A stretch of 32,669 nucleotides of DNA from NCBI GenBank assembly GCA_005885405.1, contig VAYN01000006.1:6433-39101 (forward strand), in the 5' to 3' direction. The notes under the pieces are model-generated. The model was not told the DNA's origin and searched no databases. It saw only the letters and a program-made list of their open reading frames with translations. This stretch comes from Actinomycetota bacterium (GTDB lineage: Bacteria; Actinomycetota; Thermoleophilia; Solirubrobacterales; 70-9). The position numbers were made by a program, and so were the translations under genes. The first letter of the stretch is position 1; each line of letters opens with the position of its first letter. Positions 1 through 32,669 of this stretch are shown piece by piece.

Positions 1-267
1 CGGAATAAGAAAAAGGGCACGGCCGTCGTCTCCGTTTCGGTCGGTGTTCCAGGAACGGTCGTCCTCAGCGGCAAGAAGATCAAGCGGCGCACCCGCGCGG
101 TTGCGGCGGGCACGTCCAAATTCACGGTCGCGGCCAAGGGCAAAGCCCGCGAGAAGCTGCTGAAGACCGGCAAGGTGAAAGTCAAGATGACGCTCGCGTT
201 CGCCCCCACGGGAGGTACGCCGGCGACGGTGACCAAGACGATTCAGCTGAAGCGCAACATCAGCTGA
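1..267 (+). CDS. C-terminal end of a secreted-type actinobacterial protein (partial)
   Basis: Frame 1 is open from the window edge to a TGA at 265-267, giving the last 88 residues of a protein whose start lies upstream. The fragment is rich in Lys, Val and Thr, with alternating short beta-strand-like stretches and a GKAREKLLKTGKVKVKMTL segment followed by a P-T-G-G-T-P turn. The secreted protein at 11421-12395 ends in the same layout (GRAILDRRHKLRVGITL, then P-L-T-G-G). From general knowledge, such basic beta-rich tails close many extracellular proteins in Thermoleophilia. The N-terminal domain, and so the function, cannot be seen. A strong hairpin follows 12 bases after the stop. Confidence 0.7.
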   Translation, partial: RNKKKGTAVVSVSVGVPGTVVLSGKKIKRRTRAVAAGTSKFTVAAKGKAREKLLKTGKVKVKMTLAFAPTGGTPATVTKTIQLKRNIS

Positions 268-278
268 TCTAGGGCTCC

Positions 279-306
279 AGGAGGGGCGGGCACTCCCGTC
301 CCTCCT
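279..306. terminator. Bidirectional hairpin terminator
   Basis: A 12-bp stem (279-290 with 295-306, one G-T wobble) encloses the 4-base loop CACT. It sits between the stop of the leftmost plus-strand gene (267) and the stop of the convergent minus-strand RHH gene (308). It is followed by a short, imperfect T-rich stretch, so it could serve both genes. Confidence 0.8.
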
Positions 307-307
307 T

Positions 308-520
308 CTATTTAGAGAGGCGTTCGAGGATTTCCACCTCTTCTTCCAGGTGCCTTTTCAGGCGCTGCTGGAAGTCCTTGTCCGCGAAACGCGAGGCAAT
401 GTAGTTCTCCACCGCTTGCCGGACGACCTCGGATACCGGAACGTCCTCAGTACGCGCGATGGCGGCCAGCTCGGTCGCCATCTGATCTGGAAGACGGATG
501 CTTATTGCTTTGCTCGGCAT
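308..520 (-). CDS. Ribbon-helix-helix (CopG/Arc-type) antitoxin-like DNA-binding protein
   Basis: This 70-residue protein starts at ATG 520. Residues 5-10 (AISIRL) form the expected N-terminal beta strand of a ribbon-helix-helix fold. Two helices follow (about 12-23 and 29-43, with VSEVVRQAVENYI typical of the second helix). The charged C-terminal tail (LEEEVEILERL) is likely helical and could bind a toxin. RHH proteins dimerise, bind palindromic operators with the paired strands, and commonly repress their own promoters. The gene diverges from the Doc-like gene at 637, and the AT-rich 116-base gap holds inverted repeats suited to such an operator. The antitoxin role is inferred from fold, size and neighbour. 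A free-standing regulator is the alternative. Confidence 0.75.
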   Translation of the reverse strand: MPSKAISIRLPDQMATELAAIARTEDVPVSEVVRQAVENYIASRFADKDFQQRLKRHLEEEVEILERLSK

Positions 521-541
521 GGCTGCGCCCTGATGGTAACA

Positions 542-602
542 GCATATATGCCATAAAAACTTTGTCTTAGGGAAGACTGAAATTTCTCGTTTTGTAAGAC
601 AA
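542..602. promoter_or_regulatory. Candidate operator region of the RHH/Doc-like pair
   Basis: The gap contains a perfect 10-base palindrome, GCATATATGC (542-551). It also holds a perfect inverted repeat, TTGTCTTA (562-569) with TAAGACAA (595-602), and a further AAGAC half-site at 573-577. The stretch is much richer in A and T than its surroundings. These elements lie between two divergent starts, where an autoregulating RHH protein would be expected to bind. Confidence 0.5.
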
Positions 603-622
603 TAGGTTTAGGGTGGATCTGC

Positions 623-628
623 TATAAA
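623..628 (+). promoter_or_regulatory. Possible -10 box for the Doc-like gene
   Basis: TATAAA ends 8 bases before the ATG at 637, and there is no good Shine-Dalgarno. This geometry predicts a leaderless or near-leaderless mRNA. No convincing -35 box is visible at the expected distance. Confidence 0.4.
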
Positions 629-636
629 GAGTTCTG

Positions 637-1068
637 ATGTCCTCGAAACTGAGCTTCAGCCGCTTTGTCTCGATCGTGGCCGAGGAGAGGGGCAAATCTG
701 CCGAGGAGGTGGAACCGACGATCTCCAAGGCGGTGGCGGAAGAAGCCTTGACGGCACCCTTCGGAGGAGCCGACGAACTCGTTCTCTACTCGGACCCGGT
801 CCTCGAGGCGGCTCTGTGCTGCGTTGAGGTGATTCGCCGCCGCCCCCTCCTCCACGACAACAAGCGGGTTGCTTACAAGTGCCTGCACGAAATGCTCGTC
901 AGGCATCCCTGGGCGCATTTCGATGCCGATCCGAAGAGGGTCGCGCAGATGCTGGATGGGGTGGGGGACGAAACGAAGGATGAGGACGAGTTCGTCGACT
1001 GGGTCCGCGCGGAAGCGGGAATGGTCGCGTGGTTGCGCTACCAGCAGCGAGGCGGAGCTACGGCTTAG
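637..1068 (+). CDS. Doc/Fic-like (Fido fold) toxin-type protein with a degenerate active-site motif
   Basis: The 143-residue protein contains RRPLLHDNKRVAYKCLHEML near residues 68-87. This lines up with the Doc motif HxFxDxNKR and the helix that follows it, preceded by a helix (EAALCCVEVI) like that before the motif in Doc. Doc phosphorylates EF-Tu, while Fic relatives transfer AMP, and both depend on the motif His. Here Arg replaces that His, and His-Asp stands where Asp-Ala/Gly is usual, although N-K-R is kept. The protein may therefore be inactive, use other chemistry, or be a neutralised toxin. It diverges from the RHH gene at 520, and its 3' end overlaps the convergent PHP gene by 11 bases. 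Family assignment rests on the motif and on length, which is close to that of Doc (126). Confidence 0.6.
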   Translation: MSSKLSFSRFVSIVAEERGKSAEEVEPTISKAVAEEALTAPFGGADELVLYSDPVLEAALCCVEVIRRRPLLHDNKRVAYKCLHEMLVRHPWAHFDADPKRVAQMLDGVGDETKDEDEFVDWVRAEAGMVAWLRYQQRGGATA

Positions 1069-1867
1069 CCGGCACCTGCGGCTCGCCTAGGCCGAAGGTG
1101 TCGTAGGCGCCGAACTCGGCGAAGGTCTTATGAGTGGGGCCGTGGTAGTCGGAGCTGGCGGTGGGGACGAGTTCGAGCTCGTTGCAGAGGCGCAGGAGGT
1201 GCTCGGTCTGCTCCTTGGTGTGGCTTGGGTAGTAGACCTCGATGCCGTCGGGCTTCAAAGAGCGGACGAGGTCCTCGACCTGAGCCGGGTCCTTGACGTC
1301 CCAGTAGGGGTGGGCGACAACGGCGACGCCGCCGGCGTTGCGGATCGTCTCGACAGCCTCCTCGGCGGTCGGCCAGCGGCGGGGGACGAAGGCCTTGGCG
1401 CCGGGCACTAGGTACTCCTCGAAGAAGGGGCCCAGATCGCCGGTCGCACCGGCGGCCTTGGCGATGTGGGGCCGCCCGATCGAATCGGCGGCGCCAGCCT
1501 CGCGGATCGCGTCCTCGAGGGTCAGGTCGAATCCCTCGCGCCGCAGGTTCTGAACGATCTCCCCAGCCCGGTCCCGCCGCTCCTGCTGCGCCCTGTCGCA
1601 GGCCGGCGCCATCTTCTCCAAATCGATCCAGTACCCGCACACATGCAGGTCTTCGGCATACCGATGTACGCAGGACATCTCAATCGCGGGCACCAGCTCC
1701 ACTCCAACCCGCTCCGCAGCCTCCAACGCCGCCGGAACCCCCGCAATCGCATCGTGATCCGTCAACGCAAGCGTCGTAACCCCGGCTTTCGCAGCTTCAG
1801 CAACCACCTCGGACGGCTCCAACTGCCCATCCGAGACCGTGGAATGGCTCTGCAGCTCAATAAGCAT
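1058..1867 (-). CDS. PHP-domain metal-dependent phosphoesterase (TrpH/YciV-like)
   Basis: This 269-residue protein shows the PHP metal-ligand series in order: HSTVSDG (8-14), LTDHDAI (about 35-41), E-M-S near 63, GRPHIAKA, VVAHP, and the terminal SDYHG. PHP proteins of this size hydrolyse phosphomonoesters or nucleotide phosphodiester bonds. E. coli YciV (RNase AM) trims 5' RNA ends and removes phosphate from 3',5'-nucleotide bisphosphates. The length and motif order fit that group better than the PHP domains of DNA polymerases. ATG 1867 is preceded by TAGGGT with a 6-base gap, a typical leaderless arrangement. The stop overlaps the convergent Doc-like gene. Exact substrate is not shown by the sequence. 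Confidence 0.85.
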   Translation of the reverse strand: MLIELQSHSTVSDGQLEPSEVVAEAAKAGVTTLALTDHDAIAGVPAALEAAERVGVELVPAIEMSCVHRYAEDLHVCGYWIDLEKMAPACDRAQQERRDRAGEIVQNLRREGFDLTLEDAIREAGAADSIGRPHIAKAAGATGDLGPFFEEYLVPGAKAFVPRRWPTAEEAVETIRNAGGVAVVAHPYWDVKDPAQVEDLVRSLKPDGIEVYYPSHTKEQTEHLLRLCNELELVPTASSDYHGPTHKTFAEFGAYDTFGLGEPQVPAKP

Positions 1868-1873
1868 CGGCGC

Positions 1874-1879
1874 ACCCTA
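1874..1879 (-). promoter_or_regulatory. TANNNT -10 box of the PHP gene (leaderless type)
   Basis: TAGGGT on the minus strand ends 6 bases before ATG 1867, and no Shine-Dalgarno is present. The transcription start would then fall at or very near the start codon. Confidence 0.5.
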
Positions 1880-1893
1880 CTGCGGCCCGGGTA

Positions 1894-1972
1894 GGGGTCG
1901 TGTTTCCCCCTCTCCAAACACTCCCAAAAGCGAGCGAAGCGAGCGGGTTTGGAGAGGGGGAAACACGACCCC
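1894..1972. repeat. Long perfect inverted repeat (26-bp stem) between divergent genes
   Basis: Bases 1894-1919 are the exact reverse complement of 1947-1972. The left arm opens GGGGTCGTGTTTCCCCCTCT. The 27-base loop is itself repetitive (GCGAGCGAAGCGAGCG, 1930-1945). The element lies between the -10 box of the PHP gene and that of the carboxylase gene. It is far longer than a normal terminator stem and lacks a T-run, so it looks like a mobile or dispersed palindromic repeat unit, or a strong RNA/cruciform structure. Confidence 0.85.
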
Positions 1973-1994
1973 CTCACGCCCCCGCGCAAATAAA

Positions 1995-2000
1995 TAGACT
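1995..2000 (+). promoter_or_regulatory. TANNNT -10 box of the acyl-CoA carboxylase gene (leaderless type)
   Basis: TAGACT ends 8 bases before GTG 2009 and there is no Shine-Dalgarno, so a leaderless transcript is likely. The box lies 22 bases after the right arm of the long inverted repeat. Confidence 0.5.
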
Positions 2001-2008
2001 GCGCCGCC

Positions 2009-3778
2009 GTGTTCCAGAAGGTCCTTATAGCCAACCGCGGCGAGATCGCGATCCGGGTCGCCCGCACGCTGAAGGAGATGGGCATCGTCTCCGTAGCCGT
2101 CTACTCGGAGATCGACCGCGACGCCCCCCATGTACGCGAGGCCGACGAGGCCTTCCTGATCGGCCCGGCGGTCCCCTCCGAGAGCTACTTGAACATCCCG
2201 AAGATCATTGAGACCGCCAAGGAAGCGGGCGCTGAAGGGATCCATCCCGGCTACGGCTTCCTCGCCGAGAACGCCGATATGGCCCGCGCCTGCGACGAGG
2301 CCGGGATCACCTGGATCGGGCCGCCCCCGGAGGCAATCGAAGCGATGGGCTCGAAGACGCGGGCGCGCGAGATCATGGAGAAGGCCGGGGTGCCGATTGT
2401 CCCCGGCTCGACTGAGGTCGCCAAGGACGTGGACGATGCTCGCCGCCAGGCCGACGAAGCCGGCTACCCGGTCGCCTGCAAGGCCGCGGGCGGCGGTGGC
2501 GGCAAGGGCTTCCGCGTCGCGATGACCCCCGATGACCTCCAAGAGGCTTACGAGGGTTCTTCCAGGGAAGGCGAGAAGTTCTTCTCCGACCCGCGCGTCT
2601 ACGTCGAGCGCTACCTCGAGGACCCGCGCCACGTCGAGGTCCAGGTGCTCGCCGACTCGCACGGCAACGTCATCCACCTCGGCGAGCGCGACTGCTCGCT
2701 GCAGCGTCGCCACCAGAAGGTGGTCGAGGAGGCGCCGGGCCCGCACGTCGACGAGGAGATGCGCGAGCGGATCGGCAAAATCGCCACCGACGCCGCCGCT
2801 GCCGTCGGTTACCGCGGCGCCGGCACGATCGAGGGGATGCAGGTCGGCGACGAGTACTTCTTCCTCGAGATGAACACCCGCGTCCAGGTCGAGCACTGCG
2901 TGACCGAGATGGTCACCGGCATCGACATCGTCCGCGAGCAGATCCACATCGCCGCCGGCGAGCCGCTCTCGATCGCCCAGGAGGACGTCGAGCTGAACGG
3001 CTGGTCGATCGAGTGCCGGATCAATGCCGAGGCCGCGCACAAGAACTTCGCCCCCGCGCCGGGGCCGATCGGCGACTCCTACCGCGAGCCCTCCGGGCCG
3101 GGCGTCCGCGTCGACTCCGGGGTCGAGGGCGGCTCCGAGGTGACGCCGATGTACGACCCGATGGTGGCCAAGCTCATCGTCTGGGACGTCGACCGCGAGA
3201 AAGCGACGCGGCGGATGTTGCGGGCGCTCTCCGAATACGACTCCGGCGGCCTCACCACCCTGATCCCCTTCCACGAAGCGATCCTGGCGACCGAGCAGTG
3301 GGCGCGGGGGGAGACCTGCCGCGACCTGATGGAGGACAAGGAGTGGCTGAAGACGACCGCTCCCGCGGACGCCGCCCCGCCGCAGCCCAGTGAGGACGGC
3401 GGCGAGATGCTGACCCGCGACTACAAGGTCGAGGTCGGCGGCAAGCTCTTCGACGTCAAGGTGATCGGTGAGGCACCCGCGGGCGGCGTCGCCGTGCCGG
3501 CGGCAGGCGGCGGCAAGAAGCCCCCGAAACGCGAGCGCAAGGGCGGCGCCGGCCCCAGCGCTTCCAGCGACGCTCTCCCCTCACCACTCCAGGGAACGAT
3601 CCTCAAAGTCGCCGTCGAGCAGGGCGCCGAGGTCTCCGAGGGCGACCTGATTTGCGTCATCGAGGCGATGAAGATGGAGAACGAGATCACCGCCCACCGC
3701 TCCGGCAAGGTCGAGGAGCTGCCGATCTCCGAAGGCGCCGCGGTGGGCAGCGGCGACACCCTCGTCGTCATCAAGTAA
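2009..3778 (+). CDS. Acyl-CoA (acetyl/propionyl-CoA) carboxylase alpha chain: biotin carboxylase fused to BCCP
   Basis: This 589-residue protein carries out the first half-reaction of acyl-CoA carboxylation. It uses ATP and bicarbonate to carboxylate biotin, supplying malonyl- or methylmalonyl-CoA synthesis through a separate beta chain. KVLIANRGEIAIR at the N-terminus is the classic biotin carboxylase start and fixes GTG 2009 as the start. The ATP-grasp Gly-rich loop (AAGGGGGKGF) and EMNTRVQVEH follow. After an Ala/Gly/Lys-rich linker (about 470-520) comes the biotinyl domain with EAMKMEN, biotin-accepting Lys555. The length matches mycobacterial AccA-type chains. No carboxyltransferase beta subunit lies nearby, so it must be encoded elsewhere. 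Confidence 0.95.
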   Translation: MFQKVLIANRGEIAIRVARTLKEMGIVSVAVYSEIDRDAPHVREADEAFLIGPAVPSESYLNIPKIIETAKEAGAEGIHPGYGFLAENADMARACDEAGITWIGPPPEAIEAMGSKTRAREIMEKAGVPIVPGSTEVAKDVDDARRQADEAGYPVACKAAGGGGGKGFRVAMTPDDLQEAYEGSSREGEKFFSDPRVYVERYLEDPRHVEVQVLADSHGNVIHLGERDCSLQRRHQKVVEEAPGPHVDEEMRERIGKIATDAAAAVGYRGAGTIEGMQVGDEYFFLEMNTRVQVEHCVTEMVTGIDIVREQIHIAAGEPLSIAQEDVELNGWSIECRINAEAAHKNFAPAPGPIGDSYREPSGPGVRVDSGVEGGSEVTPMYDPMVAKLIVWDVDREKATRRMLRALSEYDSGGLTTLIPFHEAILATEQWARGETCRDLMEDKEWLKTTAPADAAPPQPSEDGGEMLTRDYKVEVGGKLFDVKVIGEAPAGGVAVPAAGGGKKPPKRERKGGAGPSASSDALPSPLQGTILKVAVEQGAEVSEGDLICVIEAMKMENEITAHRSGKVEELPISEGAAVGSGDTLVVIK

Positions 3779-3790
3779 CGCTTCGGCTTC

Positions 3791-5598
3791 TCAGCCTTTG
3801 CGTTTGTGGTGCCGTTTTTCTTCCCGTTCCTTTTCTTTGCGCCGTTCTTCTTCGCGGCGCTCCTTGTCGACCTTGCGCTGTTGCTCGAGGGTGAGCGGGA
3901 ATTTCGGCGCGACTTCCTGGCAGGTGCGGCCGACGCAGCCCTCTAGGCGGACCAGCTGGGCGTGGAGGAAGGCCCGGATGGGGGAGAGGTTGGCGACGCG
4001 GACGAGGTTGTTGAGCTCATAGGGGTCCTTGGTGATGTCGTAGAGCTCTTTCTCGCCGCTCGGCCACTCGATGTACTTGTAGGGGCCGAGGCGGATCCCG
4101 AGGTAGTCCTTCGGCGGCGCCACGATCGAGGCACCGGCCTTTGGCCCCTCGCCCGCGCTGCTGACGCGGGCGCGTTGGGCGGTCGGTTCGCCGTTGGCTT
4201 CGACGTCGGCGGTCTCGACGAAGGACTCGAAGCCAGCGAGCGCCCGTCGATGCTTTTGTCCGCTTCGGCCCCGGCCAGTTCGAGAATCGTCGGCGCGATG
4301 TCGATGTTGGCGGCCAGCTCCCCGGTCGCGGTGCCGGCTTTAATCCCCGGCCCGCGGATCAGTAGCGGCAGGTGCGTCGCCGGCTCGTAGGCGAGGAACT
4401 TGCCGCCGGTGAGGCGGTGCTCGCCGTAGAAGAAGCCGTTGTCGGAGGTGAAGATGATGTACGTGTTGCGCAGCCGGTGCATGCCACCGAGCGTGTCGAC
4501 GAGCAGTTTCACGCCCTCGTCCACTGCGCGCAGGGACTCCAGAGCCTTCTGGTAGTAGACGCGGTAGGTGTGGATCTCGTTCAGCGAGAGGTAGGGCGCT
4601 TCGCGGATGAAGCGGGGCTTGTCGTTGACGTTGCCCTCGTTGAACCCTTCGGCGCGGCCGTGCGGGTAGGGCGCCCCGGCGAAGGTGTTGTAGTGGCGGG
4701 TTGCCGGCTCCGGCCCGGCGGGGCGGCGGAAATCGCCGTGAGGGGCGGTGTAGTCGAGCTGCAGGTAAAAGGGCTGTTCGGGCGAGGTCTGGGTCAGCTC
4801 CTGCCAGGCGAGCGTGTTGAAGAGGTCGGTCTCGTAGAAGCACGGTTTGCCGTTCAGCGGCGCGCTCGGGCAGCCGAAGTCGTCGCGTTCGCCGTACTCG
4901 CGCGTCTCCCAGCTACCGGGATCGCCGTAGGGGCCCTCGAGGGTGCCGTTGTTGTTGAGCGTGTAGCCGTAGAAGTAGTGGTTGGTGTCGGCGCGCAGGA
5001 CGCTGTGCCAGGCGTTCCAGCCGGGCGGAACGTCTTTGCCTTCGTCGAACGGTTCGTCGCCGTAGCCGTTGAGGAACTTGCCGATGTGGATCGTCCGGTA
5101 GCCCGCGGCCTGCAGCCAGGTGGCGATGTTGTGGCTGTAGGCCTGACGCGCCTTGAAGCCGGTGAAACCCCCGTTCGGCGGCACGTTGCCCTTGACGTTG
5201 TTGTTGTGCGAGTAGCGGCCGGTGAGGAGGCTGGTCCGGGAAGGGCAGCAGAGGGGGTAGGGGACGTAGTAGCGGTTGAAGGTGACGCCGCGGTTGGCGA
5301 TCAGGGCCTGCGTGTAGGGCATCGCCTGCACTTCGATGCCGCCGACGTTGAGGCTGGCGTAGAGCTGGTCGAGGGTCTCGTCGTCGGTCTGGATGACGAC
5401 GAAGCTGGGCCGTTCGTCGGCCGAGCGGGCGACCTCGGTGCCGGAGGAGGCTGCGAAGGCGAGGATCGCCAGCAGCGCCGCCAGCGCTGCTGCGACGACG
5501 AGCCTGGCCCGGGTCAGGGCAGGGGAAGGACTGGAATGTGGAGCGAAGATCTGCATCGAATAGCTCGGGGCGGTGTCCCCCCGAAACCGGCGCCTCAC
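3791..5598 (-). pseudogene. Secreted arylsulfatase-type sulfatase, interrupted by a frameshift
   Basis: Residues 1-215 or so are clearly a type I sulfatase. There is an N-terminal hydrophobic signal segment (about 30-50), a T-D-D metal-binding motif at 71-73, and C-C-P-S-R at 117-121, where Cys117 would become formylglycine. GGKFLAYEPATHLPLLIRGP and IAPTILELAG follow. After D-G-R-S-L the frame is lost near 4232-4250. The C-terminal part continues in another frame as AGFESFVETADVEANGE, through DYLGIRLGPYKYIEW and ELYDITKDPYELNNL, to a Lys/Arg/Glu-rich tail ending at 3791. One base appears to be missing. Start is GTG 5598, or ATG 5556 just before the signal peptide. The enzyme would hydrolyse sulfate esters outside the cell. 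Without correction the product loses its conserved C-terminal subdomain. Sequencing error is the alternative explanation. Confidence 0.85.
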
Positions 5599-5639
5599 GC
5601 CTGAGTTGCGGCCTGAAAGCTAGAAGACGCTGAAGACGC

Positions 5640-6338
5640 TCAGGAGGCGCCGAGCTTTTTCACTGCTTCGCGGAAATTTTTCACCGTCGCGCTGGGGGCT
5701 TTACGGCCTTCCAGTTTCTCGCCGTGGCGGTTGACCCAGATCACCGGCACGTTCATTTTCAGCACCGGGGCGATGTCGGTCGTGTAGTCGGAGCCGATGT
5801 GCAGCCAGCCTTTCTTGCCGCCGATCCGCCGCGCGCACTCTTTGAAGTGGACGGGGTCCGGCTTGTAGCTGCGCACCTGCTGGGCGGTGACGACGAGGTC
5901 GAGTTCGGTCCGCAGGTGGCGGCGGCTGATCCCCAGCAATTTGTCGTCGACGTTGGAGATGATCCCGATCTCGTACTTCTTACCGAGCCGGTCCATCGCC
6001 GCGTTGGACTCGCGGAAGGGCAGCCAGTAGGCGACGCTGTTGGGCAGGAACTGGGCCCGCGAAGGCTCCACCTCCCAGCCGATCTCACCGGCGACTTTGA
6101 CGATCGTGCGGCGCAGAACCTCGGCATAGAGCTCATAAGAGCCGGCCATGATTTCCGCCTGCACTTCCATGAAGCGGGCGAGGAAGGGCTCCTCTTCGAA
6201 GCTGAAGCCGTCTTTGGCCGCCTCTTTCTTGCAGGCTTCGACGATGCCTTTCTCCCAGTCGATGAGGGTGCCGTAGCAGTCGGTGGTCACCCATTTGATG
6301 TTTTTCAGACTTGGAAGAGGCATGAGAGAGCGCGGCAT
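5640..6338 (-). CDS. HAD-superfamily hydrolase, haloacid-dehalogenase-like
   Basis: The protein of about 232 residues has all four HAD motifs. TTDCYGTLIDWEKG carries the nucleophile Asp (motif I), IISNVDD the Ser (II), YKPDPVHF the Lys (III), and HIGSDYTTDIAP the acidic site (IV). DCYGTLIDW is typical of the type II haloacid dehalogenase branch, whose members act on small phosphate esters or 2-haloacids. Substrate is not predictable. The reading frame is open further upstream, but that part would run into sucC. ATG 6338 or ATG 6323 are the sensible starts, neither with a clear Shine-Dalgarno. It diverges from sucC and lies 41 bases before the sulfatase start on the same strand. Confidence 0.85.
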   Translation of the reverse strand: MPRSLMPLPSLKNIKWVTTDCYGTLIDWEKGIVEACKKEAAKDGFSFEEEPFLARFMEVQAEIMAGSYELYAEVLRRTIVKVAGEIGWEVEPSRAQFLPNSVAYWLPFRESNAAMDRLGKKYEIGIISNVDDKLLGISRRHLRTELDLVVTAQQVRSYKPDPVHFKECARRIGGKKGWLHIGSDYTTDIAPVLKMNVPVIWVNRHGEKLEGRKAPSATVKNFREAVKKLGAS

Positions 6339-6351
6339 TATGGCATTCGGA

Positions 6352-6357
6352 TAGTCT
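6352..6357 (+). promoter_or_regulatory. Possible -10 box for sucCD
   Basis: TAGTCT matches TANNNT and lies 33 bases before ATG 6391. That would give a short leader containing GGAG (6374-6377) as a distant ribosome binding site. Confidence 0.35.
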
Positions 6358-6390
6358 GCCGCGCGCTCCCCCCGGAGCAACCCTCTCTTT

Positions 6391-7554
6391 ATGGACCTCC
6401 TCGAGTACCAGGGCAAGCAGCTGTTCGCCAAGCACGGCATCCCCGTGCCGAGTGGCGAAGTCGCCGACACTGTCGACGCGGCCGTCACCGCCGCGGAGAA
6501 GATCGGCTACCCCTGCGCGATCAAGGCCCAGGTCCTGATCGGCGGCCGCGGCAAGGCCGGCGGAATCAAAATCGCCCAGAACGCCGAGGAGGCGCGCGAG
6601 CACGCCGACGCGATCCTCGGGATGGACATCGTCGGCCCCCACGGCGAGGGCCCCTTCCGCGTCGATCAGGTCTGGATCGAGGGCGGCTCGGACATCGCCG
6701 AGGAGTACTACGCCTCGGTCATCCTCGACCGCGGCGAGAAGAAGCTGCTGGCGATGGTCTCCGCCAAAGGCGGGATGGACATCGAGGCGGTCGCCGCCGA
6801 GGACCCCGACGCGCTGGTCAAACGGCACATTGACCCGACCGTGCCCTTCGATGCCGCCGCGGCGCGCTCGATCGTTGCCGACGCCGGCCTCGCCGAGGAC
6901 GCGCTCGACGAGGCCGCGGATGCGTTGGTCAAGCTCGAGGAGGTGGCGCGCGAGGAGGACGCGACCCTGATCGAGGTCAACCCGCTGATCGTCACCGCCG
7001 ACCGCGACGTCGTCGCCCTCGACTCGAAGGTGACGATTGACGGCAACTCGCTCTTCCGCCACCAGGACCTGGCCGAGATCGCCGACACCGTCGACGATCC
7101 GCAGGAGCAGATGGCGAAGGAAAAGGGCCTCACCTACGTCAAACTGGACGGCAACGTCGGCATCCTCGCCAACGGCGCCGGCCTCTGCATGTCGACGCTC
7201 GACGTCGTCGCCCAGGCCGGTGGCGCCCCCGCCAACTTCCTCGATGCCGGCGGCGGCTCCAAAGCCGAGGCGATCGTCAACGCGCTCGAAGTCATCAAGT
7301 CCGACGCCAAGGTGACGGCGATCCTCTTCAACATCTTCGGCGGCATCACCCGCTGCGACGAGATCGCCAACGGGATCGTCACCGCCTCCCAGCAGATCGA
7401 CCTCGGCGTGCCGCTGGTCGTCCGCCTCGACGGGACCAACTCCGAGGAGGGGCTGAAGATCCTCGCCGAGGCGAACCTGCCGAACCTGCACCAGGAGAAG
7501 ACGATGCTGGACGCCGCCCGTCGTGTCGTCGAGCTCGCCGGGAGCTCCTCATGA
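6391..7554 (+). CDS. sucC: Succinyl-CoA synthetase (ADP/GDP-forming) beta subunit
   Basis: This 387-residue protein matches the usual SucC length. The start MDLLEYQGKQLFAKHGIPVP is canonical. The ATP-grasp nucleotide-binding region has KAQVLIGGRGKAGGIK, EVNPLIVT supplies metal ligands, and the C-terminal CoA-ligase domain contains NGAGLCMSTLD, NIFGGITRCD and RLDGTN. With SucD it forms the enzyme that converts succinyl-CoA to succinate in the citric acid cycle with substrate-level phosphorylation. Its stop overlaps the sucD start in ATGA, implying translational coupling. Confidence 0.97.
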   Translation: MDLLEYQGKQLFAKHGIPVPSGEVADTVDAAVTAAEKIGYPCAIKAQVLIGGRGKAGGIKIAQNAEEAREHADAILGMDIVGPHGEGPFRVDQVWIEGGSDIAEEYYASVILDRGEKKLLAMVSAKGGMDIEAVAAEDPDALVKRHIDPTVPFDAAAARSIVADAGLAEDALDEAADALVKLEEVAREEDATLIEVNPLIVTADRDVVALDSKVTIDGNSLFRHQDLAEIADTVDDPQEQMAKEKGLTYVKLDGNVGILANGAGLCMSTLDVVAQAGGAPANFLDAGGGSKAEAIVNALEVIKSDAKVTAILFNIFGGITRCDEIANGIVTASQQIDLGVPLVVRLDGTNSEEGLKILAEANLPNLHQEKTMLDAARRVVELAGSSS

Positions 7555-8426
7555 GCATCATCGTCGGCGAGAACACGAAGCTCGCGGTCTCCGGCCTGAC
7601 CGGGCGCGAGGGCTCCTTTCACGGCCTCCGCAACAAGGCCTACGGGACCGACCTCGTCGCCGGCGTGACGCCCGGCAAGGGCGGCCAGGACGTCGAGGGC
7701 GTGCCGGTCTTCGACACGATCGCCGAGGCCGTCACCGAGGCCGGCGCCAACACCTCGATGATCTTCGTCCCCGCCCGCTTCGCCGCCGCGGCGATAAACG
7801 AGGCGATCGACTCCGGGGTCGAGACGGTGATCGCGATCACCGAGGGAATCCCAGTCCTCGACATGCTCTCCACCTACTGGAAGGCGAAGGAGGCGGGCGT
7901 GCGGCTGATCGGGCCGAACTGCCCCGGCGTGCTTTCGCCCGGCAAGGCCAACGTCGGCATCATCCCGGCCCAGTTCTTCGACCCGGGGCCGATCGGCGTC
8001 GTCTCCAAGAGCGGCACCCTGACCTACCAGATCGGCAACGAGCTGAAGCAGGCCGGGACCGGCAACTCCTCGATCGTCGGCATCGGCGGCGACCCGATCG
8101 TCGGCTCGGACTTCATCGACATCCTCACCATGTACGAGGCCGACCCCGAGACCGAGCTGATCGTGATGGTCGGCGAGATCGGCGGCGACGCCGAGGAGCG
8201 GGCGGCGGAGTTCATCGCCGCCGAGGTCTCGAAGCCGGTCGTCGCCTACATCGCCGGCTTCACCGCGCCCCCCGGCAAGCAGATGGGCCACGCCGGCGCG
8301 ATCATCTCCGGCTCCTCGGGGACCGCGCAGGCGAAGAAAGACGCGCTCGAAGCGAAGGGCGTGCGGGTCGGCGAAAGCCCGACCGAGACGGCCGCGATCG
8401 CGGCCGAGATGCTGCGCTCGCTCTAG
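7551..8426 (+). CDS. sucD: Succinyl-CoA synthetase alpha subunit
   Basis: The 291-residue protein carries the CoA-binding Rossmann domain ([11 protein letters not shown] near the start, [10 protein letters not shown]), PNCPGV, and SKSGTLTYQ. The active-site motif [10 protein letters not shown] follows, with His247 as the phosphohistidine. Length and motifs are those of a standard SucD. It overlaps sucC by 4 bases. Its stop (8424-8426) directly abuts the stop of the convergent gene at 8427, with no room for a dedicated terminator. Confidence 0.97.
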
Positions 8427-9656
8427 CTAGCCGTCGGCAGGTCTCAGCCGCAGGTCGCGGAGGATCGCCATCACTCCGGCAGCGGAGTTATACGGTCCCT
8501 TCTCGTAATCGCCGAGGCACTTCACGCAGGCGGGCCGGAGGTTGACGGCAACAACCACTCCGCCGAGCTCGGCGACGGCGAAGTGCCGCGTCGGGGCGGT
8601 CTTCGGACAGGTCTTGTAGTTGCGGTCGTAAGCCGCGTAGACGGTGGCGTTGCCCTCGTCGAGGGAGACCTTTTTCTTTTGCGTGCAGCGCCAGTCGATC
8701 ATCTGGCTGCCGCGGCGGCTACCCGCGAACTTGTTCCACCCAGAGGCGGTCCAGGTTGCCAGCCGCACGCCGTGGGAGTAGTAGACGCCGAGCTTCTGGC
8801 CGGGAAACCCCTCGACGAAACCGCCGATCGCAGCGCCGCCGGTGAGGTGCAGCGGTGGTAGCGAGCCGCCCGGCCGCAGTACCCGTCCCAGCCAGTAGAC
8901 CGGGACCCCGATCGCCGGGTCGGCGAAGCCGGCTTCGCGGTCGTAGCGTTCGGCGCGAAGGTACGGAGCCGGCTGTTCGATCCGCCCCTGCTGCTTTCGC
9001 GCCAGCTCGATCGCTTCGCGGTCGTTGGTCGCATCGTCCCCGCCCTGAACGAAGACGGCGGCGAGGACCCTGCCGGAGCGCCAGGCGACGAGGGTGGAGG
9101 GGGAGCCCTCCTCGAGGAAGACGGGAAAGTCGGGGACGTGGAAGAGGCGGGTTTCGTCGCCGATCGTCTCCGGCGCCGGAACCTCCGCGGGGATCTCGTC
9201 GCTGAACAGGTGGCTGAGCAGCAGCGGCGAGACCGCCAAGCCCGCCATCGCGACGGTCGGGCTGGCCGTGGCCACAGCTCCGCTGCCGATGAACTGACCG
9301 GCGGGGCTCTCCCCGACTGAGAAGAAGCGCACATATGAGGTGAAGCAGCCGCCGATCGGGTGCTCGTTGAGAAAGGCCTTCAGCTTCCGCTGCTGATCTG
9401 CCGGCTTGACCTGCGCGCAGAGGATCTTCGGCGGCTCGTAGTCGCTGCCCTCATTGGGGAGGATGAAGAACGAATAGCCGGGTTCGAGATCGTGCAGGCG
9501 CAGCAGCCGCTGTACCGCCGGTTGTTTCCACTTCGGGTTGGCGTTCTCGGCCGTTGCATCGCCCTCGCGGACGACCAGGACCGCGACCACCGCGGCGATC
9601 GTCATCAGCAACAACGCCAAGGCCAGCGGCCCTCTTCTGCGAAGTGCCTGCCCCAT
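8427..9656 (-). CDS. Unknown membrane-anchored or secreted protein
   Basis: I do not recognise a family in this 409-residue protein. It begins with three Arg residues and a single hydrophobic segment (about 10-29, LALALLLMTIAAVVAVLVV), giving a signal anchor or signal peptide. The remaining residues look globular and extracytoplasmic, with scattered Cys (near ILCAQ, GGCFTSY, DWRCTQ, KTCPKT, ACVKCLG) that could form disulfides. The C-terminal CVKCLGDYEKGPYN piece has a C-x-x-C. ATG 9656 follows a TAGGTT box with a 6-base gap, arguing for a leaderless mRNA. It diverges from the aminotransferase gene and converges on sucD. Function unknown. Confidence 0.75.
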   Translation of the reverse strand: MGQALRRRGPLALALLLMTIAAVVAVLVVREGDATAENANPKWKQPAVQRLLRLHDLEPGYSFFILPNEGSDYEPPKILCAQVKPADQQRKLKAFLNEHPIGGCFTSYVRFFSVGESPAGQFIGSGAVATASPTVAMAGLAVSPLLLSHLFSDEIPAEVPAPETIGDETRLFHVPDFPVFLEEGSPSTLVAWRSGRVLAAVFVQGGDDATNDREAIELARKQQGRIEQPAPYLRAERYDREAGFADPAIGVPVYWLGRVLRPGGSLPPLHLTGGAAIGGFVEGFPGQKLGVYYSHGVRLATWTASGWNKFAGSRRGSQMIDWRCTQKKKVSLDEGNATVYAAYDRNYKTCPKTAPTRHFAVAELGGVVVAVNLRPACVKCLGDYEKGPYNSAAGVMAILRDLRLRPADG

Positions 9657-9662
9657 CGCAAA

Positions 9663-9668
9663 AACCTA
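9663..9668 (-). promoter_or_regulatory. TANNNT -10 box of the unknown membrane protein (leaderless type)
   Basis: TAGGTT on the minus strand ends 6 bases before ATG 9656, and there is no Shine-Dalgarno. Confidence 0.5.
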
Positions 9669-9703
9669 TCCCCGGCAGGCGCCGCCCCCTAACCCGCCGT
9701 TGC

Positions 9704-9709
9704 TAGGGT
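9704..9709 (+). promoter_or_regulatory. TANNNT -10 box of the aminotransferase gene
   Basis: TAGGGT lies 9 bases before ATG 9719 with no clear Shine-Dalgarno. It is divergent from the -10 at 9663-9668, so the two promoters share a 62-base gap. Confidence 0.45.
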
Positions 9710-9718
9710 CGGGGACCG

Positions 9719-10773
9719 ATGGCAGGCGACACGATCTCATTCGCGCGCGGCGCCCCCAGCGCCGACATCCTCCCCCACGAGCAGGTGCGGGAGGCGGCTT
9801 CGCGGGCGCTCGCCTCCGACTGGGAAACCGCCCTCTCCTACGGGGTCGGGATCGGCCATCCCGGCCTCTGCCAGTGGGTGGCAGAGCGGCACGGGGACCT
9901 GGACCCGGCGCAGGTGATGATCACTAACGGCTCACTTGAGGCCGGGGCGATGTTGTTCCAGTACCTGCTCGGCCCCGCACCCTGTTGCTGCTGCAGCAGC
10001 TCGGCGTCGAGCTGGTGCCGGTGCGGCTGGAGGCCGATGGGCTCGACGTGGCGCAGCTGGAAGCAGCGCTCGAGGGGGGACCGATCAGGCTCGCCCACGT
10101 CATCGCCAACGCCCATAACCCGGCTGGCTGCACGCTCTCGGTCGAGAAGCGCCGGCGCCTCGTCGAGCTCGCCGCCGAGCACGACTTCTGGATCTTCGAG
10201 GATGACCCCTACCGCGAGCTGCCCTTCGAGGGCGAGCCGCTGGAGACGATGCTCTCGATGGACGAGGGCAGCAAAGTCGTTCACGCCTCCTCCTTCTCGA
10301 AGACGGTCAGCCCGGGCGTCCGCGTCGGTTACCTCGCTGGCCCCACTGACGAGATCAAGAAGCTGGCAAAAAAGGCAAACGAGACCTACATCTCGCCGAA
10401 CATGCTGGCCGAGTCGATCGTGCTCGAGCTCTGCCGCAGCGGCGAGCTCGACCGCAACATCGAGTTCGTCAAGGGCGAGCTGAAAGCGCGCTGCGAGGCT
10501 CTGGTCGAGGCGCTGCGCGAGCAGATCCCCGAGGCCGAGTTTGTCGTCCCCGATGGCGGCTACTTCCTCTGGCTTGACCTCGCCGAGGGCACCGACAGCG
10601 CCGCTCTCCTGGCCGAGGCGAAAGCGGACGGCGTCTCCTTCGTCGCCGGCCCCGATTTCATGATCGAGGGTGGCGAGAACAGCCTTCGCCTCTCCTTTGC
10701 GCCGGTCCCGGCGGACCGCGCCGCCGAGGGCGTCTCGCGGATCGCGAGCGCCCTCGACCGCCTGCGGTCCTAG
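9719..10773 (+). pseudogene. PLP-dependent class I/II aminotransferase (2-aminoadipate transaminase/MocR-like) with internal deletion
   Basis: The first 85 or so residues (ISFARGAPSADILPHEQV, YGVGIGHPGL, ITNGSLEAGAMLFQYLLGP) and the second part are one aminotransferase. The second part reads RTLLLLQQLGVELVPV, NAHNPAGCTLS, FEDDPYRELPF, then SSFSKTVSPGVRVGYLAGP with the PLP Lys. The two parts lie in different frames meeting near 9974-9980. Relatives have about a dozen residues here (G-D-x-V-x-V-E-x-P-T-Y-x) that are absent, so roughly 37 bases (3n+1) seem deleted. The enzyme would transfer an amino group from an amino acid to a 2-oxo acid. The lesion removes the P-T-Y loop near the cofactor and shifts the frame. 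A collapsed assembly is the alternative. Confidence 0.85.
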
Positions 10774-10794
10774 CTCAATCCAACCGCCTCCGGG

Positions 10795-11364
10795 TCAGCC
10801 AATTCCGTATGTGCCGGAGTTAGTCCCTTCGACGGTCCAGGAGCCGAATATTTTGTAGGTGCCCAAAGAGCTGTTGTTGAATTCCATTTCTTTGATTTTC
10901 AGGGGTTCTTCTTTCAGCGTCAGGTGCAATTCGGTGATGGTTTTGTCGAGTTCAGTCACCGGACAGCCGGCGTTGAAGGTTCGCCGGACCCGCATGTTTG
11001 TGACCACCAGGTCGGTGGTTTTCACGTCGACGGTCCAGGGCAGTCCTTTCGCTTCCTTCGCGACTACCGAGCAGCCGGACATTTTCCCGAAAGCTTTGGC
11101 GCAGCTTTTGATTTCGTATTTGGTGATTTTCGCCGTGCTGCCGCCTTCGGTCGTCATCGTCGCCTTGACTTCGCAGTTCATCCCGCTCCATTCGCCGCTG
11201 ACTTGCGTTTCGAAGTTTTCGCCGCCTGGCAGGCCCAGTTCGATGAATTTGGCCAGGTTGACGCCGTTGTGTTTCCACACTGCGGCCTGGGCCAGGACCG
11301 GGAAGGCCAGCACGAAGCAGGCGACAGCGGCGATCGCGATCGCCAGCCGTTTCTGGTTGTTCAT
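10795..11364 (-). CDS. Small secreted protein of unknown function
   Basis: This 189-residue protein has a textbook signal peptide: basic start MNNQKR, hydrophobic core AIAIAAVACFVLAFPV, and cleavage after A-Q-A near residue 27. The mature part is about 160 residues, rich in Thr, Lys and Glu, predicted mainly beta. It contains four Cys that could pair (NCEV, SCAKAF, GCSVV, GCPVT). It starts WKHNGVNLAKFIELGLPGG, like small exported proteins that are abundant in Solirubrobacterales. A strong ribosome binding site (AAGGGAGAG) precedes ATG 11364. Its codons are less GC-rich than those of its neighbours (many TTT and AAA), hinting at a different expression class or origin. Function unknown. Confidence 0.8.
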   Translation of the reverse strand: MNNQKRLAIAIAAVACFVLAFPVLAQAAVWKHNGVNLAKFIELGLPGGENFETQVSGEWSGMNCEVKATMTTEGGSTAKITKYEIKSCAKAFGKMSGCSVVAKEAKGLPWTVDVKTTDLVVTNMRVRRTFNAGCPVTELDKTITELHLTLKEEPLKIKEMEFNNSSLGTYKIFGSWTVEGTNSGTYGIG

Positions 11365-11380
11365 GTCTCTCCCTTTCTAG

Positions 11381-11396
11381 TGCCGCTGTAGCGGCA
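11381..11396. promoter_or_regulatory. Palindrome just upstream of the small secreted protein
   Basis: TGCCGCTGTAGCGGCA has two perfect 7-base arms around GT. It lies 17 bases before ATG 11364, just upstream of the ribosome binding site. It could be an operator, a short mRNA hairpin, or the 3' end of the upstream transcript. Confidence 0.4.
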
Positions 11397-11420
11397 TTGA
11401 CTGGAAGAGACCGACTATAT

Positions 11421-12395
11421 TCAAGATTTCCTGAGTCGGAAGACGACTGGGAGGCGGAGCTTTTGGCTCCCTCCCGTCAACGGGCGCCAGGTGAGCGTGA
11501 TCCCCACCCGCAGCTTGTGGCGGCGATCGAGGATCGCACGGCCTTTCGCGCTCGGGCGCAGGCGCAGCTTGACCACCCCTGCGCTCACCGGCTTCGCCGA
11601 CACGGCCCGCGCTTTTCCGCTGGCGCTGGTTGCGATCAAGCGGCCTGCCTCGGGCACCTGGACAGGGAGGATGACGGTGCCGGCCCGCGGGTTCGCCTTC
11701 GCTTTCCGCGGGCGGATGCGCCGCAGTTGCGCCTGCGGAAAGGTGCCGTCAGGCGCGGAGAGAGCGACGGCGTCGACGCCGGCGCTGAGCACTTCCTCGG
11801 TCGCCGCGACGGCGATCCGCAGGCGGACCGTCTGCCCGGCAAAGGGCGCGAGGTTGCCGATCAGCTGGGTCGGCGCCATGCTGCGTGCCCCGCCGTTCTT
11901 GGTGTGGAAGAGCTGGAGGAGGACGTCGTTCGGGTCGACCGAGTCCGGCGGCGAGCCGGCCTTCATCACGTCGATCCGGAACTGCTGGTTCGGCTTCGAT
12001 CCGAGCACTTCTTCGTCCACCGAGAGGGTGTCCGGCGCGGGGGTCGTCAGCGCCGAATAGGAGTCGTAGTAGGCGAGCAGGCTGAGCTTGTAGGCGGTTC
12101 CCGGCTCGAGCTGCAGATCCTGGTAGAGCAGCAGCGTCTCCGGGTTGACCTCGTCGGCGATCGCCGCGTAGGCGCCCTGCGGCGGCGGCTGGACCGAGAC
12201 GGCGCCCCGCTCGTGCGGGATCGGCGGCTTGGTGCCTTTGTAGGCGTACCACTTGCCAGCGCCGGTCGCTTGCCGCACCTCCCAGCCGCTGAAGTTGCCC
12301 GACTCGAACCCCCCGTTGACGATCTCCGCGGCGCCCGCGCCCGCTGGCGTCAGCGCCGCCAGCCCCAGGACGAAGAGCAGTAGCCATCTAGCCAA
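11421..12395 (-). CDS. Secreted protein with galactose-binding-like N-terminal domain and basic beta C-terminal domain
   Basis: This protein of about 324 residues has a signal peptide (LLLFVLGLAALTPAGAGA, cleaved near residue 22). A jelly-roll-like segment opening IVNGGFESGNFSGWEV follows. That opening is shared by carbohydrate-binding and DUF642-like modules that sit at the start of surface proteins. LQLEPGTAYKLSLLAYYD and a VRLRIAVAATEE strand fit the same fold. The last 90 residues form the Lys/Arg-rich beta domain also seen in the fragment at 1-267. The start is TTG 12395, supported by AAGGAGG about 10 bases upstream. It overlaps the stop of the beta-helix gene by 8 bases, so the two are translationally coupled. 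Likely extracellular, perhaps binding polysaccharide. Confidence 0.75.
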   Translation of the reverse strand: MARWLLLFVLGLAALTPAGAGAAEIVNGGFESGNFSGWEVRQATGAGKWYAYKGTKPPIPHERGAVSVQPPPQGAYAAIADEVNPETLLLYQDLQLEPGTAYKLSLLAYYDSYSALTTPAPDTLSVDEEVLGSKPNQQFRIDVMKAGSPPDSVDPNDVLLQLFHTKNGGARSMAPTQLIGNLAPFAGQTVRLRIAVAATEEVLSAGVDAVALSAPDGTFPQAQLRRIRPRKAKANPRAGTVILPVQVPEAGRLIATSASGKARAVSAKPVSAGVVKLRLRPSAKGRAILDRRHKLRVGITLTWRPLTGGSQKLRLPVVFRLRKS

Positions 12396-14649
12396 TGACC
12401 TCGAACCTCCTTCGCACCGGCGTGCGGTCGACGTTGCCGGCTGGGTCGATTGCCCGCACTCGGAAGAGGTGCTTGCCCGGCTTCTGGATCCGGTATCGCT
12501 GCGGCGACGCGCATGGCTTGAACTTGGCGCGGTCGAGGCTGCACTGGAAGCTGGAGCCGGGCTCGCTTGAAGTGAACGAGAAGGTGGCGGCCCGGCCCGC
12601 TCGGACCTTCCGCGGCTGCTTCAGCATCCTCGTCCGCGGCGGCTTGCGGTCGCTAGCCGTGCCACTGCCATCCTGTCCCTGCTGGGCAGCCTCCGCCAAG
12701 GGGACGGCGGTGATCTCCAGCTCTGAAGTTCCATTTTCGAGGGTCTGGGTTGCGGCGATCGCCGTCCCCGCCGGCAGCGGCGCCGGGAAGGTGAGACTCC
12801 AGTTGCCTGCATCGTCGGCCGATGCCTCGCCGAGGAAGGACTGGATCTCCCCCGCCGCTGGGCCGCCCTTGCGGAACACCCTTACCGTTGCTCCCGGTTC
12901 CGCGAATCCGGCTGCGCTGCTCTCGGAGACGAGCGCGATCGGGGGCGCCAGGATCCCCCCATTGGGGTCGCCGGGATCGAGGTCCGACGGATCTGGATCA
13001 GAGGCAACGAGGTTGATGAAGAGCCCGCCGTTACCGGACCCACGGTTGCGGGCGACTTCAGTCCGGCTTGCTTTCGGGTTGACGACTTCAATGGCGTTGC
13101 CGTGGCTGCCGTCGATCACGTTCTCCGATGCATTTGAGCCGCCGCCGACCACATTCCCGCTGACCCCGAAGAGCCCGCTTCCCTCGACGCGGATGCCCGC
13201 TCCGCCGCTGTCGACCACACGGTTTCCGAGAAGCAGGTTGAACCCGTTTTCAACCAGGATCCCCACCTCCTCCGGCGCTTCGACGATGTTGGACTCGACC
13301 AGACTTTCCGCGCTGTCAACTTCGATGCCGGTCGCAGCGCCGCTGACGTAGTTGCCGGATAGCTCACCCGCAAGGCCCGCGTGGGCGATGCCGGTGCCGC
13401 CGTCGAGCCCGATCTCGTTATCGAGGATCTGCGCCTCTTCGGCCGCGAGCGTGAGACCACCCGAGTCGACTTCGATGCCACCGTCGAGCGGGCTCCCAGA
13501 TTCGGATCCGGTGGCCACCGAGCCGATCGAGTTGCCGCGGACGACGAGGTAGGGCGCGCTGCTCGCAGAGCTGATGGCGACGGTGCCGCCGACTATCCGG
13601 TTCGCGTCTTCGGGGCGCGGGCCGCCGACCACGGTGCGGGGGGCGGAACCGACCAGAACCCCGACGCCGGCGTTGGCGAGCAAGCCGGTTCCGGCGCGGT
13701 CAAGGCCGATGTGGTTGCCGGCGACGATGGTTCCAGACGCGGGTCCGGAACCGGCGTCACCGGTGAGGTCGATGCCATTCGCCGCAGAGCCGGAGATGAG
13801 GTTGCAGCCGCCGTCGCAGGTGGGGGTCGCGGCCGCGACCGTGCTGACCCTGGTGCCGACGACGTTGTCCAGCGCCGGGAAACCCGGACTCGAGGCGATC
13901 GCGAGGTCGGTCCCGTTTGGCGCGGCGACGCCGTCGAGAGCGACGCCGAAGTCGTTGCCCAGGACCCGGGTCTTACTCGAGCCGACGATGCTGAGCCCGG
14001 TCTCGGCGCTGTTGGCGAGCAGGTTTTTCGGTTCCGGTCCTTCGCCCCCGAGCCGCGCCCCGTCTGAGCCATCGGCGAGCTCGATGCCGGTTCCGTTGCC
14101 GGCGGCGCTGCCGTCGAGGGCGATCCCAAACCAGTTGCCGCGCACCCTCATTCCCGGCGCCGCTTTCGCCAGCAGTCCGACTCCGGCCCCGGTAATGGCG
14201 AGGCTTTCGAATTCCGCTCCTTCCACCCCTTCTACGCTCAGGGCCGGCGCCGCGGGGAGGCCGCGTATCTCTACGCAGGGTTCCCCCGGCCCGGCGACGG
14301 TTTCGCATTCGCGGCCGAAGATTCGGATCGGGTCGATGATCGTCGGCAGGGCGCTGCCCAGGGCGATGACATCGGTGGCGCGGCCTTCGAAGACCCCTTC
14401 TTCAAAGTTGACTTCGTCGAATTCGCCGAGGGAGGAATTGGCCTCTTCCAAAGCGGCGCGGAGGGAGCATTTACCCGCTGCCGTGAGGCAGCCTTCGCTG
14501 CCCAAAGCCGCGTCGGTTTCGTCGGCGGCGGTGCTGACGAGGAACGATTCAGCGGTGGCCGCCGCAGGCAGAATCAGGCAGGCGACGACAGCCGCCGCGG
14601 CGACGAGCACGCGGCAGCCGAGCAGCTTCCCTGCCCTGTCGACTGGCAC
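12388..14649 (-). CDS. Secreted right-handed beta-helix protein with CSLREA-type motif
   Basis: The protein of about 753 residues starts at GTG 14649 with a basic start and signal peptide (VLVAAAAVVACLILPAAATA). CSLRAALEEANSS near residue 60 matches the CSLREA(D) motif found at the start of many surface beta-helix proteins. A long series of short repeats rich in V-x-G-N-x-I, N-x-I-G-L and G-I-x-V forms the parallel beta helix (about 130-530). Near residue 560-650 there is an Ig-like stretch (GATVRVFRKG). The last 90 residues (FSFTSSEPGSSFQCSLDRAK, then HLFRVRAIDPAGNVD) are a Cys-bearing beta domain common in actinobacterial exoproteins. A longer start at TTG 14685 is possible, but TAGAGT 7 bases before GTG 14649 favours the shorter form. 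Probably a cell-surface or adhesin-like protein. Enzymatic activity is not shown. Confidence 0.8.
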   Translation of the reverse strand: MPVDRAGKLLGCRVLVAAAAVVACLILPAAATAESFLVSTAADETDAALGSEGCLTAAGKCSLRAALEEANSSLGEFDEVNFEEGVFEGRATDVIALGSALPTIIDPIRIFGRECETVAGPGEPCVEIRGLPAAPALSVEGVEGAEFESLAITGAGVGLLAKAAPGMRVRGNWFGIALDGSAAGNGTGIELADGSDGARLGGEGPEPKNLLANSAETGLSIVGSSKTRVLGNDFGVALDGVAAPNGTDLAIASSPGFPALDNVVGTRVSTVAAATPTCDGGCNLISGSAANGIDLTGDAGSGPASGTIVAGNHIGLDRAGTGLLANAGVGVLVGSAPRTVVGGPRPEDANRIVGGTVAISSASSAPYLVVRGNSIGSVATGSESGSPLDGGIEVDSGGLTLAAEEAQILDNEIGLDGGTGIAHAGLAGELSGNYVSGAATGIEVDSAESLVESNIVEAPEEVGILVENGFNLLLGNRVVDSGGAGIRVEGSGLFGVSGNVVGGGSNASENVIDGSHGNAIEVVNPKASRTEVARNRGSGNGGLFINLVASDPDPSDLDPGDPNGGILAPPIALVSESSAAGFAEPGATVRVFRKGGPAAGEIQSFLGEASADDAGNWSLTFPAPLPAGTAIAATQTLENGTSELEITAVPLAEAAQQGQDGSGTASDRKPPRTRMLKQPRKVRAGRAATFSFTSSEPGSSFQCSLDRAKFKPCASPQRYRIQKPGKHLFRVRAIDPAGNVDRTPVRRRFEVIG

Positions 14650-14656
14650 GCGGGTG

Positions 14657-14662
14657 ACTCTA
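14657..14662 (-). promoter_or_regulatory. TANNNT -10 box deciding the start of the beta-helix gene
   Basis: TAGAGT on the minus strand ends 7 bases before GTG 14649. The longer TTG start at 14685 would lie upstream of this box, so a leaderless mRNA would encode only the shorter protein, which has the cleaner signal peptide. Confidence 0.5.
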
Positions 14663-14721
14663 GCCGCGGCAGGAGGAATGGGCAAGTCTCTTCGTTTATT
14701 GGGCTACGGCTGATGACTCAG

Positions 14722-15582
14722 CTAGCGATCCTGCGGGACTGGGGTCGCGGCCGAGCGCAGCGCGCCCGCTGAGGCGAGGACCACCAGCCCGATTGCGACA
14801 ACTTCAGGCGGAGCCAGATCCTGGGAGAGGGCGAGGAACCCAATCGCAGCGGCGACGGCGGGCTCCAGGCTCATGAGGACTCCGAAGACCGACTGCGGCA
14901 GGCGCCGCAGTGCCTCGATCTCGAGGGCGTAAGGGATCGCGGTGCTGAGGATGCCGACCGCAGCACCGGCGGCGAGCACCGCCGGATCGAGAAACTCGCC
15001 GGCGCCCTGGACGAGCCCGAAGGGCGCAATCAAGACCGCCGAGATCACCGCCGCCATCGTCGCTCCGCCCAGGCCTGGCCCGAGCGAACCCACACGGGCG
15101 CTCTGGACGATGTAGGCGGCCCAGAAGAGGCCGGCGGTGAGCGCCAGCACGACACCGAGCGGGTCGACCCCCTCGCCGCCACCCCCATCGGAGAGGAGGA
15201 GAATCCCGGCGGCGGCAAGGGCGGCCCAGAGCAGGTCCCGCCGCCGCCGCGAGCCGAAGACGGCCACTCCGAGCGGGCCGACGAACTCGAGCGTGACCGT
15301 GATCCCCAGCGGCAGGCGCTCGAGCGCGGCGTAGAAAAAGAAGTTGACGGCGGCGACCGCGGCGCCGAGCAGGAGGACGTCGCGGTGGCGCCACTCCGCC
15401 GCGCGCAGCGGCTCCGCCCGGGTCAGCGCCAGCAGCACCAGCGCACCGAAGGCCGCGCGCAGGAAAACGGCCCCGGCCGCACCTACCGAGTCGAAGAGGC
15501 TCGTCGCCAAAGCCGAGCCGCACTGCACGGAGACGATCGACACCAGGACCAACAGCGCCGCGCCGCGGGTTCTTCCTGCCAT
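14722..15582 (-). CDS. EamA/DMT-family exporter, RhtA-like (threonine/homoserine efflux type)
   Basis: This 286-residue inner-membrane protein has about ten hydrophobic segments in two EamA halves. SVQCGSALATSLFDSVGAAG and VFGVLMSLEPAVAAAIGFL are close to the RhtA subgroup, whose E. coli member exports threonine and homoserine. The frame is open far upstream, to 16170, but that extension is antisense to the ferritin-like gene and lacks membrane character. ATG 15582 opens with MAGRTRGAALLVL and is the natural start. CAGAAT ends 6 bases before it, a weak leaderless-type box. The gene diverges from the ferritin-like operon. Substrate is inferred from the family only. Confidence 0.85.
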   Translation of the reverse strand: MAGRTRGAALLVLVSIVSVQCGSALATSLFDSVGAAGAVFLRAAFGALVLLALTRAEPLRAAEWRHRDVLLLGAAVAAVNFFFYAALERLPLGITVTLEFVGPLGVAVFGSRRRRDLLWAALAAAGILLLSDGGGGEGVDPLGVVLALTAGLFWAAYIVQSARVGSLGPGLGGATMAAVISAVLIAPFGLVQGAGEFLDPAVLAAGAAVGILSTAIPYALEIEALRRLPQSVFGVLMSLEPAVAAAIGFLALSQDLAPPEVVAIGLVVLASAGALRSAATPVPQDR

Positions 15583-15643
15583 CGACGGATTCTGATCCAC
15601 CGCGACGCCCCTACCCGTAAGGAGGGCCAGGACGCAAACGAAT

Positions 15644-15649
15644 AGGAGG
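15644..15649 (+). promoter_or_regulatory. Ribosome binding site that decides the ferritin-like start
   Basis: AGGAGG sits 8 bases before ATG 15658 but only 2 bases before the in-frame GTG 15652. The ATG is therefore the better start, giving a Tat signal that begins MDVTRRKLL. Confidence 0.75.
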
Positions 15650-15657
15650 CGGTGCAG

Positions 15658-16284
15658 ATGGATGTAACTCGACGAAAGCTTCTCGCGGTGGGCGGCGGCT
15701 CGACCGCGGCGGCCGCCTTCCTCGCCGCCTGCGGCGGCGACAGCGGCACCACGACCGCGACGATGGACTCGATGAGCTCCGGCGGCGCCAGCGAAACCGC
15801 CGAATTCGGCAAGGGCGACATCGGCATCCTCAACTACGCCCTCACCCTCGAGTACCTCGAGACCGCCTTCTACGCGGACGTCGTCAAGAGCGGCCTCTTC
15901 AAGGGTGCTGAGCTGGAGACGATCCGCAAGTTCGGCGCTGAGGAGGCCGAACACGTGCAGGCCCTGACCGCCGCAGTCAAGCAGCTCGGCGGTAAGCCGG
16001 CGCCGGAACCGAAAGCGAAATTCCCACTCGAAAGCGCCAAATCGGTGCTGGAACTGGCGGGGACGGTGGAGAACCTGGGCGCCGCCGCCTACCTCGGGCA
16101 GGCGGCCAACATCAAGAGCCCGGAAGTGCTGGCCTCGGCGCTTGCCATCCACAGCGTCGAGGGCCGGCACGCCGCCGTCCTCAACACCCTGCTCGGCGAA
16201 TCGATCACCCCGGACGGCGCTTTCGCCAAGCCGGCTGACGTGCAGACCGTGCTCAAGTCCGTCGAACCCTTCCTGGTCGGCTGA
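15658..16284 (+). CDS. Tat-exported lipoprotein with ferritin-like domain
   Basis: The 208-residue protein has a twin-Arg signal (TRRKLL, 4-9), a hydrophobic stretch, and a lipobox (LAAC, Cys25). It is probably exported folded and lipid-anchored outside the membrane. A Ser/Gly/Thr linker leads to a ferritin-like four-helix domain. Possible di-metal ligands appear in the right order: LEYLE (65-69), EEAEHV (95-100), E138 and EGRH (169-171). Such domains (Pfam ferritin_2 type) may bind iron or act in oxidative stress, but function in this subgroup is not established. A paralogue follows 26 bases later, then an ECF sigma/anti-sigma pair, suggesting one stress operon. Confidence 0.85.
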   Translation: MDVTRRKLLAVGGGSTAAAAFLAACGGDSGTTTATMDSMSSGGASETAEFGKGDIGILNYALTLEYLETAFYADVVKSGLFKGAELETIRKFGAEEAEHVQALTAAVKQLGGKPAPEPKAKFPLESAKSVLELAGTVENLGAAAYLGQAANIKSPEVLASALAIHSVEGRHAAVLNTLLGESITPDGAFAKPADVQTVLKSVEPFLVG

Positions 16285-16310
16285 GGCCGCGGGACAAAGG
16301 AGATAGAGCG

Positions 16311-16946
16311 ATGAAAGAACAGCTGAAGACTCCCGAGCTCGCAGCCGTCGAGGTGGACGTCGAAGGTGCCGACCTCTCGCGCAGCGACGTGATCCTCAAG
16401 GGCGCTCTCGCGGCCGGAGCGATCTATGGCTCGGCGATGGTCAGCCCCTTCGTCCGCAAGGCGCTGGCGATGTCGGAATCCGGCGACGTCGGGATCCTCA
16501 ACTTCGCCCTCACCCTCGAGTACCTGGAGGCGAAGTTCTACGAAGAAGCGAAGAGCCGCGCCAAGGCGAGCGGCGAACTGAAGAGCCTCGTCAACCTGCT
16601 GGCCGAAGACGAGCAGCAGCACGTCGAAGCGCTGGCGGCGACGGTGAAGAAACTGGGCGGCAAGCCGGTGGCGGAACCGAAGTTCAACTTCGAATACAAC
16701 GACACCGCCGGCTTCCTCAAGCTGGCGCAGACCTTCGAGGACACCGGGGTCAGCGCCTACAACGGCGCCGGTCCGATGATCAAGTCCAAAGAAGTGCTGG
16801 CGGCGGCGGGCGGCATCGTCCAGGTCGAGGCGCGCCACGCGGCGGCGATCCGGCTCCAGAACAAAGAAGAACCGGCTCCGGCCGCCTTCGACAGCCCGCT
16901 CAGCGAAAAGCAGGTCTTGAAGGCCGTCGAACCGTTCATCGTTTAG
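16311..16946 (+). CDS. Second ferritin-like domain protein, paralogue of the upstream gene
   Basis: This 211-residue protein resembles its upstream neighbour throughout (GDVGILNFALTLEYLEAKFY against GDIGILNYALTLEYLETAFY). It keeps the ligand pattern LEYLE (69-73), EDEQQHVE (99-106), E143 and EARH (173-176). The N-terminus differs. There is no twin Arg and no lipobox Cys, only a hydrophobic stretch (VILKGALAAGAIYGSAMVS), so it may be membrane-anchored or exported by another route. AAAGGAGA before ATG 16311 is a good ribosome binding site. The tandem arrangement points to a duplication followed by divergence of the targeting signal. The two proteins might form a mixed complex. Confidence 0.85.
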   Translation: MKEQLKTPELAAVEVDVEGADLSRSDVILKGALAAGAIYGSAMVSPFVRKALAMSESGDVGILNFALTLEYLEAKFYEEAKSRAKASGELKSLVNLLAEDEQQHVEALAATVKKLGGKPVAEPKFNFEYNDTAGFLKLAQTFEDTGVSAYNGAGPMIKSKEVLAAAGGIVQVEARHAAAIRLQNKEEPAPAAFDSPLSEKQVLKAVEPFIV

Positions 16947-16969
16947 GCAAGTGACAACGTAGGTACCTG

Positions 16970-17551
16970 ATGCAGGTGCGGAGAGAGAAGGCGGAGCGAC
17001 TGGCCGACGAGGAGCTGATGCCCCTCGTCGGCGGCAAGGACCCGGAGGCGTTCGAGGTTCTCTTCGACCGCCACGGCGGCGCCGCCTTCTCGCTCGCGTA
17101 CCGGATCGTCGGCGACCGCGCCGCCGCCGAGGAAGTGACGCAAGAGGCCTTCATCTCGGTCTGGCGCAGCGGTGCTCGCTTCGACGCGGCCCGCGGCAGC
17201 GTCCGCTCCTGGCTGCTCAGCGTCGTCCGCAACCGCGCGATCGACTTCCTCCGCAGCCGCGCCGGCAAAGCACCGAAACTGACTTTCGACGACGACGCCG
17301 TCCTCGAGCACCGCCCGGCAGCGGAGCGGACCGAGGAGGAGGCGCTGCGGCGCGAGACCGCCGGCGAGCTGCGCGGCGCGATCGGCAAACTGCCCGGCGA
17401 GCAGTCGAAGGTGATCGAGCTCGCCTACTTCGGCGGCTTCAGCCACTCGGAGATCGCCCAGATGCTCAACCTGCCGATGGGGACCGTGAAGGGACGGATG
17501 CGGCTCGGGTTGGAGAAGATTCGCGGCGAGCTAGCGGAGGGATTGGCATGA
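16970..17551 (+). CDS. ECF-type RNA polymerase sigma factor (SigK-like)
   Basis: The 193-residue protein has sigma region 2 (FEVLFDRHGGAAFSLAYRIV, then AAAEEVTQEAFISVWR, about 32-72). Region 4 (LPGEQSKVIELAYFGGFSHS and IAQMLNLPMGTVKGRMRLGL, about 143-190) carries the helix-turn-helix that reads the -35 box. There is no sigma 1.1 or region 3, as expected for ECF factors. The next gene, overlapping by 4 bases, encodes an RskA-type anti-sigma factor, so this factor is held inactive until a membrane-sensed signal. In mycobacteria the SigK/RskA pair controls secreted antigens. Here the adjacent ferritin-like genes are plausible targets. The start at ATG 16970 has only a weak ribosome binding site. 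Confidence 0.9.
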   Translation: MQVRREKAERLADEELMPLVGGKDPEAFEVLFDRHGGAAFSLAYRIVGDRAAAEEVTQEAFISVWRSGARFDAARGSVRSWLLSVVRNRAIDFLRSRAGKAPKLTFDDDAVLEHRPAAERTEEEALRRETAGELRGAIGKLPGEQSKVIELAYFGGFSHSEIAQMLNLPMGTVKGRMRLGLEKIRGELAEGLA

Positions 17552-18240
17552 GCGCTTCCGAACACAGTCGCTGGAGCGAGGACCTCGCCGCCTACATGCT
17601 GGGGGCGCTGGACACCGATGAGGTGAACGAGTTCGAGCGCCACCTCGAAGGCTGCAAGAGCTGCCAGGAGGAGCTGCGCTGGTTCGAGCCGGCGTTGCAG
17701 ACGCTGCCGGAGTCGGTCGAGCGGCAGGAGGCGCCGCCGTCCCTGCGGGCGAACCTGATGGCCGAGGTGCGAGAGGACGTCCGCGAGGCGGAGAGCCGGT
17801 CGGCCCCGGCGCGGTCGTGGCGGCGATGGATCCTGAAGCCGGCTGCGGGCTTCGCCGTCGTCGCCCTTCTGGTCGCCGGCGTCGTCGGCTACGAGGTCGG
17901 CAAAGACGACTCCGGCTCCGGTGGAGGCGGCGGCGCCAGCACGGTTGTCCGCCAGATCGACGGGCTGACCGTGAAGATGGTTCAGGAAGGCAGCGCCGGC
18001 ACCCTGCAGATCGAAGGGCTGGAGCCGCTGCCGTCCGACAAGGTGTTGGAGGCCTGGGTCGAACGCGAAGGCGAGGTCGAAGCGGTCCCGGCGCTGTTCG
18101 TCCCCGACCGCCACGGGCACGCCGAAGCGACGATCGCCGACATGAATGGCGTCGAGGTCGTGATGGTGACCGAAGAGCCGCCGGGCGGGAGCGAAGCCCC
18201 GACCGGCGTACCGATCATGTCGATGAAGGTCCCGAGTTAG
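17548..18240 (+). CDS. Membrane anti-sigma factor, RskA/zinc-finger type
   Basis: This 230-residue protein has a cytoplasmic zinc-binding anti-sigma domain with H-x3-C-x2-C (HLEGCKSC, about 32-39). One transmembrane helix follows (AAGFAVVALLVAGVVGYEV, about 99-117), then a Gly-rich linker and an extracytoplasmic RskA domain (VLEAWVEREGEVEAVPALF and TEEPPGGSEAPTGVPIM). RskA proteins bind and silence their cognate ECF sigma and release it after proteolysis or redox change. The ATGA overlap with the sigma gene implies equimolar production. Its stop at 18240 lies 5 bases from the convergent DtxR-family gene. Confidence 0.92.
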   Translation: MSASEHSRWSEDLAAYMLGALDTDEVNEFERHLEGCKSCQEELRWFEPALQTLPESVERQEAPPSLRANLMAEVREDVREAESRSAPARSWRRWILKPAAGFAVVALLVAGVVGYEVGKDDSGSGGGGGASTVVRQIDGLTVKMVQEGSAGTLQIEGLEPLPSDKVLEAWVEREGEVEAVPALFVPDRHGHAEATIADMNGVEVVMVTEEPPGGSEAPTGVPIMSMKVPS

Positions 18241-18256
18241 ACGGCCTAACGGCCGT
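18241..18256. terminator. Small GC hairpin at a convergent gene junction
   Basis: ACGGCC (18241-18246) pairs with GGCCGT (18251-18256) around a TAAC loop. It starts right after the anti-sigma stop and overlaps the end of the minus-strand regulator. It has no T-run, so termination activity is only possible. Confidence 0.35.
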
Positions 18257-18959
18257 AACGGTCGCTGGAGAGCACGAGCTGCTCGGGGATCGCGGCCCGC
18301 GGCGGCGGTGCCGGGTCGGCTCGGACGGAGACCGTCTCGGCGACGCTGCGGCTGACCTCGTGGTTGCCGTCGTCGGCGACGATGACGACGCGCTCGTCGT
18401 CTGAGATCTCGACCTTGCCCTCGAGGCCCGGGTCGAAGCCCGCCGCCTTCAGGTAGTGCAGCAGCTCCTCGGCCTCGTTCTCGAAGCGCAGGACGACGAC
18501 GTTGGCGCCGATCTCGACGTCCGCGAGCAGCGAGCCCTGCTCGCGGATGCCCTCGACGATCGGATGGCCATGGGGGCAGGTGGTGGCGTCGCCGATTGCG
18601 GCGCGCATCCGCTCCTCTAGGACCGGGCTCATCGCATGCTCGATCCGCTCGGCCTCCTCGTGGACCTCGTCCCAGGGGATCCCGAGGACGTCGGTGAGGA
18701 AGCGCTCGATCATCCGGTGGCGGCGGACGATGTAGCTGGCGTGCTCGCGCCCCGACTCGGTGAAGGAGAGCGACTTGTCCTCGTTGCGCTCGACGTAGCC
18801 GTCGTCGATCAGCCGGCCGATCATCTCGTGCACAGTCGGCGGCGAGAGCTGCATCGCGCGGGCGATGTTGGCCCCCGTCATCGGCAGCCCGGCCTCCTCC
18901 AGCCAGAACATGATCTCCAGGTACTCCTGCTCTGCGACGGTGGCGTTCTCAGACGACAC
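18246..18959 (-). CDS. DtxR/MntR-family metal-dependent transcriptional regulator
   Basis: The 237-residue protein has the three DtxR parts. A winged helix covers about 8-70 (ANIARAMQLSPPTVHEMIGR). The metal-binding dimerisation domain covers about 72-145 (VRRHRMIERFL, DEVHEEAERIEHAMSP, CPHGHP). A C-terminal SH3/FeoA-like domain covers about 148-220. Members repress metal uptake or activate storage genes when loaded with Fe2+ or Mn2+. At the two positions that are Met10 and Cys102 in DtxR, this protein appears to have Glu (E12, E104), closer to MntR. The start is GTG 18959 with AAGGAGAG five bases upstream, a sequence that overlaps the stop of the HAD gene. It is thus co-transcribed with that gene and convergent with the ferritin/sigma operon. 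Confidence 0.9.
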   Translation of the reverse strand: MSSENATVAEQEYLEIMFWLEEAGLPMTGANIARAMQLSPPTVHEMIGRLIDDGYVERNEDKSLSFTESGREHASYIVRRHRMIERFLTDVLGIPWDEVHEEAERIEHAMSPVLEERMRAAIGDATTCPHGHPIVEGIREQGSLLADVEIGANVVVLRFENEAEELLHYLKAAGFDPGLEGKVEISDDERVVIVADDGNHEVSRSVAETVSVRADPAPPPRAAIPEQLVLSSDRYGR

Positions 18960-18968
18960 AAGCTCTCC

Positions 18969-19787
18969 TTAGGGCCGGCGTTCCATCAGCGAGGAAACGA
19001 CCGCCTCATAGAAGCCGTCGCCCATGCTGCCTTCAGTAACGGTGACATTGTCCCAATTCGGCAGCGCCGCCCGTAGACCCGGGTCGTGCTCGGGGCCGTT
19101 GGCGACGACGAAGAAGCGCCCGACGGCCGCCGCGACCTCGAGGTCCTCGACCGAGTCGCCGACGGCGATGCACTCGCGCGGGTCGTAGCCGCGGGCGCGG
19201 GCGTGGCCGGCCACCGCCGCCGCCTTGCTGACCTGCTTGGGGACCAGGTGGTAGGCGTGGGTGCGGCCCTCGACGGTCGGCATCGGCCGGCCGATCGCGC
19301 CGTTGTCGAGCAGGCGCAGGTCGGTGTCGCCGCGCTCGTGCAGGAGCGTGTTGGCCTCCTCGACGTCGACCTTGCCGCGGAAGAGATGGGAGAGGACGCG
19401 GCCGTGGTGCCAGGGCGCGTGGTACTCGAGCCGCCCTTCGAAGTGCTCGAAGAGCAGCTTCGGGATCCCCCGCTGCTCGATCTGCTCGTAGATCGTCCCG
19501 TCCTCGTTCGGCGCCATCTCACCGGTCATCAGCGTCGTCTCGCCCTCGATCGCAAACGCGCAGCCGGCCTCGTAGATGTAGGAGGTCTGCCCCATCAGCC
19601 GCGCCGCCTCGTGCACCTGCGGCTCGCGCCGGCCGGACATGATCACGACCTCGGCCCCGGCCCGGTGGCAGGCCTCAAGCGCCCGCGCCTGCGCCAGGCT
19701 GAAGCCGCCCTCGGGATCGCGGAAGAGCGAGCTGCCCCGCCCGAGCAGGGTCCCGTCGAGGTCGGTGTAGACGCAACTCAGTCTCAA
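18969..19787 (-). CDS. HAD-superfamily phosphatase, Cof/type IIB-like
   Basis: This 272-residue protein has the D-L-D-G-T nucleophile motif at 9-13 (YTDLDGTLLG), VIMSGRR (motif II), and VSKAAAV with a Lys (III). The acidic motif IV is GDSVEDLE. A large cap domain lies between motifs II and III, as in Cof-type sugar phosphatases and related trehalose- or mannosyl-3-phosphoglycerate phosphatases. The substrate is probably a small phosphorylated metabolite. The start is TTG 19787, only 17 bases from the divergent start of the delta-60 gene. Its stop TAA merges with the ribosome binding site of the downstream DtxR gene, 9 bases away. Confidence 0.85.
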   Translation of the reverse strand: MRLSCVYTDLDGTLLGRGSSLFRDPEGGFSLAQARALEACHRAGAEVVIMSGRREPQVHEAARLMGQTSYIYEAGCAFAIEGETTLMTGEMAPNEDGTIYEQIEQRGIPKLLFEHFEGRLEYHAPWHHGRVLSHLFRGKVDVEEANTLLHERGDTDLRLLDNGAIGRPMPTVEGRTHAYHLVPKQVSKAAAVAGHARARGYDPRECIAVGDSVEDLEVAAAVGRFFVVANGPEHDPGLRAALPNWDNVTVTEGSMGDGFYEAVVSSLMERRP

Positions 19788-19804
19788 GGTGGCTGTTAAC
19801 CGTA

Positions 19805-21583
19805 ATGATCGTGGGACCGATGAAGAAGATCTGCGGAATGTGGGGCGGCGCGGCCGCGACGCTGCTCTGCTTTCTCTCGCTCGTGCCGTTGGCGCTCGCC
19901 GACTCGATGGCGATCCAGCCGGACGGCAAGATCGTCCTAGCCGGCAGCATCTGGCCGCAGGCGGGGGTGCTGGCGCGCATCGCCCCCGACGGGACCGTGG
20001 ACCGGACTTTCGGCCGCGGCGGCTTCGTCATCGATCGTCGCCTGCCCCCCTTCCAAGCGCTCGCCCTGGATAGCGAAGGGCGCGTCGTCGCTGCCCCCGT
20101 CGGCGGCGTTCATCCAGCCCGCTACCTCGCCGACGGCGCTCCCGACCCGACCTTTGCCGGTGCGGGCGAGTCCGAAGGGCTGCGCTAGCCGGTGCTTCCT
20201 TCGGTCCGCATCGGCCCCACCGCGGTCAGCCTCCTTCCCGACGGATCGGTTGCCGTGGCTGAAAACCGCACCACCCCGTCCGGACAACAGGCCTGGATCA
20301 AGTGGTACGGCGACGACGGCGCCCTCAAGGGCAATGCCGGCCGCATCGACCACACCGACCTGTCCACTTCCGCCTGGATAAACGATCTGCTTCAACGGCC
20401 GGACGGCTCGCTGCTGGGAGCGGGTTCGTTCCTCGGCCGCTCCCGTCAAAACGCCCTGCTGGCGCGGTTCCTGCCGGGCCAGGACAGCGACTATGACCCG
20501 GACTTCGGTGATGGCGCGGGCCTCGTGCTCCTCGACGTGCCTCCGGGAGACAAGTCCTGGGCGTCATTCGAGGCGCTCGCCTGGGACGGCGACGAGGTCG
20601 TTGCCGCCGGGCAGAGCGGGGACGGCTTCCTCGTCGCGCGCTTCAGCGCCGACGGCGCTCTCGATCCTGCCTTTGGTGACGGGGGGCACGCCGTCCCGCC
20701 GATCACCGGCCCGAGCGCGGAGGTCTCGGAAGCGGGCAGCTGGGCGACCGACGTGGCTTCACTCCCGGACGGCAGGCTGCTGCTCGCCGGGGGAACCTCC
20801 GAGTGGAGCAAGTGGGTCCCCGGAAAACTCGGCGAGCTTTATTGCGCCCTCTGTCCGCAGCCGCTGCTCGTCATGGTCGACGCGACCGGGGAGCTCGTTC
20901 CGAGCTTTGGCAGCAGCGGCGTTCTTCGCCTGCTGAAGCCGGATGGAACTGTCCTGCAGGGGGAAGTCGAACAGGCGGTGCCGCTCGCGGACGGCAAGAT
21001 CCTCGTCAGGGGATCGAGCGACTCGGTGCCCGGGATCGTGGGGATCCCCTTCCTCGCCCGTCTGAATCAGGACGGAAGCTACGACCCGACCTTCGGTGAG
21101 GACGGGCTGACGGTCGTCCGGTTCCCCTGCAGCGACCAGCCCCGGCCGGAGCGGCGGCGCGCGGGTTGCGTCGGCCGCCTACGGGCGACGATCGCGCTGC
21201 GCGGCGTGCGGCAGCGACGCCCGGGCCTTCTGCTGCGGGCGAGTTCCGCCCCCGGCTGGACGGCGATCGACGCCCTGACGCTGACTCTCCCCAAGTACCT
21301 GGGCCTCGCGCCTGGCTTTCGCTCGAAACTGAAGGTGCGCGGAGGCGGCCCAGGGTTGAAGGTCCACGTCACCGCTCCGCAGCCGGAAAAGCCGTACACG
21401 GTCGTCTCGTTCAGCCAGGTCGGACCGCGGCGGCAGTTGCGCGTCCACTTCGAGCCGGGCGCGCTCCACATACGCGCCCCCTTCCCCCGGCAGGGCCTGG
21501 GATTCAAACTGCGGGCCTACTTCCTCGATGCCCGCTGGGCCACCTGGGCCGGTCACGACGAGATCACCAGGCGCGCCGGTTAG
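19805..21583 (+). pseudogene. Secreted delta-60-repeat protein interrupted by an in-frame TAG
   Basis: A signal peptide (MKKICGMWGG, then TLLCFLSLVPLALA, best start ATG 19820) is followed by about seven delta-60-type repeats. Each has a D-G-K-I-V-L-A-G-like start, an L-A-R-x-x-x-D-G turn, and D-P-x-F-G-x-G-G. Clear copies are IQPDGKIVLAGS with DRTFGRGG, DPDFGDGAG, DPAFGDGGHAV and DPTFGEDGLTV. A TAG at 20186-20188 stops the frame after the second repeat, and the same frame continues without shift to 21583. A single base change would explain it. The C-terminal 150 residues (LGLAPGFRSKLKV and following) form a separate beta-rich domain. These propeller-like exoproteins have no established biochemical role. 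Readthrough or sequencing error are alternatives to decay. Confidence 0.8.
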
Positions 21584-21601
21584 CTGGTTGCGGCGGACCC
21601 G

Positions 21602-21607
21602 TAAGCT
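21602..21607 (+). promoter_or_regulatory. TANNNT -10 box of the folP-like gene (leaderless type)
   Basis: TAAGCT ends 7 bases before ATG 21615 and there is no Shine-Dalgarno. This also supports ATG 21615 over the longer open frame that begins at 21528. Confidence 0.55.
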
Positions 21608-21614
21608 CGCAGCG

Positions 21615-22490
21615 ATGAGACGCTGGAGACTTGCGGGCGGGGGCCTCGACCTGGAGCGTCCGATCGCCGCGGCGATCGTCAACGTCACCGTCGACTCGAT
21701 GTTCGAGGGCGCCCGCAGCGGCACCCCGGAGCAGGCGGTCGCCGACGGGCTGGCGCTGGCCGAGGCGGGCTTCGAGATGCTGGACATCGGCGCTGTGGCA
21801 GCGAAGGCGGGCCCGCCGGTTTCGGCGGAGGACGAGGCCGCGGCGCTTGTTCCGGCCGTGGAAGGGCTCGCATCGGCGGAATCGCCGGTTTTGGAGACCG
21901 GTGCCTTAACCGTCTCCGCCGACACCTTCTCCCCCGAGGTGGCGCGGCGGGCGCTGGCGGCTGGGGCCTCGGTCGTCAACGACATCTCCGGCGGCTGCGA
22001 GGAGATGTTTGAGCTCGTCGCCAAGACGGGGTGCGGCTACGTGCTGATGCACATCGAGGGTCCGCCACGAAGGGACCGGCCCTGGCGCGAGTACGACGAC
22101 GTCGTCGACCACCTGCGCGCCTGGTTCGAGGGGAGAGTCGAGGCGGCCCGGGAGCTTGGGGTCTCCGAGGAGCAGATTGCGATCGACCCCGGACTCGACT
22201 TCGACCTCAGCCCCGAGCAGGACCTGGAGATCCTGCGCCGGCTCGGCGAGCTGCGCGCGCTCGGGCTGCCGCTCTACGTCTCCCTCTCCCGCAAGGACTT
22301 CATCGGCGCGGTCCTTGCCGGATCGTGGGACGAGCGCCTGCCCGCCGGCGAGCGCGAGTGGGGGACGGTGGCGGCGGTGACCCTCGCCGTCCGTGAGGGC
22401 GCCGACGTCCTCCGCATCCATGACCGCTCCTCCCTGCAGGCGATGCACCTCACCGCCGAGATCTGCCGCCCGGTGGAGAGCGCCGCCTGA
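21615..22490 (+). CDS. folP: Dihydropteroate synthase family protein, divergent
   Basis: The 291-residue TIM-barrel protein keeps much of the DHPS pterin site: IVNVTVDSM (21-29, usually N-V-T-P-D-S-F), VSADTF, VVNDISGG, IDPGLDFD, SLSRKDFIG (Lys227) and LRIHD (Arg267, His269). DHPS joins a dihydropterin pyrophosphate to p-aminobenzoate in folate synthesis. The loop normally reading G-E-S-T-R-P-G, which helps bind p-aminobenzoate, is instead GAVAAKAGPPV. The P of N-V-T-P-D-S is Val, and the F-G-F-G-K stretch is LDFDLS. It could be this lineage's working FolP with altered sulfonamide contacts, or a paralogue with another substrate. Its stop overlaps the helicase start in TGATG. Confidence 0.8.
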   Translation: MRRWRLAGGGLDLERPIAAAIVNVTVDSMFEGARSGTPEQAVADGLALAEAGFEMLDIGAVAAKAGPPVSAEDEAAALVPAVEGLASAESPVLETGALTVSADTFSPEVARRALAAGASVVNDISGGCEEMFELVAKTGCGYVLMHIEGPPRRDRPWREYDDVVDHLRAWFEGRVEAARELGVSEEQIAIDPGLDFDLSPEQDLEILRRLGELRALGLPLYVSLSRKDFIGAVLAGSWDERLPAGEREWGTVAAVTLAVREGADVLRIHDRSSLQAMHLTAEICRPVESAA

Positions 22491-24769
22491 TGGCACGCGG
22501 CGGCTCGCTGCTCTCGTCTGAGTGGGCCGTCGCCATCGACCCGGCGCGGCGCGACGGGCGGATCGTCGCCGAGTCCTCCGAAGAGGAGCGCCACTCGCGG
22601 CCGGCGCCGCTGCCCGCCGAGCTGCACCCGGCGCTCGCCGAGGCGCTCGGGCGCTTCGGCGTCGACTCGCTCTACACGCACCAACTCGAAGCCTTTGAGG
22701 CGGCGGCCGCCTCCGACCTCGTGATCACCAGTGGCACCGCCTCCGGCAAGAGCCTCGCCTTCAATCTGCCGGTCCTAAACGGGATCGCCGCCCGCCCCAA
22801 AGACCGGGCGCTCTACCTCTACCCCACCAAGGCGCTGGCCCAGGACCAGGCCCGCAAGCTCGCCGAGCTGCGCCCGCCCGGCCTGCGCGAGGCGATCTAC
22901 GACGGCGACACGCCGCGCGAGGAGCGCCCGGCGATCCGCCGCCGCTCCAACCTCATCCTCACCAACCCCGACATGCTCCACATGGGGGTCCTCCCCAACC
23001 ACAAGAGCTGGGGCGACTTCCTCGCCAACCTCGAGTGGGTCGTCGTCGACGAGGCGCACACCTACCGCGGCGTCTTCGGCTCCCACGTTGCCAACGTCCT
23101 CCGCCGCCTACGCCGGCTCGCCCGCTACTACGGCTCCGAGCCGCGCTTCCTGCTCGCCTCGGCGACGATCGCCAACCCGGTCGAGTTGGCCGAGCGGCTG
23201 GTCGGGACCTCGTTCGAGATGATCGACGACGACGGCGCCCCGCGCGCCGGCCGCGAGATCGCGATGTGGAACCCGCCGCTGCTCGACGAGCGCACCGGCG
23301 CCCGCCGCTCGGCCCTCTCGGAGGCCGCCGACCTGCTCGCCGAGCTGGTCACCCACGGGGTGCGGACGATCTGCTTCCTCAAAAGCCGCCGCGGGATCGA
23401 GCTGATCCAGCGCTTCGCCCGCGAAAACCTCGAGCGGCGGGGCAAGCCGGAGCTGGCGAAGCGGATCGCCCCCTACCGCGGCGGCTACACCCCGCAGCAG
23501 AGGCGCGAAATCGAGGCGCGGCTCTCCTCCGGCGAGCTGCTCGCGGTCGTCGCCACGGATGCGCTCGAGCTCGGGATCGACGTCGGCGAGCTCGACGCGG
23601 CGATCTGCGTCACCTTCCCCGGCACCGTCGCCAGCCTGCGGCAGATGTGGGGACGGGCGGGGCGGCGCCGGCTCGGCCTCGCCGTCTACGTCGCCGGCCA
23701 GGACGCGCTCGACCAGTTCTTCTGCCGCCACCCGGAGGAGTTCCTCGGGCGCCCGGTCGAGGCGGCGATCCTCGACCACGGCAACGAGCAGATCGCCTCC
23801 CGCCACCTTGTCGCTGCCGCCTACGAGCTGCCGCTGACGCCCGAGGACGAGGAGATCTTCGGCGAGGGCTGGGTCGAGCGGACCGAACGGCTGGTCGAAG
23901 CGGGGGAGCTGCGCCCCGCCGGCGGCAAACTGCTGCCGCGCCGCAGCGAGTTCGTTGCCAACCGGATCGCCCTGCGCTCGGCCTCGGCCGACTCGGTCGC
24001 GGTGATCGAGGCAGCGTCGGGCGAGATGCTGGGCCTGGTCGAGGCCGAGCGCGCCTTCACGACGATCCACCCCGGCGCCGTCTACCTCCACCTCGGCCGC
24101 TCCTACGAGGTCGACCGGCTCGACATTGAGGAGCGCCGCGCCGTCGTCTCCGCCTTCGACGGCGACTGGTACACGCGGCCGAAAAAAGAGACCGAGATCT
24201 ACATCGAGCGCGTCCACGAGCAGCGCGAGGTCGCCGGCGTGCAGCTCAACTTCGGCGAGGTCTCGGTGACCGAGCAGGTGATCGCCTTCCAGCGCGTCTC
24301 CGTCTCCGACCAGGAACCGATCGACATCGTCGCCCTCGAGCTCCCCGAGCAGAACTTCGTCACCCAGGCGCTCTGGTACGTGTTGCCGGACAAGCTCGCG
24401 GCGGCACTGCCGACCGAGGCGCTGCTCGGTTCGCTGCACGCGACCGAGCACAGCCAGATCGCCGTCCTGCCATTGATTGCCATGTGCGACCGCTGGGACA
24501 TCGGCGGCCTCTCGACCAACGTCCATTTCCAGACCGGCCGCTCGACGATCTTCATCTATGACGGCCACCCCGGCGGCGTCGGCATCACCAAGCGCGGCTA
24601 CGAGGAGTTCGAGCGGCTGCTCGCTGACGCCGAGCGGCTGATCGCCGAGTGCCCGTGCGAAGCCGGCTGCCCCTCCTGCGTCCAGAGCCCCAAGTGCGGG
24701 AACTTGAACGAACCGCTGCACAAGGCGGGGGCCCTGGAGCTGATGGGGCTGATGCGGGGCGAGCTCTAG
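22490..24769 (+). CDS. DEAD/DEAH-box helicase with C-terminal DUF1998 (MrfA/YprA-like)
   Basis: This 759-residue superfamily 2 helicase has a Q-like motif (THQLEAFEAA), Walker A SGTASGKS, YPTKALAQDQ, and LTNPDMLHMGVLP. It also has DEAH (VVDEAHTYRG), LASATIANP, TDALELGIDVG and QMWGRAGRR. The C-terminal DUF1998 region carries a Cys cluster (C721, C723, C727, C730, C736 in CPCEAGC...CPSC...KCGN) that probably binds zinc. B. subtilis MrfA of this family is a 3'-to-5' DNA helicase used in mitomycin C repair. A similar repair role is inferred. It is translationally coupled to the folP-like gene, and its stop overlaps the convergent GH15-like gene. Confidence 0.93.
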   Translation: MARGGSLLSSEWAVAIDPARRDGRIVAESSEEERHSRPAPLPAELHPALAEALGRFGVDSLYTHQLEAFEAAAASDLVITSGTASGKSLAFNLPVLNGIAARPKDRALYLYPTKALAQDQARKLAELRPPGLREAIYDGDTPREERPAIRRRSNLILTNPDMLHMGVLPNHKSWGDFLANLEWVVVDEAHTYRGVFGSHVANVLRRLRRLARYYGSEPRFLLASATIANPVELAERLVGTSFEMIDDDGAPRAGREIAMWNPPLLDERTGARRSALSEAADLLAELVTHGVRTICFLKSRRGIELIQRFARENLERRGKPELAKRIAPYRGGYTPQQRREIEARLSSGELLAVVATDALELGIDVGELDAAICVTFPGTVASLRQMWGRAGRRRLGLAVYVAGQDALDQFFCRHPEEFLGRPVEAAILDHGNEQIASRHLVAAAYELPLTPEDEEIFGEGWVERTERLVEAGELRPAGGKLLPRRSEFVANRIALRSASADSVAVIEAASGEMLGLVEAERAFTTIHPGAVYLHLGRSYEVDRLDIEERRAVVSAFDGDWYTRPKKETEIYIERVHEQREVAGVQLNFGEVSVTEQVIAFQRVSVSDQEPIDIVALELPEQNFVTQALWYVLPDKLAAALPTEALLGSLHATEHSQIAVLPLIAMCDRWDIGGLSTNVHFQTGRSTIFIYDGHPGGVGITKRGYEEFERLLADAERLIAECPCEAGCPSCVQSPKCGNLNEPLHKAGALELMGLMRGEL

Positions 24770-24779
24770 CGCGAGCTCG
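24760..24779. terminator. Hairpin at a convergent gene junction
   Basis: CGAGCTC (24760-24766) pairs with GAGCTCG (24773-24779) around TAGCGC. The stops of the helicase gene and the GH15-like gene fall within it. It has no T-run, so its role as a terminator is uncertain. Confidence 0.4.
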
Positions 24780-26235
24780 GCCAGAGTTCCCGCAGTGCAA
24801 GGATCATGAAGGCGTGCGACCAGGCGAGCGGGGTGGTCGAGCGGGGGACGCCGGTCTGCGCGTCGACGCGCTCGGGGAGGGCGCCGGCGGGAGTGGCGCT
24901 GCGGCGCAGCGCCTGCATCATCCGTAGCGCCTGCTGCCGCTCGCCGAGCGTGGCCAGGGACCAAGCCGTCCAGGCGGTCGGGGCGGACCAAGGGTCCTCG
25001 CCGCCCTCCCAGCCTTCGCCGGGGGTGATTCCGAAGGGGGTTCCAGCGGCCACCAAACGCTCCATGGTGCGGCGCGCGGCGGGGTAGAGGCGAGGCTGAG
25101 AGAACGGTCGCACCGCCCAGGCCGCGGCGGAGTCCAAGCCGGAGTCTGGCTCTCCGGGTTCCCGCACCAATCGAGGCTGCACTTTGCCCCCGTATAGCTG
25201 GCTTATCGCAGGTTCGCCGGAGGCGAGGGCGTTGCCGAGGTAGTCGCCGGGCTCGTCCTCCCAGTAGTCGGCGCGCTCGCGCCAGGGGATCGGCTCGCCG
25301 CCCGCGAGAATGTGCGCGGCCTGGCGGGCGTTGCCGATCCCGGCCGCTTCCGAGGCAGCGGCGACCCAGCCGATCGCGTCGCCCTGTGCCTCACGCCCGG
25401 GGACGGGACTGCCGTCGCCGTTGAAGCGCGCCGCGAACTCGATCCCCGCCCCGAGGAGGAACTGGACGATCCGTTCGGCCTCCGGCTCGTAGCCGGATTC
25501 GGCCAAGGCAATCGCGACCGCCGAAGCGTCTCGCGGCCAGACGTAGGCCCAGCCGTCCCGCGCCCCCGCCGCGACGGCGCCGTTCTCCCGCGCGGTCAGC
25601 GCTCGCAGCACCAGCAGCGAGCGCTCGTAAATGTCCACGGCCCAAGGAGGCGCCGCTTTGCCGAGCGGCAGCGCGCGGGCGAGCCAGCGTCGGTCGGCGG
25701 CAGCGGCCTTGGCGAGGACCTCGGGGGACCTGGTCACGAACCCACCCGCTTCGTTTGTCCGCAGCTGCACGGCGGAGCCCGTAGGGTTCACCGCGAGCCG
25801 GTTCCCCCAGATCGCCTCGTCGATCCGAACCCGCTCCGACCCAAACACCGCCACGGTCCGCAGCACGTTGGTCCCCGGCAGATAACGCTGCCGCACCTCG
25901 TCCGCCTGCCACATCGGCAGCATCTCGCCGCCGACCCGCGTCCAGATCTGGATCCCGGTGTCGCTCGGCACCGTCCCGGCGGCCTGCCGCTCGGCCGAGT
26001 TCTCGATCAGCGCCCGGCCCGCCGGCCCCGGCGCCCGCAGGTCGACGACGCTCCCGTACGCGTCAACCGCCGCGGTCAACCCCCCGTTCCCAAGCACCGC
26101 CACTCCTAGGAACGGCGGCGGCAGGTCCGGCAGCCCGGTCGGCGTCTCAGGATCGCTGCCCGAACTACCCGAGAGCAGCATGGCGGCGGCGGCGACAAGC
26201 GCCGCCAGACCGACCGCCATCCGCCCCCACCTCAT
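24766..26235 (-). CDS. Secreted or membrane-anchored glycoside hydrolase family 15-like protein
   Basis: The protein of about 489 residues starts at ATG 26235 (TTG 26247 and ATG 26220 are alternatives). It opens with a hydrophobic signal anchor (VGLAALVAAAAMLL). A shortened beta-sandwich-like region (GGLTAAVDAYGSVVDLRAPG) leads to an alpha/alpha-barrel part. That part contains GWAYVWPRDAS (about 228-238), the hallmark of GH15 glucoamylases and glucodextranases, E-x-x-G-D-A-I-G-W, GWEGGEDPWSAPTAWT, and PLAWSHA near the end. GH15 enzymes release glucose from alpha-glucans or trehalose. The usual S-G-I-W-E acid motif is not evident. YWEDEPGD might replace it, so activity is uncertain. Bacterial members are often over 600 residues, making this one short. 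Confidence 0.8.
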   Translation of the reverse strand: MRWGRMAVGLAALVAAAAMLLSGSSGSDPETPTGLPDLPPPFLGVAVLGNGGLTAAVDAYGSVVDLRAPGPAGRALIENSAERQAAGTVPSDTGIQIWTRVGGEMLPMWQADEVRQRYLPGTNVLRTVAVFGSERVRIDEAIWGNRLAVNPTGSAVQLRTNEAGGFVTRSPEVLAKAAAADRRWLARALPLGKAAPPWAVDIYERSLLVLRALTARENGAVAAGARDGWAYVWPRDASAVAIALAESGYEPEAERIVQFLLGAGIEFAARFNGDGSPVPGREAQGDAIGWVAAASEAAGIGNARQAAHILAGGEPIPWRERADYWEDEPGDYLGNALASGEPAISQLYGGKVQPRLVREPGEPDSGLDSAAAWAVRPFSQPRLYPAARRTMERLVAAGTPFGITPGEGWEGGEDPWSAPTAWTAWSLATLGERQQALRMMQALRRSATPAGALPERVDAQTGVPRSTTPLAWSHAFMILALRELWPSSR

Positions 26236-26308
26236 CCCCCCATGCAATCAGCCGCGGCCCCCTCCAGACCGCTAGCCTTCCCGCAGCGCCGGCCGTTCAG
26301 GCGCGCGA

Positions 26309-26381
26309 GGCGAGGTAGCTCAGTTGGTAGAGCACACGACTGAAAATCGTGGTGTCGCGGGTTCGAATCCCGCCCTCGCCA
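26309..26381 (+). tRNA. tRNA-Phe (anticodon GAA)
   Basis: A complete 73-base cloverleaf is visible. The acceptor stem GGCGAGG pairs with CCTCGCC, and the D arm is GCTC...GAGC. The anticodon stem CACGA/TCGTG encloses the loop CTGAAAA, with GAA at 26342-26344. A 5-base variable loop precedes the T arm GCGGG-TTCGAAT-CCCGC, and the discriminator is A at 26381. The CCA end is not encoded. The stop of the convergent DUF7144 gene begins at the next base. Confidence 0.98.
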
Positions 26382-26774
26382 CTACTCGTCCCAGCGGGCG
26401 GTGAGCTGGTAGATGATCGTCACGTCGAGCAGGATGATCAGGAATGCCCAGAGCGGCGCCAGGGGGAACCAGACGATCTGGGCGATCGCGTTGATCGTGA
26501 CGAAGAAGATCGCCAGGACCCGGGCGGTCGGGCTTCCGGCGAAGAGCATCATGCCGGTGATGGCGACGATCGAGCCGAGGATCAGGTGGATCCAGCCCCA
26601 GAGGGTGACGTCGGCGACGAGGACTCCATGCCCTCCGACCACGACGACGTCGTTGTTGAGGACGGCGGCCAGGCCCCACAGCGCGTCCAGCGATCCGATC
26701 AGCAGCAGCAGCACTCCGGTGAAGACCGTCCAGCCCGACGGCTGACGTTCTGAAGCCCTTCGTGAACCCTCCAT
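26382..26774 (-). CDS. DUF7144-type small integral membrane protein
   Basis: The 130-residue protein has four hydrophobic segments: WTVFTGVLLLLIGSLDALWG, then HLILGSIVAITGMMLFAG, VLAIFFVTINAIAQIVWF and LWAFLIILLDVTIIYQL. The pattern and the LWAFLIILLDVTIIYQL ending match the DUF7144 (SPW-like) family common in actinobacteria. Its role is unknown. ATG 26774 has AAAGGA 7-8 bases upstream and is preferred to the longer open frame from 26840, which would begin inside the promoter. A good promoter lies at 26812-26840. Transcription runs toward the tRNA-Phe gene and converges on it with no gap. Confidence 0.8.
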   Translation of the reverse strand: MEGSRRASERQPSGWTVFTGVLLLLIGSLDALWGLAAVLNNDVVVVGGHGVLVADVTLWGWIHLILGSIVAITGMMLFAGSPTARVLAIFFVTINAIAQIVWFPLAPLWAFLIILLDVTIIYQLTARWDE

Positions 26775-26811
26775 TTGAATCCTTTCTACTACCGGTAAAC
26801 CTGCCTTAACC

Positions 26812-26840
26812 AACCTAACTCTGATCGACGGCTCAGACAA
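26812..26840 (-). promoter_or_regulatory. Sigma-70-type promoter of the DUF7144 gene
   Basis: On the minus strand TTGTCT (26835-26840) and TAGGTT (26812-26817) are separated by exactly 17 bases. The start codon at 26774 is about 30 bases past the predicted transcript start. The -35 box touches the divergent -10 at 26842. Confidence 0.6.
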
Positions 26841-26841
26841 C

Positions 26842-26847
26842 TATCTT
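26842..26847 (+). promoter_or_regulatory. Possible -10 box of the sigma/IrrE/SbcCD operon
   Basis: TATCTT matches TANNNT and would start a transcript near 26854, upstream of the first gene of the operon. No good -35 is seen at 16-18 bases. It directly abuts the divergent -35 at 26835-26840, so the two promoters may compete or be co-regulated. Confidence 0.4.
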
Positions 26848-26906
26848 CGGCCCGTAAGAAATCCGAAGTGCTCCGCGGCTTAGTGGGTAAAGGTCGCAAA
26901 GGCGGG

Positions 26907-27527
26907 ATGAGCGGAAACTTGAACCAGAGCGAAGAGCGCGACGAGCGCCTGCTGCGGCGGGCGCGGGCGGCGCGTGCTGCCGGCGACGTCGCGGGGGAAC
27001 GGGAGGCGATCACGCGGCTGATCGAGCCTTACTGGAACTGGGGGCGCTCGATCGCCTACGGCAAGATCGGCGGCGTCGACGACCCCGCGGCCGACGCCGA
27101 GGAGATCGCCCAGGACCTGCTGCGGCGGCTGGCGCAGCTGCTGCGGACGAAGCTCGAGTTCGACACCTCCTTCCGCGGGGTCGCCGCCGCCAATCTGAAC
27201 TTCGCGATCAAGGACTACTGGCGACGCTCGGCGCGGACCCGGTCGAAGCCGGTCGACCCCGGCGAGCTGGTCGCGATCGACCCGCGTCCGCCGGTCCCGT
27301 CCGCAGGCGAAACAGCGGCCGACCTCGACTCCTACTTCGCGGGGCTCAGCGAGCGCGAGCAGGCGCTTGCCCACGACCGCCTCGTTCTCGACCTTTCCCC
27401 GGCCGAGATCGCCCAGCGGCATGGGATGAAACGCGGAGCCGTCGACACCGCCTGGCACCGGATCGTGAAGAAGATGCGGGAGAACGCGCCGACAGGTGTA
27501 AGAGAGCGCGATCGGGGGGCGGTGTAG
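26907..27527 (+). CDS. Sigma-70-family (ECF-like) RNA polymerase sigma factor
   Basis: The 206-residue protein has a region 2-like part (LIEPYWNWGRSIAYGKIGG and DAEEIAQDLLRRLAQLL, then GVAAANLNFAIKDYWRRSAR, about 38-110). A Pro-rich linker leads to region 4 (FAGLSEREQALAHDRLVLDL and PAEIAQRHGMKRGAVDTAWH, about 144-190), whose helix-turn-helix would contact -35 DNA. The D-W/Y-R-R end of region 2 is typical. The N-terminus is uncertain. GTG 26868 and GTG 26883 are in frame, but ATG 26907 has AAGGCGGG close by. No anti-sigma gene follows. Instead come two unknown genes, an ImmA/IrrE protease and sbcDC, all in tight sequence, so activity may be set by regulated proteolysis. Confidence 0.75.
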   Translation: MSGNLNQSEERDERLLRRARAARAAGDVAGEREAITRLIEPYWNWGRSIAYGKIGGVDDPAADAEEIAQDLLRRLAQLLRTKLEFDTSFRGVAAANLNFAIKDYWRRSARTRSKPVDPGELVAIDPRPPVPSAGETAADLDSYFAGLSEREQALAHDRLVLDLSPAEIAQRHGMKRGAVDTAWHRIVKKMRENAPTGVRERDRGAV

Positions 27528-27531
27528 GCGT

Positions 27532-27975
27532 ATGGCAAAGTTCGATCCCATCGAGGAGAGAGCGATCGAAATGCTCGACGACCTGCGGCTCGAGGCGGTC
27601 CGTGCCGAAACCGTCGTCCACGACGACAAGCGCTTCGAGTTCGTCCTCTGGACCCTCTGCCTCCGCGGCGTGCCGGTGATCGAGCGGGTCTGCCGCAGCC
27701 GCGGCGAGGCACGCGGGCTCGGCGAGGAGGAAATCGAGCTGGCGACCGAGGACGCGGCGGCGCGGATGCTGCTGCGCCTCTCCCGACCCGACCCGCAGCC
27801 GCAGATCCACGCCCTCGCCGCCGAGGTCGCCGCCGCCTGCATCGACCGCGCCTGGCCGCAGCAGCCGAAACCGCCGCGGCTCTCGGGGCGCACACCCCGG
27901 TTGCGCCTGATTGAGGGGCTCGACGAGGCGATCGAAATCGGCCAGGTCCGGCCGAACGACTGGGAGACCTTATGA
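27532..27975 (+). CDS. Unknown protein, possibly a sigma region 2 relic
   Basis: I do not recognise a family for this 147-residue protein. It is mostly helical and charged. The middle part (EEEIELATEDAAARMLLRLS, then PQIHALAAEVAAACIDRAW, about 64-108) has the rhythm of sigma region 2. There an acidic E-x-x-x-x-x-x-x-A-x-x-x-x-L-x-R-L helix is followed by I-x-x-L-A-x-x-V-A-x-x-x-x-D-R. No region 4 follows; the tail is Pro/Arg-rich and ends in a short acidic segment. It could be a sigma mimic, an anti-sigma-like partner, or unrelated. It starts 4 bases after the sigma gene and overlaps the next gene by 4 bases, so it is surely expressed with them. Confidence 0.7.
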   Translation: MAKFDPIEERAIEMLDDLRLEAVRAETVVHDDKRFEFVLWTLCLRGVPVIERVCRSRGEARGLGEEEIELATEDAAARMLLRLSRPDPQPQIHALAAEVAAACIDRAWPQQPKPPRLSGRTPRLRLIEGLDEAIEIGQVRPNDWETL

Positions 27976-28622
27976 GCATCGGCGACGAGACCTTCGAGCG
28001 AGCTCTCGAGCAGGCGCTCGACGACCTGCGGGCGGGCGAGGAGAAGCCGATCGAGTCCTACCTGCGCCTCGTCCCGGAGGAGGACCGACCGCAGCTGAGC
28101 CAGATGCTCGCCGACATCCTCCTCGCCCGCGGGCCGGGGGCGCTCCTGAGCGACGAGACCGGCAGCGAGGGCTACAAGCGCGCGCTCGCGGTCGTCGAGG
28201 AAGTGCTCGGAAGCCGCGGCACCGCGGGCATCCTGCCGGGGGGCTTGAAGGCGATGCGGAACGCGCGCGGGATCGAGCCCGACGCGGTCGTCGGGAAGCT
28301 GGCCGCGGACTTCGAGGTGGAGGGGGAGGAGGGACGCCAGGCGCTGGCCCGCAACTACCACCGCCTCGAGACCGGGACCCTGCTCGGGTCGAAGCTCTCG
28401 CGCCGCCTACTCGACTCCCTCGCGCGGATCTTCGACATCGACGTCGCCGATGTCCTCGCCGCCGCGCGTCCAGCTGGCGACGGCCCGTCCCTGCGCAGCG
28501 TCCCGGCGATGGGACGGAGCGGCGGCGACCGCCCAACGCCCCCGTCGCGCTCGGGTGAGCGCCTTCCCGACCCGGAGGTCGAGCTCGTCGAGCGGCTCTT
28601 CCATGGCGGCCCGGACGCTTGA
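27972..28622 (+). CDS. XRE-like helix-turn-helix regulator, probable partner of the ImmA/IrrE protease
   Basis: This 216-residue protein has an N-terminal helical part (FERALEQALDDLRAGEEKPI, then SYLRLVPEEDRPQLSQML). From about residue 91 to 165 there is a segment that follows the XRE pattern: LKAMRNARGIEPDAVVGKL (helices 1-2), ARNYHRLETGTL (recognition-helix position, usually I-S-R-L-E-R-G), and RRLLDSLARIFDIDVADVL (the usual closing helices). A Pro/Ser/Arg-rich tail ends in VELVERLFHGG. XRE regulators encoded next to ImmA/IrrE proteases are often cleaved by them (ImmR in ICEBs1, DdrO in Deinococcus). The 20-base overlap with the downstream protease gene supports such a pair. The HTH call is by eye and the insertion between helices 2 and 3 is unusual. 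Confidence 0.65.
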   Translation: MSIGDETFERALEQALDDLRAGEEKPIESYLRLVPEEDRPQLSQMLADILLARGPGALLSDETGSEGYKRALAVVEEVLGSRGTAGILPGGLKAMRNARGIEPDAVVGKLAADFEVEGEEGRQALARNYHRLETGTLLGSKLSRRLLDSLARIFDIDVADVLAAARPAGDGPSLRSVPAMGRSGGDRPTPPSRSGERLPDPEVELVERLFHGGPDA

Positions 28623-29184
28623 GCCGACCGCAGCCGCGCAGGCGCTGCTGCGCGACTTCGAGGGGCGCTACGACGTCGGCGAGGCGCCGCCCGTCCCGGT
28701 CGAGCGCATAGCGAGCGCCCTGCTCGGCCTCTTCGTCGACGAAGCCGACGACATCCGCACCCTCCCGGGCGCCCCGGCCGACCAGGGCCGCCTCTCGGGG
28801 ATGCTCGACGCCGAGGAGATGATCGTCTGGGTCGATCGCGGCGAGGCGCGGCGAAGCCCAGGGCGCCGCCGGTTCACGATCGCCCACGAGGTCGGCCACT
28901 TCGTCCTCCACGTGCCCGTCGTCCACAAGCTCTTTCCGGACCGGGCCGTCGACATCAAGGAGATCGACGAGGGCTCTTCCGCTGCCAAGCTCAGCAAACA
29001 TCGTGGGCGCGAGCGCGAGGCCAACATCTTCGCCTCGGAGCTGCTGATGCCCGAGCCGCTGGTCCGCGCGCAGGCCACCGCGACCGGGTTCAACCTGCCG
29101 GCGCTGGCGAAACGCTTCGAGGTCTCGGTTCCGGCGATGCGGCTGCGCCTGCGCCTGCTGAAGCTGCTACCACCTTTGGCGTGA
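28603..29184 (+). CDS. ImmA/IrrE-family zinc metallopeptidase
   Basis: The 193-residue protein has the family's catalytic motif FTIAHEVGHFVLH, with zinc ligands His95 and His99 and catalytic Glu96. The third ligand motif is EREANIFASELLMP (Glu139). Between them is a basic, variable insert. A C-terminal helix-turn-helix-like segment (LPALAKRFEVSVPAMRLRLR) is usual for COG2856 proteins, where low-affinity 'A-x-x-F-x-V-S' helices help recognise targets. IrrE in Deinococcus cleaves DdrO after DNA damage, and ImmA cleaves ImmR. ATG 28603 is chosen because the longer frame from 28450 is Ser/Arg-rich and antisense-like. It overlaps the XRE-like gene by 20 bases and sbcD by 4 (GTGA). Confidence 0.9.
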   Translation: MAARTLEPTAAAQALLRDFEGRYDVGEAPPVPVERIASALLGLFVDEADDIRTLPGAPADQGRLSGMLDAEEMIVWVDRGEARRSPGRRRFTIAHEVGHFVLHVPVVHKLFPDRAVDIKEIDEGSSAAKLSKHRGREREANIFASELLMPEPLVRAQATATGFNLPALAKRFEVSVPAMRLRLRLLKLLPPLA

Positions 29185-30299
29185 AAATCGTCCACCTCTC
29201 AGATTCCCACCTCGGCTGGCGGGATCTGCACCACACCGACGCCGAGGGACACAACCTGCGGGAGCAGGACGTCTACGACGCCTTCGCCCAAGCGGTCGAC
29301 CGGGTGCTCGAGCTCGAACCGGCGGTAGCCATCCATTCCGGTGATCTCTTCGAGGGCTACCACCCCTTCTCGGCGGCGCTGGGGGTGGCGCTCGACCAAG
29401 TCGAGCGGCTGCGCGCGGCGGGGATCGATTTCGCCGTCATCGCCGGCAACCACGAGACCCCGCGGGTGCGGGCGATCGCGCACCCGTTCTCGCTGCTGGA
29501 GCGCTTCGGCGTCCATGCCGTCCACGGGGAGCCGCGCCGGCTGCGCTTCGGCGACCTCGCCGTCACGGCCGTTCCCCACAGCAACGACCCGGAGGCGATG
29601 GCGGGCTGGATCACCGCGGCGGAGCCCGACGCGGACGCTCGCTTCAACGTCCTCGTCGCCCACGCCGGGCTCGAGGGTCTCGCCCGCGTCGGCGCCGGCG
29701 AGCCGGGCGCGGTGGAGCTGCCGGGGGAGCTGCTCGAGCAAGTCGCGAGCTTCGACTACATCGCCCTCGGCCACCTCCACCAGCTCGACCGGCCGCGGGT
29801 CAACGCCGTCTACCCCGGCTCGCTGGAACGACTGAACTGGGGGGACCAGGCCCGCCGCAAGGGGATCGTCGAGGTCGACCTCGACGCCGAGCCGCTCGAC
29901 GACGCCTTCCTCACCGTGCACGAGATCGAGGGCCGGCCGCGCACGCGCCTCCCCGCCCTTGATGCCAGCAAAGTCGACGACCTCACCAAAGCGATTTCCC
30001 GGCTGGCAAAGACGAAGGGCCTGGAGGGGGCGATCGTCAAAGTCCCGATCGCCAACGTCAGCTTCGAGAAGTACGGAGCGATCGACCGCCGCAGGATCGG
30101 CGAGGCGTTCGCCCACTGCCTCCACCTCGAGCTCGAGCCCGAGTTCGTCGAAGCCGGTTCCGGCCGGCCGCAGCCGGCCGCCCCCGCGGAGCTGCGCGAC
30201 TTCCTCTCCCGGCGCGTCCCCGCCGGCGTCGAGGCGGAGGTTTTCGTCGGCCGCGGCGAGACCTACATGACCCGCGCGGCGGAGGACATCGGCGCGTGA
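29181..30299 (+). CDS. sbcD: SbcD/Mre11-type DNA exonuclease subunit
   Basis: The 372-residue protein carries the calcineurin-like phosphoesterase series of Mre11: HLSDSHLGW (Asp8, His10), HSGDLFEGYH, AGNHETPR, LVAHAGLEG and LGHLHQ. A capping domain follows. Mre11/SbcD with SbcC opens DNA hairpins and trims ends at double-strand breaks using Mn2+. Start GTG 29181 overlaps the protease stop (GTGA), and its own stop overlaps the sbcC start in the same way. The length is in the range of bacterial SbcD. Complex formation with the next gene product is expected. Confidence 0.93.
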   Translation: MKIVHLSDSHLGWRDLHHTDAEGHNLREQDVYDAFAQAVDRVLELEPAVAIHSGDLFEGYHPFSAALGVALDQVERLRAAGIDFAVIAGNHETPRVRAIAHPFSLLERFGVHAVHGEPRRLRFGDLAVTAVPHSNDPEAMAGWITAAEPDADARFNVLVAHAGLEGLARVGAGEPGAVELPGELLEQVASFDYIALGHLHQLDRPRVNAVYPGSLERLNWGDQARRKGIVEVDLDAEPLDDAFLTVHEIEGRPRTRLPALDASKVDDLTKAISRLAKTKGLEGAIVKVPIANVSFEKYGAIDRRRIGEAFAHCLHLELEPEFVEAGSGRPQPAAPAELRDFLSRRVPAGVEAEVFVGRGETYMTRAAEDIGA

Positions 30300-32293
30300 G
30301 GCTGCTGCGCCTGGAGGCGGAGAACTTCCGTTCCTTCGCCGAAGTCGACCTCGACCTCAACGCCTCCGGCGTCTTCGCGATCACCGGCGTCAACGGCGCC
30401 GGCAAGAGCACGCTCTTCGCCGCGATCGAGTGGGCTCTCTACGGCGGCCGGGGCGGGCCCGGCGCCACCCGGGTCGCGCGCGAGGGAGTGAAGCGGGAGG
30501 AATGCCAGGTCACCCTTGAATTCGAAGTCGGCGGCCGCGTCCTCCGCGCCACCCGCATCGACGGCAAGGACGCCACGCTTATCGACGTCGCCGGCGAGGA
30601 GCAGCTCGCAAACGGGCTCAGCAGCACCTCGCGCGAGGTGGCGGTGCGCCTTGGCCTGACCAGGGAGATGTTCCGCGGAACCTTCTACGCGCCCCAGAAC
30701 GAGGTCGAGGCGCTCGCCGACAAAGACCCACGCAAACGCAAAGACCAGCTCGAGCGCCTGCTCGGGATCCGCCACTTGCGCCGGGCGGTCGAACTCGCCG
30801 AGCTCGACGCCCGCGAGCAGGGCCTGGTTCTGGAGGGCCTGCGCAGCGAGGCGCCCGACGTCGACGAGCTCAAAGCCGAAGTCAAACAGCGCGAGAAAGA
30901 GGCGCGCGACGCGGCGCCCGCGGTGAAACGGCTGAAGAAAGAGATCGCCGCCGGCGAGACGAGGCTGAAAAAGACGAACGCGGATATCGACAAGCTCGCC
31001 GCCCAGGTCGGCAAACACGCGTCGCGGCAGCTGGAGGCCGAGCGGGCCGAGGGTGACTTCAAGGTGAAGAAGGAGGGCCTCGAAGGCAGGGAGGAGCAAC
31101 TGCGGACGGCGGTGGCGGCAAAGGTGGAACTGACCGAGCTCGAGGCAGCGCTGCGGGGGAGCGCGGGTCTCGACGCGCCCGGCGCTTTGGAGGCAGCCGA
31201 CGACCGCCTGGGAGAGCTGCGCGACCAGCGCGCCGAGGCAAAAGCCGAGCTCGCCCACTCCGAACGGCACCGCGAGGCTTTGGTAGGCGAGGGGGAGTCG
31301 GGGGTCTGCCCGACCTGCCACCAGGAGCTTTCGGGGACGGTCGAGGAACTGATCGCCGATTTCGACAAGGCGATCGCCGCCGCTCGTCGGCGCCACGACG
31401 AGCTCGATCGCGAGCTCGTTGCGCTGGAAACGGCAATCAAGGCCGCGCTGGAGCAAAGGGAGGAGATCACCCGCCGGATCGCCGTCGCGCGCGAGCAGGC
31501 GGCCGGCGCGGAGCTGCTTGAAAAGCAGGTCAAGGCGCAGAGCAAGGAAGTCGAGCAAGCCGCCAAAGAGGTCGAGAAGCTGCGCAAGAGCGCCGACAAA
31601 ATCGCCCCGGAGCCGGGGGCGCAGGAGGAGATGAGCGCCGAACGGGACCGGCTGAGCGAGGTGCTGGACGTCGCTCGCGAAGCCTTGGAAGAGGCAAACC
31701 GGAAGGCGTCGGCTGAGTCCGAGGCGGTCGCCGCCGCGCGCAGCCGGCTCAAAGACGCGAGCAAACTGAAAAAGCGGATCGACTCCGAACGCCGCGAGCT
31801 CGAGCTCCGCGCCGCCGTCGCGGGGGCGCTGGAGGAGTACCGCGAGGAGGCCTCGCGCCGCGCCCGGCCGATGGTGGAAGCGGAAGCCTCGCGGCTGCTG
31901 CGGCAAATCACCGAAGCGGCCTACCCCCGTGTCCGCCTGACCGAGGACTACTTCCTCGAGATCGCCGAGGGCCGGGACTTCTACCTGAGCAAACGCTTCT
32001 CCGGCGGCGAGCAGGACCTCGCCGCCCTCTGCCTGCGCCTGGCACTCGCCCGGACGCTTGCCGAGCAGCGGGGGACCGAACAGAGCTTCGTCATCCTCGA
32101 CGAGGTCTTCGGCAGCCAGGACGTCGGCCGTCGCCGGATGCTGATGGAGCAGCTGATCGAGCTCTCCCGCGGCGAGTTCCAGCAGATCTTCGTCATCTCC
32201 CACACCGACGACATCGTCGATCAGTGCTCGCTGCACATCGCCGTCACCCGCGAGAACGGGATAAGCCGGGTCGACGAGCGGGCGGGTTACTAG
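30296..32293 (+). CDS. sbcC: SbcC/Rad50-type ATPase subunit, short form
   Basis: The 665-residue SMC-like ATPase starts LLRLEAENFRSFAEVDLDL and has Walker A GVNGAGKST (31-39). A Q-loop-like APQNEVEAL follows. Two coiled-coil arms (about 170-330 and 350-520) are separated by a zinc hook C-P-T-C (Cys338, Cys341). The ABC signature FSGGEQ lies at 568-573 and Walker B VILDEVF has Asp602-Glu603. Rad50/SbcC bridges DNA ends and gates the SbcD nuclease. E. coli SbcC has 1048 residues, so the arms here are much shorter. The GTGA overlap with sbcD couples their translation. It closes the operon that begins with the sigma factor. No clear terminator follows. Confidence 0.93.
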   Translation: MRLLRLEAENFRSFAEVDLDLNASGVFAITGVNGAGKSTLFAAIEWALYGGRGGPGATRVAREGVKREECQVTLEFEVGGRVLRATRIDGKDATLIDVAGEEQLANGLSSTSREVAVRLGLTREMFRGTFYAPQNEVEALADKDPRKRKDQLERLLGIRHLRRAVELAELDAREQGLVLEGLRSEAPDVDELKAEVKQREKEARDAAPAVKRLKKEIAAGETRLKKTNADIDKLAAQVGKHASRQLEAERAEGDFKVKKEGLEGREEQLRTAVAAKVELTELEAALRGSAGLDAPGALEAADDRLGELRDQRAEAKAELAHSERHREALVGEGESGVCPTCHQELSGTVEELIADFDKAIAAARRRHDELDRELVALETAIKAALEQREEITRRIAVAREQAAGAELLEKQVKAQSKEVEQAAKEVEKLRKSADKIAPEPGAQEEMSAERDRLSEVLDVAREALEEANRKASAESEAVAAARSRLKDASKLKKRIDSERRELELRAAVAGALEEYREEASRRARPMVEAEASRLLRQITEAAYPRVRLTEDYFLEIAEGRDFYLSKRFSGGEQDLAALCLRLALARTLAEQRGTEQSFVILDEVFGSQDVGRRRMLMEQLIELSRGEFQQIFVISHTDDIVDQCSLHIAVTRENGISRVDERAGY

Positions 32294-32319
32294 CCCCGCG
32301 GCGCCATAATCCAGGCGGG

Positions 32320-32669
32320 ATGGAAGTAGAGACGCGTTACGCCGACTCCGATGGCGTCAGCATCGCCTACCAGGTGCACGGGGACGGGCCGCTCGACCTC
32401 GTCCTCGTCCCGGGTTTCGTCTCGCAGGTGGAGCTGCTTTGGGAGGAGCCGACGGTCGCCCGCTTTCTGCGCCGCCTCACCGCCTTCTCGCGAATGCTGA
32501 TCTTCGACAAGCGCGGGCAGGGGCTCTCTGACCGCCCCGGTCGGCCGCCGACGCTGGAGGAGTCGATGGATGACCTGAAGGCGGTCGCCGAGGCGGCGGG
32601 GTTCGAGCGGCCGGCGCTGTTCGGCGTGTCCGAGGGCGGGCCGATGTCGACGCTCTACGCCGCCACCTA
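32320..32669 (+). CDS. Alpha/beta hydrolase domain, probably the N-terminus of an adenylate cyclase fusion (partial)
   Basis: The frame runs from ATG 32320 off the window edge, giving 116 residues. It opens ETRYADSDGVSIAYQVHGDG and continues DLVLVPGFVSQVELLWEEP, RMLIFDKRGQGLSDRPG, and FGVSEGGPMSTLYAAT, where G-x-S-x-G holds the nucleophile-elbow Ser. In actinobacteria this exact style of alpha/beta hydrolase (Y-x-x-S-x-x-V-x-I-A-Y-Q-V, then L-W-E-E-P) is very often fused to a class III adenylate/guanylate cyclase domain. That domain would lie outside the window. CATAAT ends 9 bases before the ATG and AGGCGGG lies between, so either a near-leaderless or a weak ribosome-binding start is possible. 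Confidence 0.8.
   Translation, partial: MEVETRYADSDGVSIAYQVHGDGPLDLVLVPGFVSQVELLWEEPTVARFLRRLTAFSRMLIFDKRGQGLSDRPGRPPTLEESMDDLKAVAEAAGFERPALFGVSEGGPMSTLYAAT

Follow-up and report, generated by a model that had tools for sequence, protein, structure and literature searches.

Results

Gene order and content of the operon. In the window (the whole 32,669-nucleotide stretch of DNA analyzed, from an Actinomycetota genome of the class Thermoleophilia), six co-directional open reading frames follow a tRNA-Phe gene (Table 1); their coordinates confirm the gaps of +4, -4, -20, -4, and -4 bases given in the first-pass annotation. The same six genes occur in the same order in three further genomes, one of them in another class, with gaps of -4, -1, -8, -4, and -4 (G087), -4, -4, +16, -1, and -4 (G162), and -1, -4, +52, -4, and -4 (G426). 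The cassette thus spans four families and two classes of the phylum, and four copies of the same order rule out a chance arrangement. In all four operons there is no intergenic space upstream from the sbcD and sbcC starts, and genes 2 and 3 overlap by 1 or 4 bases. In G162, an earlier in-frame ATG would turn the +16 gap into -8. A common promoter or operator was looked for among the six-gene operons, and none was found.

Table 1. Features of the cassette and its border in the window
Feature	Position	Strand	Basis
tRNA-Phe (GAA)	26309..26382	+	ARAGORN; borders variable site
Gene 1, ECF-type sigma factor, 206 aa	26907..27527	+	TIGR02937 above cut-off; family profile vs ECF sigma structures
Gene 2, 147 aa, predicted stand-alone sigma region 2 fold	27532..27975	+	Structure model
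Gene 3, XRE-like protein, 216 aa	27972..28622	+	AF2 model, HTH fold matches, conservation
Gene 4, M78 metallopeptidase, CapP-like, 193 aa	28603..29184	+	Peptidase_M78, HEVGH + EREAN motifs
Gene 5, SbcD/Mre11-type nuclease	29181..30299	+	Metallophos; phosphoesterase motifs intact
Gene 6, SbcC/Rad50-type ATPase, 665 aa, CPTC zinc hook	30296..32293	+	AAA_23, SMC_N, SbcC_Walker_B

The sigma-like proteins. Gene 1 was rightly called sigma-like: it passes TIGR02937 (sigma70-ECF; 45.0 bits, curated cut-off 42.9), and its family profile matches ECF sigma structures among PDB profiles; its Pfam matches (r4_2 and r2) fall under the Pfam sigma cut-offs. Gene 2, initially left as unknown, has a model that resembles sigma region 2 with region 4 absent, and its product is predicted to consist of that region alone. 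Neither Pfam (E up to 1) nor NCBIfam (E up to 0.1) gave a match for it, and hhalign against sigma factors, from an alignment of three rows, gave no sequence support (probability 1.2%). Gene 2 was met only in the six-gene form of the cassette.

The putative switch. The AF2 model of gene 3 (pLDDT 84.2) comprises an N-terminal helical part (residues ~1 to 80), an HTH (~85 to 165), a linker, and a C-terminal tail helix, with conservation in the tail at residues 205 to 216. Pfam yielded no credible match (two at E 0.09), and HTH_31 was matched at E<=0.01 by 8 of 30 family members, gene 3 itself not among them. Residues 80 to 182 of the model match XRE/cI folds, including the CapH N-terminal domain and DdrO, which bears out the XRE-like assignment and predicts an HTH of the cI/CapH/DdrO type; the matches are confined to these residues, with none listed for the N-terminal part, which the comparison barely covered. 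Foldseek returned no match to the model at E<=0.001. Gene 4 is an M78 peptidase (58.3 bits against Peptidase_M78, cut-off 22) with its HExxH motif intact as HEVGH; the earlier description of it as IrrE-type holds for the peptidase family but not for the subtype, since it is nearer CapP than IrrE (capP match, 1.7e-25; CapP also the best structure match). Relatives of gene 4 on plasmids amounted to two records of <60% identity.

The SbcCD pair. Gene 5 passes Metallophos (39.2 bits, cut-off 21.5) and has the Mre11 phosphoesterase motifs; gene 6 passes AAA_23, SMC_N, and SbcC_Walker_B and retains the Rad50 Walker A, zinc hook, signature, and Walker B. Both proteins score below the curated cut-offs of TIGR00619/TIGR00618. 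Gene 6 of the window copy is shorter than its relatives, and its best padloc match is LmuB (2.6e-35); no relatives of gene 5 were found in viral contigs. In the window genome (93% complete), no SbcD exceeds the TIGR00619 cut-off; the profile has two matches there, gene 5, with 42.8 bits against a cut-off of 77.65, and, at 23.5 bits, a weak match on C3. Across the class, SbcD above this cut-off is patchy (53/299 genomes).

A wider three-gene module. M78 relatives are present in at least 88 of the 299 sampled genomes of the class and the SbcDC-bearing form in at least 3; both counts are lower bounds, because the first pass scored only 10 or 8 candidates per genome, and neighborhoods were read for most M78 places in the survey. 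The expectation that all six genes would stay with M78 homologues in Thermoleophilia thus mostly fails, and a tie between SbcDC and M78 throughout the class is rejected. The unit that stays together is the triad of sigma, XRE-like, and M78 genes, mostly without SbcCD. A sigma gene was attached to the XRE-M78 pair in 65 of 67 loci (one locus being counted twice, as L110 and L178 overlap), a tally that is partly circular because the profiles were built from rows chosen by gene order. Two partly independent checks were PDB profile matches and a Pfam search of 26 rows, in which Sigma70_r4_2 was found in 18 and Sigma70_r2 in 9. In ordinary triads, the gene 3 homologue adjoins the sigma gene and gene 2 is absent.

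Repair genes were not shown to be enriched near triads in general. The comparison set 97 near proteins, taken from 26 regions with a single region per genus, against 45 far proteins from 21 of these regions (the six-gene regions, L110, and L005 omitted): AAA_19 (5/97) and UvrD-helicase (2/97) were found near triads, among the 25 of 114 families listed, and UvrD-helicase (1/45) far from them, among the 25 of 71 listed. Genes below ~200 aa were dropped, and one near gene, L120:6235-8829 (AddB-like by eye), whose distance falls between the two limits, was included manually, a choice that favors enrichment. Separately, with naming partly by eye, RecD2 adjoins the triad in eight regions of genus g5, AddAB lies by a triad in G122, and NurA-(HerA-like)-SbcD-SbcC lies by one in G157.

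An operon of Thermogemmatispora tikiterensis (L010) shows a parallel arrangement. Its second gene was tried as a relative of gene 3 and remained unmatched (hhalign probability 1.1%). The next best candidate among 47 genomes for Thermogemmatispora's class (G339; 66% identity over residues 28 to 133) had no sigma, SbcD, or SbcC match in 19.5 kb.

Descent and genomic site. The XRE-like regulators of the cassette fall into a single clade that does not follow the division into host families. The same holds for its SbcD proteins, whose neighbors in the tree are SbcD from other families in the phylum and not other SbcD of the class. An AU test rejected keeping all 14 rows of family f1 together (p 5e-7; two long rows, L198 and L201, left out); better evidence is the branch, supported at 97* in an earlier tree, that sets the window apart from the remaining 13 rows of f1, because f1 was already split in that tree. 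The window cassette adjoins the tRNA-Phe, at a site occupied by different genes in the closest relative found, and G350 (L236) has a tRNA-Phe at the corresponding site. Other copies sit among defense-type or mobile genes, with resolvase and transposase pieces recognized by eye near two of them. Between the tRNA-Phe and the next conserved gene, no integrase was recognized by eye, and the variable stretch, far side included, holds no repeat of the tRNA end of >=12 bases. The cassette is rare and accessory, and it moves horizontally.

Discussion

Our combined results suggest, with a probability of roughly 0.55, that this is a mobile cassette making Mre11-Rad50 (SbcCD) on demand via a CapH/CapP-like switch together with sigma factors, for defense or repair, either of which may be turned on upon DNA breakage. 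The initial interpretation is partly supported, in that four genomes keep all six genes as a unit with the makeup of an M78 protease-XRE switch and its own sigma factor. It needs revision for the protease and gene 2, and the unit kept across the class is the triad, not all six genes. A self-contained damage response would be one possible role; defense is at least as likely, because the cassette is mobile and has defense-type neighbors.

CapH and CapP are a repressor and a protease activated by single-stranded DNA that govern adjacent immune operons; CapH combines an HTH with a C-terminal dimerization domain. The cassette resembles this pair in its M78 protease, closest to CapP, in the XRE HTH of gene 3, and in the placement of the switch genes ahead of a DNA-acting pair in defense-type neighborhoods; it differs in the attached sigma factor, the N-terminal helical part and C-terminal tail of gene 3, and the SbcCD cargo. 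The IrrE/PprI-DdrO system of Deinococcus is more distant, as the cassette is operon-borne, mobile, and sigma-linked. Moreover, the M78 match of gene 4 already extends to residue 184 of 193, leaving no room for a C-terminal GAF-like domain such as follows the peptidase and HTH parts of PprI (PMC10904395).

In the resting cell, the gene 3 product would silence the operon through its HTH on DNA and might hold the gene 1 sigma factor, perhaps with gene 2, via its N-terminal part or C-terminal tail; the basis for a putative anti-sigma role is the linkage to the sigma gene (65/67). By analogy with CapP and PprI, the trigger would be a build-up of single-stranded DNA at a break, a stalled fork, or invading DNA, whereupon the CapP-like protease would cleave the gene 3 product, freeing the sigma factor to transcribe the coupled operon, probably with autoregulation. 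The resulting burst of SbcCD would cut DNA ends, hairpins, or ends blocked by protein; the most likely target is invading DNA, with the damaged chromosome as a possible one. A fuller version can be offered only tentatively: a cytoplasmic M78 protease activated by single-stranded DNA would cut an XRE-fold anti-sigma and free an ECF sigma factor, with the stand-alone region 2 assisting, thereby connecting DNA breakage to a dedicated promoter program for a mobile Mre11-Rad50 defense nuclease.

The same switch might instead run a Deinococcus-like chromosomal regulon in which SbcCD repairs double-strand breaks of the host. The intact Mre11-Rad50 motifs fit this, as does the increase of Myxococcus xanthus SbcC1D1 upon mitomycin C described in PMC12288472. 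The lack of a second SbcD above the cut-off in the window genome would also fit but is not telling, because SbcD is itself so patchy in the class. With a mobile cassette in at least 3 of 299 genomes, at a variable site and among defense-type neighbors, we regard this as somewhat unlikely. Improbable, in our view, is an ImmA/ImmR-like mobile-element switch or addiction module whose sigma factors serve the element and whose SbcCD is maintenance cargo: M78-XRE pairs do control ICE induction, and the variable site adjoins a tRNA, with pieces of resolvases and transposases lying close to two of the other copies, but the integrase, the long repeat of the tRNA end, and viral relatives of gene 5 were not found where sought. 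Similarly doubtful is a split sigma factor of gene 2 (region 2) and gene 3 (promoter-reading HTH), with gene 1 an ordinary sigma factor and the protease turning the system off, which the gene 2 model and the gene 2/gene 3 overlap favor but the pairing of gene 3 with a sigma gene in ordinary triads and the hhalign result oppose.

Two-part sigma systems include SigO-RsoA of Bacillus subtilis and gp55-gp33 of phage T4; gene 2, as a predicted region-2-only chain, would resemble them and differs in adjoining genes for an ECF sigma factor and an XRE-like protein. The cassette nuclease shares motifs, sbcD-sbcC order, and overlap with SbcCD/Mre11-Rad50, whereas its SbcD forms its own clade and the window's Rad50 is short. 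Lamassu and Wadjet have in common with the cassette a Rad50/SMC-like ATPase and defense-type neighborhoods, but here the partner is an Mre11-type nuclease; genes 1 to 5 gave no LmuA-like (E<=0.1) or Jet-like match.

IrrE-DdrO, ImmA-ImmR, and CapP-CapH are M78-XRE switches that relieve repression. In the cassette, the primary link of the switch protein is to a sigma factor, an arrangement that would couple damage sensing by a protease to ECF sigma control. SbcCD, usually regarded as housekeeping repair, is here marked as something that a mobile, regulated cassette carries within defense-type neighborhoods. If the proposed mechanism is true, the three-gene core would act throughout the class as a general damage switch based on sigma factors, and the class could thereby have a LexA-independent damage response.

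Occurrence and gene order

Relatives of the M78 protease (gene 4) were found in at least 88 of 299 genomes of the class and relatives of the XRE-like protein (gene 3, single-sequence query) in at least 44, both counts being lower bounds. The SbcD query (gene 5) matched 41 of the 299, strongly in only three, namely, the source genome, G162 (2e-106), and G087 (3e-97); the next-best class match was 4e-20. Genes 2 to 6 were matched in order in both G087 and G162; the sigma gene was also matched in G087 (2.5e-11) and was recognized in G162 only by position and by a family profile whose rows included that same gene. Among 356 genomes sampled from the phylum, 50 had a gene 5 match at E<=1e-20, and one other than the source genome was far better: G426 (5.5e-95), a member of a different class, where all six genes are present. 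The four operons all have an overlap of 1 or 4 bases between the protease gene and sbcD, and one of 4 bases between sbcD and sbcC; pairwise identity is highest for the M78 protease (54 to 60%) and SbcD (46 to 50%) and lowest for the sigma factor (25 to 35%).

The core unit is a triad of sigma factor, XRE-like protein, and M78 protease, within which sigma and the XRE-like protein are the most tightly associated. This is supported by linkage counts from 83 regions (80, two named loci, and the window; one locus was counted twice, and the starting rows of the family profiles had themselves been chosen by this gene order): a sigma gene lies immediately upstream on the same strand in 65 of the 67 gene 3 relatives, and an M78 gene lies within 2.5 kb in 63 (52 on the same strand, 11 on the opposite one). 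Conversely, 17 of 81 M78 genes have no gene 3 relative nearby. Pfam Sigma70_r4_2 was matched by 18 of 26 sigma rows. Since the sigma gene is linked in 65 of 67 cases, there is reason to think of the XRE-like protein as a candidate anti-sigma factor; we know of no M78 partner that acts in this way.

The neighbors of triads, named by eye, vary, including glutamate synthase genes (genus g89), RecD2 (genus g5), AddAB (genome G122), and, beside some others, restriction or methylase genes; a comparison of near with far neighbors gave no clear enrichment of repair genes. PF20208 (ARPP-1) was matched by 4 of 97 proteins near triads (alignment A5).

Genomic context and horizontal movement

The operon's surroundings are those of a defense or mobile cassette (see the table), with resolvase and transposase pieces recognized by eye near the G087 and G426 copies. 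At home, the border opposite the tRNA is a gene beyond the window, 88.6% identical over the compared part in G350, the closest of 12 genus genomes as judged by this flanking gene; the same tRNA-Phe site in G350 holds different genes, adjoined by a 70-aa gene that by eye encodes the lanthipeptide synthetase's peptide. A search of the home site for a repeat of the tRNA end gave none. The coiled-coil proteins upstream of the G087 and G162 operons have C-terminal sequences alike by eye; neither matched Pfam, the G087 protein had no padloc match, and none of this type was seen in the window.

Features of the operon copies and related loci
Feature	Coordinates	Genome	Remarks
tRNA-Phe	26309-26382	source (window)	one edge of the operon's home site
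Six-gene operon	26907-32293 (+)	source (window)	ECF-type sigma, predicted sigma-region-2 protein, XRE-like protein, M78 protease, SbcD, SbcC
Second sigma-like gene	16970-17551	source (window)	followed at 17548 by a gene anti-sigma-like by eye; unrelated to the operon
Kinase and LanC-like gene	L236:9730-13532	G350	tRNA-Phe site; lanthipeptide synthetase by eye
Operon surroundings		G162	upstream, E1-E2/ThiF gene; downstream, JetC1-like gene
Operon surroundings		G426	type III methyltransferase
Operon surroundings		G087	AbiV-like HEPN gene (25.0 bits, below the 27.1 cut-off), PDC-M41A protein, DUF5131
Coiled-coil protein	L093:11999-12715	G087	upstream of operon
Coiled-coil protein	L094:6387-6836	G162	upstream of operon
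Inverted repeat	L270:7008	G426	upstream of operon
Similar boxes	L122:1989, L189:5510, L212:481		upstream of ordinary triads

In a tree of genes 3 and 4 (51 rows), one set (97*) comprises 13 of the 14 rows of family f1 together with seven rows from another two families in that order. The window's row lies outside it, in a clade (100*) with G087 and G162, members of two other families, and the ordinary triad that G162 additionally carries (L195) is placed elsewhere. With G426 added, all four six-gene copies still form a single clade (100*). In a tree of 38 SbcD rows, the operons' proteins likewise form one clade (98*), which groups with SbcD from other families of the phylum and not with the class's other SbcD. 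At least 20 of the 356 phylum genomes had a match to the gene 3 profile: 15 belong to the class, one is G426 (1e-41), and four more matched at 3e-4 to 8e-4. The triad's home is thus probably the class, and G426 probably received the six-gene form.

Proposed control and function

The best padloc model for gene 4 was capP (1.7e-25), and its best structure match was CapP (2.3e-16, versus 2.5e-8 and 3.3e-8 for IrrE orthologues); the protease is of the CapP kind. Single-stranded DNA reportedly activates CapP, which cleaves CapH (PMC13373217), and likewise PprI, which cleaves DdrO (PMC10904395). We infer that single-stranded DNA would switch on the gene 4 protease, which would cleave the gene 3 product and thereby release DNA, the sigma factor, or both; the coupled operon, sbcDC included, would then be expressed. 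The targets of SbcCD would be DNA ends, hairpins, or blocked ends.

In G426, a perfect inverted repeat, TAGCACTC-N9-GAGTGCTA, lies upstream of the sigma gene, about 80 to 110 bp from its first start. We take it to resemble the HrcA box (CIRCE), and this copy may be under heat-shock control via such a box; no groES/groEL was recognized by eye nearby. At L122, one of the ordinary triads with a similar box, a divergent gene pair (112 and 545 aa) presumably matches groES-groEL in length.

A role in defense is favored over one in repair, because the operon is rare and mobile and has such neighbors. SMC/Rad50-like complexes work in prokaryotic defense in Wadjet and Lamassu (PMC10586767). No SbcD above the TIGR00619 cut-off was found in the source genome, gene 5 included; 53 of the 299 class genomes have one, and most of the class is likewise without.

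A full-text search found no description of an operon of this kind, which is weak evidence of absence, as most subscription papers lay outside the search. We regard the cassette as combining CapH/CapP-like control with an added sigma layer and SbcCD cargo. In Thermogemmatispora tikiterensis, of another phylum, genes for a sigma factor, a 206-aa protein, and an M78 protease precede a NurA-like gene, followed by a 611-aa gene (HerA-like by eye), SbcD, an SbcC-like gene, and DUF3375. In L005, from an Actinomycetes MAG, gene 3- and gene 4-like genes stand ahead of a pair named by eye as YhaO/YhaN-like, and in G157 a triad lies about 3.4 kb from NurA-(HerA-like)-SbcD-SbcC on the opposite strand. These parallels suggest that such switches may have become linked to Mre11-Rad50-type complexes on more than one occasion.
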